NCBI RefSeq assembly: GCF_004353525.1
Contig: NZ_CP085524.1
Span: 2,390,142 to 2,454,141 of the forward strand
Reading direction: 5' to 3'
Length of the DNA: 64,000 nucleotides
Origin: Zhaonella formicivorans
GTDB lineage: Bacteria; Bacillota; DUOV01; Zhaonellaceae
Both the position numbers and the translations under genes were made by a program. How positions within the stretch are numbered: position 1 is the stretch's first letter; each line of letters starts with the position of its first letter. Positions 1 through 64,000 of the stretch are shown piece by piece. The notes below the pieces were generated by a model. The model ran no database searches. It was not told the origin of the DNA and saw nothing but the letters and a program-made list of their open reading frames with translations.

Positions 1-2350
1 GGTCCCCTTCCGCCCGAAGTTCCTCAACCATCTCCACTAACCGGGCAACTTTGGCTGAACGCCCGCGGCCTAAAGCCCCCCTATTTTCCTTTAAGATCAG
101 GTTGGGATGGTCACAGACCTGCTTCAATTTTGTTAAGGCAGCCAGGATGATCCCCCGTTTTTCCATACCTTCGGCATGGGTGAGCCGCTCAAACATATCG
201 GCAATGATATTTTCGTATAAAGAAGCCTGTTCCGCTGTCAAAGTAACGTATTCTTTGAACTCCTCCTTCTCCGGCAGATCAAGTTCGATGGCCGGATCCG
301 TTTTCACCCTGCGCAGGAGAAAAGGCTGTACTAACCGCTTAACCCTGGATACAGCTTGTGCATCTTTGCTTTTTTCAATAACGTTCACAAATTTACGGGT
401 AAATGCTGTTAAGCTGCCAAGGTAACCAGGATTCAGAAAGTCCATAATAGACCATAACTCAGTTAAGCGGTTTTCCATAGGAGTCCCGGTCAGCGCTATC
501 CTGTGGTTGCCGCGCAGGCTGCGGATAGCAACAGCCTGTTTGGTATAAGCATTTTTGATATTTTGGGCTTCATCCAGGCAGATACAGCCCCAATCCAGGG
601 AAGTCAGTTCTTCCCTGTCATGATGGGCCAGTGTATAAGAGGTAATTACCAAATCCTTGCCCAGCACCGCAGGAGCGAAATCTTCCCCTTTAACACGCTG
701 GGGACCGTAATGCAAATAAACCTTGAGCCCCGGGGCAAACCGCTTCAGCTCCATCTGCCAGTTGCCGATTACTGAAGTAGGGCAGATGAGCAAAAAAGGA
801 TTTGCGTCCTGTCCCTCTTCTTTGCAGCCTAACAAGTAAGCTATCAGTTGAATGGTTTTTCCTAAACCCATGTCATCGGCCAGACAACCGCCTAGGCCGA
901 ACCGGCGCAAAAACATCAGCCAGGAATAACCAACCCGCTGGTAGCCCCGCAGCACCCCTTGAAAAGCTTGCGGCGGTCCTAACAGTGGCAGGCGGGAAAT
1001 CTCAGTCAATTGACTGATCATCCCTCCCAGTTGGGAGTTTAACTCTACCTCCACGGGGAACGGATGCTCCATGGATTCGCTAGGCCCTGCTGAATCCTCC
1101 TGTCCCCCGTCACCGGCCAACAAATGCAGTCGCAAAACCTCCCCTAAAGACATCCCATTTCTTTTTGCTTTTAGGGTTTTTTTAATCTGCTGCAGGAGGA
1201 GGGGGTCAAGCTGAATCCACCGGCCCTTGATTTGCATTAGACGCCTTTTCTCTTCTGCCAGACGGTTGAACTCCTCCACCGACAGCTCCAAATCGCCGAT
1301 GGCCAGTTTCCAGTCAAACTGGACTATTTGCTCCAACCCAAACAGGGAATTCTGCAAAGAACCCACCGATGATTTGGTTTTCGCCTTAAGTTTGGGCCTC
1401 TCCTTGCGCACTTGTTCCCACCAGGCGGGTAAAAAAACGGTAAAACCGGCTTCGGCTAACTGCATGCTGCCGCTGTTTAAAAACTCCCAGGCCTGCTCTT
1501 CTGTAAGTTCCCGGATGATGCCGCTTTCAACGGACTGGTCCTTTAACCAGGGTAAAAGCCGAGTCCATTTTTGGATCTGTTTTTCCGGCTGATCAAGGTA
1601 GGACCGCCAGTGTTCAGGGTAATTATCTTTCGATGTCGGTTGATTTTGCTCGTATGGAACAAGTAGATGGGGGTTTTCCTTATCCTGCAAAACAATATTT
1701 AGGCTCCAGGAGGAACTGCCTTCAGGCTCCCGCAGCTGTAGGCAGGTGATAAAAGGAGTATGATCCTGTTTCCAGCCTATAGCCTCTAACCAGTCTTCCT
1801 CGCTCAATAGATTTTCTACCCCATGGTTTTCCAAGCGAAGCAAAGGATAAGTATCCATAAGGGCTTGCCAGGCCATAGCCAACTCCTGGTTTTGCCCGAT
1901 TAATTCAGGAATGATTGCATCAAGCCATTCCTCCAGGTAAGAAGGTGCGCCTCTCTTTTCCATCCCTTGCGGATAAACCAATTTCCATCCGGTTTTGCCC
2001 TTTTGCCACTTATCGTAGTCCGGCAGCCAACTGCCACTGACCAGCAGTTCCTTAAACACAGGGGCGATTTGCGCCAAGAGCTGTATTTCTTTGCTCCACT
2101 CTACCGAGAAAAACTCCGGCTCCGGCAAGTGGGCAAAAAAATCCAAGGCCGTAACAGGGGATAATTGGATGGCCTTTTTACCTTCGTAAACTGTTTCGGG
2201 AAGAAAAGTCCCGTAAAAGGAGGGACTGTGCCAGGCAAAGAGATTTAGTTTTAAGTTCAGATTATTCCAGCTTGCTGGCTTGCTCCAGAGCAAAAAGCCC
2301 TGGGATGGCTCCCACCGGCAAAACACTTTAAGCTTAGGTTTACCCTTCAT
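1..2350 (-). CDS. SNF2-family DEAD/H-box helicase, C-terminus beyond window
   Basis: This is a large SNF2/Rad54-type ATP-dependent DNA translocase, open at the window edge. About 783 residues are visible. Reading the minus strand gives the Walker A-like motif DDMGLGKT near residue 491 and the DEAQ box (LDEAQNIKN) near residue 592. Motif III-like ALTGTPMENR follows. Helicase motifs V and VI would lie outside the window. The roughly 450 residues before the ATPase core match the bacterial SNF2 helicase-associated region in position, and no transmembrane stretch is seen. The ATG at 2350 overlaps the stop of the upstream SWIM gene (ATGA), so the two are translationally coupled. Bacterial SNF2 and SWIM proteins are commonly paired; the partner function is unknown. 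Stops before 1 cannot be judged. Confidence 0.9.
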   Translation of the reverse strand, partial: MKGKPKLKVFCRWEPSQGFLLWSKPASWNNLNLKLNLFAWHSPSFYGTFLPETVYEGKKAIQLSPVTALDFFAHLPEPEFFSVEWSKEIQLLAQIAPVFKELLVSGSWLPDYDKWQKGKTGWKLVYPQGMEKRGAPSYLEEWLDAIIPELIGQNQELAMAWQALMDTYPLLRLENHGVENLLSEEDWLEAIGWKQDHTPFITCLQLREPEGSSSWSLNIVLQDKENPHLLVPYEQNQPTSKDNYPEHWRSYLDQPEKQIQKWTRLLPWLKDQSVESGIIRELTEEQAWEFLNSGSMQLAEAGFTVFLPAWWEQVRKERPKLKAKTKSSVGSLQNSLFGLEQIVQFDWKLAIGDLELSVEEFNRLAEEKRRLMQIKGRWIQLDPLLLQQIKKTLKAKRNGMSLGEVLRLHLLAGDGGQEDSAGPSESMEHPFPVEVELNSQLGGMISQLTEISRLPLLGPPQAFQGVLRGYQRVGYSWLMFLRRFGLGGCLADDMGLGKTIQLIAYLLGCKEEGQDANPFLLICPTSVIGNWQMELKRFAPGLKVYLHYGPQRVKGEDFAPAVLGKDLVITSYTLAHHDREELTSLDWGCICLDEAQNIKNAYTKQAVAIRSLRGNHRIALTGTPMENRLTELWSIMDFLNPGYLGSLTAFTRKFVNVIEKSKDAQAVSRVKRLVQPFLLRRVKTDPAIELDLPEKEEFKEYVTLTAEQASLYENIIADMFERLTHAEGMEKRGIILAALTKLKQVCDHPNLILKENRGALGRGRSAKVARLVEMVEELRAEGD

Positions 2351-3945
2351 GCCAATTTCCCTTTACGCAGTTCTTCTTGCAAGGCACGCAGCCTGCTGTA
2401 CCGGCTGGTCAAACTTGCCATATAGCGTTCCCATTCCTCTGTGCGCTTCAATTTTTTATAATAGTTGCGCAATTTTCTCAAAAGAGGCACTGCTGAGCGG
2501 TAAGACTGGCGATTGCGCCGCTCAATCAAATTGGCCACATACTGGTGATAAAGGGGAAGAAGGAGCGATACATCGGCTGCTTCCACCCGGCGTACTTCCT
2601 CGGGCTCAATTTCCTCGTAGCTTTGCTGAAAAATATGGAAGTTAACCCAGGTTTTATATCTGCCTGACACCAGGAGCGCTTCTCTATAAAAACCAACGCT
2701 CTCCGGCAAGATGGACTGCAAAGCAGCCAAAGCCTCTTCCTGGCAAGAGGGATCCCCGGCTATTTGCAGCCAGTAGCCGCAGAGGGCTTGCAGTTCAAGA
2801 TAGGAAGTGCGATCAATGCCAGGGGTGAGATGGCGCAGCCATTCTGCCAGCCTTTCCCAGGCCTTAGCCTCGTACAAGTTTTTTAGGTATGGAGCAGCAA
2901 AATAAATATTAAAGCCATTGTCCTTGTTCATAATTGCACAGGCCTTTGCATCATCCCCTGCCAAAAAAGCAAAGTGGGCCAGTCCCGTTGCCACGTTGCA
3001 CCTAACCTCTGTGGTTAAATTTTTCCGGTTTAGAATTTCCTCCAGCTTGAACACTTCCACCGTAACCCAATCCCGGTGCCTGGCAAAAATTGTCCACAGC
3101 CTCCGGTAAGTCCAGGCCCAATCAAAAAAGGAGTTATTATCCTCACACAGTCTTTCCCTTAAATCGGAAATTGTTTTGCTAAAATACAATGCGTCTTCCT
3201 GCTTGTCCATTTCAGCGCTAAACGCTGCCGCTGTTTCACATAACAGGGTTGTGTAATAGTCCCGCCAATTTCCTATTCCTATATAGTTGTAATAATATTC
3301 CCTTTTTCTAGGATGCATGTCCAGCTGCCGCATGGCAAACAGAACAGCGTGAAATAAGAAGTAGTGTTTTGCGGGACTACCCCATTTGCGGCAAGCCCTT
3401 TCAACCTTGGCAAAAAAGTCCCGGCATTGCAGTTGCTCTGTGCTGAAATAATAAGAGGAGAGATTTTCAAAAGGACCGGCGCACTTGCTAAATTGTGCCT
3501 CGTAGTACATTTCCCAGTCTGCAAAGGTACCTTTTTCCTCCGGTACTGTTTCCTTTTTTGCAGCTTTGGCAGTTTTTAGCCGTTGTTTTTTGCTTTTGGC
3601 AATTTCGTCAACATTGTTGACAAATTCGCCGGGCCAACCATAAACAGCGTACAAATATAAAAATGCGGCGGCCACATGCTCGCACCGCACCCCTACCGGG
3701 CAACTACACCGGCTTAAGCTGAAATCTTGCAAATTTATATTTACCAGATAGCGGTACTTTCCCTGGACGGTGGCCTGCACCTTATCGGGGGTAACTACCA
3801 CGTTATATACTTGTCCATTTCGATAGTAGTCTAACCCACGCCTAATTGTCTGATAAGTTAGTACAAAAGCCGCTTCTCCGGCCAGCTCCTGAACTTGCTC
3901 TTTGCTAATTTTGTCTTTTAACATCATATCACCCGCATATTGCAT
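2347..3945 (-). CDS. SWIM zinc-finger protein
   Basis: This 532-residue protein carries a SWIM zinc finger at residues 80-90 (C80, C82, C88, H90; CxCx5CxH) followed by a hydrophobic helix. The remainder is Trp/Leu/Tyr-rich and helical, and resembles the repeat-like C-terminal part of bacterial SWIM proteins. SWIM domains are thought to bind DNA or protein. The gene ends inside the start codon of the SNF2 gene, so both products are probably made together and act as a complex or on the same DNA substrate. Start choice is uncertain: ATG at 3945 has AGGAG only one base upstream, while the in-frame ATG pair 18 bases on (MMLKDK) has a GGGTGAT upstream. The N-terminal difference is six residues. Confidence 0.88.
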   Translation of the reverse strand: MQYAGDMMLKDKISKEQVQELAGEAAFVLTYQTIRRGLDYYRNGQVYNVVVTPDKVQATVQGKYRYLVNINLQDFSLSRCSCPVGVRCEHVAAAFLYLYAVYGWPGEFVNNVDEIAKSKKQRLKTAKAAKKETVPEEKGTFADWEMYYEAQFSKCAGPFENLSSYYFSTEQLQCRDFFAKVERACRKWGSPAKHYFLFHAVLFAMRQLDMHPRKREYYYNYIGIGNWRDYYTTLLCETAAAFSAEMDKQEDALYFSKTISDLRERLCEDNNSFFDWAWTYRRLWTIFARHRDWVTVEVFKLEEILNRKNLTTEVRCNVATGLAHFAFLAGDDAKACAIMNKDNGFNIYFAAPYLKNLYEAKAWERLAEWLRHLTPGIDRTSYLELQALCGYWLQIAGDPSCQEEALAALQSILPESVGFYREALLVSGRYKTWVNFHIFQQSYEEIEPEEVRRVEAADVSLLLPLYHQYVANLIERRNRQSYRSAVPLLRKLRNYYKKLKRTEEWERYMASLTSRYSRLRALQEELRKGKLA

Positions 3946-3994
3946 GCTCCTAACGACTTAATTCTAGCAAAACAGCGTTTCCGGAACAATGCTT

Positions 3995-4127
3995 TGTTGA
4001 ACTCGCCATCGGTAACCATTGTCTACTGGCCGGACACGCGTAGCACGACAAAAAACAGCGTGACAATTATGTCACGCCATGCAATTAAATTCTTCATGTG
4101 TTTACCTAATTTTCAGCGAGACAGGAA
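3995..4127. repeat. Imperfect direct repeat, copy A (pairs with 5150-5282)
   Basis: About 130 bp that aligns with 5150-5282 at roughly 70-75% identity by eye. The best-conserved parts are GACAAAAAA-CAGCGTGACAA, CCATGCAAT-AAAT-CTTCA and the end ACAGGAAC. The two copies flank the first HepT/MntA pair. Copy B runs into the 3' end of a corrinoid protein gene; copy A lies upstream of the SWIM gene. No ORF is supported here. Confidence 0.6.
4058..4077. promoter_or_regulatory. Inverted repeat, possible operator
   Basis: GCGTGAC-AATTAT-GTCACGC is a perfect 7-bp dyad with a 6-bp spacer. The geometry fits a dimeric regulator site. The matching position in the second repeat copy is degenerate (GCGTGAC then GCCACAC). 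It lies about 115 bp upstream of the SWIM gene start. The cognate factor is unknown. Confidence 0.4.
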
Positions 4128-4148
4128 CGCAGGCTATTAGATGAGCCG

Positions 4149-4181
4149 GCCACTTGACGGGTCAATAACCCATCAAGTGGC
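4149..4181 (-). terminator. Hairpin downstream of the HepT gene
   Basis: A 13-bp stem with a 7-nt loop (GCCACTTGATGGG / CCCGTCAAGTGGC on the minus strand, one G-U pair) lies 20 bp after the stop of the HEPN gene. It lacks a clean U-tract, so it may be a weak terminator or an mRNA end stabiliser. Confidence 0.45.
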
Positions 4182-4200
4182 TAAGAGGAAGCAACTTTTT

Positions 4201-4617
4201 CTAAAATACCTTTGTTACAATTGCTTTAACAAACACGCTAAAATCGTCCAAGTGTTCCTGAAGAATCTTATAAATTTCATTGTCGTCAACAGTGTGGTAC
4301 AAATGAACCACTCTGTTCCGGAACTTGACCATCTGATTCAGAATGTTCAACTCTCTGGAGGTAAAGTAACCGTTTCGTTCGAGTATCCTGAAAGATTCAA
4401 CACTTGTTTCCGGCGTCCTCCACCTGTTTCTGGCAATAATATGATTTGCTATATCAATCATCGCTTCCACATTGACCTGTAACAAATGCTTAGCCGCTTC
4501 CACGTTACGAAAATCTCCGGTAAACTCTTCCAAGCTGTATTTTCCAAGCTCCTTTAATTTTGTGAGATTTTGTTCAATGAGCTGTATTTTACTGCGGATT
4601 TTTTCCTTATCAACCAT
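4201..4617 (-). CDS. hepT: HepT-like HEPN ribonuclease toxin (first pair)
   Basis: This 138-residue all-helical protein has the HEPN RNase motif RX4HXY at R100, H105 and Y107 (RNRVVHLY). HepT toxins of this family cleave RNA, often tRNA, and are silenced by their MntA partner. I start it at the ATG at 4617 (MVDKEK) because that is the usual family N-terminus and gives an 8-base overlap with the upstream mntA gene; a longer ORF runs back to 4674 inside mntA. It is the distal gene of a two-gene operon and is followed by a hairpin. It sits between imperfect direct repeats, which suggests the pair is an inserted module. Confidence 0.85.
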   Translation of the reverse strand: MVDKEKIRSKIQLIEQNLTKLKELGKYSLEEFTGDFRNVEAAKHLLQVNVEAMIDIANHIIARNRWRTPETSVESFRILERNGYFTSRELNILNQMVKFRNRVVHLYHTVDDNEIYKILQEHLDDFSVFVKAIVTKVF

Positions 4618-5038
4618 CGGTGTACGCCTCCTTAACAGCCTGATCGTATTCTTCGTAAAAGCAGTGCAGGTCAATGGCGTAGTCTTGGTACTGCCCTATT
4701 ACTTTTTCAATATAATCACATGTGGCGATGTAGTCTTTTTCATAAATAATCTTACCTTCTACAATAGCTCTGAACTGAATACTGAGAGGAGCTTTGTTTA
4801 GGTTGACCAGATCAACCCTGTCAGTTCCAAGGAAAGCTGATAGTTTAGCCAAAATAGCCATTTCTTCAGACAAACCAATGTTTTTGTTAAAAAAGACAGC
4901 AAAATCTATATCGCTTAAAACGGTTTGTTTCTCTGTACCATAGGAACCAAATAAAAAAACTGCTAAAACGGCAGGTATTTCCGAGAAAAATGCCGGCAGA
5001 TTTTGTAGTTTTTCGTCTAACTCAAGCTTTTTAGTCAT
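4610..5038 (-). CDS. mntA: MntA-like nucleotidyltransferase antitoxin (first pair)
   Basis: A 142-residue minimal nucleotidyltransferase. The signature GSX10DXD is intact (G31-S32, D43, D45 in GSYGTEKQTVLSDIDFAV). In characterised HepT/MntA systems the MntA enzyme adds AMP groups to a tyrosine next to the HepT active site; the toxin here has the equivalent Tyr107. The 3' end overlaps the toxin start by 8 bases. Upstream, 5039-5271 holds no gene, only the second repeat copy. The start at ATG 5038 is preceded by GGGGAGGCTTTGTT, a good ribosome site. Confidence 0.87.
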   Translation of the reverse strand: MTKKLELDEKLQNLPAFFSEIPAVLAVFLFGSYGTEKQTVLSDIDFAVFFNKNIGLSEEMAILAKLSAFLGTDRVDLVNLNKAPLSIQFRAIVEGKIIYEKDYIATCDYIEKVIGQYQDYAIDLHCFYEEYDQAVKEAYTDG

Positions 5039-5149
5039 AACAAAGCCTCCCCGCGATTAACCTAATTCTACCAGGAACACCGTTCGCAGTCAATGTCTGG
5101 AAATTGCTAGAGTTTACGGAAGCAACGTGGAAATAAAAACTGACCAATT

Positions 5150-5282
5150 AAACTCCATTCTAAAGCGTAACTATTTTATCGGCCACACATGCAACGTAGA
5201 CAAAAAATACAGCGTGACAATTTATGCCACACCATGCAATGAAATGCTTCACGTTTTTACCTTATCCATTTTCAACAGGAAC
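5150..5282. repeat. Imperfect direct repeat, copy B (pairs with 3995-4127)
   Basis: Second copy of the roughly 130-bp repeat flanking the HepT/MntA pair. Its last 11 bases overlap the 3' end of the corrinoid protein gene. The internal dyad of copy A is broken here. The rest of 5039-5271 shows no ORF that I would support. Confidence 0.6.
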
Positions 5283-5910
5283 ATTTTTCTTTTAAGATTT
5301 TTTCATAGATTTCCAGCGCCTGTGTCACATCGTTGGCGTAATAATCCACGCCGGTATATTCTTTGACCAGTTGATTAACCGGGTATCCCCCTACCACTAC
5401 TTTGACTTTATCCCGTAAGCCGGCTTCTTGTAAAAGATCAACCACTTTTTTTACGGAGCCTACGCAAAAAGACAGCAAAACACTGATCCCCAGAATTGAG
5501 GCACCGGTTTCATTTACCGCTTGTACAAATTTCTCCGGCGGTACATCAACACCCAGGTCGTGAACATGAAAGCCGCGGGAGCGGAGAAGGTAAATCACAA
5601 TGTTCTTGCCAAGATCGTGAATATCCCCTTCAATGGTACCCATCACAATAGAAAAGCCGTTTTGAGGGACGTTAACAGGAATATGGGGTTCTACAATGCG
5701 CATAACGCCTTTAAAAATTTCTTCCGACATAATCAGGTCGGATAGAAAATACTGTCCCTCACTATACCTTTTCCCGACTATTTCCACACCTCTCCTGCAG
5801 GTATCAACAATTTCCAAAGGAGTAAGACCTGCCTGGAGTTGTTTTTCGACTAAACAGAGTGTTTTATCTTCATCAAGGTCCGCCATGGCCGTTAGCAACT
5901 CGTCTTCCAT
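5272..5910 (-). CDS. Corrinoid (B12-binding) methyltransfer protein, copy 2
   Basis: This 212-residue protein has the two-part architecture of MtaC/MtvC/MttC proteins: an N-terminal helical cap (residues 1-85) and a C-terminal Rossmann-like B12 domain. The lower-axial-ligand motif DXHXXG is intact (D96, H98, G101 in GDIHDLGKN). Its cobamide would carry a methyl group from a substrate methyltransferase to a tetrahydrofolate methyltransferase in the cytoplasm. The start at 5910 is chosen because GGAGGG lies 6 bases upstream; a longer frame to 5949 overlaps the GntR gene. It follows the GntR gene by 20 bases and is probably co-transcribed with it, apart from the first corrinoid protein of the cluster. 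Confidence 0.9.
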   Translation of the reverse strand: MEDELLTAMADLDEDKTLCLVEKQLQAGLTPLEIVDTCRRGVEIVGKRYSEGQYFLSDLIMSEEIFKGVMRIVEPHIPVNVPQNGFSIVMGTIEGDIHDLGKNIVIYLLRSRGFHVHDLGVDVPPEKFVQAVNETGASILGISVLLSFCVGSVKKVVDLLQEAGLRDKVKVVVGGYPVNQLVKEYTGVDYYANDVTQALEIYEKILKEKCSC

Positions 5911-5930
5911 CAAAGCCCTCCAGATATTGT

Positions 5931-6713
5931 TCATTCTTTTCGATACCACCCGTCATACGCCGTCAGCTTATAACGGTCTCCGCGATAAACGGACTTGCCC
6001 CACCCCACCGGCTTGAGCTCGGGGTCATATATAGTTTGTTCTATTACAAAAACCGGGGAACCCTGTGCAATCCCCAAGATGGAGGCCTCTTCGTCGGTAG
6101 AAACGGAAACTTGTAAGACTTTCTTGGAACTGACGGGCAAATAATCGCTGTGAGCAGTAACCAAACCAGGCAAAGTGGGGTCCTGCAGTTCTGATTCCAG
6201 AATAGGCTTACTCTTAGTATATATTGTATATTTCCTTTCATACGCCAAGGGTTCATCTTCTGCGGAAAGGACGATACGAAAAAACAGGAACCTGGCATTG
6301 TCGTCATTTATTTGAAACTTTTCTTTTAACTGTTCATCAGCCCTTACTATCCTTGCTTCTAACAGCGTAGTGTTAAATCGCAAACCTCTTTGTTTAATTT
6401 CTTCACTGAAATTATTCAGCTCAAAAACTATATTATCCAGTTTTGGAACAGCCACAAAAGTGCCTTTGCCCTGTTGGGCATATACCATTCCTGCCGCCAC
6501 CAGCTCCGCAATAGCCTTGCGGACCGTCATGCGGCTGATCTGGTAACGGGCAGCAAGTTCCATCTCGGTAGGCAGCGCCTCACCCGGTTTTAATTCACCC
6601 CGCCGGATCTGCCCTTCCAGCAGTCTAGCTAACTGATAATAGATAGGTATCACTGAGTTTTTATCAATTTTCAATTCTTCTTGCACGTTATAAACACCTG
6701 TCTTGTCTGTCAT
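5931..6713 (-). CDS. GntR-family regulator, HutC/UTRA subfamily
   Basis: A 260-residue regulator. An N-terminal winged helix (residues about 20-90, with TEMELAARYQISRMTVRKAI) is followed by a UTRA ligand-binding domain (about 105-250). Such proteins usually repress genes for uptake or catabolism of the compound they bind. The locus carries a HutC-like palindrome TTGTATATACAA at 13323-13334, downstream of the promoter of the methyltransferase operon, which is the likely target. The gene has its own promoter at 6734-6762. ATG 6713 has AGAGGG only one base away; GTG at 6686 (residue 10) with AGGTG 8 bases upstream is an alternative. Ligand unknown. Confidence 0.9.
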   Translation of the reverse strand: MTDKTGVYNVQEELKIDKNSVIPIYYQLARLLEGQIRRGELKPGEALPTEMELAARYQISRMTVRKAIAELVAAGMVYAQQGKGTFVAVPKLDNIVFELNNFSEEIKQRGLRFNTTLLEARIVRADEQLKEKFQINDDNARFLFFRIVLSAEDEPLAYERKYTIYTKSKPILESELQDPTLPGLVTAHSDYLPVSSKKVLQVSVSTDEEASILGIAQGSPVFVIEQTIYDPELKPVGWGKSVYRGDRYKLTAYDGWYRKE

Positions 6714-6733
6714 ACCCTCTAAACTTTAGCTCA

Positions 6734-6762
6734 ATATTATCATGCCATAAATTGGGGGTCAA
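6734..6762 (-). promoter_or_regulatory. Sigma-A type promoter for the GntR gene
   Basis: On the minus strand TTGACC (6762-6757), a 17-bp spacer and TAATAT (6739-6734). The predicted transcript starts about 14 bases before the GntR start codon. It sits directly after the stop of the RACo gene, so the GntR-corrinoid pair can be expressed independently. Confidence 0.6.
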
Positions 6763-6781
6763 TAGAATAGCGATTTCCATG

Positions 6782-8623
6782 TTACTTGCCGGTCCTGCTA
6801 AAAGAGAGCGACTTAACAAATTCTTGCTGAAATTCTTTGGTGTTGGAAAGCTCAATATGCTCAGCGCGCCGGGCCAGATTTACGGCCCTTTCTCTCTCCA
6901 CTGTGGACAGCAGGGCCATTTTAGCCCCGTCACCTGCAGCGTTGCCGATGGCAACGATGCGCTGGAGAGGTACAGGCGGCAGCAGCCCTATACCCAATGC
7001 GCTTTCTTTTTTGATAAAGTTTCCGAAAGCCCCGGCCAGGAGGACTTGGTCAATGTCTTCTGGGCCAACCCCCATTTCCCTGAGCAGGATCCGGGCCCCG
7101 GCCATAATGGCCCCTTTAGCCAGCTGCAGCTCCCGTACATCCTTTTGGGTGAGCACAATATCCTCCCCCGTGGCCGAGTCTGTACCCCACACCAGGACAA
7201 ACTCCATGCCCCGCCCCTCTTTGCGCAGGCGCTTGCGCACCAGAGGCGGCAGCTTTTGTAGCTGGGCATCGGCACTGGCCAAGCGTCCCGAGGAATCGAG
7301 GACACCTGCTTTATACATTTCCGCAATGGCGTCTATTAGGCCGGAACCGCAGATGCCACGCGGTTTGCCTCCGGCAATGACGTCCAACTCAACATCTGCG
7401 GAAATGCGCACTCCTTCGATGGCCCCCTCGGCAGCCCGCATGCCGTACTTAATCTCTGCCCCTTCAAAAGCCGGCCCAGCCGCCGTTGAACAAGTGAGAA
7501 TTCTGCCTCTGCCAACCAGAACTATCTCGCCGTTTGTGCCAATATCTATGATCAAATTAATCCCCCGGAGGCGGTCCACACCGGCCGCCAGCATAACGCC
7601 AACTGTATCCGAACCGACATAACCGGCCACGTTGGGCAAAACTATCACTTTTCCCGTGGCAAGTATATTCAGACCCAACTCCCTGGCCTCCACCTCAACG
7701 GCTTGACGGAAAACAGGGATAAAAGGCGCCGGGGCTAAATAAGTGGGATCTATGCCTAAAAATAAATGGCTCATGGTGGTGTTGCCCACCACTACTGCCT
7801 GGTAGATTTCCTCAGGGCGCACATCATGCTCATGGCACAACCGGGCTATGACGTCATTTAGTCCGCCGACAACTTTCTCCTGCAGTTGGTGCAACCCTTC
7901 CGGCCCGCTGGCCGCGTGGGTTATCCTGGCGATCACATCGGCACCAAAAGCATTTTGGGGATTGGTAACTGCCCCGCTGGCCACAACTGTACCCTTGTTC
8001 AGGTCGAGCAAATAAACCACAACTGTAGTAGTACCTATATCCACTGCCAAGCCGTAACAACGGCCAAGCGTATCGCCGGGTTCCACAGCCAACAGGGTAT
8101 CACCGTCAAGCACCGCCGTCACTTGAAAGTTACTCCTTCTTAAAACACGCGGCAGATAAGCTGCCACCGGGCGACTGAAGCGGATTCCCGGACGATCCAA
8201 AGCAGACAAAAGACGCTCCCAGTCCGGAGTCTGTTCCTCTGTACTTGGCTTTGGGAGAGAAACCAGGTACTTGCGCACACTGGGTGTCACCGAAGTTTGT
8301 TCCACCACTGGGTTAAAACCGATTTTCCGGTCATATGCGTCCTTCTGCTCCCTCAAGTTTACCACCGTATCTTCTTGCAGCATCCGCTGGCAGGCCAATA
8401 CCCAGCCTGCGGACAGCTGGGCCTGGCTTAAAAATTTCTTTTCAACAGGCGAAGGAGGAGAAAGTTTTTCCGGGGAAAGCTGCACCAGGCATTTTCCACA
8501 GGTCCCTTTACCTCCGCAAGTGCTTTCCACTTGCACCCCGGCCGCTATAGCTGCCTGCAGGATAGTGGTCCCGGCAGGGACCTCTACCATTTTATTAGAA
8601 GGCAAAAATTTAACCCTGATCAT
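6782..8623 (-). CDS. RACo-type reductive activator of corrinoid proteins
   Basis: About 613 residues: an N-terminal 2Fe-2S ferredoxin domain (counting from the TTG two codons upstream, C38, C44, C47 and C80; CX5CX2C...C) and a long C-terminal ASKHA-type ATPase domain (GLAVDIGTTTVVVYLLD, then IIDIGTNGEIV and LAGAFGNF). RACo proteins use ATP to reduce cobalamin(II), formed by accidental oxidation, back to cobalamin(I). One activator can serve several corrinoid proteins, so it may also service the mtaC-like protein at 19.9 kb. ATG at 8623 has AAGGGA 9 bases upstream; a TTG at 8629 is possible. A stem-loop with poor U-tract separates it from the upstream methyltransferase gene. Confidence 0.92.
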   Translation of the reverse strand: MIRVKFLPSNKMVEVPAGTTILQAAIAAGVQVESTCGGKGTCGKCLVQLSPEKLSPPSPVEKKFLSQAQLSAGWVLACQRMLQEDTVVNLREQKDAYDRKIGFNPVVEQTSVTPSVRKYLVSLPKPSTEEQTPDWERLLSALDRPGIRFSRPVAAYLPRVLRRSNFQVTAVLDGDTLLAVEPGDTLGRCYGLAVDIGTTTVVVYLLDLNKGTVVASGAVTNPQNAFGADVIARITHAASGPEGLHQLQEKVVGGLNDVIARLCHEHDVRPEEIYQAVVVGNTTMSHLFLGIDPTYLAPAPFIPVFRQAVEVEARELGLNILATGKVIVLPNVAGYVGSDTVGVMLAAGVDRLRGINLIIDIGTNGEIVLVGRGRILTCSTAAGPAFEGAEIKYGMRAAEGAIEGVRISADVELDVIAGGKPRGICGSGLIDAIAEMYKAGVLDSSGRLASADAQLQKLPPLVRKRLRKEGRGMEFVLVWGTDSATGEDIVLTQKDVRELQLAKGAIMAGARILLREMGVGPEDIDQVLLAGAFGNFIKKESALGIGLLPPVPLQRIVAIGNAAGDGAKMALLSTVERERAVNLARRAEHIELSNTKEFQQEFVKSLSFSRTGK

Positions 8624-8652
8624 TTCCAACAGTCCCTTCTATATAGATAAAA

Positions 8653-8701
8653 GAACAAAAGCATTTGATGCCTTTCGGCATCATGGGTAATGCTTTTGTT
8701 C
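8653..8701 (-). terminator. Long stem-loop between the MeTr and RACo genes
   Basis: Minus strand: a 13-bp outer stem (GAACAAAAGCATT / AATGCTTTTGTTC), a 5-nt bulge and a 7-bp inner stem closed by GAAA. It is followed by TTTTATC. It could be a partial terminator that sets lower activator expression, or a processing signal. Confidence 0.6.
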
Positions 8702-8767
8702 TTTGTTCTCATCCTCAATAATGCGGCAAGCAATTGCCACTGTCCGCAAAACGCCGCCCCGCTTCCC

Positions 8768-9559
8768 TTAATCCTCCAACGCATCATTCCGGTATGCTTT
8801 AAGGTAGTTACGGGAAAACCGGTCCTTATTTAAAAGCAGTTCGGTAGTTATGACTGCGCTGGTGAGCTTGCGATCGGTGGAATCCATGATGGCCGCATCC
8901 ATGCCATAACTCATGCAGATGGTTAAGAAGTATCTGTTGATTAGTTTTCTCTTGGGCATTTGATGGGATACATTGCTCAAGCCCGAAACAGTCTTAACTC
9001 CGTATTTTTTCTTAATTTCAGCAAGACAGTTAAAGAAAATTACAGCGTTGTCATTGCCCACCGCCAGGGGAAGCACCAGCGGATCAACGTACACTTCGTT
9101 TAAGTCGATTTTTTCCTTGTTCAGCACTTCAACCAGCTCTCCGGCAATCCTGATTCTCTCTTCAGCCGTTTTTGGTATTCCATTGTCATCCATAGTCAAG
9201 GCTATTACCGAACATCCATACTCTTTAATCAGCGGAAGCATGCCTTCAAGCCGGCTTTTTTCCATGCTGATTGAGTTAAGCATCGCTTTCCCCCGGTGGA
9301 TTTGCAAAGCCCTTTTGGCCACCCGGGGTTCAGTAGTGTCAATACATAGGGGCACATCGACCACTTCTTGGACTGCCCTCACCATCCACTCCATATCCTC
9401 AGCTTCATCATTCCCCTGGGCAGTATTTACATCAATAAAACCGGCTCCTCCTTCCGCCTGCCTGCGCGCCAAGTCCTGCACAAAGGCAATATCCTTATTC
9501 TTAATAGCTTCACGGACAGAGGGGATAGCACTGTTTAATTTTTCACCAATAATCAGCAT
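8768..9559 (-). CDS. Methyltetrahydrofolate:corrinoid methyltransferase (MeTr/MtvA family)
   Basis: A 263-residue pterin-binding TIM-barrel protein (MLIIGEKLNS start, GGAGFIDVNTAQG, PLCIDTTEP, SGLSNVSHQMP). These segments are typical of AcsE/MtvA-type enzymes that move methyl groups between tetrahydrofolate and a corrinoid protein. In this cluster it would take the methyl group from the corrinoid protein to tetrahydrofolate, feeding the Wood-Ljungdahl pathway. Length agrees with the family (about 260-270). The start ATG at 9559 follows GGAGGTCAAACCGAC. Neighbours are the MFS carrier upstream and the RACo activator downstream, all in one direction with short gaps. Confidence 0.9.
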   Translation of the reverse strand: MLIIGEKLNSAIPSVREAIKNKDIAFVQDLARRQAEGGAGFIDVNTAQGNDEAEDMEWMVRAVQEVVDVPLCIDTTEPRVAKRALQIHRGKAMLNSISMEKSRLEGMLPLIKEYGCSVIALTMDDNGIPKTAEERIRIAGELVEVLNKEKIDLNEVYVDPLVLPLAVGNDNAVIFFNCLAEIKKKYGVKTVSGLSNVSHQMPKRKLINRYFLTICMSYGMDAAIMDSTDRKLTSAVITTELLLNKDRFSRNYLKAYRNDALED

Positions 9560-9631
9560 GTCGGTTTGACCTCCTGGTTGTCTTATATTTTTCTACTGCT
9601 CTACAAATGTTAAACCTTGCGGCGCTGCCGC

Positions 9632-10849
9632 TTAAAAAGCACTCTCATTTTGCCTTTCAGGCTTTTTCCCCATAATTTTAGCAAAAAGCAAACTTGTGGC
9701 AATGGAAATGGAAAGCGCACTTGTCAGCGGGATTGAACCAGCTCCCCAATTCGCCTGCGCATTATTGACAATTCCCCCCACCACAGGTGGCCCAAGAACA
9801 AATCCCACGTTAAACAAGAGATTGAGAACAGCCATGGCCAGTCCGGCCAGCTGCGGTGAGGCAACCGCCTCCGGCGCTAAAGTAAAAGTAGTGGTGGCAA
9901 AAAAACCAGGGAAAAAACCCAACATGAGCATCCATGGCACTATCCAGCCGGCAGACCCTAATAAAAATGAGTATCCATATAAAAAGCAGGCAACAACGCT
10001 GCTTATAACCAGCATAGTCTTAGGTCGTTGCAGTTTGTCAATCGCCCATCCGGCTATTACGGTAGATATAATGGCTACCATGGGACTCAGGCTAACGTAG
10101 AAGTTGGCCAGCTCAGGGGAAATATTATGGGCTTGTGTTAAATAGCTGGGCGCCCAGGTAACAAAACCGGCGTTGGCAAAACCAAACCCGCCAAATCCGG
10201 CAGCCAACAGCCAAATTGCAGGCCTTTTTAAGGCGGAGTTATATGATACCTTGTCAGTACTATTTGTCGCCTCTTGCCCTGTACCGGCAACCTTTGGGGG
10301 GTCCGCAACAACCAATGCATATACAATCAAAGCAGCCAAAGCTATTAGCGTACCAAACCACCATACGCCTCTCCAGCTAAAAGCCGGTATCAACAGGTTA
10401 GCAAGGTTAAAGATTAAAAAGCTGCCCACAGGCACCCATGAAGCCCAAATTCCCATGGGAACTCCCCGTTTTTCGGGGGGAAACCACATAACAATTACGG
10501 CAGGAGCCACTACTGCCATAAGTCCTAAACCGATCCCTTCAATAACCCGGCCTGCAAGCAGCACCGCGGCATTCATAGCAAATCCGCCCAACACCGAACC
10601 GATGACCGTGCAAATTAAGGCCAGCATGCCGCTTAACTTTCCGCCAACCCGGTCTAAAACCAGGGCTGCCGGCAGCGAAAGCACGACTCCCGCCACAGCA
10701 AAGACGGACATCAACCACCCGCCCAAGGCCATGTCGATGTGCAGCTGGTTAAGGAGGATATCCATAACGGGCGGCACTTTAAATTGGTTAACGACCACAG
10801 CTACACTGGCTAAATAGGCCGCCCACATTACTCCCCAAGCTTTACCCAT
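9632..10849 (-). CDS. MFS transporter in the methyltransferase operon
   Basis: A 405-residue major facilitator protein with about 12 predicted membrane segments. The loop 2-3 signature is present as DRVGGKLSG, and a second-half repeat ends in DKLQRPKT. It begins at ATG 10849 with GGAGG 6-7 bases upstream; the longer ORF to 10921 reads through that ribosome site. Position between the corrinoid protein and the methyl-THF methyltransferase suggests it imports the methylated substrate or exports the demethylated product. Family resemblance is to anion:cation symporter or CynX/NimT-like MFS proteins, but I cannot name the substrate. Confidence 0.85.
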   Translation of the reverse strand: MGKAWGVMWAAYLASVAVVVNQFKVPPVMDILLNQLHIDMALGGWLMSVFAVAGVVLSLPAALVLDRVGGKLSGMLALICTVIGSVLGGFAMNAAVLLAGRVIEGIGLGLMAVVAPAVIVMWFPPEKRGVPMGIWASWVPVGSFLIFNLANLLIPAFSWRGVWWFGTLIALAALIVYALVVADPPKVAGTGQEATNSTDKVSYNSALKRPAIWLLAAGFGGFGFANAGFVTWAPSYLTQAHNISPELANFYVSLSPMVAIISTVIAGWAIDKLQRPKTMLVISSVVACFLYGYSFLLGSAGWIVPWMLMLGFFPGFFATTTFTLAPEAVASPQLAGLAMAVLNLLFNVGFVLGPPVVGGIVNNAQANWGAGSIPLTSALSISIATSLLFAKIMGKKPERQNESAF

Positions 10850-10971
10850 GTAAAGCCTCCTTTTTTTAACAAAAGATTTGTCATAGTATTGCTGGGGCCG
10901 CACAACCGGCCCCAGCAGCAAGAGAACATATTTAAGTTGGTGAGAAACCGGCTGAAGCTAAGGGTAGCCTG

Positions 10972-11604
10972 TTAGTGAGCTGCGAAAACTTTTTCTGCAA
11001 TCTTTACAGCATCACTGGCCGACTTGCCAAAGTAGTCGGCACCCACGCTATCTTTCACCATTTCGTCAACATAGTTTCCTCCGATGAGGACCGTAACATT
11101 TAAGCCGGCAGCCCTGATGGCCTCTATCGTGTCCTTCATGGCATCCTGGCACCCGGTGAGCAGGACGCTCATCCCTACAAGAGGTGCATTATATTCATTA
11201 ATCGCTTCAATAAATTTTTCTGTGGGTACATCTACGCCCAGATCAACTACATTGTACCCGGCACCTTTGAGCAACATGACCACTATATTTTTCCCCAGGT
11301 CATGCACATCGCCACGGACCGTACCAATCACGATGTTACCGCGGTGTTCCTGTTGGGCCCCTGCCAGGTGCGGTTCCAGGATTTCCATAGCCTCCTTCAT
11401 GATTTCCCCGCACATAACCAGTTCGCTTAAAAAATACTCGCCCGATTCAAAGCGGAGCCCTACCTCCGTCATCCCTTCCTGCAAAGCCCCTACAATCTCC
11501 AAAGGAGCGATACCGGCTTCCAAGCGTTCTTTCACCAGCTCCAGCACTTTTTCATCTTCCAACTCAGCGATAGCACTTGCTAATTGATCTGAAAGTACAG
11601 CCAT
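10972..11604 (-). CDS. Corrinoid (B12-binding) methyltransfer protein, copy 1
   Basis: A 210-residue MtaC/MtvC-type protein with a helical cap (1-85) and a B12 domain. DXHXXG is intact at D99, H101 and G104 (GDVHDLGKN). It is the likely direct partner of the URO-D-type methyltransferase 300 bp upstream: that enzyme would methylate its cobalt, and the methyl-THF methyltransferase would take the methyl off. Start at ATG 11604 is set by GGGAGG 9 bases upstream; the ORF extending to 11712 reads through the preceding small gene. It shares the overall fold with the proteins at 5272 and 19942, but the three are clearly divergent, arguing against recent duplication. Confidence 0.92.
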   Translation of the reverse strand: MAVLSDQLASAIAELEDEKVLELVKERLEAGIAPLEIVGALQEGMTEVGLRFESGEYFLSELVMCGEIMKEAMEILEPHLAGAQQEHRGNIVIGTVRGDVHDLGKNIVVMLLKGAGYNVVDLGVDVPTEKFIEAINEYNAPLVGMSVLLTGCQDAMKDTIEAIRAAGLNVTVLIGGNYVDEMVKDSVGADYFGKSASDAVKIAEKVFAAH

Positions 11605-11654
11605 TTTTTCAGTCCTCCCAAAAGTTTTTGTCCATTCAAAACAAAACTTACACC

Positions 11655-11834
11655 TTAGCGGTGAACCCAATACCAGAGGTAAATATAAGCAAAGGTGTCG
11701 AGCTTTTCCCATTCATTTTTTATAATCTCAGGGTTTCCGGCAATGGGCGCAAACTCTTTGAGCTTTTGTTCCCAAGGGATGCACACACCCGGTGGCATAC
11801 CTTTTAATTCTTCTTTTTTCGGCATTTCCGTCAT
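11655..11834 (-). CDS. 59-residue small protein of the methyltransferase operon
   Basis: A short ORF lying between the URO-D-type methyltransferase and the corrinoid protein. It starts at ATG 11834 with GGGGAGG 8-9 bases upstream and ends with TAA at 11655-11657. The protein opens MTEMPKKEELKGMPPG, has a single Cys at about residue 18, and ends in an aromatic stretch LDTFAYIYLWYWVHR. It is charged and soluble-looking, with no signal peptide or membrane helix. I do not recognise a family. The strong ribosome site, operon position and tight spacing (73 bp after the methyltransferase, 50 bp before the corrinoid protein) argue it is real. It could be an accessory subunit or adaptor of the methyltransferase. 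Confidence 0.7.
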   Translation of the reverse strand: MTEMPKKEELKGMPPGVCIPWEQKLKEFAPIAGNPEIIKNEWEKLDTFAYIYLWYWVHR

Positions 11835-11907
11835 CAGCCTTACCTCCCCGGCTTAAAATCAAAGTTTTTATTCAAAACAACTGCCAACAGCAAAATTATA
11901 ATGGCTG

Positions 11908-13083
11908 CTAATAAACTCCATATTCTCTTGCTGTTTCAATCAGGGCTATAATGTTTTCCGTCTTCGCATCAGACTGAATCACGCCTGCGGCGTCAATAAT
12001 GAACCCTCCGTCAGCGGCATATTCGTCAATTAACTTCTTGCAATAGTCACGTACTTCTTCCGGTTTGCCATAAGAGATCATTGTATTTGGCACATTTCCG
12101 CTCAAGCAGAACCTGCCGCCCAAAATTTCTTTAGCCTTGGCCATATCAGTCTGGTCTACATGGAAGACAATGCTCTTTTCCGGCAGCTCCGCGATTTTCT
12201 CCAGGTAGGGAGTCCAGTTGCCCTCAGCATAGAAAAGTGTCCGTTTCCCTTGGGCCCACAAGCCCTCAATCACTTTTTTAAGCGTTGGCCAATAGAAACT
12301 ATCCCACTGTTTGGGGTTGAGGAACGGATAGCTGCCACGGTGGAGCGGAAGAAAAGCCGGAAGCACGGTGTCTCCGCCAGCAGTGGCTAGAGCGTAGAAG
12401 ATGTTATGGGGCACAAGCACTTCCATAGCTGCCAGCACTTTATCCGGGCGCTTGCGCAAATCCATCATGATCCCTTTTAGGCCCCGTAATGTGTCACCTA
12501 AAGTGTCAAATGGCGCCTTGAGGATCCCGCTAATCGATGTTGGGACGCCGTATTCCTTGGCGCATGTTGCTGCCGCCTGCTGCATGGCTCCGTTGGCCAT
12601 CACCAAGGCAGCGGCACCTTTGATCAAAGCCAGATTGGCGCGGTATGAACCGGGCTCGGCAAATTCCTCGTGAATACGGGGCAGATATGTGTTCAGGATC
12701 CACTTGGTCGGGTCTTCGATAAAGGCATCATAATCCTCTGGCAGCATATACTCTTCTTCCACGTACTGAAACTGCCGGTTTTCCTCCAACTGCCTGCCGG
12801 CAAATTTTAGGTATTTGGCCCCTACCGCATCATGCAATGAGGCCCACCAGAGACTGGGAGCGCCGAATACGGCATCCACGTCAAAATCTGCTAGAAATTT
12901 ATTAACAGCAGCATTATTTTTGTCCAAATCGTAGTAAATTTCCTGTAAGGTAAAACCGGCATATTTAGCCAAAAATTCACTGACTTGCAGGCGAATGGGG
13001 ACTTTATCCGGTTTGCCTAAGTCCATGGCGGTCGTATAGCGGCTCAATCTTTCCTGAAAAACCTTTTCTTTCTCACTGGCCAT
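11908..13083 (-). CDS. Uroporphyrinogen-decarboxylase-family methyltransferase (substrate:corrinoid)
   Basis: A 391-residue TIM-barrel protein of the URO-D/MtaA/MtvB superfamily. Recognisable parts are DKVPIRLQVSEF near the N-terminus, LLPLHRGSYPFL-like region, the FYAEGNWTPYL segment, VFHVDQTDMAKAK and FCLSGNVPNTMI. In Moorella-type O-demethylases an MtvB protein of this family transfers a methyl group from a methoxyl substrate to a corrinoid protein. With a corrinoid protein, methyl-THF methyltransferase and RACo encoded downstream it completes such a system here. It could instead act as an MtaA-like methylcobamide transferase. It is the first gene of the operon, with AGGAGG 8 bases before ATG 13083. 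Confidence 0.85.
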   Translation of the reverse strand: MASEKEKVFQERLSRYTTAMDLGKPDKVPIRLQVSEFLAKYAGFTLQEIYYDLDKNNAAVNKFLADFDVDAVFGAPSLWWASLHDAVGAKYLKFAGRQLEENRQFQYVEEEYMLPEDYDAFIEDPTKWILNTYLPRIHEEFAEPGSYRANLALIKGAAALVMANGAMQQAAATCAKEYGVPTSISGILKAPFDTLGDTLRGLKGIMMDLRKRPDKVLAAMEVLVPHNIFYALATAGGDTVLPAFLPLHRGSYPFLNPKQWDSFYWPTLKKVIEGLWAQGKRTLFYAEGNWTPYLEKIAELPEKSIVFHVDQTDMAKAKEILGGRFCLSGNVPNTMISYGKPEEVRDYCKKLIDEYAADGGFIIDAAGVIQSDAKTENIIALIETAREYGVY

Positions 13084-13340
13084 AACAATACCTCCTGTCT
13101 TTAATCAGCAATGCTTAACACAGAGTAAAATGCACCATTGCTTCTACTTATTTTCCCGGCATCCCCCCGTTTTCCCGTCTTTTCCTTACTGCAGGGCCCA
13201 ACAAACTTATATCTATTTTTTAAGTAAGCAGACCATTTTAAACCTGGCTTAAAGTTTAAAATACCAAAGAGCGATAATCTTCCAATAAAAGGAATTTCAA
13301 AAAAATTTATCTATTTGTTATATTGTATATACAACTGATT
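13084..13340 (-). other. About 255-nt leader of the methyltransferase operon
   Basis: No gene. If the promoter at 13348-13377 is used, the transcript has a leader of about 255 nt. It contains a 9-bp inverted repeat (ATTTTAAAC at 13235-13243, GTTTAAAAT at 13254-13262) and a smaller AGCAATG/CATTGCT stem shortly before the ribosome site. I do not recognise a cobalamin or other known riboswitch in it. Confidence 0.4.
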
Positions 13341-13377
13341 TTTCTTTATTTTAGTACAATTCAATTAAGTAGGTCAA
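13323..13377 (-). promoter_or_regulatory. Promoter and HutC-like operator of the methyltransferase operon
   Basis: Minus strand: -35 TTGACC (13377-13372), 18-bp spacer, -10 TAAAAT (13353-13348). Thirteen bases further downstream lies a perfect palindrome TTGTATATACAA (13334-13323), so it would cover about +7 to +18. The core GTATATAC/TGTATATACA resembles the operators of HutC-subfamily GntR regulators, one of which is encoded in the same locus at 5931-6713. A repressor bound here would block initiation or early elongation. Confidence 0.65.
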
Positions 13378-13423
13378 TAAAAAAAATTTTTGCTCCTTTG
13401 TCTCCGCGAACTTTAAACTAAAG

Positions 13424-13443
13424 AAACGCCCACATGGGCGTTT
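13424..13443 (-). terminator. Hairpin at the end of the second hepT gene
   Basis: AAACGCCC-ACAT-GGGCGTTT, a perfect 8-bp stem overlapping the hepT stop codon and followed on the minus strand by CTTTAGTTT. It separates the toxin-antitoxin pair from the methyltransferase promoter. Confidence 0.65.
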
Positions 13444-13846
13444 ACAACTTTAGTACTGTTTTAGTAAACTCCTGGAGATCCTTCAAATGGTCCTCGATAA
13501 TCTTCCGGACTATCTCAAGATTAATTGCCTGATAGTCGTGAATAGCAATATTGCGAAAACCAACCATTGCCTTTAGCTTTTCTGCCAAAGCCAGAGATAT
13601 AATGTTATTTTGATAAAGCAGATCAAATGCCTCTCGGCTTGTTTGAGGTATTCCCAAATTATTTTCTGCAACAAGATGCATAGCAAGATCAATGCTTGCC
13701 TCACATGCCCGCTGGATATTTAGTATAATCGAGTCCTGTTTAGTAAAGTTTTGTAGGTTGTCAGGGTTATTGCCGTATTCTTCATGTATTCTTCTAATGC
13801 AGCGCTCAATTATCTGACTCTTATTCAAAATTATATCATTCTCCAT
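13442..13846 (-). CDS. hepT: HepT-like HEPN ribonuclease toxin (second pair)
   Basis: A 134-residue helical HEPN protein with RX4HXY at R98, H103 and Y105 (FRNIAIHDY). It is the toxin half of a HepT/MntA pair and differs strongly from the first toxin at 4201, so the two pairs were probably acquired separately rather than duplicated. It overlaps the upstream mntA gene by 11 bases. ATG at 13846 is preceded by AAGAGGAAGTATCT. The pair sits immediately upstream of the methyltransferase operon promoter, and the other pair sits at the far end of that cluster. Confidence 0.85.
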   Translation of the reverse strand: MENDIILNKSQIIERCIRRIHEEYGNNPDNLQNFTKQDSIILNIQRACEASIDLAMHLVAENNLGIPQTSREAFDLLYQNNIISLALAEKLKAMVGFRNIAIHDYQAINLEIVRKIIEDHLKDLQEFTKTVLKL

Positions 13847-14246
13847 AGATACTTCCTCTTTCCTTAATTCTCTCTAGGATACATTTTCGCTCTTCATTCA
13901 ACTTAACATATTTTTTGAGCGCAAGGAGGTGGAAAAGCATTCTCCTGTTTTCATCGCTGCAGTAAATAACTTTTCCGGTCCTGATTACCTGCATTTGAAA
14001 AACTGTTGACGCCTGGTTTAAATCAATCAGATCAACATCTAAACCTAACAAGCCGGCCAACTCTTGAGCAGTGACAAAAATCCTGTAACTATCGTGCTTT
14101 TGTTCGCTTAAAAAAGCAATATCCAAATCGCTGTCCTTTCTTGCCTTGCCTTGAACATAAGAACCAAATATATATATAAGATATGGTAATATTTTTTTCT
14201 GCAAGTGCCCTACAATCAATTTTAGTTCTTTTTCAGTCAGCTCCAT
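13836..14246 (-). CDS. mntA: MntA-like nucleotidyltransferase antitoxin (second pair)
   Basis: A 136-residue minimal nucleotidyltransferase with an intact GSX10DXD motif (G28-S29, D40, D42; FGSYVQGKARKDSDLDIAF). It would adenylylate the adjacent HEPN toxin at the tyrosine of its RX4HXY motif. The start at ATG 14246 has GGGGGGATATATC upstream, a strong ribosome site. The 190 bp further upstream (14247-14435) contain no gene that I can support. Confidence 0.87.
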   Translation of the reverse strand: MELTEKELKLIVGHLQKKILPYLIYIFGSYVQGKARKDSDLDIAFLSEQKHDSYRIFVTAQELAGLLGLDVDLIDLNQASTVFQMQVIRTGKVIYCSDENRRMLFHLLALKKYVKLNEERKCILERIKERGSIYGE

Positions 14247-14435
14247 GATATATCCCCCCTGGGAATTTTATCCTTCCCTTTATTATACACCCAGGATCAA
14301 CACAATAAACACTGATTACTAATTACGACACAAAGCCGGTCCTTGTCGCATTTTCATATTTCAGCACCGATGTAGACCCGAAAACCGACTGGGCACTTAG
14401 AAACTTGCAGCATTTTCCGGTTGAAATAAATACTG

Positions 14436-16187
14436 CTAGGCCAGAATAGGTATAAACTGCTGGGTTAAAACATCAACCAGCCCCATGTCAGTCATTTTGA
14501 CCTCGGGAATTACGGCCAAAGCAAAAGTTGCTACCCGCAGCAAAGGATAATCCCCCAAAAGGCCTAAATCTTTTATTGTCTGCTTGAGATGGGAAGTCAG
14601 GGGTGCAAGCTCTTCGACCGTTAGCGGGGACATGAGTCCGGCAATTGGCAATTCCACCTTTGCCAAAACTTTTCCCTCCGCCACGCAGACAATGCCACCG
14701 CCTGACCTGGCCAGTTCCCTGGCTGCCAGCGCCATGTCCTCCGGCTCCCGGCCTATAACCGTCAGGTTGTGGCAGTCATGGGACACTGTGCTGGCAATTG
14801 CACCCCGTTTTAACCCCAACCCCTGCACCAGTCCCACCGCTACATTTCCGTTTTTGCCGTGGCGCTCCAGGATGCTTAAAAATGCAAGTTCCTGTTCCTG
14901 GCTGAGATCGATGCATCCCCCTTTTACCGGCAATTCCGCTTGGGCAAGCCTGGTCAAAAGGGGATTTTCTGCATCATAGACGATGACATTGACCCGGGCT
15001 TTTTCCTTCCCCGGTGCTTTGATTTGAAAGGTGTCAGCTGTCGGTTCATGCCGCAGGCAAACCGTATTTTTTCTTTCCACAGGATGGGAGGGTGCCGCCA
15101 ATTCCACCGCCGGTTTGCCCTCTTTGGCCACCAGCCTCCCGCCTACGAATACTTCATTCACTTTAAAAGCAGCCAAATCCTCCAGCAGCACCACATCGGC
15201 AACTTTGCCGGGAGCCAGTGCCCCCAGGTCGTAAAGTTTCGTCACCTGCGCCGCGTTATAAGTGCACATCCTGATGGCTTCCAGAACCGGAATCCCCTCA
15301 GCCACCGCCCGGCGGATGACATGGTCCAGATGGCCTTCCCGCAGCAGGTCATCAGGTTCCCTGTCATCAGTACAAAGGGTGGTGTTGGGCGGATAATTGC
15401 ACTCTTTCAAGGCAGGCGCCAACGCTTTGATATTCTGGGCGATGGAACTCTCCCGGCATTCTAACACCATCCCGGCCCGGAGCTTGTAAAGGGCTTCCTT
15501 TGTACCAGTAGTTTCGTGGTCGGAATTGACGCCGGAACATTGATAAGCCGATAGGCCCCGTCCGGTTAAGAAAGGGGTGTGACCCTGCAAAAATCCCCCG
15601 TGTTTTCTGGCTGCTTCCAGGATCTCCTGCATGCGCCGGCTCTGGTAAATCACCCCCGGAAAATCCATTACCTCCGCCAGGCCGATCACCCGCTCCCATC
15701 CCAGCATAGTGGAAATTTCGGGGGCATTAAAAGCAGCGCCGGAAGTCTCAACCCCTACTGCGGAAGGCACACAGGAAGGTGCCAGCACGAAGACCCGCAA
15801 GGGCAGGTTGGCGCTTGCTTCCAGGATGTACCGCACTCCCTCCAGCCCCAGCACATTGGCCAGCTCATGAGGATCGGTAACCAAGGTGGTTGTGCCGTGG
15901 GGCAGCACAGCCTTAGCCAGGTTCGCAGGGTTCATCATGGTGCTTTCAATATGAATATGGGTATCGATCATGCCGGGAATTGCATATTTTCCCTGGGCGT
16001 CATACTCCCTTTCCCCTTTTATCCCTTCCTCCCCGGGCTGGGCAACATGGGCAATATATCCTTCACAGATACCAATCTCCGCGAGATAGATTTCTTTGGT
16101 AAACACATTGACAAGCTGCACATTCTTCAGCACCAGATCACAGGGGATCTGGCCGTTGGCTGCTTGCATCAGACGGCTGCGGTTCAT
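14436..16187 (-). CDS. ade: Adenine deaminase
   Basis: A 583-residue amidohydrolase-superfamily enzyme that converts adenine to hypoxanthine and ammonia in purine salvage. The metal-binding segment GMIDTHIHIEST lies near residues 71-82, followed by GTTTLVTDPHELANVLG, LQGHTPFLTG and the SGVNSDHETT segment. The C-terminal domain (SHDCHNLTVIGR, VAEGKVLAKVELPIAGLMS) matches bacterial Ade rather than adenosine deaminase. Length is normal for the family. GAGGGGTCTT lies just before ATG 16187. It is probably a single-gene unit; upstream is a decayed receiver fragment. No purine riboswitch was recognised upstream. Confidence 0.93.
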   Translation of the reverse strand: MNRSRLMQAANGQIPCDLVLKNVQLVNVFTKEIYLAEIGICEGYIAHVAQPGEEGIKGEREYDAQGKYAIPGMIDTHIHIESTMMNPANLAKAVLPHGTTTLVTDPHELANVLGLEGVRYILEASANLPLRVFVLAPSCVPSAVGVETSGAAFNAPEISTMLGWERVIGLAEVMDFPGVIYQSRRMQEILEAARKHGGFLQGHTPFLTGRGLSAYQCSGVNSDHETTGTKEALYKLRAGMVLECRESSIAQNIKALAPALKECNYPPNTTLCTDDREPDDLLREGHLDHVIRRAVAEGIPVLEAIRMCTYNAAQVTKLYDLGALAPGKVADVVLLEDLAAFKVNEVFVGGRLVAKEGKPAVELAAPSHPVERKNTVCLRHEPTADTFQIKAPGKEKARVNVIVYDAENPLLTRLAQAELPVKGGCIDLSQEQELAFLSILERHGKNGNVAVGLVQGLGLKRGAIASTVSHDCHNLTVIGREPEDMALAARELARSGGGIVCVAEGKVLAKVELPIAGLMSPLTVEELAPLTSHLKQTIKDLGLLGDYPLLRVATFALAVIPEVKMTDMGLVDVLTQQFIPILA

Positions 16188-16418
16188 AAGACCCCTCCTC
16201 GAAAAATTTTCTGTAAAGAAAAAGGCCCACGAGATATAGGCGCAAATTCGGCGAACGATAGGCAGTTTCCTGCTAGAAAACTTTTGGTAGCCGAAAAATA
16301 TGCGGAATAATTTGCGTCAAGTATAAAATTTTTACCTAAAAGATTTGGGCCAGCGGCGTGTTTGCTACGAGAGGCCTGACCCCGAATTCTCTGACTGTAA
16401 AAGTGCCGATAGCATCCA

Positions 16419-16589
16419 TCATGATATTCCCCTATCTCCAGCTCCGCCGGAGCCTCCAAGAGGGCACGGCGAATTTTTTCCTTGCTGTACCTGATAGCCT
16501 TTAGAAACCAAAAAAGCTTCCAGCAGCTCGGCGTTCATTTTGTTATCTTCCACTACGGCAATCTTATATCTTTTATCCGGCTGGCTCAT
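16419..16589 (-). pseudogene. Truncated response-regulator receiver gene
   Basis: A 56-codon frame that starts at ATG 16589 with GGAGG 5 bases upstream and overlaps the end of the preceding receiver gene by 17 bases. Its first 27 residues (KIAVVEDNKMNAELLEAFL, then KGYQV) are the start of a receiver domain, close to those of the upstream protein. The reading frame then goes into unrelated, low-quality sequence and stops at 16419. The rest of the receiver, including the phosphoacceptor Asp, is absent. The interval from 16188 to 16418 shows no other supported gene. This looks like the remnant of a third gene of the kinase operon. Confidence 0.65.
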
Positions 16590-16962
16590 TTTTGCCTCCT
16601 AAAGAGTTAAGCAATTGCAGAAAGTTGTTGATGTTGACAGGCTTGGGCAGGTAGTAGTCGAAGCCGGCCCCCATAATTTTTTCCGCATCGCCCTGCATAG
16701 CATGGGCTGTAACGGCAATCAGAGGGGGTAAAGCCCTCCCTTTTTCCGCCCGCAGCTTCCTGGCAAAGGTAATTCCGTCAATTCCCGGCAGCTGAATATC
16801 GAGAAAAATAACATCCGGCAGGGAATCCTGCAGCATCTCCTCAGCTTCCTCGGCGTTTTCCGCTTTTAAGACATGATAACCCTGAGAGCAGAGCACTTCT
16901 TCCAACAGTTCCAGGTTTAAAGGGTTATCCTCAACTACTAAGGCGGTGGGCAACGGCTTCAC
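16573..16962 (-). CDS. Single-domain response regulator
   Basis: A 129-residue stand-alone receiver domain. Acidic pocket residues (VVEDN), the phosphoacceptor in FLDIQLPG (about residue 55), the Thr/Ala switch (VTAHAMQG) and the Lys in LPKPVN are all visible. With no output domain, it probably relays phosphate or acts by protein-protein contact, like CheY/Spo0F/DivK-type proteins. It overlaps the 3' end of the hybrid kinase gene by 32 bases, so the two are translationally coupled. Its natural phosphodonor is the upstream kinase. Confidence 0.9.
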   Translation of the reverse strand: MKPLPTALVVEDNPLNLELLEEVLCSQGYHVLKAENAEEAEEMLQDSLPDVIFLDIQLPGIDGITFARKLRAEKGRALPPLIAVTAHAMQGDAEKIMGAGFDYYLPKPVNINNFLQLLNSLGGKNEPAG

Positions 16963-19780
16963 CTTCCTCCATTAAACGCAGTACATTGTTTATAAAACTT
17001 TCCTTGCCGAACTCGCTTTTGCGGGCAATGTATAGGGTCCTTTCCTCCAAAAATCGTCTTTCCTCAGGTGTAAGATTTTTCGAGGTAACTACTACCACAG
17101 GAATAGCAACAATAGCTTCGTTTTCTTCCTTTGCTTTCAGAAATTCAAAACCATCCATTCCAGGCAGCAGCAAATCCAGAAAGATTATATCCGGCTTAAT
17201 TTGTTTCGCCCGCTTTAAACCCTCCCGGGCATCAAAAGTGGAGATTACATCAAAATCAATGGATTTCAGGTAATTGTCCATCAGCTCAACGGCGCCGGAA
17301 TCATCGTCAATGACCAGAGCCACGAATTTTCTTTCCCTGAGTTTTAAGATCCTATCCAAGCAATGGTTAAGCATCATTTTGTCGACAGGTTTAACCAGGT
17401 AATCCCTGGCCCCCAAAGCCAACCCCTTTTTCTTTTCTTCCAGGATGGAGACTACCAGGACCGGGATAGCACAAATTTGAGGCGTAGATTTTATTTGGAG
17501 CAGCACATCCCAGCCGCTGATCCCCGGCAGCAGGATGTCCAACACTATCAGCTCAGGCTTTCGGGTTTCAATGAGTTTGATTCCGTCCTCGCCATCTGCA
17601 GCCCACACCACTGTCAGCCCCAACTCCGTCAGGTAGGTCTCCAGCAGCTCGGCAGTACTCCTGTCGTCCTCAATCAGCACACACACTTTTTCGCTTTTAA
17701 CAGCTGCCACAAGGCTCCTCCCGGCTTGCACCTGCTCCTCGGATACGGCTGTAAAGAGAGTAGGTTGTTCGGGTATAATAAATTTAAATACTGTGCTTTT
17801 GCCTGGCGCCTCTTCTATCCAAATTCGGCCCCCTGCCAGCTGCACCATCTTTTTCACCAGCGCCAGGCCCAGGCCGGAACCCTGGTGTTTGCGGGTCAGA
17901 TAATTGTCTACCTGATAAAAGGGTTCAAAAACAGCTTCCCGCTTTTCCTTTGGAATCCCGATGCCCGTGTCCCACACTTCCACTTCCAGCAAAGAGTTTT
18001 CCTTCTTCACAATGATACCCAGCTGTCCGCCTGCGGGAGTAAATTTTACAGCATTGGAGAGCAAATTATAGGTAATCTGTTTCAGTTTTCTTTCGTCACC
18101 TACAAACTTCCCTACACCGGGATCTATATCCAATTGGATCTTCAGGCCGCTCTGGGCAGCTTTTTCCCGCAGTAGGTTTACTGCACCGTTAAAGAGCGCC
18201 GGCAAGTCGATTAACTCCTGCTCCCACTCCATTTTGCCTGCTTCCACCCGGGAGATATCCAGAATATCGTTGATCAAGGATAAAAGATGCTTGCCAGCAG
18301 TCAAAATATTGGCCGTGAAACGCTTTTGTTTTTCATTTAAGGGGCCGAAGGTTTCAGTCTCCAAAAGTTCAGCAAAACCGAGCACAGCATTTAACGGTGT
18401 GCGCAGCTCATGGGACATGGTGGCAAGAAATTCGCTCTTGCTGCGGCTGGCCTGTTCCAGCTGAGTTAAATTGTGTTTGATCTCTGTCAGGTCTTTAAAA
18501 ATTTGTAGGATTTCCAGCACATTTCCCGCTTCATCCAGGATGGGTGTGGCGCTTAACAGTACCGGCACATAGTGGCCGTCCTTATGTACCAAATATATTT
18601 CCTTGCCGGTTACAGACTGTTTCTCCTTGGCCGCCTGGCAGATGACACATAAAAAGGTGCCGCAAAGGCTGTCAAAATCCCGGGAGTGGTGCTGCATTAC
18701 CTCGCAGCAGCGTTTGCCTACCACTTCTTCCGCCGTAAAGCCGGTGATCTCTTCAGCGCCGCGGCTGAAGGAAGTAATAGTCCCATCGGTGGTAAGGATA
18801 ATAATGCCGTCGGCAGAGCTTTTTAAAATGGAGTCCTTGTATTTCAGCTCCCGGTTGAGGGAATTAGTCTTCTTATTCAACTCCTGGGCCATCTTCTTCA
18901 GGTCCTCCAGCTGGCGCACCCGGTCCAAGACAATGCCAAGCTGGGCGGCGAAAATTCCCATAGTCCTTAAGAGTTCCTCCGAAGTATTAGCGGGGAAGGC
19001 GAAGACTACAACCCCATACATTTTTTGCGTGCAGACAGGGTAACAGCCTACCAGAGAAGGTTTAATTGTCCCCAGCCCTACGGTGATGGACATTTCCGGG
19101 TCCCTGATAAACACTGTTTTATTTTGGGCAGCCGCCTCGCCAATGGGTCCTTGCCCATAGGTCAATACTTTTTGGCCGCCTTCCGGGAAAGCGTAGGAAG
19201 CCTGCAGCACCAGTTTGTCGGTGAAGCTGTCATAGCGGTAAAAGGCACCGGATAGGATTTGTCCCGCTTCGCCAAAAAGCTTGAGGGAACCGGTCAGCAC
19301 TTCATCTTCATTAAAAACCGAATTCCAAAAAGGGTAGATTTTCTGCCTGATTTGATCATTAGTTAAAATCCGATCAACCTTATTCAAGGCATTTAAGATA
19401 ACCTCTGCTTCGCTGTCCTCTTCGGTCAGAGCAATTCCGTTTCTGGTTAACACGGCTAACGATTTTTCTAAGGGATTAACCACCTTGGTTTTGAAATGGT
19501 GAATATACCTGGCGAAAAGCAGTCCGAAGGCAACGCATAACACCAGCCCGCTCCAGATGAATATGGTGTATATCCCGTCAATCTCACGAGCATCCCGAAC
19601 ATTATGGAGCACGGCAATCAGGATCAGCAGAAAAGATAACAAGAATAAGCCGCCCAGATAGAGCATCTGCTTCAAAAACTTTTTGTATAACAAAACTTTG
19701 CCCCCCTCTGCATAAAGCAGGTTTTTCACCTTCAATTGCTCCCGTCGACAACTGCAAGTTCCATTTAGCCATGGGAGCAA
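16931..19780 (-). CDS. Hybrid sensor histidine kinase, GAF-PAS-HisKA-HATPase-REC-REC
   Basis: About 949 residues. Two membrane helices lie near residues 39-60 and 70-91, followed by a GAF-like domain (about 150-290), a PAS domain (about 310-430), HisKA with the phospho-accepting His in FLATMSHELRTPLN, a HATPase domain (NLLSNAVKFTP, DTGIGIP, GSGLGLALVKK) and two C-terminal receivers (LIVLDILLPG and IIFLDLLLPG). The C-terminus overlaps a stand-alone receiver gene. The ORF start is a TTG at 19780; a TTG about 29 codons further (after AGAGGGGGG) is an alternative. The input is unknown, but the gene follows the mtaC-like gene, separated by a terminator. Confidence 0.92.
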   Translation of the reverse strand: MLPWLNGTCSCRREQLKVKNLLYAEGGKVLLYKKFLKQMLYLGGLFLLSFLLILIAVLHNVRDAREIDGIYTIFIWSGLVLCVAFGLLFARYIHHFKTKVVNPLEKSLAVLTRNGIALTEEDSEAEVILNALNKVDRILTNDQIRQKIYPFWNSVFNEDEVLTGSLKLFGEAGQILSGAFYRYDSFTDKLVLQASYAFPEGGQKVLTYGQGPIGEAAAQNKTVFIRDPEMSITVGLGTIKPSLVGCYPVCTQKMYGVVVFAFPANTSEELLRTMGIFAAQLGIVLDRVRQLEDLKKMAQELNKKTNSLNRELKYKDSILKSSADGIIILTTDGTITSFSRGAEEITGFTAEEVVGKRCCEVMQHHSRDFDSLCGTFLCVICQAAKEKQSVTGKEIYLVHKDGHYVPVLLSATPILDEAGNVLEILQIFKDLTEIKHNLTQLEQASRSKSEFLATMSHELRTPLNAVLGFAELLETETFGPLNEKQKRFTANILTAGKHLLSLINDILDISRVEAGKMEWEQELIDLPALFNGAVNLLREKAAQSGLKIQLDIDPGVGKFVGDERKLKQITYNLLSNAVKFTPAGGQLGIIVKKENSLLEVEVWDTGIGIPKEKREAVFEPFYQVDNYLTRKHQGSGLGLALVKKMVQLAGGRIWIEEAPGKSTVFKFIIPEQPTLFTAVSEEQVQAGRSLVAAVKSEKVCVLIEDDRSTAELLETYLTELGLTVVWAADGEDGIKLIETRKPELIVLDILLPGISGWDVLLQIKSTPQICAIPVLVVSILEEKKKGLALGARDYLVKPVDKMMLNHCLDRILKLRERKFVALVIDDDSGAVELMDNYLKSIDFDVISTFDAREGLKRAKQIKPDIIFLDLLLPGMDGFEFLKAKEENEAIVAIPVVVVTSKNLTPEERRFLEERTLYIARKSEFGKESFINNVLRLMEEGEAVAHRLSS

Positions 19781-19888
19781 ACTTTTTAGAAATAATTACT
19801 ATTGTTTATAATAATTGTATGTCTTTTTTCTGCATATTTCTACCAAACAACCCACATGTTATGAAAAATTTACCTGGTCAGAACAAAA

Positions 19889-19928
19889 ATGGCGTTTCCT
19901 TCCTGTCAAACGGTTCCGGAAACGCCAT
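19889..19928 (-). terminator. Terminator after the mtaC-like gene
   Basis: Minus strand ATGGCGTTTCC ... GGAAACGCCAT, an 11-bp perfect stem with an 18-nt loop, followed by TTTTGTTCT. It ends the methanol-type operon before the kinase operon. Confidence 0.8.
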
Positions 19929-19941
19929 ATCTGGTATTCGG

Positions 19942-20613
19942 CTAGGCACTTTCAACGAAGGTTCCATTTTCCTCAGTTAACTCCTGAAGGCAACGCTCAA
20001 CCAGTGCCACCGCACTGCGTGCTTCGGAGGCATAACCATCTGCATTGATCTTCTTGCCATATTCACGGGTAATAGGTCCCCCACCTACGATAACTTTAAC
20101 TCTTTCCCGCAGTCCTGACTGTTCCAGCAGTTTAATGGTGCTATCCATCACAGGCATAGTTGTAGTTAGCAAAGCGGACATGCCCAGCACCTGGGCATTG
20201 TTTTTGACTACAGCCTCCACAAATTCTTCCGGATGGACATCTATCCCCAAATCCGTTACCTCGTAACCGGCAGACCTTAAAAATGTCACCACCAAGTTCT
20301 TGCCGATGTCGTGCAGGTCTCCGGCTACGGTTCCTATTACCACGTGGCCGGGGGTAGGCCGCACATCCTGCAACAAAGCCGGTCGGACAACCCGCATTCC
20401 CGCATGGAATGCCCTTGAAGCCAGCAACACATCAGGAATAAAAACCTCTTCGTTGCGGTAACGTTCGCTGATATTGTTCATTCCTGCCAGAAGACCCCGA
20501 TTAAGAATTTCTATAGGGGGAACATCCTTCTTCAAAGCCTCTTCCACCAACTCAATGACTTTTGCTGCTTTTCCCTTAACCAAGGCGTTAGCTATTCTCT
20601 CAAACCTACGCAA
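19942..20613 (-). CDS. mtaC: Methanol-type corrinoid protein (MtaC-like)
   Basis: A roughly 223-residue corrinoid protein with helical cap and B12 domain. DXHXXG is intact at D99, H101 and G104 (GDLHDIGKN). It is the only corrinoid protein near mtaB, so it is the probable acceptor of the methyl group from methanol. I start it at TTG 20613, which has AGGGGGG 6-7 bases upstream; the ORF extending to 20664 overlaps the end of the regulator gene and has no better ribosome site. The methyl group would then pass to tetrahydrofolate through a methyltransferase such as that at 8768. Terminated by the hairpin at 19889. Confidence 0.85.
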   Translation of the reverse strand: MRRFERIANALVKGKAAKVIELVEEALKKDVPPIEILNRGLLAGMNNISERYRNEEVFIPDVLLASRAFHAGMRVVRPALLQDVRPTPGHVVIGTVAGDLHDIGKNLVVTFLRSAGYEVTDLGIDVHPEEFVEAVVKNNAQVLGMSALLTTTMPVMDSTIKLLEQSGLRERVKVIVGGGPITREYGKKINADGYASEARSAVALVERCLQELTEENGTFVESA

Positions 20614-20660
20614 AAATAACCCCCCTGAAAAGGAATAGATAATCTGTGAAAAATTTCTTA

Positions 20661-21980
20661 TCAATATGCCTTTGTCCTGTACTCGCTGGGAGTGATACCT
20701 TCGTTCCGTTTAAATACTTTGGTGAAGTAACCAGGATCTTTGAAACCCAAGGCATAGGCTGCCTGGATCACGTTGTACCTGGGATCCCGCAACAGGTTCT
20801 TTGCTTCTTCTATTCTCACTTTAGTTACAAATTCCATAACGGTACACCCTAATTCCTGTTTAAATATGTTTCCTAGATGGCTGGGACTTAAATAAACAGC
20901 CCTAGACACATCCTCCAGGGTAATCTTTTGCTGGTAATTATCTCTGATAAAATCAACCGCCTTTTGAACCGCTTGGGAGTTATGGGCGGCTCTCCCTTCC
21001 CGGATGCATTTGATAAACTTGCCGGTAACATCTATTAGCCAGCGGCACATTTCCTCGGTTGTCCGCAAGGTAGCAAACTCTTCCACAAACAGGGAGTTTA
21101 AAGACATCAGATCCTTTAATTTGGCACCGCCTTCGGCGGATGCCCTGGATAAAACGACAACTATTTCCAGTATCCGGGCTTTAATCTCCCTGGTATCTTC
21201 ACCGTAATCGGCCACAATCTGTGCCAAGATTTCATTTAATAAGCGGTAAGCTCCCGCCTCATCACCTTTGCGCACGCGGCAGGTCAGTTCCTGTTCCTTT
21301 TCCAGGGGGTAGCCTCTCGAAGTAAGATGGTTAACCTTTCTTAAAGCTTCCTCTAAAATTTTTCTCGATTGGATTTCCTCTCCCAGCCGGGCCTGCTGAT
21401 CGCTGATCACCTTTTGCTGCTGCAAAGTAACCATGGCCGTCTTGGTGACGTGATTGGCAACCAGGAAAAGCAGGTCAGCGGCTGCCTGGACCCTTTCGCC
21501 CGAAAGGACTTCCAATTTTTTAGCAGCATCAATCAGCCTGGTGATGTCAAGATTTAAACCACGGGTCATTTCCTCTATTTCTTCCCAGAAAAAGTCCTCT
21601 GGTTCCCACATTAACACCTGGCCGCAGACAATGGCTCCGAGGCACTGTTTTTCTGCCACTATAGGTGCAGCCCAGACAATAAGCCCTGCGTGACAGCGAA
21701 AGATATACGGTTTACCGTATTTTCCTGCTTCATGGGCAGCTTGGGCATAAGAACGTTTACACTTACATACGCCTTCTTCACTGGACCTGATCAGTTGGCA
21801 AAAGTCGCAATACCTCTGCCTCTTTTTTCTGGACGTGACCAGCATGTTCCCTTCCGTATCAACAATGTAAGCCCTTAAACCGGTAGCTTTGCTAAAGGAT
21901 AATAAAATCTGCTTTAATACATCAACTTCCACTATGCAGGTCAGCTTAATATTTTCGCCATCGTATGTCAACTCTTGCAT
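20661..21980 (-). CDS. PocR-domain AraC-family regulator
   Basis: A 439-residue regulator. The N-terminal PocR sensory domain (about 1-175) carries the Cys-rich elements RYCDFC and VCKCKRSY and the segment IFRCHAGLIVWAAPI. A helical linker follows, and the C-terminal 100 residues are an AraC/XylS double HTH (KITLEDVSRAVYLSPSHLG, then IQAAYALGFKDPGYFTKVFK and GITPSEYR). PocR domains are thought to sense small organic molecules. Its place between mtaB and the mtaC-like gene suggests it activates methanol genes. GGGGGTGATCCGAA precedes ATG 21980. A stable UUCG hairpin separates it from mtaB. Confidence 0.9.
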   Translation of the reverse strand: MQELTYDGENIKLTCIVEVDVLKQILLSFSKATGLRAYIVDTEGNMLVTSRKKRQRYCDFCQLIRSSEEGVCKCKRSYAQAAHEAGKYGKPYIFRCHAGLIVWAAPIVAEKQCLGAIVCGQVLMWEPEDFFWEEIEEMTRGLNLDITRLIDAAKKLEVLSGERVQAAADLLFLVANHVTKTAMVTLQQQKVISDQQARLGEEIQSRKILEEALRKVNHLTSRGYPLEKEQELTCRVRKGDEAGAYRLLNEILAQIVADYGEDTREIKARILEIVVVLSRASAEGGAKLKDLMSLNSLFVEEFATLRTTEEMCRWLIDVTGKFIKCIREGRAAHNSQAVQKAVDFIRDNYQQKITLEDVSRAVYLSPSHLGNIFKQELGCTVMEFVTKVRIEEAKNLLRDPRYNVIQAAYALGFKDPGYFTKVFKRNEGITPSEYRTKAY

Positions 21981-22140
21981 TTCGGATCACCCCCGTTGGA
22001 AATCCCAAAACGCTATTGTGAATGTTCTAAAAAATTGCGTCTTTCTAAAATCCGGTGTCCTTTTTTTACATTCTAGTTATTTTAATAAAATCCTCCCTAG
22101 AGATAACAAAAAATGGCATTAACTTCATCCAGCTAAAAGG

Positions 22141-22176
22141 GTTTTAAGCTGTCCGCCGAAGCGGGCAGCTTAAAAC
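22141..22176 (-). terminator. UUCG-capped hairpin between mtaB and the regulator
   Basis: Minus strand GTTTTAAGCTGCCCGC-TTCG-GCGGACAGCTTAAAAC: a 16-bp stem with one G-U pair and a UUCG loop, followed by CCTTTTAGC. A smaller stem (AACTTCA/TGAAGTT, 22184-22206) precedes it on the transcript. It would lower read-through from the strongly expressed mtaB into the regulator gene. Confidence 0.7.
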
Positions 22177-22217
22177 CTGGCTTAACTTCAACTTTAACCT
22201 GAAGTTACCTTGTGACT

Positions 22218-23618
22218 CTAGCTAACCTTTAATGCATACTCAGCCGGGATCCACTTGGCAAGATCCAGTTCTTTTTGGATTTCGTACCATAATTTATCTG
22301 GGTCGTCAGGAATGGTGTCAATTTGCGAGCTCATGATGTCTAACCATTTCATTTCTTTCTCAGCAATGTTCAGCTCTTTGCGGGCGACCCCCTGTCTCAA
22401 TGCTTCAACAGCCAGCGCAGCAGCCTTCTTAGTCCTGGCCAGCGGGCTGGTTTCTTTAACCATTTCCTTGCTGATTTCCAAGACTACGTCAGGTCTTAAA
22501 ACGTAGGCCTGGGGATCCAATGAGGCATCGGACTTAGCCAACCAATCCCTCAGCTTGAAAGCGTTTTCGAGGCTTTCCTCTTTCGCCACGTTCATCAAAC
22601 GACAGTCATAAATTAGCTGTTCTGTCGATACGGTGGGAGCGGGGGCGCTTAAAAGCATAACATTTTGAACCGATTCATTGCTCCACATGTCGGCAACACA
22701 TGCAGCGATATTCCCCAAAGGACTTAAATGGGCACAGGCTGCAGTCTTTCCTTCCATGGAAAGCGGAATACCTGCAATAGCTTTAAGGTAGGGTCCTTCG
22801 TAAGCGCAGTCTTTGCTCGGTCCTACAGCACCCATTTCATAAGCAGCTAAACTTCTGGGCACGGTGGCAACCCTGTCAACGGCCGCAAAGACCCTTGGAA
22901 TTAAACCTTGTTCTGCCAAAGCAAAGGCTGTGTTGCCAAATCCGCAGGCTGTATCACCAGCAGCGATGGAATTGTGCTCTTTTGCAATATCAACAATTTT
23001 GCCCCAGAGGAATCTCATGTCGTGTACTCCCAGGACGCCAAGCGCAAATATTGCTTTTTTCAGGTCACAGGTCATTAATGCTTCGTCATGGACTTCTTTC
23101 CCTCCGGTGGATTCAATGGATAAGAAATCTGCTCCATCCCGGGCGCAAAGAGCAAAGGTCTCAAGCATATTTTCGTAATATTCACCCTGCTTCATCAGAG
23201 GCGGACGCTGCATTTCCCTGGTATCGTTGGGAGTGCACCTTATGGCGCTCTTAAGACCATATTTTTCTTCATATTCGTACATCTTGTCGCGCAGTATTTT
23301 GTGGATTTCCGCACCCCACTGGGGATTGATGGTTGTGGGGGGCAACAGTTCCAGTTCGATTATAACTCCGGGTGCATATAATTCCTTGGCCCTTTTTAAA
23401 ATTCCCTCAATCATGTCGTTGTAATGTCTTCTGACAATCTTCATGGTGCTTTCTGTAATATTCATCGGGGGAAGAGTTAAGTTCACCTCAGGGTAAACCG
23501 TTCCTCCTCCGATTACCAACCCGTTCTTTGTTTTGACCGGGTTTGGCGCTGTCCCGTACACAAACTCATTAAGCGACTTTACCGCCAATTCCCGAAATTC
23601 CCTTACCGGCTTAACCAT
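22218..23618 (-). CDS. mtaB: Methanol:corrinoid methyltransferase
   Basis: A 466-residue MtaB. The zinc ligands known for Methanosarcina MtaB have counterparts at E169 (FLSIESTGGKE), C225 (GDTACGFGNT) and C271 (GPSKDCAYEG). The protein cleaves the C-O bond of methanol and methylates the cobalt of its corrinoid partner, the MtaC-like protein encoded 1.6 kb downstream. Length and motif spacing agree with the family. ATG 23618 is preceded by GAGGTGATTGGCTT. An approximately 290-nt intergenic region upstream separates it from a terminator and presumably holds its promoter and leader. Confidence 0.93.
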   Translation of the reverse strand: MVKPVREFRELAVKSLNEFVYGTAPNPVKTKNGLVIGGGTVYPEVNLTLPPMNITESTMKIVRRHYNDMIEGILKRAKELYAPGVIIELELLPPTTINPQWGAEIHKILRDKMYEYEEKYGLKSAIRCTPNDTREMQRPPLMKQGEYYENMLETFALCARDGADFLSIESTGGKEVHDEALMTCDLKKAIFALGVLGVHDMRFLWGKIVDIAKEHNSIAAGDTACGFGNTAFALAEQGLIPRVFAAVDRVATVPRSLAAYEMGAVGPSKDCAYEGPYLKAIAGIPLSMEGKTAACAHLSPLGNIAACVADMWSNESVQNVMLLSAPAPTVSTEQLIYDCRLMNVAKEESLENAFKLRDWLAKSDASLDPQAYVLRPDVVLEISKEMVKETSPLARTKKAAALAVEALRQGVARKELNIAEKEMKWLDIMSSQIDTIPDDPDKLWYEIQKELDLAKWIPAEYALKVS

Positions 23619-23905
23619 AAGCCAATCACCTCGTTTTACTTAGTTTTTTAGACCGGCAATCTTGAGCTTGCAGTTAATAACCGCTCTGCTACAAAAAACT
23701 TTTGTTCCTGAAGAAAACTGTTTTACAGCCACCCCCCTCCCCATTTTTTCTGAATTTTGCCTGCATTCGCTCAAATTGCCTGACCCTTTCCTGTCGTCTA
23801 TGACCTTTATTTTCTCCTCGCCTGTTAGAATCCCTATGTAAAATCGGCCAGTCAGTTGTAATTTCTGCCTAAGTTTACCTTTTTAAGACTTTCCAATAGG
23901 ACCAT
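23619..23905 (-). other. mtaB upstream region
   Basis: No gene. It must contain the mtaB promoter and a leader, but I could not identify convincing -35/-10 hexamers, a sigma-54 site or a known riboswitch. A purine-rich stretch (minus strand AATGGGGAGGGGGGTGG, about 23729-23745) is the most conspicuous feature. Confidence 0.3.
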
Positions 23906-23941
23906 AAAAAAAAAACAGGGCTAAGCAAACTCATTGCCCTG
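23906..23941 (-). terminator. Strong intrinsic terminator after the uracil-DNA glycosylase gene
   Basis: CAGGGC, a 14-nt loop and GCCCTG followed by ten T residues on the minus strand. The stem overlaps the last codons and stop of the gene. Confidence 0.85.
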
Positions 23942-24503
23942 TTCCCAGCACTCCTAATTCCTGGCATTTTCTCTGCAAGCTTTTAAAATCTTCCCAGGCG
24001 GGGCGTTTTTTTGTTTCATCCCGTAATAGGGCTGCCGGGTGAAAAGTGGCCATAATGTGGTACCCTTTCTTCTCCACCCATTTGCCCCTGTCGCGGGTTA
24101 TTTTAAAATCAGGTGCAATCACCGCTTTGGCAGCAATCCTGCCCAAACATACGATTATTTTCGGCTTTACCAGAAGCACCTGATTGCGTAAGTAATCCAA
24201 GCAGGCGTTTTGCTCCTCCGCCAGCGGGTCCCTGTTATAAGGGGGTCTGCATTTAACCACGTTGGCAATGTATACTTGCTCCCTGCTTAAATTTATGGCG
24301 GCCATCATTTTATCCAGCAGCAGCCCCGCAGGCCCCACAAAGGGTAAACCCTGCAAGTCCTCCTGTTCCCCAGGCCCTTCGCCGATAAACATCACATCAG
24401 CGTTTCTGTTACCCATACCCACCACCACGTGAGTCCTGTGATGATGCAGGGCACACCTTCTGCAGGAGCCACACCTGCTGATAAGTTCATCCCAAGTAAG
24501 CAT
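23931..24503 (-). CDS. Family 4-type uracil-DNA glycosylase
   Basis: A 190-residue 4Fe-4S uracil-DNA glycosylase that removes uracil from DNA in base excision repair. The active-site segment GEGPGEQEDLQGLPFVGPAG, the cluster cysteines (C12, C15 at the N-terminus in RCGSCRRC, then VVKCRPP and IIVCLGR) and the late motif ATFHPAALLR are visible. Length matches family 4 enzymes. ATG 24503 follows GGGAGAAGGCT. It is flanked by its own terminator and appears monocistronic. Confidence 0.92.
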   Translation of the reverse strand: MLTWDELISRCGSCRRCALHHHRTHVVVGMGNRNADVMFIGEGPGEQEDLQGLPFVGPAGLLLDKMMAAINLSREQVYIANVVKCRPPYNRDPLAEEQNACLDYLRNQVLLVKPKIIVCLGRIAAKAVIAPDFKITRDRGKWVEKKGYHIMATFHPAALLRDETKKRPAWEDFKSLQRKCQELGVLGTGQ

Positions 24504-24630
24504 AGCCTTCTCCCTACCCAGCTCTGACCCTCGTCATGGAACATCCCAGGCGAACGTCAGCATCTTGGTGTTCTATTCCTTTAAAAATATTAAAACAAAA
24601 GATGCGGCCCTTTGGCAACAAAAAAACTAA

Positions 24631-24652
24631 AGGCTGCTTCGGGATGCAGCCC
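24631..24652 (-). terminator. Terminator after the ECF S-component gene
   Basis: AGGGCTGC-ATCCCGAA-GCAGCCT followed by TTAGTTTTTTT on the minus strand. On the plus strand it is followed by TTATTTTT, so it could work in both directions. Confidence 0.75.
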
Positions 24653-24676
24653 TTATTTTTAAGCACAAACCGCGTT

Positions 24677-25210
24677 TTAAAAGATTTTTTTCAGGGCGGT
24701 GACTATGGGAAGACCTAAGATTGCCCCCGCCACAATCTGAATAACGTTTCCAGGGATGGAGGTAACAGGAGTCAGCCAGTTGCCGTAGAGGATAACTTCA
24801 GCCAAATAATAGCCGGCGAGCATCCAAATCCCACTCAGAAAAATAGCCACCAGGTTCCAGAAAATGTTTTGGCCATTGCGCCCCCCGGCATAGGCAATGC
24901 TGCCGATCATATAACCCATAACCCCTCTGATTACGAAGGTAAAGGGAGCCCACGCCATCCAACCTGAAACCACGTCAAACAGCCCCATGCCAAAAGCACC
25001 GGCCACCGCTCCCTTTTTCTTGCCAAAAACAAGGGCCGAAACAAAGAGCATAGTATTTCCTAAATGAATCAGCCCGCCGTTAATGGAAAGCGGCAAACGC
25101 AGGTTGATAAACTTGGTAGCTATAAAAACCAGGGAAATGAGCAACCCGGAGAGCACTATATCTTTAGCCGGGCTACCTTGCTGAGTCCTTTCCACATATG
25201 TATTTTCCAT
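24677..25210 (-). CDS. ECF transporter S component-like membrane protein
   Basis: A 177-residue integral membrane protein with about five or six hydrophobic helices. It resembles energy-coupling-factor substrate-binding (S) components: a hydrophilic N-terminus, KDIVLSGLLISLVFIATKF in the first helix, GGLIHLGNTMLF, and the glycine-rich GAVAGAFGMGLFDVVSGW. S components bind a vitamin or other trace substrate and use a shared EcfAA'T module encoded elsewhere. The substrate cannot be told from sequence. Start is ATG 25210 (MENTYVE), with GGAGG 6 bases upstream; an ORF from 25228 reads through that site. A good promoter lies at 25246-25274. Confidence 0.75.
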   Translation of the reverse strand: MENTYVERTQQGSPAKDIVLSGLLISLVFIATKFINLRLPLSINGGLIHLGNTMLFVSALVFGKKKGAVAGAFGMGLFDVVSGWMAWAPFTFVIRGVMGYMIGSIAYAGGRNGQNIFWNLVAIFLSGIWMLAGYYLAEVILYGNWLTPVTSIPGNVIQIVAGAILGLPIVTALKKIF

Positions 25211-25245
25211 TTTCATCCTCCACTTCAAAGTAACTTGACAATGTA

Positions 25246-25274
25246 ATTATACTATGCATACACTATAATTACAA
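25246..25274 (-). promoter_or_regulatory. Sigma-A promoter of the S-component gene
   Basis: Minus strand TTGTAA (25274-25269), 17-bp spacer, TATAAT (25251-25246). The -35 region sits in AT-rich dyads built from TATTGCAATA and ATTGTAAT, which could be an operator. Confidence 0.7.
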
Positions 25275-25363
25275 TACTTATTGTATTGCAATACGCAAGT
25301 TTAAATAAATACATTGGCAGCTAATTAACACGGATAGTATGACATTGCTTTCTGCAAAACAAA

Positions 25364-25402
25364 AAAGTATTATCACGATACATTTTATGATGATAATACT
25401 TT
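25364..25402 (-). terminator. Terminator after the ZIP transporter gene
   Basis: AAAGTATTATC and GATAATACTTT form an 11-bp perfect stem with a 17-nt loop, followed by TTTGTTTTG on the minus strand. Confidence 0.75.
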
Positions 25403-25438
25403 ATAATTTCAGGTTTGCTTTTTAAAGCCAGATACGGC

Positions 25439-26218
25439 TTAGCCCAGCACATTATCTAAGAACATCATGATGACAAAGCCAAGGATCAAAGTATGGGTGG
25501 CCAATTTGGAAGAAGTATTTTTTTGTGTTTCGGGTATAATTTCGTAAGCTATGACAAACAGCATGGCCCCGGCAGCAAAGGCTAAGGCCCAGGGCAGCGC
25601 CGGTTTTGCTACTTGCACCAACCCCACTCCCAATAGTCCCCCTACCGGTTCCACCAACCCGGTACACATTGCCACCAAAAATGCTTTTAAAGCAGAAAAA
25701 CCTTCCCGCAAGAGCGGCAGCGCCACGGCCAGCCCTTCAGGCATGTTTTGCAAACCGATAGCAATAGCCAGGCTTAAACCATTGGCTATATTTCCGTCGC
25801 CAAAACCTACACCCACTGCCAGCCCTTCAGGAAAGTTATGAATGGTAATAGCCAGCGTAAAAAGCCAGGCCCTGCGCAAATTGTCATGGTTTTGTCCCGG
25901 GCCCGCCATAAGGTTAGTATCGGGAAACAGTTTATCCACCAAATCCAGGAATATGCCTCCGATTACAATTCCGCCCAATGTAATTGCCGCGCCTTTAACC
26001 CCGCCGCCGGCGCTTTCTATGGCCGGGATAATCAGACTGAAAGACGTGGCAGCCAGCATTACCCCTGCCGCAAAGCCCAGCAGACAATCTAACAGTTTTC
26101 TGGAAATATTGCGCGTAAAAAAGATTGGCAGGGAACCTGCCGAGGTAGCCAAACCCGCCGCCAGACTGGCCAACATCCCTAGCAAAACAACATTCTGCGA
26201 TGCCAAAAAGCCAAACAC
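25439..26218 (-). CDS. ZIP-family divalent metal transporter (ZupT-like)
   Basis: A 259-residue membrane protein with about eight helices and the two ZIP signatures in the middle: AITIHNFPEGLAVGVGFGDG and IGLQNMPEGLAVALP. The His, Asn and Glu residues of these helices form the metal path in ZIP proteins that import zinc, iron or manganese. A short hydrophilic loop between helices 3 and 4 contains KLFPDTNLMAGPGQNHDN, the usual metal-loop position. Start is GTG 26218 (AAGGATGTGACTTAA upstream). No metal-regulator box was recognised. Confidence 0.88.
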   Translation of the reverse strand: MFGFLASQNVVLLGMLASLAAGLATSAGSLPIFFTRNISRKLLDCLLGFAAGVMLAATSFSLIIPAIESAGGGVKGAAITLGGIVIGGIFLDLVDKLFPDTNLMAGPGQNHDNLRRAWLFTLAITIHNFPEGLAVGVGFGDGNIANGLSLAIAIGLQNMPEGLAVALPLLREGFSALKAFLVAMCTGLVEPVGGLLGVGLVQVAKPALPWALAFAAGAMLFVIAYEIIPETQKNTSSKLATHTLILGFVIMMFLDNVLG

Positions 26219-26262
26219 TTAAGTCACATCCTTTTTCAAGCTTAATCCAGTCTCTTTGCATT

Positions 26263-27042
26263 CTATGCGTTGCTATGCTGTTTTGCTATCAGCAAGAGCT
26301 TTAAGCATTGGAAAAAAGGAAACCCCGGGTTACCCCAGGGTCGATAATTCCAATAACTATTCACATTCATCCATATACCGCACACGATCCCTACCAGCGG
26401 CTTTGGTGGGATCCACCAGGTATCCCATATAGTACCCGCCAGTTCCACTTCGCTGTTTATCGGTTCATTTCTGTCCAAAGCTTCGTCTCCGCAGCAGAAA
26501 TAGCATCTGGTGCCGGGTAAAGGACTGCCTGTTTTTTCCAATGATATCTTGTATTCATCAGTCAGGGATGCCGTACCGTGAATGCTTCCCCAGCAATAAC
26601 CTCCTACTTTTGTTCCCACCATTTCCGCCGCTTTATTCTGTGCCAGAATACGGCGTTCCCTTGAAACAAGCCAGGCCGGGCTGGGAATGCCCTCCAGCAT
26701 CAGGCGGCACTGCTCCTCTTTGCACCTTTTTTCCTCTTCCAATTGTTTTCTTTCGGTCAGGTCAGCCACCAGTGCCAGGCATAATTTTTCTCCCCCATAA
26801 TCGAAAAGCTGTAAATTTATCTCCACAGGATACCGGGAACCGTCCTTCCGGCGGTGCACTGTGTTAAATAAGACCTGCTCCTGTTCCCCGCCGAGCAGTG
26901 GGTTAAGGAGTTCCCTGAAGCTCTGCAGGTCAAATTCGGGCTTGAGGTCAAGGGGTGTCCTGGTGCTCAGTTCTTCGATAACCATTATCTTCTCCTGGCC
27001 CTGGAAGGTATAGCTAACGATTCCTTCCTCTCCTCTGGCCAT
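26263..27042 (-). pseudogene. Deleted duplicate of the PAS-GGDEF gene
   Basis: The interval 26326-26979 is nearly identical to the gene at 29659-31317. It keeps the PAS core (RRKDGSRYPVEINLQLF to SEVELAGTIWDTWWIP) and the last bases before the stop. However, about 517 bp encoding the end of the second PAS region and nearly all of the GGDEF domain are missing (the equivalent of 29710-30226). Because 517 is not a multiple of three, the residual tail is read in another frame (PPKPLVGIV...). The receiver domain is missing too, replaced by about 20 unrelated residues. The ORF stays open but cannot make a diguanylate cyclase. A variant of the terminator hairpin is also copied (26326-26342). Confidence 0.85.
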
Positions 27043-27139
27043 CCTTGAGATGATGTTTGCATTTCCACATTATAAATCAAGATACAATTTCAATATCAAT
27101 GCTTTTATTTTAAATACAATCAAAAGAACCTCTCTCAAG

Positions 27140-27895
27140 TCATTTTTCACCAAACAGTTCTTTCATTAGATTATCTAGCGTTTTTTCGGAAGACGGTTCA
27201 AAGGATACTACTTTCTCTAACGTCAAATTGATGTTGTTTTGTAGTAATTTATCTTGTAGTTTATTAATAACAATAGTCAAATTTTTTTCTTCCGTTAGCG
27301 GTAAAACTACAAATATTTTATCTTCCATCACTAGTACACTATCAATTTTTCGAACGTTTTTCTTAATTATAGAACTTGCCTCATCCAAATAATTAATTTC
27401 TACTCCAAAAAGCAAAAAGCTTAAAGATGTACCAGCACGAGTTGCCCGATCATATTCATTTATTATAACTTCTTCTATTTTTGTTTTATTATCTTCTTTC
27501 TTACCTTTTATATTTCCATAAAAAGTCTCCATAACTTTTTCTATTCGTTTAGCCAGATAATCATGTTTAAATGGTTTTGCAATAAAGTCAATTCCACCAG
27601 CTTCAATAGCCTCTTGCACATTTTTGTAATCTCTATGCCCAGAAATGAATATAATGGGAATATTGCAATATGAGGGATGATCTCTCAGTTGCTTTGCAAA
27701 ATCAATCCCGCTAATCCCTGGCAATCCTATATCTAAAATGATAAGGCTGACATCATTCAGATAAAGATGTGGTCTTTGACTGATGGTATTAGCAGAGCTT
27801 AATTCTATGATATTTGAAAAACCACTACCCTCTAATACTTTTTTAATTTGCAATCGAACAAGATGACAATCTTCAATGATCAATATTTTTTTCAT
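27140..27895 (-). CDS. Response regulator with degenerate GGDEF-like output
   Basis: A 251-residue protein. Residues 1-125 are a receiver domain (IIEDCH acidic pocket, IILDIGLPGISG phosphoacceptor region, IFISGH, FIAKPF). A short linker leads to a domain with the shape of a GGDEF domain (EYDRATRAGTSLSFLLFGVE, IRKIDSVLV-like segment), but the active loop reads MEDKIFVVLP instead of GGEEFVVLLP. It therefore should not make c-di-GMP and may only bind partners. Its base composition is more AT-rich than its neighbours, hinting at transfer. ATG 27895 lacks a close ribosome site; AGGAG lies 18 bases upstream. Confidence 0.8.
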   Translation of the reverse strand: MKKILIIEDCHLVRLQIKKVLEGSGFSNIIELSSANTISQRPHLYLNDVSLIILDIGLPGISGIDFAKQLRDHPSYCNIPIIFISGHRDYKNVQEAIEAGGIDFIAKPFKHDYLAKRIEKVMETFYGNIKGKKEDNKTKIEEVIINEYDRATRAGTSLSFLLFGVEINYLDEASSIIKKNVRKIDSVLVMEDKIFVVLPLTEEKNLTIVINKLQDKLLQNNINLTLEKVVSFEPSSEKTLDNLMKELFGEK

Positions 27896-28042
27896 ACTGA
27901 TATCAACACTACTCCTTCAGAGGTTACGTCAAAAAAATTGTAGCCAGCTTGGTTATAGGGGACAATGTTATGCTCAGGTTTTTGTACTACTACAATATCG
28001 GGGATACCGTCTCATCATCAAAAATTCCCAGCCCTTTACAAC

Positions 28043-28318
28043 TTACGGCTGATTAAGGACCCCGTTATAAATATCTATCACTATTTCATGATTATAAGAT
28101 GGAAAACTGCTTTCTTCTTTCACATAAATTCTGGTACCGTTTATCTTCATCGTTACTTTAGAACCCCTGCGGGTAATTCCGGCGGAAAGGCCGTCAATCA
28201 ATCCAAAAAAACTGTGCATGGGCAGCAAGTAATCCGGAAAATCGGCTGGCAATTCATTCTCAGCATGATAATGATGCTTTATCAGATAATACACTTTATC
28301 ATTAATGATACCTCCCAT
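28043..28318 (-). CDS. Hypothetical 91-residue protein, weakly supported
   Basis: The frame reads as plausible protein (KVYYLIKHHYHAENELPADF, then SKVTMKINGTRIYVKEESS, ending NGVLNQP). GGGAGG lies inside the first codons, so the start may be an ATT or GTG downstream of 28318. I recognise no family. It is surrounded by decayed DNA (a recombinase remnant upstream, nothing identifiable between 27896 and 28042), so it may be a fragment. Confidence 0.4.
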   Translation of the reverse strand: MGGIINDKVYYLIKHHYHAENELPADFPDYLLPMHSFFGLIDGLSAGITRRGSKVTMKINGTRIYVKEESSFPSYNHEIVIDIYNGVLNQP

Positions 28319-28380
28319 ATTTACAAATTATGGTTATCTCTTCCTATTTATAACGATTTTACTTCTATTTTTCACAAGAA

Positions 28381-28520
28381 TCAATACGTGTTTAGGTTTT
28401 TCAACACAAACACCACCTCCACCAGCGACTTTACCTGTATCTGCTCTACCATTGCCGCAAATAACTCCTCATCAAACTCCTCCAACACATCCCGCTTTCG
28501 CAGCAGCTTTAAATTTCTCT
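28381..28520 (-). pseudogene. C-terminal remnant of a large serine recombinase
   Basis: Minus-strand frame reading LLRKRDVLEEFDEELF, then AAMVEQIQVKS and VEVVFVLKN before a stop at 28381. This is the pattern at the end of large serine recombinases (the FDEELF-x-VE-I-V-K-F-K-G region). Everything upstream, including the catalytic domain, is gone. It points to an element that was once integrated here. Confidence 0.6.
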
Positions 28521-28658
28521 AACCTTTGAAAGAGCTTCTCCCCTCATAAAATTGATAACCAGCTCTCCATTTTCATCCTTGTCATAGCCCATGAACTTTT
28601 TGTGGTCGACCCTTGCACAGCCCGGAGCCTCGTAAACCTTCAGCTTCCTTCTTTCCAA
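28509..28658 (-). CDS. 49-residue ORF next to the recombinase remnant
   Basis: A TTG-started frame at 28658 with GGGAGG 8 bases upstream (MERRKLKVYEAPGCARVDHK to EALSKVREI). It ends with TAA at 28509, overlapping the recombinase remnant in another frame. No family recognised. It could be the upstream part of a frameshifted gene or a small accessory gene of a lost element. Confidence 0.4.
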   Translation of the reverse strand: MERRKLKVYEAPGCARVDHKKFMGYDKDENGELVINFMRGEALSKVREI

Positions 28659-28779
28659 TGCTTTGACCTCCCTTCAAGTCAGGCAGGTTAATTCGAATTA
28701 GGGAAAATGTAGGGGTTTAGACAGACTTTCCGTTCGAATAATGTTCGATTTCCATTTAATTATTTCGCACGATTTATGA

Positions 28780-28785
28780 TATAAT
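28780..28785 (+). promoter_or_regulatory. -10 element of the vapBC-type operon
   Basis: TATAAT at 28780-28785, about 40 bp before the antitoxin start. The -35 region (TAATTA) is poor. Two GTTCGA repeats (about 28732-28748) lie upstream and could be an autoregulatory site, since antitoxins of this type usually repress their own promoter. Confidence 0.45.
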
Positions 28786-28827
28786 ATAAATGCAGATAGC
28801 ACAAACTTTCAAATAGGAGGTTTTCAT

Positions 28828-29055
28828 ATGCTCATAACCGCTACCGAATTTAAAACCAATATAGGCAAATATCTAAAGCTTGCTGCAAAGGAAGATATCA
28901 TCATTACAAAAAACGGCAAGCGTATTGCAAAGCTAACCAATGCCTCTGAAGATAAAACCGATATTGTAAAATCGCTTATCGGAATACTGCCGAACACTAT
29001 ATCTGAAAGCGAAGCAAGAGAGGAGCGGCTGTCGAAACATGAACGTAATGCTTGA
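28828..29055 (+). CDS. Phd/YefM-type antitoxin (VapB-like)
   Basis: A 75-residue antitoxin. The N-terminal half (MLITATEFKTNIGKYLKLA, IIITKNGKRIAKLT) is a Phd/YefM DNA-binding fold; the acidic C-terminal half (ISESEAREERLSKHE) would bind and inhibit the toxin. ATAGGAGGTTTTCAT precedes the ATG at 28828. The gene overlaps the PIN toxin by 17 bases. It is one of the few plus-strand genes in this half of the window, which fits an independent module. Confidence 0.88.
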   Translation: MLITATEFKTNIGKYLKLAAKEDIIITKNGKRIAKLTNASEDKTDIVKSLIGILPNTISESEAREERLSKHERNA

Positions 29056-29458
29056 TACCAATGTGATTCTGGACGTGCTCGGCAAACGCGAACCTTTTGT
29101 CCAGAATTCTGCTCAGGTTTTAATGCTTGCCGCAAAGAGCAAGCTCTACGCTTCCATGACGGCAAACACTGTAACAGACATTTATTATCTGTCAAAAAAG
29201 CATCTTCAAGACCATGCAGCTGTCAAAAATGCCCTGCTTAATCTGATGGACATTTTAGAAGTTGTTGACGTTACGAAAGCAGACTGCGTCAAAGCCTTTT
29301 ATCTGCCGATCAATGATTTTGAAGGTGCTCTACTTGCGCATTGTGCAAAACGCGTCAAAGCGGACTGCATCATCACGCGCAATGTAAAGGATTTTGTCGG
29401 CTCTCCAGTGGAAGCAATCACGCCAGAGGATTTCCTGAAGCGTTTCTCCCTGGAATAA
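29039..29458 (+). CDS. PIN-domain ribonuclease toxin (VapC-like)
   Basis: A 139-residue PIN protein. Acidic metal ligands are visible in MLDTNVILD (D6) and in the later segments FEGALLAHCAKRVKADCIITRN and VKDF. PIN toxins of this kind cleave tRNA or rRNA, and a Phd-type antitoxin is encoded directly upstream with overlapping frames. The ATG at 29039 is within the antitoxin gene. The 29459-29626 interval after it contains no supported gene. Confidence 0.87.
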   Translation: MNVMLDTNVILDVLGKREPFVQNSAQVLMLAAKSKLYASMTANTVTDIYYLSKKHLQDHAAVKNALLNLMDILEVVDVTKADCVKAFYLPINDFEGALLAHCAKRVKADCIITRNVKDFVGSPVEAITPEDFLKRFSLE

Positions 29459-29626
29459 GCTCCGCTTCCGAATTTGACGAACAAATCCTGGAAGATTTAA
29501 TCTCGCAGAGCCTGTGTACATATTATTGAGGAATTTTTATTGCTCTCAGGCGTTCCTTAGTAACCCCTTGAACTGTTGAACAAAAAAACACTTGAGATGT
29601 TTCCTTTACGCATTGTAAAAATAAAC

Positions 29627-29643
29627 CCCTGGTTATCCCAGGG
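29627..29643 (-). terminator. Terminator after the PAS-GGDEF gene
   Basis: Minus strand CCCTGG-GATAA-CCAGGG followed by GTTTATTTTTAC. A variant copy (ACCCTGGGGTAACCCGGGGT, 26326-26342) lies at the end of the deleted duplicate. Confidence 0.65.
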
Positions 29644-29658
29644 TCGATAATGCCAAAA

Positions 29659-31317
29659 CTATTCACATTCATCCATATACCGCACACTATCCCTACCAGC
29701 GGCTTTGGCTTCGTACATATAGTTGTCTGCCCTTTGTATCAATGTATCGATAGTATCTCCGGGGCAGTAGCCGGCAACTCCGAAGCTGGCTGTTACTCTG
29801 CCCACACCCGGTATATCCATACGGCTTATGCTTTCCCGCAGTTCTTCCGCCAAACGGACCGCATTTTTTACCGTTGTATCCGGCAGAAGTATGACAAATT
29901 CCTCCCCGCCCCAACGGGCCAGGGTATCTATTTTGCGGATCCTGTTCTTAATCAATTCTGCCATGCTTTTAAGGACTGAATCACCGGCATTATGGCCAAA
30001 GCGGTCATTGATGCTCTTAAAGCGGTCTATGTCCAGCATGATCAGGGAAAACTTACTGCCTGCCCGCTTGGCCCGTTCTATTTCTTCCTCCAGTTTTTGT
30101 ACAAAATAGCGGCGGTTATAGCTGTTTGTCAGGCAATCAGTTACAGATAAACAGCGCAGCTCCTCTTCCATTTTTTTGTACCTGGTAACATCATTAGCAT
30201 AATGAAGATAGACACCCTCTCCCAAAGGGATCCACCAGGTATCCCATATAGTACCCGCCAGTTCCACTTCGCTGTTTATCGGTTCATTTCTGTCCAAAGC
30301 TTCGTCTCCGCAGCAGAAATAGCATCTGGTGCCAGGCAAAGGACTGCCTGTTTTTTCCAATGATATCTTGTATTCATCAGTCAGGGATGCCGTACCGTGA
30401 ATGCTTCCCCAGCAATAACCTCCTACTTTTGTTCCCACCATTTCCGCCGCTTTATTCTGTGCCAGAATACGGCGTTCCCTTGAAACAAGCCAGGCCGGGC
30501 TGGGAATGCCCTCCAGCATCAGGCGGCACTGCTCCTCTTTGCACCTTTTTTCCTCTTCCAATTGTTTTCTTTCGGTCAGGTCAGCCACCAGTGCCAGGCA
30601 TAATTTTTCTCCCCCATAATCGAAAAGCTGTAAATTTATCTCCACAGGATACCGGGAACCGTCCTTCCGGCGGTGCACTGTGTTAAATAAGACCTGCTCA
30701 TGTTCCCCGCTGACCAGTGGGTCAAGGAATTTCCTGAAGCTCCGCAGGTCAAGTTCGGGCTTGAGGTCAAGGGGTGTCATGGTGCTCAGTTCTTCGATTG
30801 TATATCCCAGGTTTTTTCTGGCAGCGCGGTTTACAGCAACAAATTTTAAGGAGTTCGGATGAAAAATATATAGTTCATTCAGGGAGTTTTCAAACAGCCG
30901 CTCAAACATCCTGGCATAAGCATTTGCTTCATGAAGTTTCAAAGCCATTTCCACTGTGGATAGCAATGCAGCTTTATCCATACCTTTTAGCACGAACCCA
31001 TAAGCCTTGACCTCTTTTATTTTATCAATAATTTCGCCGGATGTGTTGGCGGTGAGAAATACAACGGGAATATCCCGGGATTTAATTATCCTGCGGGCCG
31101 CATCTATCCCGTCCGATTCCCCCGCTAATTCGATATCCATGAGGACCAGGTCAGGCGGGAAGCAGCCACTTATCTTTTGCACCGCTTCTTCCCCTGTAAC
31201 GGCGGTTTCCGTCTCATATCCGTTTTTATGCAAGAAATCCTCTACAACCTTAGCAGTTAAGCGGCTGTCTTCCACCAGCAATATCTTTTTACTTTTTTGC
31301 AAATTCTCACCGTGCAA
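29659..31317 (-). CDS. REC-PAS-PAS-GGDEF diguanylate cyclase
   Basis: A 552-residue signalling protein. A receiver domain (residues about 8-130, ILLVEDS, LVLMDIELAG, FVLKG) is followed by a PAS domain (about 140-255), a second PAS-like segment with the Cys-rich CYFCCGDEA, and a C-terminal GGDEF domain. The catalytic loop is GGEEF, and the product-inhibition site RXXD sits five residues upstream (RKIDTLARWGGEEF). It should make c-di-GMP from GTP when phosphorylated or ligand-bound and be feedback inhibited. The middle of this gene was copied to 26.3-27.0 kb with deletion of the cyclase domain. Confidence 0.92.
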   Translation of the reverse strand: MHGENLQKSKKILLVEDSRLTAKVVEDFLHKNGYETETAVTGEEAVQKISGCFPPDLVLMDIELAGESDGIDAARRIIKSRDIPVVFLTANTSGEIIDKIKEVKAYGFVLKGMDKAALLSTVEMALKLHEANAYARMFERLFENSLNELYIFHPNSLKFVAVNRAARKNLGYTIEELSTMTPLDLKPELDLRSFRKFLDPLVSGEHEQVLFNTVHRRKDGSRYPVEINLQLFDYGGEKLCLALVADLTERKQLEEEKRCKEEQCRLMLEGIPSPAWLVSRERRILAQNKAAEMVGTKVGGYCWGSIHGTASLTDEYKISLEKTGSPLPGTRCYFCCGDEALDRNEPINSEVELAGTIWDTWWIPLGEGVYLHYANDVTRYKKMEEELRCLSVTDCLTNSYNRRYFVQKLEEEIERAKRAGSKFSLIMLDIDRFKSINDRFGHNAGDSVLKSMAELIKNRIRKIDTLARWGGEEFVILLPDTTVKNAVRLAEELRESISRMDIPGVGRVTASFGVAGYCPGDTIDTLIQRADNYMYEAKAAGRDSVRYMDECE

Positions 31318-31358
31318 TTTTTACCACACTCCAATTAACGCTTTACCCCACCAATTAT

Positions 31359-31484
31359 TTACAGTTTAAACCTCGCCACCAGGGAACTGAGCTTCTCTGC
31401 CATTTCCGCCTGGGCCTGAGCAGTTTTGGCTACCCCTTCCAGTGCTTTGGTCGTTTCGGACATATGCCTATAAGACTTTAGTTG
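31359..31484 (-). pseudogene. C-terminal remnant of a methyl-accepting chemotaxis protein
   Basis: Minus-strand frame SETTKALEGVAKTAQAQAEM then AEKLSSLVARFKL and a stop at 31359. This ending (LxxLVxxFKL after a Gln/Ala-rich coiled coil) is typical of MCP signalling domains. The rest of the receptor is missing; the DNA beyond is AT-rich and non-coding (31485-31618). Confidence 0.7.
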
Positions 31485-31618
31485 TTTGGTAAAATTATAC
31501 TCTTTTTTTTCAACAAGTGTCTTTCTTTTTCTTCATATTTCTTGTTTTTTTTTACATCTTTTGCTATTTTTATAGAACTTCCCTCAACTTGAACTCTGTT
31601 TTTACTAAATTTTATCGC

Positions 31619-32323
31619 TTAGCTGCAAATTATGAGGGCTCCCTCTATAATGGCAACCGAGTTTTTCTTTTCCTTAGCTTTATATAAAGCTTTATCGGCT
31701 AACTCCACCACCCTTTCCAAATCCATTTGCTCCTCAATGATGGTAGCAATTCCTGCGCTTACTGTAACTTTAAAGCAAGTGCCTCTGCCAATAAAAAAAT
31801 TAAAGCTTTCTACATTTTTGCGAATCCTTTCCGCAAATCTCAAAGCCCCTTGATGGTCCGTGCCCGGAAGAATTACCGCAAACTCTTCGCCGCCCCAGCG
31901 CACTACGCAGTCACTGGCCCTAACGTTATTTTCGAAAATTACAGCCAGTTGTTTAAGGACTTTATCACCCACCATATGACCGTGCCTGTCGTTAATGCTT
32001 TTAAAATTGTCCACATCGATTATTGCCAAAGAAAGAGGGGAGTTAGTTCTTTTCATCCTCTCCATTTCCTCAGCCATTCTTTCGTAAAAATAAAACCTGT
32101 TCCGCAAACCGGTCAAAGCATCGTGATACATTCCGTAATGCAGCTTTTGCATTACCTTGCCCAAAGCAAAGCCGGCCATTAGCTGTACTAATGAAACTAA
32201 TGACCACAAAAAGATGCCCAATTTTGCAGGTGCATATGCATCTAGCAAAAAGCCTCCCAAACCGCCCAATAACCCCGCCGCAGCCAAAATAGTGGGTGCA
32301 AACTTAAAGAACAGGAGCTTCAT
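31619..32323 (-). CDS. Membrane-anchored GGDEF diguanylate cyclase
   Basis: About 234 residues: two N-terminal membrane helices (APTILAAAGLLGGLGGFLL and FLWSLVSLVQLMAGFALG), then a GGDEF domain. The active loop is GGEEF, and the RXXD inhibition site is present (RASDCVVRWGGEEF). Start at ATG 32323 (MKLLFFKF) is preferred because GGTGG lies upstream; the ORF extends to 32368. Such small membrane cyclases add to the c-di-GMP pool sensed by the riboswitch at 44.4 kb. The gene is divergent from the XRE regulator at 32501, with a shared 125-bp region between. Confidence 0.88.
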   Translation of the reverse strand: MKLLFFKFAPTILAAAGLLGGLGGFLLDAYAPAKLGIFLWSLVSLVQLMAGFALGKVMQKLHYGMYHDALTGLRNRFYFYERMAEEMERMKRTNSPLSLAIIDVDNFKSINDRHGHMVGDKVLKQLAVIFENNVRASDCVVRWGGEEFAVILPGTDHQGALRFAERIRKNVESFNFFIGRGTCFKVTVSAGIATIIEEQMDLERVVELADKALYKAKEKKNSVAIIEGALIICS

Positions 32324-32500
32324 ATGAAAAACACCACCCGCAACATTTTCCCAATTTATTGACAACATAAATAGGTGTAATACATGTCCTTAAAGTATAG
32401 TTTATGCCTTTTTAACGCTTATGGCAAGAGTGGTAACGCTAACAGCGTATTAATTTAGTTTCCTTTTAACTTTATAGTTACTTGTAAGGGGATGAAGCCA

Positions 32501-32905
32501 ATGGATTACCGTTTGCTTGGCGAAAAAATCAGAAAAGAGCGTTTAAGTAGAGGTCTTACGCAGGAAGTTTTGGCAGAAAAAGCTAATGTTTCGGTCTCGT
32601 TTATGGGCCAGATTGAACGGGGCGAAAGAAAACTGAGCCTGGAAACTTTGATTAAGATCGGCAACGTTTTAGGCTTAAGTTTCGACTACCTCTTACAGGA
32701 TAGCCGTAAAACCAAAGAGCAGCCGGACACAAGTGGGCCGGTGTACATAATAAAAGAGTCCGGGAGCAGATTCCCGGAACCAAGTGCAGGAAATAGGCCA
32801 GAGTTGGATGAACTGGTCCATGCAATGCAAGAGAGAACCCCACAGGAAATCAAAATAATCACAGAGGTGGCCAAAACCATCTTAAAATACTGTAAAAATA
32901 AGTAA
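32501..32905 (+). CDS. XRE-family HTH regulator
   Basis: A 134-residue regulator with an N-terminal Cro/CI-type helix-turn-helix (residues about 4-60, LGEKIRKERLSRGLTQEVLA, FMGQIERGERKLSLETLIKI) and a variable C-terminal region. ATG 32501 has AAGGGG 9 bases upstream; an ATG three codons earlier lacks that spacing. It ends 14 bp from the 3' end of the DHA2 pump gene and lies convergent to it. Target unknown. Confidence 0.85.
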   Translation: MDYRLLGEKIRKERLSRGLTQEVLAEKANVSVSFMGQIERGERKLSLETLIKIGNVLGLSFDYLLQDSRKTKEQPDTSGPVYIIKESGSRFPEPSAGNRPELDELVHAMQERTPQEIKIITEVAKTILKYCKNK

Positions 32906-32919
32906 TTTATTTGGCGTTT

Positions 32920-34368
32920 CTAGCTTGCTTCTTTAACTATATGTTTCGCACCAGCGGGACTATCGCCCCGCATGAGCGAAACGAAGGCCCCTAAGATGGC
33001 TATAACCATTGCCACCAGATAAGTATCACGCATAGCCCAGACAAAACTGTAGTGCTGAATTGCCTGCAAGTCGTAACCCACTGCTTGCAGTTTGCCGGTA
33101 TAGTAGGCTAACCGGTTGCTGAAAACAGCCCCGCTTACCGCTATGCCCAGTACCTGTCCCAGGTTACGCATGGTGGCCAGCATCCCTGAACCAATTCCCA
33201 TCTGATTTTTTGGCACGCTGCTCATTATAGCATTGTTGTTGGGTGAGAGAAAAAGTCCCGTACCCATACCTACTAAAGCCAAGCCGAAAATAACCAAGAG
33301 GAGGTTTTGGGTTAAATACAGCATACTCAAAAGCAGTGCTGCCAAGGATGTAATGCCCATACCCACGGATGTCAAAGCCCGGGAACCCATACGATCGGAA
33401 AGGATTCCGCTGATGGGGGCTGTCAACATCATCACCAGGGGAAAAGCGGTCATAACCAGCCCCGCCTGGTTAGCAGGCATTTTCAGGAAGTCCTGCAGAT
33501 AAAAAGGCATTAAAAAGGTTACTGTATACTGACTAAGATAATTAAACACCGCTGCCAGGTTTGCTCCCGCAAAAAGACGGTTTTTAAAAAGCCCCAGGTG
33601 AATCATGGGATGCTCTACCCGGCTTTCAATCACCAGAAACAGAACAAAAGAGCAAAAAGACACTGCAAAAAGTCCCAGCACTGCCGGGGACCCCCAACCC
33701 CACTCTTCCCCATGGCTTAGAGCAAGCAAGAAAGTCATCAAAGCCACAAAGGTGGAACAAGCACCCGTTACATCAAATTTTTGCGGCTTACCCCTGTGGT
33801 AAGGCAAAACCCGCCAAGCCCAAATGGTAGCCCCTATACCGATGGGAATATTGATGGCGAAAATGGACTGCCAGCCAAAATAGCTGGTCAAAAATCCGCC
33901 GATAGTGGGCCCTGTAGCCAACCCCAGAGAAACAAACATGGCATTAATGCCAATGGCCTTTCCCCTCTCTGCAGGTTCGAAAGCAGCTGCAATAATGGCC
34001 TGGACCACAGCCATCATCATTCCTGCTCCAAGGGCCTGCACCGCCCGGGAGGCGATCAGCAGTCCGATAGTAGGGGAAATGCTGCTCAAGGCCGATCCCA
34101 GGGTAAAAATGGCAAAACCGCTGACATAGACGGGCTTATGACCGTACATATCGCCCAGGCGGCCATAGGTTAAAAGCAAGCTGCTGATCAAAAGCAGATA
34201 AACCATTACGACCCATTCGACACTGCCTAATGAAACTTGATAATAAGCGGTAATCTTAGGCATAGCGATATTTACTATGCTGGCGTCCAGGGTTGACATA
34301 AAAACTCCCAAAGAAGTGGTAGAAAGTATTAACCATTTTTGTCGCGGTGATAAACCTTTATTTGACAT
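32920..34368 (-). CDS. DHA2-family (EmrB/QacA-type) drug efflux pump
   Basis: A 482-residue MFS transporter with about 14 membrane segments. The family signatures appear in order: LDASIVNIAMPKI (motif D1), GRLGDMYGHKPVY (motif A), RAVQALGAGMMMAV (motif B) and GLATGPTIGGFL (motif C). Proton-driven export of toxic compounds is typical of this family. GAGGAAAAGAGTGAAAAA precedes ATG 34368, and a promoter lies at 34417-34445. No adjacent TetR/MarR repressor is present; the XRE protein downstream is only a neighbour. Confidence 0.9.
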   Translation of the reverse strand: MSNKGLSPRQKWLILSTTSLGVFMSTLDASIVNIAMPKITAYYQVSLGSVEWVVMVYLLLISSLLLTYGRLGDMYGHKPVYVSGFAIFTLGSALSSISPTIGLLIASRAVQALGAGMMMAVVQAIIAAAFEPAERGKAIGINAMFVSLGLATGPTIGGFLTSYFGWQSIFAINIPIGIGATIWAWRVLPYHRGKPQKFDVTGACSTFVALMTFLLALSHGEEWGWGSPAVLGLFAVSFCSFVLFLVIESRVEHPMIHLGLFKNRLFAGANLAAVFNYLSQYTVTFLMPFYLQDFLKMPANQAGLVMTAFPLVMMLTAPISGILSDRMGSRALTSVGMGITSLAALLLSMLYLTQNLLLVIFGLALVGMGTGLFLSPNNNAIMSSVPKNQMGIGSGMLATMRNLGQVLGIAVSGAVFSNRLAYYTGKLQAVGYDLQAIQHYSFVWAMRDTYLVAMVIAILGAFVSLMRGDSPAGAKHIVKEAS

Positions 34369-34416
34369 TTTTTCACTCTTTTCCTCAGCATATGGTGCTT
34401 AAATATTGACATACTT

Positions 34417-34445
34417 ATTATCACTCTAGCAAAATTGTTCGTCAA
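34417..34445 (-). promoter_or_regulatory. Promoter of the DHA2 pump gene
   Basis: Minus strand TTGACG (34445-34440), 17-bp spacer, GATAAT (34422-34417), about 50 bp before the start codon. Confidence 0.55.
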
Positions 34446-34578
34446 GATTAATAATTTATCTTAGGAAAGCATTTCCGCCCAGCAATCATTTCTTTTTACT
34501 CCAATCCCGCACTGTTGGTACTATTGACCATGTACAATCGCAAATTCACGGGAATTTACCGGCTAAAGCACGCTGAGG

Positions 34579-34606
34579 TTTACAGCGCAGTCTGTTTTGC
34601 TACAAT
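34579..34606 (+). promoter_or_regulatory. Promoter of the PF09818-type ATPase gene
   Basis: Plus strand TTTACA (34579-34584), 16-bp spacer, TACAAT (34601-34606), about 45 bp before the TTG start. Confidence 0.5.
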
Positions 34607-34650
34607 AATGAATATACTGCAATTCCATTTATGCGTCAGGAGGGCCTTCT

Positions 34651-36339
34651 TTGGAACAGTTACGAAAAAAACTGCTGGAAATTGACGGCAAAGGATATAA
34701 AGCATATAAGGATATTCAGGGTACATATCAAGGAAAAGGCATGAAGCTCCACATCGATTATGTGCAGGGCGACCCTTTTGCCAGCCCTTCCCGGATCAGG
34801 GTGGAACTGCCCAATACCTACCGGCAGGACTGGTACCACCCCAAGTGGCGGAAAATCGCCTTTGAGGATTTTCTTGCCCGGGAAACGGCTAAAATGGTCC
34901 GCTCACGGCCAACCGACAGAAAAGGTTCCGGCAAAAGCGGCTTAATTTTGATTGATACTCCTGGACAGGAAGTAATCCCGCGAACCGCAGTCAAAATATC
35001 TGCGCAAAGCATCGAGGTGCGTTTATCGGTGGGACTTCCCGCCGACGGCAGAAGAGTGCTGGGCAAACAGGCCGCCCAGCTGCTGTGCGATGCCGTGCCC
35101 GCAATAGTGCTGCAGGCAGTTTTGCAATTTGACCACCGGTCTCTGGTTAAACACCTGGAACTGGCAGACCGGCAGGAAACTATCCGGCAGTACCTGGATG
35201 AGCACGGCTACGTGTGCTTTATAGCCAACGGCTCGGTTTTACCCCGGGCCAGCGGTATAAGCAACTTGCCTTTAAAAGGAAACGTCATACCATTTCAATC
35301 TCCGCCTTCCCTGGAAATTGAAATCCCGGTCCCCCACGGCGGTACCATCAGGGGCATGGCTATACCCAGGGGAATTACTCTGATAGTGGGAGGAGGGTAT
35401 CACGGCAAGAGCACTCTGCTAAAGGCGGTTGAGCGGGGCATCTATAACCATATCGGCGGCGACGGGCGGGAATACGTGCTTACCAATAGTACAGCATATA
35501 AAGTACGGGCAGAAGACGGACGCCGGGTGGAAAAGGTGAACATTTCGCCGTTTATCGCCAACCTGCCTTTTGGCAAGGACACAGTCCGGTTCTCCACCGA
35601 TGACGCCAGCGGCAGTACTTCCCAAGCGGCTAACATCATGGAAGCATTGGAAGCGGGCAGCCAGGTATTGCTCATCGATGAGGATACCAGCGCCACCAAC
35701 TTTATGATCCGCGATGTGCGGATGCAGGAACTGGTGGGCAAAGATAAAGAACCCATCACCCCTTTTATCGACAAAGTCAGACAGCTGTATGAGGACTACA
35801 AAGTTTCTACTATTTTGGTCTTGGGAGGATCAGGGGATTACTTTGATGTGGCCGACCATGTGATCATGATGGATGAATACAGGCCGGTAGATGTGACCGA
35901 GAGAGCAAAGAAAATCGCGGAAATGATTAAATATGACCGCAAAAAAGAAGGCGGAGAAGGATTTGGTCAAATTGCAGAGCGCGTCATTAAAAAGCAGAGT
36001 TTTAATGCCCATCGGGGCAATAAGGAAAAAATCGATGCCAAGGGACTTAGCACCATTATCTACGGGACGGATAGCATCGATCTGTCTTATGTGGAACAAC
36101 TGGTAGACCCCGGCCAGACCCGGGCTATAGCCTGGATGATAAAATTCTTAGCCGACAAATTAGCCGATGAAACTACCCCGCTGCCCCAACTCCTGGACAG
36201 GCTGTACAGGCAGGTAGAAGAAAAGGGGCTGGAAGTGATATCGCCGTACTTCGGGAAACATCCCGGCGACCTGGCGCTGCCCAGAAAATTGGAGCTGGCG
36301 GCGGCCATCAACCGCCTGCGCACCTTACAAGTTAAATAA
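34651..36339 (+). CDS. ABC-class ATPase of the PF09818 type
   Basis: A 562-residue soluble protein that resembles the conserved predicted ABC-class ATPase family (PF09818). A Walker A-like P-loop is at about residues 246-258 (IVGGGYHGKSTLL), a signature-like STDDASGSTSQAANI at about 310-324 and a Walker B-like LLIDEDTSATNFM at about 343-355. A separate N-terminal domain precedes them. There is no membrane segment, so it is not a transporter. Its molecular role is unknown; family members are often found alone. The start is TTG 34651, with AGGAGGG 7 bases upstream. It is monocistronic, with a strong hairpin just after the stop. Confidence 0.85.
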   Translation: MEQLRKKLLEIDGKGYKAYKDIQGTYQGKGMKLHIDYVQGDPFASPSRIRVELPNTYRQDWYHPKWRKIAFEDFLARETAKMVRSRPTDRKGSGKSGLILIDTPGQEVIPRTAVKISAQSIEVRLSVGLPADGRRVLGKQAAQLLCDAVPAIVLQAVLQFDHRSLVKHLELADRQETIRQYLDEHGYVCFIANGSVLPRASGISNLPLKGNVIPFQSPPSLEIEIPVPHGGTIRGMAIPRGITLIVGGGYHGKSTLLKAVERGIYNHIGGDGREYVLTNSTAYKVRAEDGRRVEKVNISPFIANLPFGKDTVRFSTDDASGSTSQAANIMEALEAGSQVLLIDEDTSATNFMIRDVRMQELVGKDKEPITPFIDKVRQLYEDYKVSTILVLGGSGDYFDVADHVIMMDEYRPVDVTERAKKIAEMIKYDRKKEGGEGFGQIAERVIKKQSFNAHRGNKEKIDAKGLSTIIYGTDSIDLSYVEQLVDPGQTRAIAWMIKFLADKLADETTPLPQLLDRLYRQVEEKGLEVISPYFGKHPGDLALPRKLELAAAINRLRTLQVK

Positions 36340-36362
36340 GTCAGGGAAATCCCTGACTTATT
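36335..36362 (+). terminator. Terminator at the end of the ATPase gene
   Basis: AATAAGTCAGGGA-AA-TCCCTGACTTATT, a 13-bp perfect inverted repeat overlapping the stop codon. It also coincides with the point where the opposing hemerythrin-like frame runs into antisense sequence. Confidence 0.7.
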
Positions 36363-36590
36363 AAGCTGCCTTTTTTCCAATTCCTCAACTATGCTCAGGT
36401 ACTTCTGCTGCACGCCCGTTTTTTCCGCGTCGGCTTCGATTTCCCTGGCTTCCTTTTCCAGCAGTTCCTTGCTTCCGTGGGAGAGCTGTTTTTCGGCAAA
36501 TTGGTAAATGGCGGTATCTTCTTTGTCAATATGGTCCCCAATCAGCATATCTTTGGTAATCAATGTCGAATTTCGCCGGTCATCTATCAT
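36363..36590 (-). pseudogene. Fragment of a hemerythrin-like (HHE) protein
   Basis: Reads LIGDHIDKEDTAIYQFAEKQL and then KELLEKEAREIEADAEKTG to YLSIVEELEKRQL. The HIDKED...FAEKQL pattern is the final helix pair of an HHE cation-binding domain. The first half of the domain is absent and the frame overlaps the antiporter gene at its start. At the other end it continues through a terminator into the antisense of the ATPase gene. It looks like a remnant cut at both ends. Confidence 0.6.
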
Positions 36591-37797
36591 AATGAATCGC
36601 CCTGCTATTCGCCTCCCACTTTATAAAGCGGCTTAATAACTTGGAAATTTTCTTTGATTCTTTGGTTAACAGAGGGCCTAAAATCGCCAGGATAAGCACG
36701 TACAATGCTATGAAGGGTTGTAAAAACGGCAGCAGACCTCCTTGTTTGGCCAGCTTGGCCAGAATAATAGAAAACTCTCCGCGAGAAGTAATCGTTAGTC
36801 CTATATTGGCAGAAGCCCGTAGTGACAAACCTGCACTGCGACCGGATAACAATCCTGCCACAAAATTGCCGAGCAAAGTCAGAATTACAGCTATAATTGC
36901 AGGCCCCACGGCTCCCCCCAGAGTGAGAGGATCAATGCTCAGACCGAAACTGAAGAAAAAAATTGCACCAAAAAAGTCACGAAAGGGAACTACTAAGCGT
37001 TCAATCCGCTGCACATGCCGGGTCTCGGCCAGCACAAGGCCCGTCAACAAAGCTCCAATTGCCTCAGCAATATGCAGGGTCTCGGAAAAACCCGCAACGA
37101 GCGTAATAAGGGAAAATAAGGCCAAAAGAAACAGTTCGTCTGAGGGTAGGTCCAACAGGTAATTTAGAACACTTACAGCTTTACGCCCTACTATAATTAA
37201 CCCCAGCATAAAACCCAAAGCCACCAAAGTAGCACCGGTAACCTTGCCAAAGGAAGTGGCCCCGGTTAAAACGATTCCGGACACTATGGAAAGGTAAACC
37301 GCAACAAAGACATCCTGGAACATCATTAACCCCAAAATGATTTCTGTATCAGGGTTGGCAGTACGTTTTAAATCCACAATCATTTTAGCAACTATGGCAC
37401 TGGAAGATATGGTAGTAACCCCCGCAGCAACCAATGTCTCCCGCAAGGGCCATCCTAAATACAGTGGAAAGCCTATGCCCAGGGTGAGGTTGATGGCCAT
37501 GTATATTATTCCACTGGTTAAAATAGTTCTTCCTGCCTTTAATAATCTGCTTACAGAGAACTCCAACCCAAGATAAAAAAGTAAAAACAACACGCCCAGC
37601 CTTCCCATAAAATCTATCAAGGGAGCACTTGCAATGAACCGAAAGTCTATCACACCAAGGTGAGGGGCATGGGGACCAACGAGCATACCTACCAGAATCA
37701 AGAGTGGAACAATTGAGAACTTTAAGTTGGATGCCAAGAGCCCTGCAGCAGCCATTAAAGCTAAAGCAAAGCCTATCTCAAGCACAATATGTTCCAT
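36580..37797 (-). CDS. CPA2-family K+/H+ antiporter membrane subunit (KhtU-like)
   Basis: A 405-residue protein with about 12 membrane segments and the CPA2/KefB family layout (IGFALALMAAAGLLA, FLLFYLGLEFSV, TTISSSAIVAKM, LGLMMFQDVFVAVYLS). The following gene upstream on the strand encodes a TrkA-C regulator with only a 2-bp gap, so this is a KhtT/KhtU-like two-component potassium efflux system. Such pumps protect against excess K+ at alkaline pH. The 3' end overlaps the hemerythrin fragment. It lacks the C-terminal RCK domain of KefB, consistent with the separate regulatory subunit. Confidence 0.85.
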   Translation of the reverse strand: MEHIVLEIGFALALMAAAGLLASNLKFSIVPLLILVGMLVGPHAPHLGVIDFRFIASAPLIDFMGRLGVLFLLFYLGLEFSVSRLLKAGRTILTSGIIYMAINLTLGIGFPLYLGWPLRETLVAAGVTTISSSAIVAKMIVDLKRTANPDTEIILGLMMFQDVFVAVYLSIVSGIVLTGATSFGKVTGATLVALGFMLGLIIVGRKAVSVLNYLLDLPSDELFLLALFSLITLVAGFSETLHIAEAIGALLTGLVLAETRHVQRIERLVVPFRDFFGAIFFFSFGLSIDPLTLGGAVGPAIIAVILTLLGNFVAGLLSGRSAGLSLRASANIGLTITSRGEFSIILAKLAKQGGLLPFLQPFIALYVLILAILGPLLTKESKKISKLLSRFIKWEANSRAIHYDR

Positions 37798-37799
37798 TT

Positions 37800-38297
37800 T
37801 TATACGCTCCCGCTTTTAATCAGCTTTTTACAAGCCTTGATCTGCTCCTTTTCTCCTATAACCACAATAGTTGCTCCCTCGTTAATAACACGTTCCGGTC
37901 CGGGGTTAATCACCTTGCTATGATCTTTTTCGATAATCGCAATGATGGTAGCCCCTGTTGTTTTGCGCACCTGAGCTTCGCCTATGGTTTTTCCTATGCA
38001 GGGCAGTCCCGGCTCAATCTTGTACCACTCGATGACCATGTCATCCAGGGCAACTTCTATATTTTCCAAAGACTTGGGCTTATAAATTATTCCGCCTAAA
38101 ATGGCAGCAACTTGACGGGCCTCGTTGTCATCCAAGCTGATCATAGAGATGCTGTCTTCGGGATCGTCGTGATCAAAATGGTACATCTCACGCCTCCCGT
38201 CATCATGAATGATAATAACCAACTTATCGCCGGAGCGGGTGATTATTTGGAATTTTTGACCAATTCCGGGCAATTCGGATTCGTGAATACTAAACAT
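37800..38297 (-). CDS. TrkA-C domain regulator of the antiporter (KhtT-like)
   Basis: A 165-residue soluble protein. An N-terminal half of unknown fold (residues 1-75, with SGDKLVIIIHDDGRREMYHF) precedes a C-terminal RCK_C domain (about 80-160; GKTIGEAQVRKTTGATIIAI, EGATIVVIGEKEQI). In Bacillus, KhtT binds KhtU and gates K+/H+ exchange according to nucleotide and pH. It is the first gene of the pair, with GGAGGTTGAAACAAT before ATG 38297. Confidence 0.85.
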   Translation of the reverse strand: MFSIHESELPGIGQKFQIITRSGDKLVIIIHDDGRREMYHFDHDDPEDSISMISLDDNEARQVAAILGGIIYKPKSLENIEVALDDMVIEWYKIEPGLPCIGKTIGEAQVRKTTGATIIAIIEKDHSKVINPGPERVINEGATIVVIGEKEQIKACKKLIKSGSV

Positions 38298-38520
38298 TAT
38301 TGTTTCAACCTCCGTTCATAGCTAAATTCCTTAATCCCGTGAACTCTAACAATAATTTTAGCATACGTTCATGCAGAAAGGAAAATGCCACCGACCCTCA
38401 CCGCCTCTTAGCGCATAAGACGCAAATATTGGTGTACAACTTGCTTGTAAATACCGGCAAGATAAAAATTTGCTTTGTCTTTAGCTCAAAAAAATTATAT
38501 AATGATAAAAAATAAAATAA

Positions 38521-38557
38521 GACAGTTCGGAACCATCCTGTCTCTAAACAAAACTAC
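38521..38557 (+). promoter_or_regulatory. preQ1-I riboswitch aptamer
   Basis: GACAG-TTCGGAACCATC-CTGTC: a 5-bp stem with a 12-nt loop starting UUC, followed by the A-rich tail TCTAAACAAAACTA. This matches the compact preQ1-I pseudoknot (stem, 12-nt loop, AAAACUA tail). The genes downstream handle queuosine precursors, which supports the call. Confidence 0.85.
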
Positions 38558-38575
38558 GGGCTTAGACTATCAAAA

Positions 38576-38650
38576 GGTAGTCTGTTTTGTAATGGAGCGC
38601 TTGCGCCCTTTGCCTGATTCAGGGTTCAAAACAGACTGCCTTTTCTCTTA
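38576..38650 (+). terminator. Riboswitch-controlled terminator
   Basis: GGTAGTCTGTTTTG (38576-38589) pairs with CAAAACAGACTGCC (38627-38640) and is followed by TTTTCTC. A GGCGC-rich stem sits inside the loop. The competing upstream hairpin GACTATC-AAAA-GGTAGTC would sequester part of the left arm, consistent with control by preQ1. Confidence 0.75.
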
Positions 38651-38725
38651 GTCAATATGTAAGGGTGGTCATGCCCTTTTTTTATTGCGTTTTTTTATGA
38701 GCACAAATTACCAGGAGGTTTTGGC

Positions 38726-39232
38726 ATGCAGGCAAAAGGTAACCCAATGATTAAAAAGAGTGCATTCTCTGCTAAACAAATTGCCATATCAGGTGTGGTA
38801 ATGGCAGTTTATATTGTCCTGATGTATTTGACCCAAAGCTTTGCTTTTGGGCAATATCAAATAAGAATAGCAACCTCACTATACGCCCTTAGCGCTGTTT
38901 ATCCATTTTTAATTGTTCCTCTGGCAATAAGCAACCTCCTTAGCAATGCATTGCTGGGCGGGCTCGGAATGCCTGACATGATAGGGGGGTTCCTGGTCGG
39001 ACTGATCACCAGTACTGCTGTTTATCTGATTAAAAAGTTTAATCTAAACGAACGGCTTATTGCTTTGCCCATAATATTCGGTCCGGGATTAATTGTCCCT
39101 ATTTGGCTCTCTGTTCTTATCGATGTCCCTTACAGGATACTGGCTGCAAGCATCTGTATCGGACAAATTATACCCGGAATTGTCGGGGTTATCCTTGTGA
39201 AGCACTTACAAAACAAAATCCGGGAAAATTAA
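38726..39232 (+). CDS. queT: Queuosine-precursor ECF transporter S component
   Basis: A 168-residue membrane protein of the QueT family. It has about five hydrophobic helices, with [36 protein letters not shown] and [13 protein letters not shown] as the recognisable segments. QueT takes up preQ0/preQ1-type precursors with the shared EcfAA'T machinery. GGAGG lies 7 bases before ATG 38726. It is the first gene of the preQ1-riboswitch operon and is followed by queF 18 bp on. The pair would supply queuine precursor for tRNA modification. Confidence 0.88.
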
Positions 39233-39249
39233 TTACTAAAGGAGGAATT

Positions 39250-39750
39250 ATGGTGGCTGGAAGAACGGATCAGGAATTAGAAGGTATAACTTTATTGGGC
39301 AACCAGGGCACAAAATATAAATATGACTACGACCCGTCTGTCTTAGAAACGTTTGTAAATAAGCATCAAGACAATGATTATTTTGTAAAGTTTAATTGCC
39401 CCGAATTCACCAGCCTTTGTCCTAAAACCGGACAGCCCGATTTTGCAACTATTTATATCTCTTATGTGCCCGATAAACTGATGGTGGAAAGCAAATCTCT
39501 GAAGCTCTACCTGCTAAGCTTTCGAAATCACGGAGACTTCCATGAAGACTGTATTAACATCATCATGAAAGATTTAATCAAGCTGTTGGACCCGAAATAC
39601 ATTGAGGTATGGGGCAAGTTCACCCCACGGGGCGGAATTTCCATTGACCCGTTTTGCAACTATGGCAAAGAAGGTACTAAGTGGAAAGAAGTTGCAGAAA
39701 ACAGACTTTTTTATCACGATATGTACCCGGAAAAAATAGATAACAGATAA
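39250..39750 (+). CDS. queF: NADPH-dependent 7-cyano-7-deazaguanine reductase
   Basis: A 166-residue QueF of the short (YkvM) class, reducing preQ0 to preQ1 for queuosine synthesis. The catalytic Cys lies in [17 protein letters not shown], with the Asp of DFAT seven residues later; [10 protein letters not shown]-like NADPH-binding residues follow ([12 protein letters not shown]). Length agrees with the Bacillus enzyme. The start is ATG 39250 with GGAGG 5 bases upstream; the long ORF beginning at 39103 is a different-frame extension over queT. It is controlled by the preQ1 riboswitch upstream. Confidence 0.93.
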
Positions 39751-39999
39751 CACCAGTTTGTAGACAAAGCCCGCTTGTATTATTTCGAACAGCGGTCAGG
39801 GGACACACCTCTTATGCATGTTGTTCCCCTTTGCTGAGGAATGTCCCCAATTAAGCTCGCACGCGTTGACCTTTGGCAAAGCTGCAAACCCAGAGCGAAA
39901 CAAGTCCCGCTCCATAATACATGCGGGCTGATAATAGTTTGTCGACGGTCTGAAATGCCTCCCTTTTTTACAGGGAGGCATTGGAGCAATACCGGGACA
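39751..39999. other. Intergenic region between queF and the iron transporter operon
   Basis: No gene seen. It contains a 16-nt sequence TTGTAGACAAAGCCCG shared with 42424-42439 on the other side of the two transporter genes, and a GGGGACA...TGTCCCC dyad (about 39798-39847). An ATGCCTCCCT...AGGGAGGCAT hairpin lies at 39955-39981. Confidence 0.4.
39955..39981 (-). terminator. Hairpin after the iron transporter operon
   Basis: ATGCCTCCCT-GTAAAAA-AGGGAGGCAT, a 10-bp stem 20 bp beyond the stop of the ATP-binding gene. No strong U-tract follows on the minus strand, so termination may be partial. Confidence 0.5.
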
Positions 40000-40674
40000 T
40001 TAGCAGATTTCAGGGCATCCATTTTGCACGATCTCCCCCCTTTGCAGGATGACTGCGCGGTCTGCCAGCGCTTGCGCGTCATCCCGGTCGTGGGTAACAA
40101 AAATGGTAGTTGTCCCGGTTGTTTTTAAAATAATTTTCAATTCATCCCGGATTTTGGCCTCTAAATCTTTGTCCAGGTTGCTGAAGGGCTCATCCAACAG
40201 CAATAAGGAAGGCCGCGGTGCCAAAGCCCGGGCCAGGGCCACCCTTTGCTGCTGGCCGCCGCTTAGCTCGTACGGGTACCTGGTTTTATATTCGCTTAAA
40301 TTCACCAGGTTCAAGACTTCTTCCAGCCTTTCAGCTTTTTCCCGGCTGTTCATTTTCTTTAAGCCAAACTTGACGTTTCCTTCCACGGTCAGATGGGGAA
40401 ACAGGGCATAGTCCTGGAAAACCATTCCCACACCCCGTTTCTCCGGCTCAACGAAAATGCTGTCATCGACCATGATCTTATCCCCGATTTTAATCATGCC
40501 GCCGGTGGGTACTTCCAGCCCGGCAACCAGCCTGAGGATAGTGCTCTTGCCGCTGCCGCTCTCTCCTAAGATGGATATTATCTCTCCTTCTGCGATTTGC
40601 AGGTTAAAATTTTTTATAACTTCCTCACTGGAATTCTTATATTTAAATTTTAACCCTTTAATCTCAACGTACAT
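40000..40674 (-). CDS. Iron(III)-type ABC transporter ATP-binding protein
   Basis: A 224-residue ABC ATPase with Walker A (LGESGSGKST, about 35-44), Q-loop (VFQDYALFPHL), signature (YELSGGQQQRVALARA), Walker B (LLLLDEPFSNLD) and H-loop (TIFVTHDRDDA). It is shorter than typical FbpC (about 350 residues) because the C-terminal regulatory domain is missing. It is the last gene of a binding protein-permease-ATPase operon. The start codon ATG at 40674 overlaps the permease stop. A Fur-type box controls the operon, so ferric iron is the likely cargo. Confidence 0.9.
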   Translation of the reverse strand: MYVEIKGLKFKYKNSSEEVIKNFNLQIAEGEIISILGESGSGKSTILRLVAGLEVPTGGMIKIGDKIMVDDSIFVEPEKRGVGMVFQDYALFPHLTVEGNVKFGLKKMNSREKAERLEEVLNLVNLSEYKTRYPYELSGGQQQRVALARALAPRPSLLLLDEPFSNLDKDLEAKIRDELKIILKTTGTTTIFVTHDRDDAQALADRAVILQRGEIVQNGCPEIC

Positions 40675-42323
40675 TATCGCTCCCCCCTGTCTACCACTTG
40701 ATTGAAAAAATAAATTGAAACAGCACTTATGAAAATAATAATCAGCGAAGGGATGGAGGCTTCACGGATCATTTCGTCATTTGCATACTGGTAGACTTTA
40801 GTCGCCAGCGTATCATAATTAAAGGGTCTTAAGAGCAAAGTCAGGGGTAATTCCTTCATTATATCTACTAAGACTAAAATAAAGCCGCTGACAATGGCCG
40901 GTCTGATCATTTTCACATCTATCTTAAAAAAAGTCTCAGTTACTGACATGCCGAGCATCCTGGAAGCCTCGAAAAACCTCTTCCCCACTTTTTCAAATCC
41001 CGTTTCCACCGCATTAAACCCAATAGCCAGAAATCTGATTACATAAGCGAAAATAAGCATGGCCAGGCTGGTGCTGAGCACCAGTTTGGCTGAGTCCGGG
41101 TTAATCAGCCGGTAGAACCAAAATAAATTATTGTCGAGAGCCACAAAAAAGACAATGACTCCTATGGCGATTACAGCGCCGGGAATGGAATATCCCACTA
41201 CCGTCAGTCTTGCACAAATTTTGCCGGCAAAGCTTTCATTCATTCTGCCGTAGTTGGCTATCACCAGGGCCACAACGGCAATTATGGCTGAGGCTAGCAG
41301 GGCTGTAAGTAAAGTATTTAGTATAAGCCTCCCGAAATCAACGCTTAAAATATTTTTATAAGTTAAAAAGGCCCAATGAATCAACTGCAGTAGGGGAATC
41401 AAAAAACCAAGGCCAAAAATTGCAAAGCTGTAAACAGAGGCCAGCGCCGCTTTTGCACCCTTTAACCTGATCCTGGATATGGGCCTGACTTTGGCAGTGG
41501 TATAGCTGTATTTTCTTCTGCCCCTTAAAACCCTTTCCAGCAGCAAAACGCCAAAAACCACAAGCAGCAAAAGGGCAGACAGCTTAATGGAACTTTCTAC
41601 ATCTCCCAACCCAAACCAGGTCTTGAAAATTGCTGTACTGAAAGTGGTGACTCCAAAATACTGGACAACACCGTAATCATTTAATACTTCCAGGATAACT
41701 AAGCTGGCCCCGCCGACAATTGCAGCCCTGGATACAGGAAGAATTACAAATAAAAAAATTTCCATGGGACTTCTGCCCAATACCCTGGCATTTTCTATCA
41801 AGGAAGCGGACTGTTTTTCCAAAAAATCCCTGGTAATTGTGTAAACGTAAGGGAACAAAAACATGGTAAAAATAAATATTGCCCCTTCAACGGACATAAG
41901 ATCAACATACTTTTGATTAAGATGTATATTAAATTCATTTCTCAAGAAAGTTTGGATCACCCCGGTATAATTCAGCAAACCGTTATAGGTATATGCTGCA
42001 ATGTACGGCGGGATGGCCAGAGGCAAAATCAAGCCCCATTTGAGAAAGGACCTAAGGGGAAAATCATAGACCGCCACCAACCAGGCCAGGCTGATGCCGC
42101 AAAGAACCGAAAACAGCCCGGTAAAAGAAACAAGCAGCAATGTGTTGGTTACATATTCTTGCAGCAGGAACCTCTTAATATGAATCCAATTCTCATTTGG
42201 TGCCTTAAAAACATTAATAAGAATATTCAAGTTCGGGAGCAAAAGCAAAATCACAAAAACAATGCTCAGGACGGACCAGGAATTAAGTGCTAATCTAAAC
42301 TGCCTGATCTTTATTACAAACAC
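40674..42323 (-). CDS. Iron(III)-type ABC transporter permease, fused two-domain
   Basis: A permease of about 550 residues built from two binding-protein-dependent transport domains (FbpB/ThiP type, about 12 helices). EAA-like loops occur in each half, for example ENARVLGRSPMEIFLFVILP and EASRMLGMSVTETFFKIDVK. It forms the membrane channel for the binding protein encoded upstream. The ORF runs to a TTG at 42398 inside the U-tract of the upstream terminator, so the true start is downstream; GTG 42323 is my tentative choice. The gene overlaps the ATPase gene by one base. Confidence 0.82.
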   Translation of the reverse strand: MFVIKIRQFRLALNSWSVLSIVFVILLLLPNLNILINVFKAPNENWIHIKRFLLQEYVTNTLLLVSFTGLFSVLCGISLAWLVAVYDFPLRSFLKWGLILPLAIPPYIAAYTYNGLLNYTGVIQTFLRNEFNIHLNQKYVDLMSVEGAIFIFTMFLFPYVYTITRDFLEKQSASLIENARVLGRSPMEIFLFVILPVSRAAIVGGASLVILEVLNDYGVVQYFGVTTFSTAIFKTWFGLGDVESSIKLSALLLLVVFGVLLLERVLRGRRKYSYTTAKVRPISRIRLKGAKAALASVYSFAIFGLGFLIPLLQLIHWAFLTYKNILSVDFGRLILNTLLTALLASAIIAVVALVIANYGRMNESFAGKICARLTVVGYSIPGAVIAIGVIVFFVALDNNLFWFYRLINPDSAKLVLSTSLAMLIFAYVIRFLAIGFNAVETGFEKVGKRFFEASRMLGMSVTETFFKIDVKMIRPAIVSGFILVLVDIMKELPLTLLLRPFNYDTLATKVYQYANDEMIREASIPSLIIIFISAVSIYFFNQVVDRGER

Positions 42324-42395
42324 CCCTTTCCAACGTTTATAGAGCCAAGTCAGGTAAACTTTAGGCCTAAAGGAAACAATTGGCCGGCGATTTTG

Positions 42396-42420
42396 CAAAA
42401 AGCAGCCTAAAAGGCTGCTT
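42396..42420 (-). terminator. Terminator between the binding protein and the permease gene
   Basis: AGCAGCCT-TTT-AGGCTGCT followed by TTTTGC on the minus strand. Incomplete termination here would give more binding protein than permease, a common arrangement. Confidence 0.75.
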
Positions 42421-42446
42421 CAGCTTGTAGACAAAGCCCGAAGATG

Positions 42447-43535
42447 TTATTTCCAACCAACTTCATCAAATATTTTCACGGCTTGGCTGTTCAATTCACC
42501 CAGTTTGGAAAGGTTGATATTTTGGGTCTTGAACTCGCCCCATGATTTCAAGAGCTCAGCAGGCTCCACATTGGGATTGACCGGATACTCAAAATTGCTT
42601 TCCGCAAACTGTTTTTGGGCTTTTTCACTTGCCAAGAACTCCATGAACTTAATTGCATTTTCTTTGTTTTTGGATTCTTTAGTAAGTCCTATACCGCTGA
42701 CGTTAATATGGGTCCCGGCTCCATCCTGATCCGGGAAGAAAACTCCCAGGCTTTCACCTATTTTTTTCTGTTCCGGATCGGAAGAATTGAGAAGCCTTCC
42801 GAAATAATATGTATTCATGATGGCCAAATCTCCCTGTCCGGCAGCAACCGCAATGGCTTGGTCGGTATCATTTCCTTCCGGTTCCCTTGCCATGTTGGCA
42901 ACTATTCCTTTGGCCCAGTTTTTAGCCCATTCCTCGCCCTTAATTGCTATAAAGGAAGCCAGCAATGACTGGTTGTAGATATTGGAGGAGGACCTTACCA
43001 GGATTTTACCTTTCCATTTAGGGTTGGTTAAATCCTCATAAGTCGACAGTTCAGAAGGTTTGACTCTGTCTTTGGAGTAAACTATAACCCTGGCCCTTAC
43101 AGTCAGTCCAAACCATTGATTATCAGGGTCCCTTAAATTTTCAGGGATACTGTTTTTTAAGGTAGCGCTGTCTACAGCTTGCAGCAGCCCTTCCTCTTTT
43201 GCCCTGTATAGCCTTCCGGCATCTGCAGTAATTAGCAAGTCGGCCTCAGTGTCTTTTCCTTCTCTCTTCAGCCTTTCAATTAATTCATCGGATTTTCCTT
43301 TAACCACATTAACCTTAACACCTGTTTCTGCTGTAAAAGCTTTATAAAGCTCTTCATCAGTGTCGTAATGCCTGTCGGTATAGAGGTTTACCACTTGCTC
43401 TCCACCACCGGCGTTACTCTGTTGCTTGTTACTCCCGGTCCCATCGCCGCCCACCGAAGATGCGCAGCCCGCCAGTGCAGCTAACGAAATAACGAACAGC
43501 AGACTGATTAAAATTTTAGATAGCTTACCTTTCAT
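42447..43535 (-). CDS. Iron(III)-type ABC transporter substrate-binding lipoprotein
   Basis: A 362-residue binding protein with an N-terminal lipoprotein signal: positive start, hydrophobic core and lipobox LAGC with Cys24. A Ser/Gly/Gln-rich linker follows. The mature part resembles FbpA/AfuA-type proteins (VNLYTDRHYDTDEELYKAF, then DLLITADAGRLY and QAIAVAAGQGDLAIMNTYYF with the Tyr pair that often binds ferric iron). It would capture iron at the outer face of the membrane and deliver it to the permease. Start ATG 43535 follows AGGAGG. A Fur box sits in its promoter. Confidence 0.92.
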   Translation of the reverse strand: MKGKLSKILISLLFVISLAALAGCASSVGGDGTGSNKQQSNAGGGEQVVNLYTDRHYDTDEELYKAFTAETGVKVNVVKGKSDELIERLKREGKDTEADLLITADAGRLYRAKEEGLLQAVDSATLKNSIPENLRDPDNQWFGLTVRARVIVYSKDRVKPSELSTYEDLTNPKWKGKILVRSSSNIYNQSLLASFIAIKGEEWAKNWAKGIVANMAREPEGNDTDQAIAVAAGQGDLAIMNTYYFGRLLNSSDPEQKKIGESLGVFFPDQDGAGTHINVSGIGLTKESKNKENAIKFMEFLASEKAQKQFAESNFEYPVNPNVEPAELLKSWGEFKTQNINLSKLGELNSQAVKIFDEVGWK

Positions 43536-43581
43536 TTCGTAAATACCTCCTCTTGTTATTTGAGAACGACTATCAATGTCA

Positions 43582-43610
43582 AATATAAACGATAATAATT
43601 TTCAAGTCAA
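43582..43610 (-). promoter_or_regulatory. Promoter with Fur box in the spacer
   Basis: Minus strand TTGACT (43610-43605), a 17-bp spacer and TATATT (43587-43582). The spacer holds TGAAAATTATTATCG (43604-43590), which matches the 7-1-7 Fur consensus TGATAATNATTATCA at 12 of 14 defined positions. Fur-Fe2+ bound here would exclude RNA polymerase. Confidence 0.8.
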
Positions 43611-43640
43611 CTGTACTTTAAAAATCTTCACAAAATATTT

Positions 43641-43673
43641 AAAAAATATGCCAGGCCTTATTTACTGCCTGGC
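43641..43673 (-). terminator. Terminator after the HD-GYP gene
   Basis: GCCAGGC-AGTAAATAAG-GCCTGGC followed by ATATTTTTT on the minus strand. A close copy of this hairpin (46587-46617) carries the group II intron remnant. Confidence 0.8.
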
Positions 43674-43720
43674 TTTCAACGGGATATTGGGGGTATATAA
43701 GGAGAGGAGGCCTCCACAAT

Positions 43721-44374
43721 TCACGTAACTTCTCTAAGCATTTGGGCTGTTACGTTTATAAAATGTTTTACTAAATCCGAATCAAACTGTCTTCCGCCAT
43801 TCTTTTCCAATTCTGCCCAGCAATCTTCACAAGTCTGAGTTCTACGGTATGGTCTAGGAGAGTTCATTGCATCAAAGGCATCGGCAATACAAACGATCTT
43901 AGCGCCAATAGGTATATCATTACCACATAAGCCGATATAACCATGGCCATCTATCCTTTCGTGGTGATAAGCAACAATAGGAAGCAAACCTGCACTCCAT
44001 TTGTAACGAGTTAGTATCCTCACCCCAAAATGGGGATGTCTAAGAACAAGTTCCCATTCTTCCGCATTTAAAGCCCCAGGCTTATCCAGGATGATAGGTG
44101 AAATTTCTATTTTTCCTAAATCGTGAAATAATGCCCCTAAAGCAATTTCATTAACTTCGTTCTGGGTTAAACCAATTTTTTTTGCCAGTAACACAGCCAA
44201 GCGGGAAACATTTAAGGAGTGGCGAAAGGTGCTCAGGTGATGCTGTTTGATCAGCCAAGCTAATTTTATGACCTCTCTAATCTTAAACGGGCTTAAATGA
44301 TCGGCTTTAAAATTAATTTCTTTAAATAATTCGGGCAGGGTTAATACCTGGAACGCAGAGTAAGTGGCTGGCAA
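43721..44374 (-). CDS. HD-GYP-type c-di-GMP phosphodiesterase
   Basis: A 217-residue HD-GYP protein. Metal and catalytic motifs are in order: RHSLNVSRLA, GALFHDLGKIEI (HD), HPHFG, AYHHERIDGHGY and IADAFDAM. The diagnostic GYP tripeptide reads GYI here, a variation that may alter partner or substrate specificity. It lacks N-terminal sensor domains. It should degrade c-di-GMP to pGpG or GMP. The start is TTG 44374 with AGGGGG 7 bases upstream, directly at the end of a c-di-GMP-I riboswitch, which implies feedback of the ligand on its own hydrolase. Confidence 0.87.
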   Translation of the reverse strand: MPATYSAFQVLTLPELFKEINFKADHLSPFKIREVIKLAWLIKQHHLSTFRHSLNVSRLAVLLAKKIGLTQNEVNEIALGALFHDLGKIEISPIILDKPGALNAEEWELVLRHPHFGVRILTRYKWSAGLLPIVAYHHERIDGHGYIGLCGNDIPIGAKIVCIADAFDAMNSPRPYRRTQTCEDCWAELEKNGGRQFDSDLVKHFINVTAQMLREVT

Positions 44375-44386
44375 AAAAAATCCCCC

Positions 44387-44475
44387 TTCGGTAGCTGGCT
44401 GCCATAGCTTTTCAGCCGTAGGCCCTATAGCTTTGCGTCGCTGTCTTTCGACAGTTTAGCCTTTATCGGGCGGTA
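44387..44475 (-). promoter_or_regulatory. c-di-GMP-I (GEMM) riboswitch
   Basis: The minus strand reads GATAAAGGCTAAACTGTCG, the GAAA tetraloop between TGTC and GACA, then the invariant GACGCAAAGC (plus 44430-44439 reversed), TAGGGCCTA, and GGCAGCCAGCTACCG. These are the conserved elements of the GEMM-I aptamer. The aptamer's 3' end runs into the ribosome site (ACCGAAGGGGG) of the HD-GYP gene, so control is probably at translation initiation. Confidence 0.9.
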
Positions 44476-44681
44476 AGCGCAGGAATATTATGCCATATAC
44501 TGTTGATCTATGTCAATATTTAACCACAAACAAGAGGTTAACTTATTCTTTTTTTCAAAGTTCCTCCTTGTCCTCTGAAAGGCCCTGGCACAGCGCAGAA
44601 GGTTCTAAAAACAACTTTTTCCCAAAATCCGATGCATAGAAAAGCCGTAGGTCAAAAACGCCGTTTAGCGCTTCCTGCGGC

Positions 44682-44857
44682 TTATCTTTCTTCAGTATCT
44701 TTAAATTTCGCCTCATTTGTGATACGGTTCAGCGTATCAATAATTACCTCAAACACAATTTTAGTACAGAATATCGATTCAAACTTCTCCTGCCAAAAAT
44801 TATAAGCTTCTTTTTCAAGAAGCCATACAGCTCAATCCTGTCAAATAATTCAAGCAT
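44682..44857 (-). pseudogene. Frameshifted third gene of the MazF module
   Basis: An ATG at 44857 lies three bases after the MazF stop. The first residues (MLELFDRIELYGFLKK) run in one frame, then the second part (EAYNFWQEKFESIFC, VFEVIIDTLNRITNE, ending TEER) continues in another frame after an AAAAAGAAG run. Each half looks like real protein and a single-base indel would join them. The stop is at 44682. No family recognised. A hairpin (about 44644-44690) follows. Confidence 0.5.
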
Positions 44858-44860
44858 ATT

Positions 44861-45187
44861 TTATATTAACTCGTAGAGCCTTTTCTTTACAGCATCTACA
44901 ATGTATTTCTTTACGGCACCAAACTTGCTAATCACGATATTTTGAGATAACGTATAAATCTTGTCCACTCTTATGCAAAAATCCACCTTTAAGGTTCCCT
45001 CGTCAAGGTCGCTACTGGTCAGCATAACAATATAATCTTTTACTGCCAGGTTCGAAGTAATTGCTGCAACCACTATATCTCCTGTTTTGCTATTATAATT
45101 ATCATTGGATAAAACAAGCACAGGACGTTTTGAAGTCAAATCGCTGAAGGGTATGGGAATTAGTAATATATCACCCTGTTTATACAT
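44861..45187 (-). CDS. MazF/PemK-type endoribonuclease toxin
   Basis: A roughly 108-residue MazF-like mRNA interferase. Family elements are GDILLIPIPFSDLTSKRPVL at the N-terminus, VVAAITSNL, and GTLKVDFCIRVDKIYTL. Start is ATG 45187 (MYKQGD), with GAGGTATGG 8 bases upstream and an 8-base overlap with the antitoxin gene; a longer ORF to 45214 exists within the antitoxin. It would cleave mRNA when the antitoxin is lost. Confidence 0.85.
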   Translation of the reverse strand: MYKQGDILLIPIPFSDLTSKRPVLVLSNDNYNSKTGDIVVAAITSNLAVKDYIVMLTSSDLDEGTLKVDFCIRVDKIYTLSQNIVISKFGAVKKYIVDAVKKRLYELI

Positions 45188-45377
45188 TTTTCCATACCTC
45201 ATCATCAATATCATTGTCCCAGAAACCTATGCTGCTCTCGCTTGCACATATTAAATCCTTGAATACTTGATTGTCCTTCTTATTCTTCAAAAACATGATA
45301 AAATCAATAACTTCTGGTATTTGACTTTCTGGAATTTGGTCAATCAATTTTATTAAAATGCTTTTGGCTGTACTCAT
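45180..45377 (-). CDS. Antitoxin of the MazF module (DUF2281-like)
   Basis: A 65-residue protein with an N-terminal helical pair (ILIKLIDQIPESQIPEVIDF, then IMFLKNKK) and an acidic tail (FWDNDIDDEVWKNV). The short, Leu/Ile-rich start with E-V-x-D-F-I and an acidic tail resembles DUF2281-type antitoxins found with MazF toxins. Start ATG 45377 follows GAGGTGGTATGA. It overlaps the toxin by 8 bases. Confidence 0.7.
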   Translation of the reverse strand: MSTAKSILIKLIDQIPESQIPEVIDFIMFLKNKKDNQVFKDLICASESSIGFWDNDIDDEVWKNV

Positions 45378-45528
45378 TCATACCACCTCATATATATTAT
45401 ACTAATTATACTATAAATAATCTGATAAAGCCGTTTCTAAACTGCATTTTCCTTCCTTATTCTTTCTGAACCCTAATAAACAGTTTATCATATCCTATTC
45501 ACTACAGCTTGAACTTATGCTTCTGGCC

Positions 45529-46008
45529 TCACTTATGATACGGCTCACCCCGGACAATCTTAAAGGCCCGGTAAACCTGTTCCAGCAAAATCAGGCGCAC
45601 CAGTTGGTGGGGGAAAGTCATGGGGGAAAGGCAGAGCAAAAAGTCGGCCTGGGAGAGCAGGCTGGGGGCCAGCCCCAAGGAACCGCCGATGAGAAAAGTG
45701 AGATCGCTTTTGCCTGCCAATGTCAGGGTGCTTATTTTTTCCGCCAGCCCTTCGGAACTGAGCATTTTCCCTTCCAAAGCCAATGCGATCACATAGGTTC
45801 CCGGCTTTAGGTTTTTGGCAATTTTCTCCCCTTCCTTTTCCCGGACCTGCAGTTCCTCGGCAGCCGAGGCATTTTCGGGGGCCGGTTCATCGGCCACTTC
45901 AACAATTTCCACTTTGGCATAAGGGCGCAGCCGTTTGAGGTACTCGGCTATTCCTTCTTTTAAGTATTTTTCTTTCAGTTTGCCAACGGCAATAATTTTA
46001 ATTTGCAT
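45529..46008 (-). CDS. rlmH: 23S rRNA (pseudouridine1915-N3)-methyltransferase, intact copy
   Basis: A 159-residue SPOUT-family enzyme that uses SAM to methylate pseudouridine 1915 of 23S r[22 protein letters not shown] at the start, [34 protein letters not shown] and the end [11 protein letters not shown] are all typical; the length is the family standard. GGAGACCTGA precedes ATG 46008. A second copy with a one-base deletion lies at 52627-53105, so the whole 777-bp block (45531-46307) is duplicated. This copy is the functional one. Confidence 0.95.
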
Positions 46009-46076
46009 TCAGGTCTCCTTCGCTAGTCTCCAATGTGAACAACATTTTGGTATCCTTGCCTTGCAATTTGATTTCC

Positions 46077-46134
46077 CCCTTATAATAGAGATTTGGGCAA
46101 GGACTACCATCAATCTCTATTATAAGGGTTTTTT
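46077..46134 (+). terminator. Perfect 17-bp inverted repeat with a U-tract
   Basis: CCCTTATAATAGAGATT (46077-46093) and AATCTCTATTATAAGGG (46112-46128) followed by TTTTTT on the plus strand. No plus-strand gene precedes it. TATAAT-like hexamers lie within both arms, so it may instead belong to the rlmH promoter or a small mobile repeat. It is copied at 53174-53231. Confidence 0.55.
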
Positions 46135-46280
46135 CTTGCAAAGGCATGGTATTTCCACGTTTTTGTACCGATTTTGGAGCTTGACAAACACAAACTTTAT
46201 TTATGCAACTCTAGTGATGAATAATGAAAATTTGCTTGTCGGTGCAGCTAAGAAAATCAGCTTTATTCAGCTAAATAAAA

Positions 46281-46307
46281 TGAGTCAAGGAACCGTCCCC
46301 TGACTCA
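46281..46307. repeat. 27-bp palindromic repeat, copy 1
   Basis: TGAGTCA-AGGAACCGTCCCC-TGACTCA with 7-bp arms. Identical units occur at 53378-53404, 61900-61926 and 61945-61971. The first two are in the rlmH duplication, the last two form a tandem pair. It looks like a REP/BIME-like intergenic repeat. Confidence 0.7.
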
Positions 46308-46317
46308 CCGACGGACC

Positions 46318-46584
46318 TCCCCGGGTAAGAACGCTGTCTTTCCCTCCATCTACCCGCCACATTTACTCTCGGCAGCCTTTAGTAGCAAGGACTTTGCTTT
46401 GATTTACAAGCTCATCCAACTGCCGCTAGCCTCTTATGTGGTTTCTGTTCGTCGGGCCGGAGGTTTGCCGCCGACTTCCTTCAGATTCTACCTCGCGGTG
46501 GACACCCTTGTCTTAAGCTACGGCTACTGCTACCTTCACCGTTCGGGACTTTCACCCGTAAGCCTTCGCCCATGCCGGGCGCAC
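46318..46584 (-). mobile_element. Group II intron 5' remnant (domain I)
   Basis: Read on the minus strand it begins GTGCGCCCGGCATGGGCG, the consensus 5' end of group II introns, and continues with GGGTGAAAGTCCCGAACGG, GGTGTCCACCGCGAGGT, CTGAAGGAAGTCGGCGG, AAACCTCCGGCCCGA and ends near TTCTTACCCGGGGAGGTC. These are domain I elements. The reverse-transcriptase ORF and domains V-VI are missing. The intron lies directly after a terminator hairpin and ATATTTT, the site preference of group IIC introns. Confidence 0.8.
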
Positions 46585-46663
46585 AAAATATGCCAAGCCT
46601 TATTTACTGCCTGGCTTTCAACGGGATATTGGGGGTATATAAAGAGAGGAGGTCTCCACAATT

Positions 46664-46776
46664 TCACGTAGCATCTCTAAGCATTTGGGCGGCTTCCAAT
46701 AGCCGCATCAATTTTTCATCTATTGTGGTAACACCTGATAAAACTTTAAAGAGCTTCAAACCATATGAATAACTTA
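46664..46776 (-). pseudogene. C-terminal fragment preceding the intron site
   Basis: Frame reading [19 protein letters not shown] and [12 protein letters not shown] before TGA at 46664. The last residues and about 105 bp after the stop (terminator included) match the end of the HD-GYP gene (AQMLREVT), but the upstream part differs. It is the 3' end of a paralogous or chimeric gene. It contacts the stop of the DUF6544-like gene. Confidence 0.45.
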
Positions 46777-47631
46777 TTACCTCAGTTCGGGGACATTATA
46801 TTCAATTTCTTCTATATTCAGTTTAGCATAACGATAATCACCTTCAGGAAAATGCCAAATAGCTTCTCCATAAGCGGGGAGCTTCATACCCTTTATTTCC
46901 TTATACTCTGTGACCGGAGTCGACCATCTTGCTTTTTGATAAGTTTTACCTGTCGGCGAATAGAACCTATCTTCTGAGACAAAGTTTATTAATTGGCCTC
47001 GGTCATTGAAATAGAGCTCTGCGGATATTACATAACCGTTATTATTAAAATGGGCTTTTACTGTGTGTTCATTTATAACTTCCCATTTGATCCTATCGTC
47101 AATAAGACTTGCCGGTGCCAATAGACACATATCATTAAAGACTGTGACGGTTTCGCCTTGGTTCATCTCTTGCCCCTTACCATCAGCAACAGTAACTAGT
47201 CCTCCCAGTTTTATTAGCATAGAAGCAGTTGCATTTGAATAAGAATGTAAGCCAATCACCGGCAACCCGAACATCCTCATTTTTAGAAAATATATTCTGG
47301 TAGGTTGTTCAAAAAAATTGTACTGATATGTTTTGATCCGGGACCATCCTCTTTTTGGATCCGTTTTAAACTCACCCTCCATAACAACCCTCATATTCTT
47401 TACTTTTTCCTTGCCTAAAGCACCGGTGTAGATAAGGTATTTTTGCACTGCATCAGGTAGATGTTTTATATCATCCTGCGTCAGAATGTTCTCTGTCGAG
47501 CTTATTGATTGGAGGGCCATTAATATCTCTTTTTCATACGCTCTTTTTAAATCTTGAGACCTGTACAGGGATAATAAAATAACCAATACCCCTATTAAAA
47601 TTAAAACTGGCAATATTAAGTGTCTCATCAT
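46777..47631 (-). CDS. DUF6544-like membrane-anchored protein
   Basis: A 284-residue protein with one N-terminal membrane helix (HLILPVLILIGVLVILLSLY) and a long extracytoplasmic or cytoplasmic domain. It includes LPDAVQKYLIYTGALGKE, MRVVMEGEFKTDPKRGWSRI and FNDMCLLAPASLIDDRI. These resemble the conserved family now called DUF6544. Function unknown. Start is ATG 47631 (MMRHL) with GGGGG 8 bases upstream. The genes upstream on the strand are a flavodoxin and a truncated TetR, a grouping that may be a single inducible operon. Confidence 0.65.
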   Translation of the reverse strand: MMRHLILPVLILIGVLVILLSLYRSQDLKRAYEKEILMALQSISSTENILTQDDIKHLPDAVQKYLIYTGALGKEKVKNMRVVMEGEFKTDPKRGWSRIKTYQYNFFEQPTRIYFLKMRMFGLPVIGLHSYSNATASMLIKLGGLVTVADGKGQEMNQGETVTVFNDMCLLAPASLIDDRIKWEVINEHTVKAHFNNNGYVISAELYFNDRGQLINFVSEDRFYSPTGKTYQKARWSTPVTEYKEIKGMKLPAYGEAIWHFPEGDYRYAKLNIEEIEYNVPELR

Positions 47632-47753
47632 AAAAAAAGCCCCCAATTTAGTTAATTACAGTACAACAAACTTTTTGCAACCACGTTTGTGCCGATATAG
47701 TCGTAAAATAGCATCCCCCCGCTGATTATCTCCTCCTTTCTTAGTAAAAAATC

Positions 47754-48227
47754 TTAACTTAAAGCTTGTGCAAACCTGTATATTTTCTCTGAGGAAAGAT
47801 TTGAGACATCATTATCAATCTTGGATACCTTCTTTACAATCAGTCGGTCCATAAAACCCATTTTTTTGAGAACAAATTCACCGCCAAAATAATCTTTTGC
47901 ACTGGCTCTGGTCAATAATTCTTCAGGAAAAGCCTCATTTAATTCTGTTTCGGCGACCACTCCTTCCCACATACAACATATAAAAAGTCCCAGTTTTATA
48001 TCTTTTAAAGCTCCGGCGTGGTTTGAACAAAATTCGGCAATCTCTTTATGAATCTTGCCCATATATACTGAACCGCCAATAATCACTCTGTTATACTGAG
48101 ATAAATCTACATGCTTAACTTTATTTAAATTTATTAAATCAACCTCCCCTTTAAGAAGCTCGGATAAGATTTTTGCACACTTTTCAGTTGTTCCGTACTT
48201 GGTAGCATATAAAATTAACGTTTTCAT
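47754..48227 (-). CDS. Flavodoxin-domain protein
   Basis: A 157-residue flavodoxin_5-type protein. The FMN phosphate loop YATKYGTTEKCAKIL is at residues 7-21, followed by YNRVIIGGSVYMGKIH and LFICCMWEG. It is similar in size to HemG-like menaquinone-dependent protoporphyrinogen oxidases and to other short flavodoxins, but I cannot assign a substrate. It is probably co-transcribed with the truncated TetR gene and with the DUF6544-like gene. Start ATG 48227 follows GGGGGTCATAAA. Confidence 0.8.
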   Translation of the reverse strand: MKTLILYATKYGTTEKCAKILSELLKGEVDLINLNKVKHVDLSQYNRVIIGGSVYMGKIHKEIAEFCSNHAGALKDIKLGLFICCMWEGVVAETELNEAFPEELLTRASAKDYFGGEFVLKKMGFMDRLIVKKVSKIDNDVSNLSSEKIYRFAQALS

Positions 48228-48249
48228 TTTATGACCCCCATTAAACTAA

Positions 48250-48615
48250 TTAACCCCTTTTTTCGCTTGCTTTCATTAGGAACTGTATTTCTTTGTGAAC
48301 AGCATGGATCATTTCGTCTAGCCCCTCAGCGTTCCGCCTCTTGATAAAAAATAAGAGCTTTCCGTGAATAGATGAACCAATCAAATTTTGCAGCAATTCA
48401 ATTTCCTCATGAGCTATGATACCTTTGTCCGCACATTCTATTAATTTTTCTCTTAATAACTTGCCTACTGAAGGCTGATTTGCATTTTTCATAAGCTCTT
48501 CTGGAATTTGACCCAAATCTTCTAAAGTTCTTGAAACAAAAAAATAAACTCTATTTTCACATATCGGGTCTAACGGCGAAATTTTTTGACCCCTTGATAT
48601 AAAAAAAAATGTCAT
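48250..48615 (-). pseudogene. TetR-type regulator, C-terminal part only
   Basis: Residues from about SPLDPICENRVYFFVSRTLE to MIHAVHKEIQFLMKASEKRG look like the ligand-binding half of a TetR regulator. The HTH half is missing. The frame continues upstream into the darG gene, where it is out of frame with the real product. It seems to have been cut when the DarTG unit was inserted. Its loss may make the flavodoxin and DUF6544-like genes constitutive. Confidence 0.55.
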
Positions 48616-48637
48616 CCCATCATTCGGAGACGACATT

Positions 48638-49702
48638 TTAGAGTTCACAGTTATCGGTTTTTCTATCAAAAAGCACATCGAAATTTTTGAGGTGTTCCCA
48701 AGCTTTTTGCACATGCTCATACTTGAATAATTCACGTTTTCGTTCATTCCATTCCTGAATACTTAGAAAAATCGTCTGCAAATCAGTGTATTTCCCCTGA
48801 TTTTCGTTGGCAACCCAATGCACGGTAGAAAGCAACTCTAAACCGTACGGTGTTTCAAAGCCAAAAATGATTTTTTCCACATCCTCAAGCCTTTTTCTGC
48901 TTTCTGGCTCCGCTTGCAAAAACTCTTCTGCCTCTTGGTAGGCTTTAGGCAATAACCTGATCTGAGCATTCCTACTGCGATCACCATAACCACGTATATA
49001 ATGCCCGTCCAAATTCTGAAGGACAAAATTTAGGTTTTCAGCGTAGGGTCCATATTTCCCTTTGATAAAATTCAAACGCAACGGTTCACCAACCGCTTGG
49101 AGAAAATAAGCAAGTTTCTGGATTTCGAGCAAAGAGATCCTGTATCCAGGTACTGCATATTTTTCCATTAGAGCGATGAACAAAGCCCTCGCCCTGGTCA
49201 TCCTAGGCCGTTTCGTATTGAACTTCATTGCTTCATTGTCAGGACTTCCAGCAGGTACATACAAACGCACACGCACCTCTGGCAACTGAACAAAAGCCGC
49301 TTCAATCTTTGGCTTCACAACTTCCCAATCCAAACCACCGTTTCCACATCCAAGAGGGGGAATGGCAATAGATTTAATCCCTAACCGCTTGACCTCTTTG
49401 ACCAGTTCATGCAATCCCAGTTCAATGTCTTTCACAAGAGCCTTGCCCCGCCAATGCCGCTTAGTCGGAAAATTGATAATATATTTGTGTTTGAATAAAT
49501 TTCCTGTATAATGAATGAACATCTTACCTGGCTGCATTTCTCCCTTGCGGCATGCCTTCTGGTATTCAAGGAAATTCTGGGGAAACGCTTGCTTAAACTG
49601 AAGCGCAATCCCTTTTCCCATTACTCCAACACAATTAACGGTATTCACTAGCGCATCTGCTTCATCCTCAAGCAAGTTACCTCTTTTATACTCGATCACC
49701 AT
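48638..49702 (-). CDS. darG: DarG-type macrodomain antitoxin
   Basis: A 354-residue protein. Residues about 1-155 form a macrodomain (VIEYKRGNLLEDEADALVNT, NCVGVMGKGIALQFK, SIAIPPLGCGNGGLDW) that removes ADP-ribose from DNA. The C-terminal part (residues about 165-354, ISLLEIQKLAYFLQ, FIKGKYGPYAEN) is the DUF4065-like region seen in DarG, which binds DarT. It directly follows the DarT gene. The stop overlaps a decayed TetR. The gap to darT is 18 bp. Confidence 0.9.
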   Translation of the reverse strand: MVIEYKRGNLLEDEADALVNTVNCVGVMGKGIALQFKQAFPQNFLEYQKACRKGEMQPGKMFIHYTGNLFKHKYIINFPTKRHWRGKALVKDIELGLHELVKEVKRLGIKSIAIPPLGCGNGGLDWEVVKPKIEAAFVQLPEVRVRLYVPAGSPDNEAMKFNTKRPRMTRARALFIALMEKYAVPGYRISLLEIQKLAYFLQAVGEPLRLNFIKGKYGPYAENLNFVLQNLDGHYIRGYGDRSRNAQIRLLPKAYQEAEEFLQAEPESRKRLEDVEKIIFGFETPYGLELLSTVHWVANENQGKYTDLQTIFLSIQEWNERKRELFKYEHVQKAWEHLKNFDVLFDRKTDNCEL

Positions 49703-49720
49703 TCCACCCCCCTTTCTCTC

Positions 49721-50377
49721 TCAATAATACCATTCCCTCTTTACACGTATTTTAGTAGTCACTTCGCCATTCTGAAGCATTTTTCCTACTTGCTCAGCAA
49801 TTTTTTCGTCATACACTGCAATCCCACTAATCAAGCTCCACGGGAAAAACTTATATACCAAAAATTCCGCCTGCCTTCTTCTGCACTTATCGTTATCATC
49901 TTCTGTATCAGCCCAAAATTTGGCCCGCATAATCTCCCAATCAATTTTACAAAGGTCAGAAATGTTATTGTAGTAATTTGACAAATACATAATTGCGTGC
50001 CCATCAGTGAAGACAAAAGGCAAGCCCGCTTCTTCCACTTTTTGTACGGTGGATACCAAGTAAACAATAGGGTGTTGACCGCCACCATAACCATCTACAT
50101 TCCCTCTATAAATACTATACAGCATGGGAGACCTAGGTGCAAAATAAAACGGCACATAGTCATGAACTGCTCCATAAGGAGGTAAAGGGACAGGAAAGAT
50201 GTGGCGCCGATCCTGAATGCTTCGGTGAGCAATATTAACATGCCTGTCTGTTGCTCCGCTTGAACATGCAAAAAGGCCACCTTTCTCAATAATCGAAGGC
50301 AGATTATCAATATGAGTGATGTGGTAAATATTCGTAGGAACAGGGACCACACAAACCACATCCTTTTTGGAAGGCAA
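49721..50377 (-). CDS. darT: DarT-type DNA ADP-ribosyltransferase toxin
   Basis: A 218-residue DUF4433 protein. The N-terminal NAD-binding segment NIYHITHIDNLPSIIEKGGL, the mid-segment YVPFYFAPRSPMLY with a conserved Arg, and the catalytic Glu in RRRQAEFLVYKFFPW are visible. DarT attaches ADP-ribose to thymidine in single-stranded DNA and is neutralised by DarG. TTG 50377 is the ORF start; GTG at about 50353 with AAGGATGTGGTTT upstream is more likely. The pair also acts in phage defence. The region 50378-50497 contains no gene. Confidence 0.9.
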   Translation of the reverse strand: MPSKKDVVCVVPVPTNIYHITHIDNLPSIIEKGGLFACSSGATDRHVNIAHRSIQDRRHIFPVPLPPYGAVHDYVPFYFAPRSPMLYSIYRGNVDGYGGGQHPIVYLVSTVQKVEEAGLPFVFTDGHAIMYLSNYYNNISDLCKIDWEIMRAKFWADTEDDNDKCRRRQAEFLVYKFFPWSLISGIAVYDEKIAEQVGKMLQNGEVTTKIRVKREWYY

Positions 50378-50497
50378 TCACAAAGCTTCACTTTATGAAA
50401 AACAATACCTTTTTGAAAAAATTAATTTAGCAAATTGTACTCCTTCTAATGCAAATCTCCGTTAAATGCTTATGTAGTACAACTACTTAATTTAAAT

Positions 50498-50977
50498 TTA
50501 ATATAAAAATTTATGCAAAATTGAAGAAAATAGAATGTCAATCTCCTTTTCGCTCTCTGTCTGAAGTTGCCTAACAGTTTCTATTCTATCCTCAATTCTA
50601 CTAAGTAAACTAACAATCTTACGTTGCTTATCTAAGGAAATGCCCATCGGAAATGGAAAAGCCAAAATATTTTGCTGATTTATTTTTTGTATATTTGGGT
50701 TAGTTCCTTTCATAGTCTTTTTAATATGTTGTCTCATTTTTGGAGAACGAAGCCAGTATATACAAAAAAATGGATCTACCTTTTCAGGATTTACTTGCAT
50801 ACGCATAAGAAGATTTGCACAAACCCACCCCTCAGCCTCTTTAGGAACAACTCCTGCATTCCCAACCTGGTCAATCTTATTACCGCGTGCAATAATAATA
50901 TCATTTTCTTTAAGCCTGTCTTTCTCATTTATTAATTCTGAACCTACCCCGGTTAAATAGACACGTAAAACGCACAA
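50498..50977 (-). CDS. hsdS: Type I restriction specificity subunit, C-terminal fragment
   Basis: A 159-residue frame that is the C-terminal half of a type I HsdS: NDIIIARGNKIDQVGNAGVV, LRSPKMRQHIKKTMKGT, PNIQKINQQNILAFPFP, then the coiled end QRKIVSLLSRIEDRIETV. One target-recognition domain and one conserved coiled-coil remain. No hsdM or hsdR is present in the window. The open frame begins at a TTG near 50977, and the break lies near the IS3-family element at 51.2-52.3 kb, which may have truncated it. Probably inactive. Confidence 0.75.
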   Translation of the reverse strand: MCVLRVYLTGVGSELINEKDRLKENDIIIARGNKIDQVGNAGVVPKEAEGWVCANLLMRMQVNPEKVDPFFCIYWLRSPKMRQHIKKTMKGTNPNIQKINQQNILAFPFPMGISLDKQRKIVSLLSRIEDRIETVRQLQTESEKEIDILFSSILHKFLY

Positions 50978-51034
50978 TACCTAGTTCTCTCGCAGTATAG
51001 CTCATTATTTCATTGGGTTCTTGATTTCGCTTAT

Positions 51035-51166
51035 GTTTTTCCGACCGAGTTTACCCCTAGTCCCTAGGGGCCTGATTGTCAAGGGCGAGCGGTCCCGTCC
51101 GCTCGGCGTAGCGTACCCTTTACAATCGGGACACTAGGGGGTAAAATCACCGGCGTCGGAAAAAAC
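51035..51166. repeat. Nested 130-nt inverted-repeat structure next to the IS3 element
   Basis: Outer arms GTTTTTCCGAC (51035-51045) / GTCGGAAAAAAC (51155-51166), middle arms TTTACCCCTAGT / ACTAGGGGGTAAA, inner arms ATTGT/ACAAT and CGAGCGG/CCGCTCG. Together they fold into a long interrupted hairpin between the hsdS fragment and the transposase stop. Confidence 0.7.
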
Positions 51167-51167
51167 A

Positions 51168-52004
51168 TTATGCTGCTTTAAATACCTCCATCGGCACTCT
51201 GTATCCACTGCTTGAATGAGTACGCTGTCGGTTGTAGAAAACCTCGATGTATTCAAATATTGCTAGCTTAGCTTCTAGCCGCGTCTTAAACCGCCTGCCG
51301 TACAACCATTCTTGCTTAAGTTTACCCCAGAATGATTCCATCGGGGCATTATCATAGCAGTTACCTTTGCGGCTCATGCTGCAGATGAATCCATTCTTCT
51401 TCAATATTTCCTGATACTCTTGGCTGGCATATTGGACACCGCGATCAGAATGAACGAGCAGGCCTTCCTTCGCTCCAGTTCTGCCTATGGCCTGATTGAG
51501 GGCTTTTATGACAAGAGACTTTCTCATATGATCGTCCATGGAAAAACCAACAATTGCCCTGCCATGCAGGTCCATTACACCGGCTAGGTACAGCCATCCT
51601 TCATCAGTTGCGACATACGTAATATCGCTCACCCATTTCTGGTTAGGCTTGTCTGCTGTAAACTCGCGGTTTAGCAGATTTTCGGCAACCGGAAGTTTAT
51701 GATTCGAGTTGGTAGTTGCCTTATACTTTTTAACCGTTTTTGATTTGATGCCATTTTTTCTCATTAGCCTATATACGCGGTTTTTGCTTGGTGCACCTTC
51801 ATTCTCTAACTCTTTCGTTATTCGCGGGTAACCGTATATCCCGTGGCTGCGTTTATGGATTTCCTTAATCTTTTCAAGCAGCAGCTCATTCTCTATCTCT
51901 CTATTACTTTTAGGCCTGTTTAAGTAGGCGTAAAAACCGCTCTTGGACACATCAAGAACCTCAGCCATCTTCACAACCCGGAATTCAGAGCGGTGTGCTT
52001 CCAT
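51168..52004 (-). CDS. IS3-family transposase OrfB
   Basis: A 278-residue DDE integrase-type transposase. The HTH_21 start (KSGFYAYLNRPKSNREIEN, HGIYGYPRITKELE) leads to the rve core with DDE residues in WVSDITYVA, LLVHSDRGVQYAS and APMESFWGKLKQE. All catalytic residues appear present, so it may be active. Its in-frame 5' extension (EKPEIERYRFME) lies within orfA in the -1 frame, so it is probably made as an OrfAB fusion through a frameshift at GCGAAAAACC. Confidence 0.92.
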   Translation of the reverse strand: MEAHRSEFRVVKMAEVLDVSKSGFYAYLNRPKSNREIENELLLEKIKEIHKRSHGIYGYPRITKELENEGAPSKNRVYRLMRKNGIKSKTVKKYKATTNSNHKLPVAENLLNREFTADKPNQKWVSDITYVATDEGWLYLAGVMDLHGRAIVGFSMDDHMRKSLVIKALNQAIGRTGAKEGLLVHSDRGVQYASQEYQEILKKNGFICSMSRKGNCYDNAPMESFWGKLKQEWLYGRRFKTRLEAKLAIFEYIEVFYNRQRTHSSSGYRVPMEVFKAA

Positions 52005-52018
52005 AAACCGGTAGCGTT

Positions 52019-52303
52019 CTATTTCAGGTTTTTCGCGAAGTAGGCTGCCGCCTTTTTTAAGATGGCGTTTTCCTCTTTCAAATCCATATTTTCTTTGCGT
52101 AATCTGCGCAGTTCATCGTCAGCTTCATGCAGGTTACCGCTGCCGGAAAATGCCTTATCGCCATGTTTACCGAATTTGCTAATCCAGCCGTGTAGCGTGT
52201 TAGGACTTAAATCTAACTCGCGTGCTACCTCAGCAACCGGCTTCCTGCTTTCCTTTACACGTTTGACAGCCATCAACTTATACTCTTTATCAAAAGTTCT
52301 CAT
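52019..52303 (-). CDS. IS3-family transposase OrfA
   Basis: A 94-residue HTH protein (MRTFDKEYKLMAVKRVKESR, VAEVARELDLSPNTLHGWI) with a leucine-zipper-like coiled coil (LRRLRKENMDLKEENAILKK) that lets it bind the ends of the IS. Start is ATG 52303, with GGAGG 8 bases upstream; a GTG start three codons earlier is possible. It ends in FAKNLK before the frameshift site to OrfB. Confidence 0.88.
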   Translation of the reverse strand: MRTFDKEYKLMAVKRVKESRKPVAEVARELDLSPNTLHGWISKFGKHGDKAFSGSGNLHEADDELRRLRKENMDLKEENAILKKAAAYFAKNLK

Positions 52304-52439
52304 ATGGGGCACCTCCGTGATTTTATTTTATCACACGTTCTGTGTGTCCATAAAATCGCGGTAAGGTCATCAAGGCCCTGCAGAGCAAGTTAAGACGTCA
52401 AATATATACATCATTATAAAGTCCACGGCAGGACAATAT

Positions 52440-52615
52440 TCGGTCGCAGCATTATGTACTTTTGCAGGAGTTTCTATAAGTGGATATTACAAATGGCTGA
52501 ATAAGTCACGACTCTGACAGATAGGGATAATGAGAATACACTTATCAAGCATTACATCAAGGAGCTGCATGAAAAGTACCGTGGCACCTACGGCAGGAAA
52601 CAGATATGTATATCA
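52440..52615 (+). pseudogene. Decayed IS3-type OrfB, N-terminal scrap
   Basis: The plus strand reads QYSVAALCTFAGVSISGYYK, WLNKS, a stop, then in another frame DRDNENTLIKHYIKELHEKY and RGTYGRKQI. This is the N-terminal region of an IS150-type OrfB, unrelated to the intact one next to it. It is interrupted by a stop and ends at the rlmH duplication. Confidence 0.7.
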
Positions 52616-52626
52616 AAATTTCGCCG

Positions 52627-53105
52627 TTACTTATGATACGGCTCTCCCCGGATAATTTTAAACGCCCGGTAAAGCTGTTCCAGCAAAATCAGGCGCACCA
52701 GTTGGTGGGGGAAAGTCATGGGGGAAAGGCAGAGCAAAAAGTCGGCCTGGGAGAGCAGGCTGGGGGCCAGCCCCAAGGAACCGCCGATGAGAAAAGTGAG
52801 ATCGCTTTTGCCTGCCAATGTCAGGGTGCTTATTTTTTCCGCCAGCCCTTCGGAACTGAGCATTTTCCCTTCAAAGCCAATGCGATCACATAGGTTCCCG
52901 GTTTTAGGTTTTTGGCAATTTTCTCCCCTTCCTTTTCCCGGACCTGCAGTTCCTCGGCAGCCGAGGCATTTTCGGGGGCCGGTTCATCGGCCACTTCAAC
53001 AATTTCCACTTTGGCATAAGGGCGCAGCCGTTTGAGGTACTCGGCTATTCCTTCTTTTAAGTATTTTTCTTTCAGTTTGCCAACGGCAATAATTTTAATT
53101 TGCAT
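52627..53105 (-). pseudogene. rlmH: Second rlmH copy, frameshifted
   Basis: The same 160-codon frame as at 45529-46008, but one base is missing near 52873 (CCCTTCAAAGCC for CCCTTCCAAAGCC), so the frame breaks at ALALKGK and the second half ([13 protein letters not shown] onward) is in a different frame. The 5' flank out to 53404 is nearly identical to that of the intact copy, including the inverted repeat and the 27-bp palindrome. It lies on the htrA side of the island. Confidence 0.9.
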
Positions 53106-53377
53106 TCAGGTCTCCTTCGCTAGTCTCCAATGTGAACAACATTTTGGTATCCTTGCCTTGCAATTTGATTTCCCCCTTATAATAGAGATTTGGGCAAGGA
53201 CTGCCATCAATCTCTATTATAAGGGTTTTTTCTTGCAAAGGCATGGTATTTCCACGTTTTTGTACCGATTTTGGAGCTTGACAAACACAAACTTTATTTA
53301 TGCAACTCTAGTGATGAATAATGAAAATTTGCTTGTCGGTGCAGCTAAGAAAATCAGCTTTATTCAGCTAAATAAAA

Positions 53378-53404
53378 TGAGTCAAGGAACCGTCCCCTGA
53401 CTCA
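53378..53404. repeat. 27-bp palindromic repeat, copy 2
   Basis: Same unit as 46281-46307, at the edge of the rlmH duplication. Confidence 0.7.
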
Positions 53405-53582
53405 CTAACTCATTAATGTTCATATCAGAATAGCTTCACCTCATCATCTGCTTTTGCGCTCCTGCATAATCAACCCCTTTGCCTGCCCATTGTTAAAAAC
53501 CTCCTTCATTTTACATAGCCTGTCAGCACCTGGAAAATAACATTATATATTATATAATAAAGCAGCCTTTTCATGGATCCGG
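53405..53582 (-). other. Short AT-rich region after the oxidoreductase gene
   Basis: No gene. A strong ribosome site (AATGAAGGAGGTTTTTAACA before ATG, near 53487-53510) leads only into a six-codon frame (MGRQRG), so a gene seems to have lost its body at the junction with the duplication. An ATTATATAATATATAAT stretch lies at about 53540-53560. Confidence 0.4.
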
Positions 53583-54824
53583 TCACCAGAGTGCTCTTTG
53601 CCGGAAATAGCCTTGCTGCAGTTCTTCTTTTATTTTCCCCAGGGGAATCCGTTCCTTGACCAGTGAGGTCAGCAAGCCCGCCTGGGCAGTCTTCCCGACC
53701 ATGATGTATCCTGCCAGGCAATTACCTTTAAAAACCAGCCGCCGGTATAAATTTTTGCCCGGGAACAGCTTAACAACTTCGTATCCTTCATTCTGACCTG
53801 CATTGGCCCGACCGGCAGCGATGGCAGACAGGCCAAAAAAATCAGCCGAGTTCATACTGATGGAGCCGCTATAGGATGTGGGCAAACCGGCCATATTTTT
53901 ACCGGCCACTGTACCCTGCTCGGTAGCATTAGGCCAGATGGCGTTAAGTCTACGCTCGCCGGAAATCAAATCAAATCCCCGGGCCACATCCCCTGCAGCG
54001 TAAATATCAGCAAGGTTGGTCTGCATGAACTGGTTTACAACTATGCCTTGGTCCAGCTCAATGCCGCTGCCTTCCAGGAAACCTGTATTCGGCGTGACCC
54101 CTTTCCCAATAATCAGCACATCGGCAGGGAGTTCCTCACCGCTCTTTAGACGGACGCCGCTAACCACATCGCCTTTCATACTGTCTTGCCTAAAAACTAC
54201 TTCAACTACATCCGTATAGTATCTTATCCGGAGACCATGGGCACTCAACTTCTCTGCCACCAGAGCAGCGGCTTCCCTGTCCAACATCTGCGATAAGAGG
54301 TGCCCCGAAGAAACAACACAGGTGACTTCTGTTCCCGCTTTTAATAAAGCGTAGGCAGCCTTAAGGGAGACAAAACCGCCTCCCACCACCACAGCGTGTT
54401 TGCCTGGTCCGACATAAGCCAGGATACCTTTAGCGTCACCCAATGTCCTGAGCCCAAAGACTCCTTGACTATGCATTCCGGGCAGCTTGGGCATAACGGG
54501 AGAAGCCCCGGTGGCAATCAACAGCTTATCGTAACCATATGTTTCCCCGGATGCGGTATATACCTCCCTTTTTCCCGGGTCCACCTTGACTGCTTTCTGC
54601 CCGGCATGGAGATGGAGGTTATAACGGGTATAAAAGTCTGTAGGCCTGATCAACAGTTGTTCCTCCGTCATCTTACCCGTGAGGTAATAAGAAGTCAGAC
54701 ACCGGGCATAGGCCGGGTAGTGTTCTTCACTGATGATATCCACCCGGCCAACCTGGTCCAGCTTACGGATAGCTTCCGCAGCAAAAATTCCGGCTGCGCT
54801 GTTGCCTATAATCACATAGCGCAA
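53583..54824 (-). CDS. NAD(P)/FAD-dependent oxidoreductase of the CODH cassette
   Basis: A 413-residue flavoprotein with an N-terminal FAD-binding motif (YVIIGNSAAGIFAAEAI), a central NAD-binding motif (HAVVVGGGFVSLKAAYAL) and the second FAD contact (TNLADIYAAGDVARG). It resembles NADH:rubredoxin or ferredoxin:NAD oxidoreductases often encoded after cooS and cooF in CO-oxidising clostridia. It would pass electrons from the CooF ferredoxin to NAD(P). I start it at TTG 54824 (MRYVIIG), with GGGGGTGG upstream; the ORF begins at 54839. The gap to cooS is 16 bp. Confidence 0.85.
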   Translation of the reverse strand: MRYVIIGNSAAGIFAAEAIRKLDQVGRVDIISEEHYPAYARCLTSYYLTGKMTEEQLLIRPTDFYTRYNLHLHAGQKAVKVDPGKREVYTASGETYGYDKLLIATGASPVMPKLPGMHSQGVFGLRTLGDAKGILAYVGPGKHAVVVGGGFVSLKAAYALLKAGTEVTCVVSSGHLLSQMLDREAAALVAEKLSAHGLRIRYYTDVVEVVFRQDSMKGDVVSGVRLKSGEELPADVLIIGKGVTPNTGFLEGSGIELDQGIVVNQFMQTNLADIYAAGDVARGFDLISGERRLNAIWPNATEQGTVAGKNMAGLPTSYSGSISMNSADFFGLSAIAAGRANAGQNEGYEVVKLFPGKNLYRRLVFKGNCLAGYIMVGKTAQAGLLTSLVKERIPLGKIKEELQQGYFRQRALW

Positions 54825-54840
54825 TCTTTCCACCCCCAAG

Positions 54841-56751
54841 CTATATGCCCAGGGCTTTGCGTTTTGACTTGATATGCTCGATAAGTCCCTGGGCTGCCTT
54901 GATGGGATCAGTCTCCACGTAGAACCTTCCTCCCAGCAGTTTCTCGGCAGTTTCTCCGGTCAATATTTCAGTGACTTTTTTCCCTCCCAGGACCTGCGGA
55001 ATAACTCCCAAGTGCGTCAAAACACCCAAGGATACTGCCCAGGTACCGATGCTTAAAGCTTTTTCGTGCTGGTGCTCCGGCGCGGATGCTGCAACCGGCA
55101 GGTCTTTAATGGAGACCTTCAGGTAAGCGGCCAGGGCAGTCAACAAATCGCCAATCCTGGAATTATCCACACAACTGCCCATGTGCAGTACCGGCGGCAG
55201 TGGAGCATTGAGCCCGGCAGCATTACCTACCACAGTCAGTACTGCTTTAAGAGTATCACCTGCATATTTTTCACTAGCTTCCGGGAGCATCAGGCCGGCT
55301 TTGGCCAGTGCCTGAGCAGAACATCCGGTGGTCACAACCAAGACGTTATTTTTAATCAGTTCCTTAACCAGATTCACATGGAAGGAATCATGGCGCACCT
55401 TAACGTTGTTGCAGCCCACAGTGCCTACAGCTCCCAGAATATTCCCGTTAACAATATTGTCCACCAATGGTTTCAAAGGATTTTCCGCATCCAGCTTGGA
55501 CAGGGCACCGACAATGGCCTCCACACTGAAACCGCCGAACATCTTTGTTTTCACATCGGGGATATCCACCCGGCTTTTATCCCGGCGGCTGAAGTTTTCA
55601 ATTGCTTTGCGCACAATTTCTTCGGCTTTTCTATCGGCTTCCATCAGGGAGAAAACCACATGCTCCGCACCGGGCATTTTGACTATGGGCATAGTGGTGA
55701 AGATTTTGGTATGATAGCAGGCGGCAACCCTGGACAGTGAGGGCATGATGCACTGTACATCCACAACCATAGCATCCACCGCCCCGGTAATAATGGCCAG
55801 TTCCTGGGCTAAAAAGTTGGAAGCAAGGGGTATACCCTGCCGCATCAGAGTCTCGTTGCCGGTACAGCAAATTCCGGCCAGTTGAATGCCTTTGGCTCCT
55901 TTAGCGACAGCTTCACCCTCAAGCTTTTGGGCCCATTCAACTATTTTTTCCGAAAGCATGGGTTCATGGCCGTGGACTATGATATTGACATGGTCCTCCC
56001 GCAGCACTCCCAGGTTTGCTTCCGTAACCACAGGGGCCGGTGTTCCGAAGAGGATATCCTGGAGATCAGTTGCCAGGTGTAAACCGGCATAGGCATCCAC
56101 CAGCCCCTGCTTTACAGTGGCAAGAATCAGGTTTACCGGGTCTGCGTCCATCCCCATGGTAGTTTGATGCAAAGCTTCCCTGATTTCCCTGTCAGGATTG
56201 CGGGGGAGCACCCCCAGCTTCTCCCAGGTTTCCACCCTTTCTGCAGGAGCAGTAGCCTTCAGCCACTTCATGGGAGTGCCGTGGTGGTTACTAAAATCAC
56301 TGTAAGCTACGTTCACTATTTCTTTCGCAATCTGGTTATCACTCTTACCCGTCGTCTCAAGTCCCAACTTGGCAGCTACTGCCTTTAGCTTGACAGTATC
56401 CTTGATGGTATAAGGGGTGTTTTCCCGCGCAGCTAAGCTTAAGGTTTCTACAGCTTCATAAGCGTGGTCAACATGGGCGGAAGCTCCGGCGGCCACCTGT
56501 CGTAACAGGTTACGAGCTACAATCAGATCAGCATCAGCACCGCAAATTCCATACTCAGGTCCATCGCCAAAGGGGTCGATCCGGCAAGGTCCCTGGTTGC
56601 AGTGGCGGCAGCATATTCCCAGCAGGCCGAAGCCACATTGGGGCTGCTGCGCCTCAAAACGGTCCCAGACTGTTTCTACCTGGTCTCTTTGGGCTTTGCT
56701 AATCATTTGACCCGCTGCAGGGTCCATAGTCTTTCTTAAATAGTCCATCAT
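54841..56751 (-). CDS. cooS: Ni-containing carbon monoxide dehydrogenase catalytic subunit
   Basis: A 636-residue monofunctional CODH, the length of Carboxydothermus CODH-II. Cluster D cysteines C39 and C47 and cluster B cysteines C48, C51, C56 and C70 have the expected spacing (QCGFGLLGICCRHCNQGPC, then YGIC). C-cluster residues appear in HGHEPMLSEKI (His), ICCTGNE, GTVGCNNVKV, TTGCSAQAL and MGSCVDNSRI. It oxidises CO to CO2 with electrons to the ferredoxin encoded by cooF. The ATG at 56751 overlaps the cooF stop (TGATG). A CooA-like regulator gene lies upstream of cooF. Confidence 0.95.
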   Translation of the reverse strand: MMDYLRKTMDPAAGQMISKAQRDQVETVWDRFEAQQPQCGFGLLGICCRHCNQGPCRIDPFGDGPEYGICGADADLIVARNLLRQVAAGASAHVDHAYEAVETLSLAARENTPYTIKDTVKLKAVAAKLGLETTGKSDNQIAKEIVNVAYSDFSNHHGTPMKWLKATAPAERVETWEKLGVLPRNPDREIREALHQTTMGMDADPVNLILATVKQGLVDAYAGLHLATDLQDILFGTPAPVVTEANLGVLREDHVNIIVHGHEPMLSEKIVEWAQKLEGEAVAKGAKGIQLAGICCTGNETLMRQGIPLASNFLAQELAIITGAVDAMVVDVQCIMPSLSRVAACYHTKIFTTMPIVKMPGAEHVVFSLMEADRKAEEIVRKAIENFSRRDKSRVDIPDVKTKMFGGFSVEAIVGALSKLDAENPLKPLVDNIVNGNILGAVGTVGCNNVKVRHDSFHVNLVKELIKNNVLVVTTGCSAQALAKAGLMLPEASEKYAGDTLKAVLTVVGNAAGLNAPLPPVLHMGSCVDNSRIGDLLTALAAYLKVSIKDLPVAASAPEHQHEKALSIGTWAVSLGVLTHLGVIPQVLGGKKVTEILTGETAEKLLGGRFYVETDPIKAAQGLIEHIKSKRKALGI

Positions 56752-57257
56752 CAGGCCTCCTCACCCATAATGAATTTGGACAGAAATTCCTGCTTGACAA
56801 CCTTGTCAAATGCACTGATTTCCATAAACATAATTGCTTTGGTCGGACATGCCTTGACACAAGCCGGTTCATGGCCTTCCGACAGGCACTGGTCACACTT
56901 GATGGCCACCTTCTGCTCTTCACTGGGAACGATAGCTCCATAAGGGCAGACCATCACACACATCCAGCAACCGACACATTTTTCTTCCCTATTCAGCACC
57001 AGTCCTGTCTGATCATCCAGGTGCATGGCCCCTGTCATGCAAGCGTTAACACATTTGGGCTCGCGGCAATGTCTGCACTGGACGGGCAGGTTGATGGACC
57101 TTTCAGCGTTGGTTTCAACCTGTACTCTGCTCACCGCTTTATCGCCGCCTAAAAAAGCGCTGAAGATGTCCTTGCCGGCAGAATGGGCAATAGTGCATGC
57201 CAACTCGCAAGTTTTACAGCCCAAGCACCGGTTTGAACGCACTAAAATCTGTTTCAA
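56751..57257 (-). CDS. cooF: CODH electron-transfer ferredoxin-like protein
   Basis: A 168-residue polyferredoxin with four 4Fe-4S motifs: RCLGCKTCELAC, CRHCREPKCVNACMTGAM, EKCVGCWMCVMVCPYGAI and KCDQCLSEG to ACVKACPTKAI. It takes electrons from the D cluster of CooS. Start is TTG 57257 (MKQILV), with GGGGG 7 bases upstream; a longer ORF to 57377 reads through the CooA-box region and has no ribosome site. The stop overlaps cooS. Confidence 0.92.
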   Translation of the reverse strand: MKQILVRSNRCLGCKTCELACTIAHSAGKDIFSAFLGGDKAVSRVQVETNAERSINLPVQCRHCREPKCVNACMTGAMHLDDQTGLVLNREEKCVGCWMCVMVCPYGAIVPSEEQKVAIKCDQCLSEGHEPACVKACPTKAIMFMEISAFDKVVKQEFLSKFIMGEEA

Positions 57258-57308
57258 CGCATTTCCCCCTTTCCCATGTTCAGAATTTTTCGTGACCTTT
57301 CCAAAGTA

Positions 57309-57351
57309 ATTGTAAAATAAACAAAGCGGGATTACTGTCATCCCGCTGACA
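57309..57351 (-). promoter_or_regulatory. CooA-type box and promoter for cooFS
   Basis: Minus strand TGTCA-GCGGGA-TGACA (57351-57336), a perfect 5-6-5 inverted repeat close to the CooA consensus TGTCA-N6-CGACA. A -10 element TACAAT lies at 57314-57309. If transcription starts 7 bases later, the box centre falls at -41.5, the class II activation position of Crp-family proteins. The box overlaps an 8-bp hairpin (AGCGGGAT/ATCCCGCT, 57347-57325), which could also end transcripts from cooA. Confidence 0.75.
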
Positions 57352-57370
57352 TTAATAATTGTTTTTGTAA

Positions 57371-58012
57371 CTAACACAGTTCCTGCAGTTTTTCCATGCT
57401 TTTAACAATGATCTTCTTTTTCTGCATGCTTATAATTCCATTTTTCTCAAAGCGATTTAAGATGGTGGTTACTGTTTGCCTGGTGCTGCTGATGAGGTAC
57501 GCAAGTTCTTCATGGGTCAGGTCCAGCTTAAATGCTATTCCGTCCCCAGTCGCCGTGCCTTTTTCCCTGGCCATTTTTAATAACAGAGTTGCCAGCCGGG
57601 AGTTAACTTCCTTAAAAGCCAGGTTCAATAAAGCATCATTGGTGTTTTTCAGAATTCTACCCAGGATCCTGATCAAATTCAGGGCCAAATCCGGATTTTG
57701 CAAGACAATTTCTTTGAAATCATTGACCTCGATGTACCAGATTTCTGCCGGTTCCAAAACAGTGGTGGAGGCTTCCGAATGCATACTGTACATATCCCCC
57801 GGCTGGAGAATAGTCACAGTAATTTCTTTGCCCTCGGGCGAAAGATAAGAAACTTTTACCCGCCCCGACCTGACCAAATAAATGTAGTCATGACCCAGCC
57901 CTGGAAAATATATATGCTGTTTCTTGGCAAAACGGCTTTGTCTGAAATATGGTAATAATTTTTCGTTTTCCTCTGGGGACAAGTCTTTGAAAAGTCTGAA
58001 TTCTTTTAACAT
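57371..58012 (-). CDS. cooA: CooA-like Crp/Fnr-family CO sensor
   Basis: A 213-residue Crp/Fnr protein: cyclic-nucleotide-binding-like domain, dimerisation helix (about 110-140) and a C-terminal HTH (EELAYLISSTRQTVTTILNR) close to the CooA recognition helix (SSRQT). The heme-ligand segment GDMYSMHSE aligns with GDMFCMHSG of Rhodospirillum CooA: His78 is present where His77 is the Fe(II) ligand, but Cys75 is replaced by Ser76. It lies directly upstream of cooF and a CooA-type box, and should activate cooFS when CO binds. Start ATG 58012 follows GAGAGGAATGCTCC. Confidence 0.8.
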   Translation of the reverse strand: MLKEFRLFKDLSPEENEKLLPYFRQSRFAKKQHIYFPGLGHDYIYLVRSGRVKVSYLSPEGKEITVTILQPGDMYSMHSEASTTVLEPAEIWYIEVNDFKEIVLQNPDLALNLIRILGRILKNTNDALLNLAFKEVNSRLATLLLKMAREKGTATGDGIAFKLDLTHEELAYLISSTRQTVTTILNRFEKNGIISMQKKKIIVKSMEKLQELC

Positions 58013-58261
58013 GGAGCATTCCTCTCCAAATGTTTTTGTTTTTAAGCTCCTTCAGTTTTACTAAGTATATTAAATATTCGGGCAATAAATCCTGCTTAAG
58101 GCCAAACATAAACAGTAAAATAACTTGGACTTCTTGACCTGTTTTATAGGCCCGGTTTCCTGCAAAAAAAGCGTTGCAAATAAGAAGACCTTAACAACAG
58201 CTGAACTGCGTTAAGATCCTAACGATAATTGTGAAAGGCGAATTCTTTTTGCCTTCATATC
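58013..58261. other. Intergenic region between htrA and cooA
   Basis: No gene. It contains a CGTTA-N6-TAACG dyad (about 58208-58223) and a GAAGGC/GCCTTTC hairpin just after the htrA stop (about 58235-58258), which may end htrA transcripts. The cooA promoter should also be here but was not pinned down. Confidence 0.35.
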
Positions 58262-59413
58262 CTACTGTCGGGGCATTTCACCCAAGGTAACCTGCAAATC
58301 CACCTTTTTGCCCCGCCTGACTACTGTAATGCTCACCCTGTCGCCTACCTTTTTTTGGGACAGCACACCCTGCAGGTCCGAAAAAGTGCGAATTTGTGTC
58401 TGCTCGACAGCGACAATAATATCACCCGCCTCCATGCCGGCTCTCTCCGCGGGGCCTCCCGGATAAACTCCGCCTACATAAATGCCTACGGGCAAATCAT
58501 ACCACTGGGCCATTTGCTCGGAAATTTCCCGGAAGTTATAAATTCCGATAAAAGGCCGGCTTACATAGCCTTTTTCAATCAGCTGCCGGATAATAGGTTT
58601 GGCATCGCTGATGGGAATGGCAAATCCCATCCCTTCAATATCGGTGCGCAGGATCTTGACGCTGTTGATGCCTATAACTTCACCCCGGCTGTTTACCAGT
58701 GCCCCACCGCTATTTCCCGGGTTGATGGCGGCGTCAGTTTGGATCACGTTAAGTGTGACTTCCTCCCCAGGCCTTGCTTCCACTGTAATTTTGCGATTTA
58801 AGGCGCTGATAATGCCAGCCGTAACCGACCCGGCAAACTCTTCCCCCAAAGGATTGCCTATTGCTACAGCCATTTCCCCCACGCGCAGCTTGGTTGAATC
58901 GCCAAGTACAGCTTCCGGCAAATCGGGAGCGGCAATTTGCAACACTGCCAAATCTGTTTGCCTGTCGCCCCCAACCAACTTGGCCGCATAGGAGTTTCCT
59001 CCCTTTAAAGTCACTTCCAGACGCTGGGCGCCCTCTACCACGTGATAATTGGTTACTATGTATCCCTTCTCACGGTCAATTATTACCCCGGAACCCGTCG
59101 ACTCAACAGGACCGGCAAAAAAATCCCGCCCGGAAATATTATTAATCCTGACCACAGTAGGGCCTACCCGCTCAGCAATGGCTACCACAGGTGATTCCCG
59201 GGGGTCAACCTGGGACGATGAGGATTTTTGGGGCGGAGCTTCTTCGCTCAACTCCTGCCTGGGCGCAAGCCCATTGTTTTCAGCTTTGAGAAAGGCCTGT
59301 GCTAAAGTGAGGGCTAAAAGCCCTCCCAGAAAGGCACTTACCAAGACAAGGCCCACTATTCCTAAATAATTAGGCCTTTTCCAGCGGTCATAATCATGCT
59401 CAAAGTAGCTCAT
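58262..59413 (-). CDS. htrA: HtrA/DegP-type membrane-anchored serine protease
   Basis: A 383-residue protease: one N-terminal membrane helix (YLGIVGLVLVSAFLGGLLAL), an acidic/Ser-rich linker, a trypsin-like domain with catalytic His (IVTNYHVVEG), Asp (QTDLAVLQI) and Ser (INPGNSGGALVN), and a C-terminal PDZ domain (FIGIYNFREIS to GDIIVAVEQTQIRTFSDL). It degrades misfolded proteins at the outer face. Start is ATG 59413, with GGTGGTG 7 bases upstream. In Bacillus the yycJ-htrA-rlmH order is conserved; here a CODH cassette separates htrA from rlmH. Confidence 0.93.
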   Translation of the reverse strand: MSYFEHDYDRWKRPNYLGIVGLVLVSAFLGGLLALTLAQAFLKAENNGLAPRQELSEEAPPQKSSSSQVDPRESPVVAIAERVGPTVVRINNISGRDFFAGPVESTGSGVIIDREKGYIVTNYHVVEGAQRLEVTLKGGNSYAAKLVGGDRQTDLAVLQIAAPDLPEAVLGDSTKLRVGEMAVAIGNPLGEEFAGSVTAGIISALNRKITVEARPGEEVTLNVIQTDAAINPGNSGGALVNSRGEVIGINSVKILRTDIEGMGFAIPISDAKPIIRQLIEKGYVSRPFIGIYNFREISEQMAQWYDLPVGIYVGGVYPGGPAERAGMEAGDIIVAVEQTQIRTFSDLQGVLSQKKVGDRVSITVVRRGKKVDLQVTLGEMPRQ

Positions 59414-59516
59414 GCTCAATCACCACCGATTTTATGAACAGCATGGTTTTGTATACTACTATCATTACTGTTTGTTCGGCCTTTTATGCCTGGCCCGGGA
59501 TGAAAAACAAAGCTGC

Positions 59517-60308
59517 CTACCTGATTTTATGTAGAGGAACCGCTTCATGCCGCGGAGCCACGGAGATCTCGGGACACTGCACAAACCCCTGTTCTTTCAG
59601 CACCTCTTTAACTGTTTCCAAGGCCAGGGAGGGGTGATTATTTTCCGCACTCAAGTGGGCCAAGAGCACTTTGTGCGTTTTCGAGCTAATAAACTCCGCT
59701 AAAGCCTCCCCGCTCATCTGATTGGAAAGATGACCCACCACACTGGCAATCCTCTTTTTAAGGTAAAAGGGGTAAGGTCCCTGACGCAGCATCTTGGCAT
59801 CGTGATTAGCCTCCAAGATCAAAGCATTGCATCCAACAACATTTTTCCTGATGCTGGGGGTAATTTTACCTGTGTCAGTAGCCATCCCGAGGCTGGCTTT
59901 TTGGTGGTGAAAAGCAAAAGCTGCCGGCTCCAAAGCATCGTGGGAAGTAGCCAAAACCTCAACTTTAATATCCCCGATTTCCCGGCACTCTCCCAATTCC
60001 AAATGCTTTTTATTGTGTTCGGCAATCTCCCCGATTTCCTGTTCCATGCCCTGCCAGGTCCCTTCTGTGGCAAAAACAGGTAAATCAAAGCGCCTGGAAA
60101 GAACCCCAACCCCTTTAATATGGTCCTTGTGTTCATGGGTTACCAGGATGCCTGTTAATTCAGAAGCTTCTATACCATTCTGCTCCAGCCTTTTTGTTAC
60201 CTCTTTGCCGCTAAGTCCTGCGTCAACCAAAAGGCTTGTCCTTTCTGAACCCACAAAAGCAGCGTTACCGGAACTGCCGCTGGCCAAAGTGCAAAACCTC
60301 AACGGCAC
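59517..60308 (-). CDS. yycJ: YycJ/WalJ-type metallo-beta-lactamase fold hydrolase
   Basis: A 263-residue MBL-fold protein. The zinc motif HEHKDH (TGILVTHEHKDHIKG), a further His in TSHDALEPAAFAFH, Asp in ATDTGKI, and LILEANHDAKML are visible. YycJ/WalJ is a nuclease-like protein of the WalRK region of Bacillota, linked to cell-wall and DNA replication coordination. The position directly before htrA fits that conserved block. The walRK kinase genes are not seen in this window; murA is upstream instead. Start at 60308 has a weak ribosome site. Confidence 0.92.
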   Translation of the reverse strand: MPLRFCTLASGSSGNAAFVGSERTSLLVDAGLSGKEVTKRLEQNGIEASELTGILVTHEHKDHIKGVGVLSRRFDLPVFATEGTWQGMEQEIGEIAEHNKKHLELGECREIGDIKVEVLATSHDALEPAAFAFHHQKASLGMATDTGKITPSIRKNVVGCNALILEANHDAKMLRQGPYPFYLKKRIASVVGHLSNQMSGEALAEFISSKTHKVLLAHLSAENNHPSLALETVKEVLKEQGFVQCPEISVAPRHEAVPLHKIR

Positions 60309-60438
60309 AACCTGGCACCGCCCGTATTAAATGCTTTCAACAACCTGATCTCCTCCAACGCCTTTCGTTTCTGGGTCAGTTATAAGTTGACGTTTCGCCT
60401 GTACTGGTTACGTCAACATCATAAGCGCCATCCCATTT

Positions 60439-61695
60439 TCAGTCGACTGAAATTCGTCGCATATCAGCTCCTAAAGAACGGAGCTTTTCTTCCAGCTTTT
60501 CATAACCCCGGTCAATCAAATGGACCTGGTTGATGCTTGTCTCCCCTTCCGCCGCCAGCCCGGCTAAAACCAAAGCGGCTCCGGAGCGCAGGTCACAAGC
60601 CTTGACTTCGGCTCCATAGAGCTTCTCAACCCCGATGACTACTGCGGTTTGCCCCTCTACCTTGATGTTAGCTCCCATGCGTTTTAGTTCTTCACCTAAC
60701 TGCAGGCGGTTTTCAAAAACGGTTTCCACTATCACACTTGTTCCCTGGCTTAAAGATAAAAGCGCCATCATCTGAGACTGCATGTCTGTGGGAAAGCCAG
60801 GGTATGGCAATGTCTTAATATCTGTAGGTTTAATTTCGGCTGTACCTATAACCTGAAGCTCCCCTTCGCCTTCTATTACCTGAGCGCCGGTTTCCTGCAG
60901 CTTGGCAATTATAGGCTGCAGGTGACGGTTGATCACATTTTGGATTACCACGTTACCGCCGGTAATGGCAGCAGCCAGCATCATAGTGCCTGCCTCAATC
61001 CTGTCGGGGATAACACTGTAGCGGGTACCGTGAAGTTCAGGCACCCCCTCTATTTTGATAAGATCCGTACCGGCCCCCCGGACTTTCGCACCCATGGCAT
61101 TGAGGAAATTGGCCAGGTCCACTATTTCCGGCTCCTTTGCCACGTTTTCGATCACAGTTATCCCTTGTGCTCTGGTAGCAGCCATCATGATGTTCTCCGT
61201 GGCACCTACGCTGGGAAAGTCCAGGTAAACCCGGTTTCCCTGCGGGGAACCGGAAGCTTTGACATACCCGTGTTCCAATTCAATAGCGGCCCCCAACGCC
61301 TGCAGCCCTTTCAAGTGCAAATCCATAGGCCTTGTCCCGATATTGCACCCGCCTGGTAAGGGGACCTGGGCCTCCCCCCTGCGGGAAAGCAAAGGCCCCA
61401 GCAGCAGGTTTGATGCCCTTAATCTTTTAGCGAGATTGTAGGGAGTAGCTATACCAACTGCAGCAGGTATATTTAAAGCTAAAGTATTTTCTTCCAGCCA
61501 CGACACTTTTGCCCCTAAATCATCAAGAATATGCAAAAGCACTTCCACATCGGCAATGCGCGGCACATTTTCTAAAACGGTTTCGCCTTCGGCCAAGACA
61601 GCGGCGGCAATTAAAGCCAGGGCCGCATTTTTGGCGCCGCTGACTTTTACTCTGCCCTGCAGCTTTTGTCCTCCGGCAATCAGCAATTTATCCAC
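60439..61695 (-). CDS. murA: UDP-N-acetylglucosamine 1-carboxyvinyltransferase
   Basis: A 418-residue MurA that performs the first committed step of peptidoglycan synthesis: transfer of enolpyruvate from PEP to UDP-GlcNAc. The active-site Cys lies in PLPGGCNIGTRPMDLH (fosfomycin-sensitive type, not the Asp variant). The double inside-out alpha/beta barrel signatures KVSGAKNAALALIAA, RASNLLLGPLL, PYPGFPTDMQSQMMAL and DLRSGAALVLAGLAA are all there. Start is GTG 61695 with GGGGGAAGTAAT upstream. It is followed by yycJ and htrA in the same direction. Confidence 0.96.
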   Translation of the reverse strand: MDKLLIAGGQKLQGRVKVSGAKNAALALIAAAVLAEGETVLENVPRIADVEVLLHILDDLGAKVSWLEENTLALNIPAAVGIATPYNLAKRLRASNLLLGPLLSRRGEAQVPLPGGCNIGTRPMDLHLKGLQALGAAIELEHGYVKASGSPQGNRVYLDFPSVGATENIMMAATRAQGITVIENVAKEPEIVDLANFLNAMGAKVRGAGTDLIKIEGVPELHGTRYSVIPDRIEAGTMMLAAAITGGNVVIQNVINRHLQPIIAKLQETGAQVIEGEGELQVIGTAEIKPTDIKTLPYPGFPTDMQSQMMALLSLSQGTSVIVETVFENRLQLGEELKRMGANIKVEGQTAVVIGVEKLYGAEVKACDLRSGAALVLAGLAAEGETSINQVHLIDRGYEKLEEKLRSLGADMRRISVD

Positions 61696-61795
61696 ATTAC
61701 TTCCCCCAATACAATCCCGGCTTTAAAGATAACTATATTCTTGTTCGGAGGGCAACATTCCTGCTTAATAGTTGTTAGTTTTTAGTTGTTTGTTG

Positions 61796-61836
61796 TTGTA
61801 AAAAAAAATAGACATGCAAGCAAAATCTGCATGTCT
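61796..61836 (-). terminator. Terminator after the BON-domain gene
   Basis: AGACATGCA-GATTTTGCT-TGCATGTCT followed by ATTTTTTTTT on the minus strand. Two 27-bp palindromic repeats lie between it and the BON gene. Confidence 0.85.
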
Positions 61837-61899
61837 GGGCTGCAATTATATTTGTGTAATTTCATCATGATATTTTAAATGTATTCTGTTAGGAGAAAA

Positions 61900-61971
61900 T
61901 GAGTCAAGGAACCGTCCCCTGACTCATGACTAACCTGGAGAAAGTGAGTCAAGGAACCGTCCCCTGACTCA
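61900..61971. repeat. 27-bp palindromic repeats, copies 3 and 4 (tandem)
   Basis: Two identical TGAGTCA-AGGAACCGTCCCC-TGACTCA units at 61900-61926 and 61945-61971 with an 18-bp spacer, just downstream of the BON-domain gene. Same unit as at 46281 and 53378. Confidence 0.75.
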
Positions 61972-61990
61972 CTTTACTGACAACTGTATT

Positions 61991-62872
61991 TTAATGCCGT
62001 GCTACGAAGATATCGTTGGATACGCCTCTGATTCCCGGAAGCCTGCCGGCTGCTTCCTCGGCAGCCTCTTTGGCTTCAATTGAACCTACTTCCCCCGACA
62101 GATAAGCTGTGTCACCGATGACGAAAGCCTGGACCTGGGAGGGTGAAACCCTGGGGTCTTCTCTTAATAGTTGCCGGAGTTGCAAGGTTAAATCATTATC
62201 CCGGTCGGCGCTGTCGTGCCTTGTCCTAAGCTTCATTACCACCGCTTTTACCCCTGGGACTGAAGCAGCAATCTGGTATACTTTAGCCACCTCTTCCGGC
62301 GAATCCACTTCACCTTCCAAAGTCACAACTCCGTTTTTAGTGCTGGTCTTGACCATCCCTGCCTCCACTTTGTCCTGCCTTGACAAAGCCAACTCCACGG
62401 CGTTGGTGAGGCTGGCATCATCCTGCCGTTCCCTTTTTTTAACACCTAAATGGGATATTACAGCGCTGACCCCCCGGACACTCTGTGCTACTTTGGCGGC
62501 CTGGTGTTTTTCCCACAGGGAGTTGGCGTTTCCTTCCAAGTAAACAACCCCTTTATGGGTTGTCACCTCGATGTATTTCAGCACATCGCCTAAATGGGCC
62601 TGCAACCTTTCCTGCACCACATCGGTAATCTCTTTGTCGTCGATGAGACGGCCATCGGTGGACACGGTTAAATGGTTTTCAATGCCCCGTACACCGGAAA
62701 TCTTTTTGGCAATTTCCTCTGCCTTGACCTTCTCCGCCAGTACATCTACTACGCCGCTCAACTGAACAACGCCGTCTTTCACTGTTACGTTAATATCGAA
62801 TGAGCTTAAACGCATTTGGTCAGCCAGCGCTGACTCAACCGCTCCTTGTATCTTTTCGTCTTCCCGCTGCAT
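61991..62872 (-). CDS. Four-BON-domain protein
   Basis: A 293-residue protein with four successive BON domains (about residues 5-72, 78-145, 153-217 and 225-292), each ending in a GGVVxLxG-like or GVVTLEGEV strand and a conserved VxGV pattern (for example GVVQLSGVVDV, GVVYLEGNANS, GVVTLEGEVDS, TAYLSGEVGS). BON domains are membrane- or surface-associated modules found in OsmY, secretins and stress proteins. There is no obvious signal peptide, so it is probably cytoplasmic. Start ATG 62872 follows GGGGGGTGTACCA. Function unknown. Confidence 0.85.
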   Translation of the reverse strand: MQREDEKIQGAVESALADQMRLSSFDINVTVKDGVVQLSGVVDVLAEKVKAEEIAKKISGVRGIENHLTVSTDGRLIDDKEITDVVQERLQAHLGDVLKYIEVTTHKGVVYLEGNANSLWEKHQAAKVAQSVRGVSAVISHLGVKKRERQDDASLTNAVELALSRQDKVEAGMVKTSTKNGVVTLEGEVDSPEEVAKVYQIAASVPGVKAVVMKLRTRHDSADRDNDLTLQLRQLLREDPRVSPSQVQAFVIGDTAYLSGEVGSIEAKEAAEEAAGRLPGIRGVSNDIFVARH

Positions 62873-62884
62873 TGGTACACCCCC

Positions 62885-63150
62885 CTTGTTCGAGTCCTTA
62901 GTCGTTAGTCCAAGCCCTTAGGCTGAGTCCCTAGTCATCAGTCCCTAGTCCCCAGAATCGGCTAAAAGCCGCGTCCTTAGTCATTAGTCATTAGTCGTTA
63001 ATCCTTAATTGTATGTATGGCTTTTTCGGAAAAAGCCAGGGGCTAACTGCTGAGAGCTGATGGCTGACAGCCGAAAGCTGACGACTAACGACGGCCAGCT
63101 AGCTGGCGACTGAGGACTGGTGTCTGATGACTAAAGGCTGGTGACTCTTA
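62885..63150. repeat. Array of degenerate TAGTC/GACTA-type repeats
   Basis: A 265-bp stretch of short, imperfect repeats: (T)AGTC(C/A)TTAGTC-type units on the left (about 62893-63005) and their reverse complements (GACTAACGAC, GACTGAGGACT) with GCTGA-type pentamers (GCTGATGGCTGACAGCCGAA) on the right. The two halves form an imperfect inverted repeat. No gene. Confidence 0.6.
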
Positions 63151-63653
63151 AAGTATTTTTTGGTTCGAGCAGGCAAATTATACATATCGGAGCTAAAAGC
63201 GATTGCTTTCAAAAATTAAAGAGCCACTTTTAATGGCTCTTTCCAATGGGCAGTTTAGCGTCTTACCCAGGACTTGGTACTGCAGCCTTTCTCACAATGC
63301 GCTACAGGGCGCAGGAGATAGTGTTTTCTTAGCAACTAACCACCCCCCACTGCGTTTTGGTAATCCCACTACAATACTATTAAAAAGCAGCCTTTTAATT
63401 CCAGGATATTTTTTCCATGGGCAGAGGTAAAGAAAACTTGGCTTGCGCCAAGCCTAAAGCGCGCCAGAATTTCTGGCATCATATATTGCTGATGGCTGAC
63501 AGCTGAAAGCTAATGAATCGCCAAAAAAGCATCAGCCCTAAACTTCTTGCTAAAGCATCTGGGCTCTTATTAATTAGGCAGTTGCTAAACGTAAAATTAG
63601 TATACCGGTTAAAATTGCATATTTAGGGGACAAAATATGAAAAATTTGTCAAT
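63151..63653. other. Intergenic region upstream of the FtsX-like gene end
   Basis: No supported gene. Features are a 9-bp hairpin AAAGAGCCA/TGGCTCTTT (63218-63242), a CTTGGC-TTGC-GCCAAG stem (about 63438-63453), and another GCTGATGGCTGACAGCTGAAA repeat stretch (about 63488-63510). These are non-coding repeats or terminators. Confidence 0.4.
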
Positions 63654-64000
63654 TTATACCTGCCGCAGCGCTTCCACAGGGTCAAGCCGGGTAGCCCTGT
63701 AGGCAGGGTAGATAGCTGCCGTAAGCCCTACCAGAACAGATACCGCCAACACTACCAACGGGACCATGGGGCTCCAGGCTACTCTACTCCCCGTATCCGA
63801 CAGAAACGGCAAAATAGCGGCTCCAATGCCAAAGCCGGTCAAATACCCGGCTGCACCCCCCAGGCTGCTGATAATTCCTGCTTCCAATATAATTATCTGC
63901 ATCACATGGCTTTTTCGGTAACCGATAGCCCTGAGAATCCCAATTTCCCGAGAACGCTCGTTTACTGAAGACATCATGGTAATAGCCATGATCAGCCAGC
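63654..64000 (-). CDS. FtsX/MacB-like ABC transporter permease, C-terminal part
   Basis: About 115 residues at the window edge. The start lies outside. The visible part is the last domain of an FtsX-like permease: a segment with MAITMMSSVNERSREIGILRA, then GYRKSHVMQIIILEAGIIS and membrane helices ending VLVGLTAAIYPAYRATRLDP and VEALRQV. MacB-type permeases export peptides or antibiotics, or move lipoproteins. The ATP-binding partner would be upstream, beyond the window. Confidence 0.85.
   Translation of the reverse strand, partial: WLIMAITMMSSVNERSREIGILRAIGYRKSHVMQIIILEAGIISSLGGAAGYLTGFGIGAAILPFLSDTGSRVAWSPMVPLVVLAVSVLVGLTAAIYPAYRATRLDPVEALRQV

Follow-up and report, generated by a model that had tools for sequence, protein, structure and literature searches.

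An Mtv-type corrinoid O-demethylase operon predicted in Zhaonella formicivorans, in which methyltransferase I probably has a small subunit and a GntR–corrinoid protein pair is conserved

To our knowledge, the vanillate (Mtv) system has been regarded as a set of three proteins ever since Naidu and Ragsdale, in 2001, reportedly described MtvB of Moorella thermoacetica within a three-component system. Genome G015, which is taken to be that of M. thermoacetica DSM 521 and whose gene order fits the published gene numbers, has two URO-D copies, each clustered with a methyltransferase II and a corrinoid protein. The first cluster consists of the methyltransferase II gene c03140, two IS21 genes, the URO-D gene c03170, a small gene at a skipped number, and the corrinoid protein gene c03190. 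The IS21 genes, for a transposase and a helper ATPase (L093, 8022–10273), lie between the methyltransferase II and MtvB genes. The second cluster holds c12950 (corrinoid protein), c12980 (URO-D), c12990 (MFS), c13000 (corrinoid protein), a small gene, c13020 (URO-D) and c13030 (methyltransferase II). We take the genes of these two clusters for mtv genes, which makes the URO-D protein described below a relative of MtvB. As for the published labels, those in section 2.6 of PMC13391211, in the part of that source available to us, seem scrambled: the printed c12020 fits c13020, and c12980, labelled mtaB2, is by position an insertion-type URO-D protein.

In the Mto system of Methermicoccus shengliensis, as given in the available parts of PMC8630106, methyltransferase I, corrinoid protein, methyltransferase II, activator, MFS carriers and regulator are clustered, similar to the locus described here, but the methyl group passes to H4MPT. 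The Cdm system of Acetobacterium dehalogenans also shares a URO-D methyltransferase I, a corrinoid protein and a methyltransferase II with this locus, and CdmB does not use zinc (available parts of PMC13222342).

The Z. formicivorans locus lies in a stretch of 64,000 nucleotides (contig NZ_CP085524.1, positions 2,390,142 to 2,454,141), hereafter the window, in a genome of 3,314,304 bases on a single contig. An earlier note on this DNA had claimed a corrinoid methyl-transfer cluster, and open reading frame and domain searches of the window recover every gene that it named, all eight on the minus strand, in the order URO-D protein, 59-residue protein, corrinoid protein 1 (CP1), MFS carrier, methyl-THF methyltransferase, RACo, GntR regulator and corrinoid protein 2 (CP2). 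The features, in window coordinates, are:

13348..13377, minus strand: candidate promoter TTGACC-18-TAAAAT from a consensus scan (10 of 12 positions match; the number of such matches is not above chance)
13323..13334, no strand assigned: perfect palindrome TTGTATATACAA, a candidate operator that lies a short way downstream of the promoter-like site and recurs in relatives
11908..13083, minus strand: predicted MtvB-type methyltransferase I with URO-D fold, 391 residues (Pfam URO-D 81 bits; identity to MtvB; tree; AF2 model)
11655..11834, minus strand: 59-residue putative small subunit of methyltransferase I, a putative detached C-terminal domain (synteny, fusions, purifying selection)
10972..11604, minus strand: CP1, predicted methyl carrier of MtvC type, 210 residues (B12-binding domains; clade; Phe at the MetH F708 position)
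9632..10849, minus strand: MFS carrier, 405 residues, probably for substrate uptake (MFS_1 166 bits)
8768..9559, minus strand: predicted methyl-corrinoid:THF methyltransferase (methyltransferase II, MtvA-type), 263 residues (PRK07535 331 bits, cut-off 259; AcsE-type structures)
6782..8623, minus strand: RACo-type reductive activator, 613 residues (RACo_C_ter, middle, linker and Fer2 domains)
5931..6713, minus strand: GntR-UTRA transcription regulator, 260 residues (GntR and UTRA domains; CP2 next in all assessable relatives)
5272..5910, minus strand: CP2, regulator-linked corrinoid protein, 212 residues (B12-binding domains; GntR-linked clade; Tyr49 at the MetH F708 position)

The starts of CP1 (11604), the MFS carrier (10849), RACo (8623) and CP2 (5910) were corrected; that of CP1 sits after GGGAGG, and the start of the alternative 246-residue frame lies upstream of this ribosome site. 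Both corrinoid proteins keep the DxHxxG motif.

Compared with the M. thermoacetica Mtv proteins, sequence identity is 60–61% for the URO-D methyltransferase I (against both MtvB copies), 71% for the corrinoid protein and 64% for methyltransferase II. A small gene is present between mtvB and mtvC in M. thermoacetica as well, and an MFS gene and a GntR–corrinoid pair are found in the same region. The earlier note regarded the MFS carrier, the 59-residue protein and CP2 as additions to the three-component core; none of them is therefore peculiar to this locus. MFS genes also adjoin the Mto genes (PMC8630106, available parts), so a carrier is normal for such clusters. The locus differs from the Moorella region in having one gene run that includes RACo, and in lacking the second, insertion-type URO-D enzyme. 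The URO-D and small genes are absent from two other genomes of the same family, and the locus is thus accessory in this organism.

Both flanks of the operon carry MntA/HepT-type toxin–antitoxin pairs on the minus strand (window 13442–14246 and 4201–5038), with MntA model scores of 124 and 83 bits (cut-off 60) and HepT-like Pfam matches. Further along the same strand (2347–3945) is a gene for a 532-residue protein whose sole match is a SWIM zinc finger, with none in NCBIfam. The genome has a second methyl-transfer cluster at 2353000–2372900, some 40 kb from this one, which encodes an MtaA/CmuA-like URO-D protein (29% identity) and a methyltransferase II and includes two corrinoid genes.

The URO-D fold is common to several enzyme types, and the assignment of the window protein depends on features other than fold. 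The AF2 model (pLDDT 94.5) gives Z 28 against human UroD and Z 26.5 against the Methanosarcina mazei methyltransferase 4ay7, and such a comparison, made with a library that runs to April 2026 and does not have CdmB among its entries, confirms the superfamily only; fold alone cannot separate UroD from the methyltransferases. The shared fold is what speaks for a true uroporphyrinogen decarboxylase or a CoM methyltransferase (MtaA/MtbA), a reading we count as already refuted. The protein scores 25.5 bits with the hemE model (cut-off 303) and lacks the HemE N-terminal signature, which together with its position in the MtvB clade and the operon context rules out HemE membership. Similarly, a score of 45 bits with the mtaA_cmuA model (cut-off 235) and the absence of the H-x-C zinc motif, in whose place is YAEGN, rule out membership of the zinc-dependent MtaA/CmuA (MtbA) group. 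Clustering with true uroporphyrinogen decarboxylases was the outcome that the earlier note had set against its own proposal; this was checked, and in a tree of 119 sequences the protein instead groups with the MtvB copies in a supported clade.

A closer competitor is a Cdm-type dehalogenase acting on haloalkanes (chloromethane), which would use the same chemistry with a methyl halide in place of a methoxylated aromatic. By sequence, CdmB is the best match among solved structures (E 1.4e-43), several haloalkane degraders have uncharacterised URO-D enzymes according to the available parts of PMC13222342, and the window protein resembles CdmB in that it has no H-x-C motif. The MtvB copies are, however, far closer to it. 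CdmB, which has extra residues at about 72–79, falls in a clade of its own kind (SH-aLRT 99), apart from the window protein; the remaining sequences of that clade carry an insertion of 22 residues at about residues 72–79, which is missing from the window protein. The tree and the missing insertion exclude membership of the Cdm clade, although CdmB is the closest structure by sequence. Furthermore, a gas needs no dedicated carrier, and we regard a dehalogenase as quite improbable.

With an MtvB-clade methyltransferase I, a DxHxxG corrinoid protein, a methyltransferase II and a Co(II) activator, the components of the Mtv type are all encoded, and gene content and MtvB orthology bear out the earlier proposal of a complete corrinoid methyl-transfer operon, which is predicted to be a corrinoid O-demethylase operon of the Mtv type. 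The earlier note also held that the substrate cannot be told from sequence. This stands as far as proof is concerned, but the URO-D protein is orthologous to MtvB, and the field is thereby narrowed to methoxylated aromatics as the most likely substrates.

The 59-residue frame is preceded by its own ribosome site, GGGGAGG. In each of the 44 distinct relatives whose downstream DNA is intact, the small gene comes directly after the URO-D gene; the one locus that does not show it (L049) is on a contig that stops 148 bases past the URO-D gene. Among 398 sampled genomes of the phylum, 30 have a URO-D match at 49% or above and all of these have the small protein as well, and the few matches outside such genomes and the fused proteins are all weak, with E above 1e-5. 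The dN/dS ratio is 0.05–0.08 in the most constrained split pairs, with a median of 0.27 over 104 usable pairs. Because of the ribosome site, the conservation in 44 relatives and the low dN/dS, the frame can be considered a real gene. Trp42, Tyr50, Trp54 and Gly33 are invariant in 24 small-protein sequences. There is no Pfam match and no NCBIfam match over cut-off, and an AF2 model of the protein alone contains a long C-terminal helix (residues 35–58) at modest confidence (pLDDT 75).

In 12 sequences from nine genomes of deeper relatives, the same domain forms the C-terminal end of a fused URO-D protein, to which it is joined by a linker of roughly 20–45 residues. Fused and split forms group in a single clade (SH-aLRT 96), and four changes are required to place the three states on the tree. 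Fusion and strict synteny are the usual sign of subunits of one enzyme, and the 59-residue protein is best read as a detached domain that would bind the URO-D protein as a small subunit of methyltransferase I. A role as a helper, for example a corrinoid-loading or folding factor for CP1, would agree with the small size and helical character of the protein, and with the position of its gene, which most loci have between those for the URO-D protein and CP1. In four loci (L006, L008, L030 and L051), the small gene still follows the URO-D gene though the next gene is not CP1, and the 12 fusions are all to the URO-D protein, with no corrinoid-protein fusion seen. A helper is for these reasons unlikely, and assignment as a subunit of methyltransferase I is preferred. 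Since MtvB is said to have been described as part of a three-component system, the small subunit may be dispensable in vitro. No mention of it was found in the available parts of PMC13391211, PMC8630106 and PMC13222342, and a literature search in which subscription journals are thinly covered gave no paper on the small protein or on a corrinoid partner of GntR.

In one fused URO-D copy, from genome G323 (L102, 7239–9002), the reading frame is broken by a stop where the invariant Trp42 is normally encoded, and its sister copy in the same genome (L032) keeps Trp at that position. Another genome, G297 (L151), has six or more URO-D methyltransferase genes in tandem, some with a C-terminal extension resembling a very divergent small domain.

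Relatives without the small domain offer a further point of comparison. Of 65 such URO-D proteins, 45, all in one clade, have an insertion of 20–27 residues at about position 147, which in the AF2 model (window numbering) falls between helix 125–137 and helix 147–178. The CdmB-like clade has neither the C-terminal small domain nor this insertion, but about 22 extra residues at about 72–79, and 15 distant relatives have no domain and neither insertion. No sequence combines the small domain with the insertion at 147, an exclusion that amounts to a single phylogenetic contrast between two clades, as opposed to many independent events, and is no statistical proof. The pattern suggests that the small subunit and the insertions could be alternative covers of the barrel.

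The regulator combines the DNA-binding and UTRA domains of other UTRA-domain GntR repressors (HutC model 135 bits, cut-off 220), but is here paired with a corrinoid protein gene. In 31 of 33 loci the gene directly after GntR-UTRA is of the CP2 type, and the remaining two have no annotated downstream gene in the stretch covered. A search across the phylum shows the same arrangement in each of its 30 best matches, whichever URO-D class lies alongside. The GntR-linked corrinoid proteins form a clade of their own (SH-aLRT 89), apart from the corrinoid proteins linked to the small subunit, to fused enzymes and to insertion-type enzymes. At a position aligned to 1bmt, which we take to be F708 of Escherichia coli MetH, all 52 GntR-linked proteins have Tyr and all 39 carriers linked to the small protein have Phe. 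In MetH, F708 caps the methyl group. Tyr is also present in 9 of 47 other carriers, and the residue in CP2 is for that reason suggestive only.

The palindrome TTGTATATACAA occurs once in the 64 kb of the window (0.12 expected). Allowing at most one mismatch, 23 matches are found in 41 related loci compared with 1.6 in shuffles, and several copies are located shortly upstream of the URO-D or GntR gene. The site upstream of the URO-D gene is likely an operator, and a conserved GntR–CP2 gene pair and a shared candidate operator are thus both present. CP2 may be the corrinoid sensor of the GntR regulator. A strong contender, to which we give somewhat less than an even chance, is that CP2 is a second ordinary methyl carrier that serves another methyltransferase in trans, and is next to GntR through operon inheritance only. 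The core corrinoid-binding residues are kept in CP2, and Tyr at the F708 position in the nine other carriers agrees with such a role. However, CP2 lies behind GntR in all assessable relatives, next to three classes of methyltransferase I, and belongs to its own clade, while the carriers beside each methyltransferase class form other clades.

With CP2 taken as a partner of GntR, the locus can be described as an inducible Mtv-type O-demethylase operon. The MFS carrier would import a methoxylated aromatic of the vanillate or syringate type. Methyltransferase I, composed of the URO-D TIM barrel and the 59-residue subunit as a closing element, would offer the methoxy carbon to Co(I) on CP1. From the resulting methyl-Co(III), methyltransferase II would transfer the methyl group to THF, and, as the genome has an acetyl-CoA synthase gene, methyl-THF can plausibly enter the Wood–Ljungdahl pathway. 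RACo would re-reduce Co(II), GntR would repress at TTGTATATACAA, and CP2 would act as the GntR partner, possibly reporting methylation or redox state. The scheme as a whole appears probable to us, and builds on the observed gene content and orthology, the small domain in its split and fused states, GntR–CP2 pairing, recurrent palindrome and acetyl-CoA synthase gene. Its predicted parts are binding of the small subunit, the substrate, repression and sensing. More speculative, and on balance doubtful, is the combined proposition that the MtvB-type enzyme has two subunits, with the small one closing the active site, and that a dedicated, Tyr-capped corrinoid protein conveys its methylation or redox state to GntR.

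The new information concerns the Mtv kind itself: its methyltransferase I probably has a small subunit, and a GntR–corrinoid regulatory pair is conserved. Anaerobic O-demethylation channels lignin methoxy groups into acetogenesis and methanogenesis. Some of the substrate handling could be explained by a fourth protein, conserved and in origin a part of the first enzyme; it belongs in any reconstitution or structure of the system. According to the available parts of PMC13222342, how Acetobacterium regulates the conversion of methylated compounds is largely unexplored. The GntR–corrinoid pair with its recognisable candidate operator makes such regulation directly testable and, if the proposed role of CP2 is true, expression of the O-demethylase would be controlled by a methyl-group sensor based on a B12 protein.

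Follow-up and report, generated by a model that had tools for sequence, protein, structure and literature searches.

Introduction

The closest described systems are the c-di-GMP-I (GEMM-I) riboswitches Vc2 and Cd1. Vc2 is a translational OFF switch in which the closing helix P1 is the key element, and loss of P1 abolishes ligand binding (PMC9262584; also PMC7371385). To judge from the title of Inuzuka 2018, cited in PMC9262584 and PMC7371385, the ribosome-binding site that Vc2 masks is distant from the aptamer. Cd1 is reported to bind its ligand without P1 (PMC9262584), which counts against a model of OFF control based on this helix.

The aptamer class, translational OFF control by GEMM-I, and designs that place the ribosome-binding site inside an aptamer are each already known separately. 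In the open-licence papers searched, a set without the founding GEMM papers, no description was found of a GEMM-I switch that uses the ribosome-binding site as a strand of P1, or of a riboswitch-governed subgroup of HD-GYP proteins lacking the proline of the motif; priority is uncertain in both cases.

The locus described here lies in a 64,000-nucleotide stretch of the Zhaonella formicivorans genome (NZ_CP085524.1, positions 2,390,142 to 2,454,141), referred to below as the window. In it, a c-di-GMP-I aptamer runs directly into the ribosome-binding site of an HD-GYP-type gene. On balance, P1 itself is probably the expression platform, with the ligand turning the gene OFF. The features are listed in Table 1. 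Leaders and loci compared with the window are labeled with L and a number.

The aptamer and its junction with the gene

The aptamer matches RF01051 over the full length of the model (positions 1 to 87) with a score of 77.0 bits (E 2.2e-13; gathering score 35). It has few non-standard pairs, and its consensus sequence and P2/P3 fold place it above the curated score. The alignment contains AAAGGC, GCAAAGC, and CCGAA, the segments expected to contact c-di-GMP. We take the contact bases to be G20 (rather than A20), C92, and A47 in Vc2 numbering. Plain folding of the leader gives a stability that is not unusual (z 0.72).

The last base of the aptamer, the A at 44387, is also the A of AGGGGG, and no gap separates the aptamer from the ribosome-binding site. 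Read on the minus strand, the junction is ...GCUACCGAA, then GGGGG A UUUUUUUU G CC.... The 3' end of the aptamer, 5' to 3', is ...CAGCUACCGAA, followed directly by GGGGGAUUUUUUUUGCC. The original prediction, that the end of a GEMM-I aptamer touches AGGGGG and overlaps the ribosome-binding site of a c-di-GMP phosphodiesterase gene, is borne out, for a gene of the HD-GYP type, by the aptamer, the junction, and the HD_5 match of the product.

The UUG start codon (44374-44372) lies within the end of the U8 run. Reading on from it, no further in-frame ATG, GTG, or TTG occurs before the HD domain, and the position of the start codon is common to the homologues. Given the promoter-like site in Table 1, the transcript probably begins at about 44480, a few bases 5' of the aptamer, as judged from the consensus match. 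Similar TTGACA / TGnCAYAAT sequences were seen by eye right before the aptamer in L009, L032, L033, L034, and L035.

Table 1. Features of the riboswitch locus, in window coordinates.
Feature	Position	Strand	Basis or remark
Promoter-like TTGACA-N18-CATAAT, TG before the -10	44487..44516	(-)	11/12 consensus letters
CCGCCC, proposed P1 5' strand	44468..44473	(-)	Best duplex with GGGGG, -7.8 kcal/mol
c-di-GMP-I (GEMM-I) riboswitch aptamer	44387..44471	(-)	RF01051; one of seven in the genome
Ribosome-binding site AGGGGG, proposed also to be the P1 3' strand	44382..44387	(-)	Sequence
U8 run between ribosome-binding site and start, overlapping UUG; possible terminator tail	44373..44380	(-)	Sequence
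Single-domain HD_5 / HD-GYP-related protein, 217 aa, UUG start	43721..44374	(-)	Pfam HD_5 1.1e-24

Conservation of the arrangement in relatives

The comparison rests on a phylum sample; the family and class samples are three genomes. The closest homologues elsewhere, which share 43-55% identity and come from several families of the phylum, have the aptamer directly before the gene. Thirteen leaders of this gene type were compared (the window, L009, L032-L037, L060, L140-L142, and L162). They share the order aptamer, G-rich ribosome-binding site, usually a U-run, and start codon, and the G-rich site follows the aptamer immediately. In the nine leaders measured, 11-14 nucleotides separate the aptamer from the start codon, and UUG or GUG serves as the start codon of 12 of the 13.

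A DNA pattern consisting of the aptamer end followed directly by GGRG occurs 20 times, at 19 distinct sites, in 13 of the 398 genomes scanned, while the reversed pattern has no match in the same 398. A stricter pattern has no match in three genomes. Because homologues in other families keep the order and the reversed pattern is absent, the abutment of aptamer and ribosome-binding site before this gene type is more than chance. Genes of this type follow eleven of the 19 sites. Going by names taken from sequence reading, other sites lie before secreted transglutaminase-like proteins (L147, L152, and L159), a PAS/kinase-like protein (L156), and a flagellar flgB-type operon (L163).

A U-run of at least five nucleotides follows the G-rich strand in 10 of the 13 leaders, compared with 4 of 50 window genes that have a ribosome-binding site (the riboswitch gene included). 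This frequency fits a transcriptional form of OFF control, in which the ligand-locked P1 stem and the U8 run would act as an intrinsic terminator and hiding of the ribosome-binding site would be secondary. In L157, L158, and L163, P1 and the U-run lie so far from the next gene that masking is impossible, and termination is therefore likely at these leaders. In the window, however, P1 is short and bulged, and L033, L036, and L162 have a broken U-run or none. The gene at 46777-47631(-), where no aptamer is reported, likewise combines GGGGG with a U7 run and a start codon. Termination as the main route is considered unlikely for the window, where masking and termination both yield OFF.

Several leaders and genes in the sample have a composition of their own. 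Genome G080 carries four copies of the riboswitch and HD-GYP-type gene (L034, L140, L141, and L142), and the L142 copy has an internal stop codon. L147, 1506-1733(-), has two class I-type aptamers in tandem 5' of its secreted transglutaminase-like gene. Of the two, the first seems to be tied to a terminator and the second abuts the ribosome-binding site, an arrangement that might give a band-pass response. The L157 leader, 912-1592(-), contains two class I c-di-GMP aptamers in tandem and then two of class II, four in all. Each class I aptamer has a G-rich strand and a U-run after it, and the downstream gene encodes a surface-type protein with DPDGDD repeats. L158, 1467-1882, has a class I and a class II aptamer within about 420 bases of one leader, and inspection by eye shows a further class II-like copy between the two.

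The proposed closing helix P1 and the probable direction of switching

The sole strand available for the 3' side of P1 is the sequence after CCGAA, which is the ribosome-binding site. As this site is the only partner for P1, bound c-di-GMP should hide it. The structure line of the Rfam c-di-GMP-I-GGC consensus pairs the first base of the model with the g right after cgaa, and this g corresponds to the first G of the GGGGG run in the window. The window candidate, CC(G)CCC/GGGGG, is short and has a bulge. The clearest P1 pairs are ACUUUUC/GGAGAGU in L152, ACUUUUC/GAGGAGU in L163, GAUUUCC/GGGGAUU in L033, and CACCUC/GGGGUG in L037.

Pairing of the 5' flank with its own 3' flank is better than with swapped flanks in 18 non-redundant leaders of all gene types (mean -6.16 versus -4.47 kcal/mol, p=0.00025). 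Three flank choices were tried in this set, and p ranged from 0.00025 to 0.007. In HD-GYP leaders alone, the own-versus-swapped difference is not significant (p=0.075). Against shuffled flanks, neither the window (p=0.94) nor the HD-GYP leaders combined (p=0.43) gave a significant result, and the P1 match of the window is no better than its base composition would give.

When the aptamer core is forced to form, the unpaired fraction of the ribosome-binding site drops from 0.62 to 0.39 in the window; the effect is inconsistent in relatives. In the free ensemble, the site partly pairs with the 3' end of the aptamer, and the probability of pairing with the aptamer 3' half is 0.37 for the window, 0.59 for L037, and 0.73 for L009. 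These values would suit an ON switch, in which a CC GAA GG hairpin holds the site in the free state and the ligand releases it, so that c-di-GMP induces its own breakdown by negative feedback. The pairing involves few base pairs, however, and is near zero in L033, L034, L032, and L141. Releasing the 3' bases of the aptamer would also let P1 form on the same ribosome-binding site, and the sister HD-GYP gene at L004 is predicted to be OFF. We regard an ON switch as quite unlikely.

The original prediction left the direction open between induction of c-di-GMP breakdown and its opposite. The anatomy of the junction, the relatives, and the sister riboswitch L004 favour OFF, the opposite of induced breakdown.

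In the OFF model, the mRNA would begin just 5' of the aptamer. At low c-di-GMP, P1 would be unstable and AGGGGG free, and the UUG-started HD-GYP-type phosphodiesterase would be translated. Once c-di-GMP is bound, as predicted from the aptamer sequence, P1 would be locked; because its 3' strand would be the ribosome-binding site, translation would be blocked. Transcription termination at the U8 run may contribute, again giving OFF. High c-di-GMP would then mean less of the enzyme expected to destroy it, a positive (double-negative) feedback with latch-like behavior.

Other c-di-GMP elements of the genome

The genome has seven c-di-GMP-I sites. By functions taken from sequence reading, these include L002, 5' of pilus assembly genes, L006, 5' of a chemotaxis receptor, L003, 5' of a zinc-ribbon-like protein, and L004, 5' of a second HD-GYP-type gene. 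In the last of these leaders (L004 612-1586(-), G000:C1 near 1236297-1237058), a terminator serves as the platform of a c-di-GMP-I(-GGC) riboswitch. This terminator has a probability of 0.00 in the free ensemble versus 0.73 with the aptamer core formed, a predicted OFF. The terminator of the L002 pilus leader goes from 0.98 in the free ensemble to 0.23 with the core formed, a predicted ON. Turning pili ON and the phosphodiesterase OFF when c-di-GMP is high would be coherent with a sessile state.

Other HD-GYP leaders were less clear. For the terminator-type leaders L044, L143, and L059, antiterminators drawn by hand pointed to OFF; this was not confirmed by the ensemble calculation, which gave no clear direction. 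In L062, no clear expression platform was found. A c-di-AMP aptamer at L014 1256-1384(-) (105 bits) was considered as a controller of an HD-GYP gene in the same genome; it sits just downstream of that gene and therefore does not control it.

Cyclases at 29.7 and 31.6 kb had been put forward as a possible source of the ligand. Their GGDEF domains are confirmed; the genome has seven in all, and these two are not special in this respect. The ORF at 26263-27042(-) is almost word for word the PAS part of the cyclase at 29659-31317(-), without the GGDEF domain, and looks as if it were a partial duplication.

Two further features were recorded in the window. A group II intron domain D1-D4 match is present at 46330-46502(-) with 145.7 bits. 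The ORFs at 45935-46303 and 53032-53400 are identical or near-identical, which suggests a repeated element.

The HD-GYP-related protein

The product matches Pfam HD in addition to HD_5. Its best solved relative is PmGH (4MCW; 6e-26), which we take to be a c-di-GMP phosphodiesterase of the HD-GYP type, and the next is 5Z7C. Aligned to PmGH, the metal ligands of the H..HD..H..HH..D pattern are all present (H52, H84-D85, H113, H137-H138, and D165). S48 stands where PmGH has the glutamate of PET..H, presumably a ligand of the third metal.

The motif reads HHERIDGHGYIG, with a longer reading of HHERIDGHGYIGLCG. The literal GYP motif (HHExxDGxGYP) is absent, and the protein is therefore termed HD-GYP-related rather than a full member. 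A GYI in place of GYP had been noted earlier. The motif is real, but by alignment with PmGH the proline is missing through a one-residue gap and is not replaced, and this form is usual in the subgroup. Of 35 relatives scanned for riboswitches, all 17 with a c-di-GMP-I match lack the proline. Nine have the proline and no match, and nine have neither. Proline loss is associated with the riboswitch match at Fisher p=0.001, a value not corrected for common descent. Since all 17 riboswitch-linked relatives lack it, the loss, as read from these sequences, is a trait of the whole subgroup and not an oddity of the window gene.

The protein is expected to cleave c-di-GMP as a phosphodiesterase and belongs to a subgroup that lacks the proline of GYP. 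A protein that is inactive, or that cleaves another cyclic dinucleotide, would leave the riboswitch real and remove the feedback loop. The missing proline points that way, as does 5Z7C, which is named as a phosphodiesterase specific for 3'3'-cGAMP. Yet all metal-binding residues are kept in nine of nine aligned members of the gene type, the closest solved relative is PmGH, and a c-di-GMP sensor 5' of the gene fits c-di-GMP as the substrate. Lack of c-di-GMP cleavage is judged improbable; should these proline-less proteins leave c-di-GMP intact, the feedback claim would be lost and the riboswitch claim would remain.

Significance

In several bacterial families, a subgroup of genes expected to encode phosphodiesterases bears a c-di-GMP riboswitch, with at least two kinds of platform. 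If OFF is the true direction, one RNA and one enzyme would make a feedback loop that could latch cells in a high-c-di-GMP (sessile) state. It would also be a compact, easily tested off-switch, its ribosome-site helix being defined. A broader reading is offered tentatively, as possible rather than probable. In it, the ribosome and c-di-GMP would compete directly for one strand of the GEMM-I element, with no separate platform; this design would serve as an RNA-based bistable latch in the proline-less HD-GYP subgroup and recur before secreted transglutaminase-like and other genes.

Comparison with known systems

PmGH and the window protein share the HD_5 domain and the metal ligands H, HD, H, HH, and D. 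The window protein differs in being single-domain, one residue shorter at GYP, and in having S48 for the PET..H glutamate.

In preQ1 and SAM/SAH-type translational riboswitches, going by general knowledge and the titles of papers, the ribosome-binding site lies inside a ligand-locked fold with no separate platform, as proposed for the window. Their aptamers and ligands are unrelated to those of the window.

Cd1, from the flgB operon of Clostridioides difficile, has the same aptamer class and is an OFF switch, as proposed for the window. Unlike the window switch, it is transcriptional, uses a separate terminator, and is reported to lack P1 (PMC9262584).

Vc2 (tfoY/VC1722, Vibrio cholerae) also has the same aptamer class and exerts translational OFF control with P1, the control proposed here. 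Its ribosome-binding site is distant, whereas that of the window is fused to the aptamer and would be a strand of P1. The target of Vc2 is a regulator, and the target in the window is an HD-GYP-type gene.

Follow-up and report, generated by a model that had tools for sequence, protein, structure and literature searches.

On the minus strand of the window, i.e. the whole analysed stretch of 64,000 nucleotides of Zhaonella formicivorans DNA, a gene for a CooA-like regulator is followed by cooF, cooS and an oxidoreductase gene (Table 1). The cooA-like gene and cooF are read from the same strand and are separated by 113 nt, and this gap holds a box TGTCA-N6-TGACA, a terminator-type hairpin beginning inside the box, a T-rich tract and a -10 hexamer. 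The TTG start of cooF was placed by homology, its relatives having ATG or GTG starts. Judging from the context, the oxidoreductase is the probable exit of electrons to NAD(P). Elsewhere in the window, two adjoining ORFs at 51168-52312 resemble a transposase pair, which we take to be of the IS3 type.

Table 1. Positions of genes and predicted elements at the cooA-cooF locus (window numbering) and of operator-like sites in three Carboxydothermus loci
Feature	Position	Strand	Basis
cooA-like CRP/FNR regulator, 213 aa	57371..58012	-	similarity to solved CooA, haem His, RQTV helix
predicted CooA operator TGTCAGCGGGATGACA	57336..57351	-	motif match; conserved in 7/7 clade loci
terminator-type hairpin, 8 bp stem, 7 nt loop	57325..57347	-	fold; compensatory pairs across relatives
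T-rich tract TTGTTTATTT 3' of hairpin	57315..57324	-	sequence; terminator scan
-10 hexamer TACAAT of cooF promoter	57309..57314	-	conserved at 21 nt (22 in L020) after box
predicted transcription start (inferred)	57302	-	7 nt past -10; box centre then -41.5
ribosome binding site AGGGGG	57265..57270	-	sequence
cooF, Fe-S electron carrier, TTG start	56751..57257	-	Pfam 4Fe-4S domains, Fer4_11
cooS, Ni-Fe CO dehydrogenase	54841..56751	-	TIGR01702, 748 bits vs cut-off of 478
FAD/NAD(P) oxidoreductase	53583..54839	-	Pyr_redox_2
YGTAA-N6-TTACR sites before cooF-cooS-cooA-2	L086:8663-8678; L087:3447-3462; L088:8776-8791

The hairpin, AGCGGGAT-GACAGTA-ATCCCGCT followed by TTGTTTATTT, takes its 5' arm from operator positions 5-12 and its 3' arm from the bases after the box. 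Its predicted folding energy of -13.6 kcal/mol (z -3.5) was equalled by 2 of 200 shuffles. With a stable G+C stem and a subsequent T-tract, which in the window is interrupted, it has the features of an intrinsic terminator and is predicted to act as one. The box lies 21 nt before TACAAT, giving the class II layout of CooA promoters (TGTCR-N6-YGACR near -41.5 together with a -10), with the start point predicted from the hexamer. The sequence-only reading of this DNA had named the CooA-type box, the -10 placed for class II activation and the participation of the site in a hairpin, and all three were found and are kept across the related loci described below. It had also centred the box at -41.5 of cooF, which holds relative to the assumed start at 57302 and not relative to the cooF start codon, located 86.5 nt from the box centre.

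The search for a -35 element 16-18 nt before the conserved -10 gave at best 3/6 matches to TTGACA in all 7 clade loci, as would suit an activator-dependent promoter. The promoter scan of the region also returned a sigma-70-like site, ATGACA-16 nt-TATTTT (9/12), whose ATGACA is the second half of the box; an activator-free start may occur there in the window. Sigma-70-like sites numbered 2 in the scanned region vs 2.7 expected, and by eye TATTTT at this spacing is not conserved in L021-L023.

The CooA-like protein

Among solved structures, the closest relatives of the window protein are Carboxydothermus hydrogenoformans CooA-1 entries (2fmy, E 4.9e-41; 2hkx, E 2e-39). Rhodospirillum rubrum CooA (1ft9, E 8.2e-24) ranked below several other CRP/FNR proteins, and the alignment to it begins only at residue 15. 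None of the NCBIfam CRP/FNR models reached its cut-off with the window protein. The haem-ligand His, which is His77 in R. rubrum CooA according to the accessible text of PMC12937710, is kept: SMHS of the window protein aligns with CTHT of ChCooA-1, and the residue is absent in all five non-CooA rows. The same accessible text describes CooA as devoid of the segment equal to residues 72-82 of E. coli CRP (PMC12937710). This segment is missing from the window protein, which is shorter here than paralogues L013 (by 8 residues) and L014 (by 7); these two, the genome's other CRP/FNR matches at E <= 1e-20, have the CRP segment and no His. The recognition helix of the window protein is RQTV, as in proteins with TGTC operators.

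Cys75 of R. rubrum CooA is a redox-switching haem ligand. Its equivalent is Ser in the window protein; since Ser occupies this place in 26 of 29 CooA rows, the window included, and Cys in 3, Cys75 does not define CooA beyond R. rubrum.

The tree had 33 rows (L029 was left out as a near-copy of L028), and in it the seven proteins of the window clade form one side of a branch with support of 100/99, separate from CooA-1, which includes C. hydrogenoformans L034, and from the RQTL/CooA-2-type rows. By this grouping the window clade has the appearance of a third CooA lineage, one that is patchily distributed: the 2 further genomes from the order to which the window belongs gave no match at E <= 1e-20, and matches at E <= 1e-40 were found in 4 of 9 genomes of family f12 and 1 of 20 of family f29. 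In 9 loci, the stretch of up to 350 nt preceding cooA had no TGTC-N8-GACA box, also when most single changes at the outer and inner half-site bases were allowed; thus there is no sign of classical cooA autoregulation.

Conservation of the element among related loci

The phylum scan of 398 genomes yielded 32 with a match at E <= 1e-32, and 30 of the 37 matches were scanned as loci; a scan of named genomes added 10 loci, Ca. Formimonas warabiya among them. Loci whose 300 nt after cooA are identical to another were dropped (L049, L051-L054, L056, L059-L062), and L057 (26% identity) and L058 (a fragment) were left out of the comparison. The remaining clade loci are the window, L020, L050, L021, L022, L023 and L024. 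They belong to a group of anaerobes, being drawn from three families (f1, f29, f12) and Ca. Formimonas, three of the seven belonging to one genus, and the six relatives are 63-72% identical to the window protein.

In 7/7 clade loci the operator reads TGTCRGCGGG[AC]TGACA, and a hairpin of -12.3 to -18.3 kcal/mol starts inside it and is followed by a T-tract. The -10 is TACAAT in six loci and TAAAAT in one. Identity to the majority is 0.98 in the box, 0.80 in the spacer between box and -10, and 0.88 in the -10, with 0.73 upstream and 0.57 downstream. Since loop length varies, MAFFT alignments of the hairpin misplace the 3' arm, and therefore the pairing was scored from the folds by script. Box position 5 is part of an A-T pair in the window and of a G-C pair in the six other loci; position 11 is part of a C-G pair in L020 and of an A-T pair in the other loci. 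Both changes are compensatory, keeping the RNA pair and the operator consensus at the same time. Position 7 is unpaired in L020.

When the 3' flanks were shuffled 5000 times, the native stem was reached 0 times in the window, L022 and L024, once each in L021 and L023, 27 times in L050 and 191 times in L020. L020 and L050 are the weaker cases with imperfect stems, and the gapless terminator detector did not pick up L050. The same shuffle, applied to seven other CooA loci (L025, L026, L028, L030, L034, L037, L042), reached the stem 1332-4990 times of 5000. No other terminator was detected in the first 320 nt after cooA in the seven clade loci. As these loci share one origin, their conservation counts as one evolutionary event. 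It is this comparison, and not the box alone, which makes the predicted operator-terminator fusion convincing.

Terminators at other CooA loci

The survey for terminators after cooA took in 26 loci. A separate terminator lies upstream of the operator in L025, L030, L035 and L037, and L028 has an upstream terminator plus an operator-type hairpin; none was detected in L042 and L045. L025 and L026 keep the spacing of box and -10 with other hairpins. In L026 promoter and terminator also overlap, at 84-111 nt past the cooA stop codon, where the -10 (TATAAT) straddles the edge of the loop in a terminator hairpin of another kind. In Carboxydothermus L033 and L034 the operator palindrome with its A and T flanks looks like the cooA-1 terminator. 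The shifted hairpin was absent from the seven more distant CooA loci tested. A predicted terminator between cooA and its target is thus recurrent, with the shifted fusion seen only in the window's clade.

Frequency expected by chance

The exact box occurs once in the window; with up to one mismatch there are 3 copies vs 1.32 expected, a number reached in 13 of 100 shuffles. The exact palindrome has 5 copies in the 3.31-Mb genome vs 1 for the reversed control, which by arithmetic gives about 0.0002 boxes expected in the 113-nt gap. The pattern of box plus -10 is not enriched genome-wide (8 matches vs 9 for the control). Because of the five exact copies and this lack of enrichment, the motif match by itself is weak proof; the hairpin by itself is likewise ordinary, as 4 terminator-like sites were found in 56700-58400 vs 1.9 expected. 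By these counts, the excess over chance is position plus conservation in 7/7 clade loci.

On the same figures, 8 vs 9, a genome-wide regulon defined by box plus -10 was rejected; at two of the other matches, L065 and L069, with ORFs judged by eye, no recognisable CO gene lies downstream in the right orientation. By coordinates, each of the four other exact boxes is more than 30 kb from any CODH gene. Five matches in the genome score above the CO dehydrogenase cut-off, near 856, 1187, 1451, 1943 and 2445 kb (G000:C1). TGTCR-N6-YGACA was searched with up to one mismatch in five loci of 14-16 kb, comprising the other four CODH clusters and paralogue L013, and was absent in L015, L017 and L019. 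L015 is a second cooS-cooF-oxidoreductase cluster beside a non-CooA CRP/FNR gene (gene names by eye). L016 has one site, with AACAAT at 21 nt on one strand, and L018 three, one of them with TATTAT at 20 nt on one strand; both were set aside as unconvincing by eye.

Recognition helix and operator type

We compared recognition helices and operators in 34 rows, 29 CooA and 5 non-CooA. A TGTC-type palindrome with a -10 accompanies 16 of the 20 RQTV proteins, and the YGTAA type none of them. Six of eight RQTL proteins (L027, L036, L039, L040, L041, L043) have YGTAA-N6-TTACR, each 21 nt before a -10, and none the TGTC type; the RQTL rows form one clade and so this pairing represents one event. The RQTI protein L035 is accompanied by a TGTC-type site carrying a single mismatch, and neither operator type was found with the five non-CooA rows. 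The misses are L031, L032, L045 and L055 (RQTV) and L038 and L044 (RQTL): L045 has a TGTC box at 289, too close to the end of the scanned stretch, L055 has just 132 nt after cooA, and in L038 cooA follows cooF and cooS, the operator lying before cooF. These pairings suggest a checkable rule by which an RQTV helix is matched to a TGTC operator and an RQTL helix to YGTAA-N6-TTACR.

In three genomes of the C. hydrogenoformans genus, YGTAA-N6-TTACR precedes cooF-cooS-cooA-2 with TATACT at 21 nt (Table 1), i.e. it also stands before the Carboxydothermus CODH-II; the CooA-2 helix is RQTL in two of them and RQRL in one. The YGTAA pattern by itself is not clearly enriched (23 matches in 11 genomes vs 20 for the reversed control), so the case for it rests on position. 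As the accessible text of PMC6557876 has it, Carboxydothermus pertinax possesses CooA-2 only, and its CODH-II is CO-induced without a classical box at the cluster. The YGTAA-N6-TTACR site may explain this induction. We infer that G087 is C. pertinax from its single CooA match, as reported for that species.

Two further observations concern these sequences. At L086:5250-6111 (G049:C1, ~71.2-72.1 kb) a cooA-2 frame has stop codons in its N-terminal part and an open C-terminal part; G049, which carries this broken-up frame, is the genome holding C. hydrogenoformans CooA-1. In the window's genome (G000:C1:2658181-2658223, minus strand) a YGTAA-N6-TTACA palindrome lies 21 nt before TAATAT, on the downstream side of the non-CooA paralogue L013 and ~570 nt from where the match ends; the reversed-control pattern has two matches in this genome.

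Discussion

We propose, with a probability of roughly 0.8, that in these 43 bp a class II promoter activated by CO is fused to cooA's intrinsic terminator. In the absence of CO, polymerase coming out of cooA would transcribe the operator, whose inner part would pair in the RNA with the bases that follow to give a G+C-rich hairpin, and transcription would stop at the U's behind it; cooF, cooS and the oxidoreductase gene would be off, as no good -35 accompanies the conserved -10. With CO, CooA bound to the duplex operator at about -41.5 would recruit polymerase to TACAAT. The new cooF transcript would begin ~23 nt past the hairpin and would hence escape the terminator. Production of the regulator could in this way remain basal, with CODH output tracking CO. 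As predicted by such a fused promoter-terminator, cooS6 of Calderihabitans maritimus, located below cooA with a TGTC-N8-GACA box, is CO-induced with cooA unchanged (PMC7306483, accessible text). The sequence-only reading had suggested that the site may combine activation with attenuation of cooA read-through. A hairpin after cooA agrees with it; regulated attenuation of the cooF mRNA is not implied, because the predicted cooF transcript begins downstream of the hairpin, and this part of the claim is better described as ordinary intrinsic termination of cooA.

The two functions could also be actively coupled: CooA-CO may block polymerase coming from cooA, cooA transcription may clear the operator, or the terminated polymerase may be reused at the -10. 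By the geometry, polymerase that terminates here has to pass over the operator and comes to a halt on the -10 region; the fusion is kept even where there would be space to part the two (64 nt before the box in L023); and polymerase has been described as being recycled on the DNA once it has terminated intrinsically (PMC7957599, accessible text). Simple inheritance of the overlap explains the conservation, however, and other CooA loci (L025, L028, L030, L035, L037) have separate terminators, so we consider coupling unlikely. The same holds for its strict form, a doubtful one, in which CooA occupancy and cooA transcription would exclude each other, CO-CooA stopping the incoming polymerase and starting the next gene. 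If true, the CO switch would limit itself, and polymerase might even be passed on from the terminator to the promoter.

The regulator might sense a non-CO signal, NO or redox, through haem, or act without haem. Its clade is separate from CooA-1 and CooA-2, and the Cys75 equivalent is Ser. HcpR is another CRP/FNR member. It is a haem-dependent bacterial regulator responding to NO (PMC12750200, accessible text). Set against the retained His ligand, absent in the genome's two other CRP/FNR proteins (E <= 1e-20), the CooA-type operator and the CODH target, this explanation appears rather improbable. Still less credible is one cooA-cooF-cooS operon with an attenuator, in which cooFS would be reached by read-through and the box would be a bystander: the common strand, the 113-nt gap and the terminator-like hairpin would suit it, but the box/-10 spacing is kept in 7/7 clade loci and also in L025 and L026, whose hairpins are different, and no signal-linked alternative fold was seen in the stretches folded. 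A random palindrome overlapping a terminator by chance, for which the five exact genome boxes and the 8 vs 9 matches of box plus -10 might speak, is already contradicted by the conservation of the three parts in 7/7 clade loci and by the compensatory pairs, and can practically be dismissed.

If the fused promoter-terminator is accepted, the candidate third CooA lineage gains a defined target, and one stretch of DNA would be conserved both as a protein-binding site and as an RNA fold, its compensatory changes satisfying both. The helix-operator rule points directly to a candidate for the so far unexplained induction of C. pertinax CODH-II by CO.

CooA boxes before CODH genes are already known, and a conserved CooA operator-terminator fusion was not found in the literature searched, most subscription papers lying outside it. 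The R. rubrum coo promoters (cooF, cooM) and the Carboxydocella TGTCRNNNNNNYGACR sites have the same operator consensus and CODH/hydrogenase targets, with no mention of an operator-fused terminator in the accessible text of the two sources (PMC6557876, PMC6085454). In C. maritimus cooA-cooS6, as in the window, cooA is directly upstream of a CODH gene with a TGTC-N8-GACA box; the accessible text does not state its relation to a terminator (PMC7306483). The uptake signal sequences of Neisseria and Pasteurellaceae are likewise short conserved DNA signals doubling as terminator stems (PMC1852404, accessible text), but they are not activator operators and have no promoter attached. In the promoter downstream of C. 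hydrogenoformans cooA-1 (L034), where no other terminator was detected before it, the operator likewise lies in a terminator-like hairpin with a T-tract; there the stem consists of the operator's own two half-sites, whereas in the window the hairpin is shifted to box positions 5-12 and the following bases.
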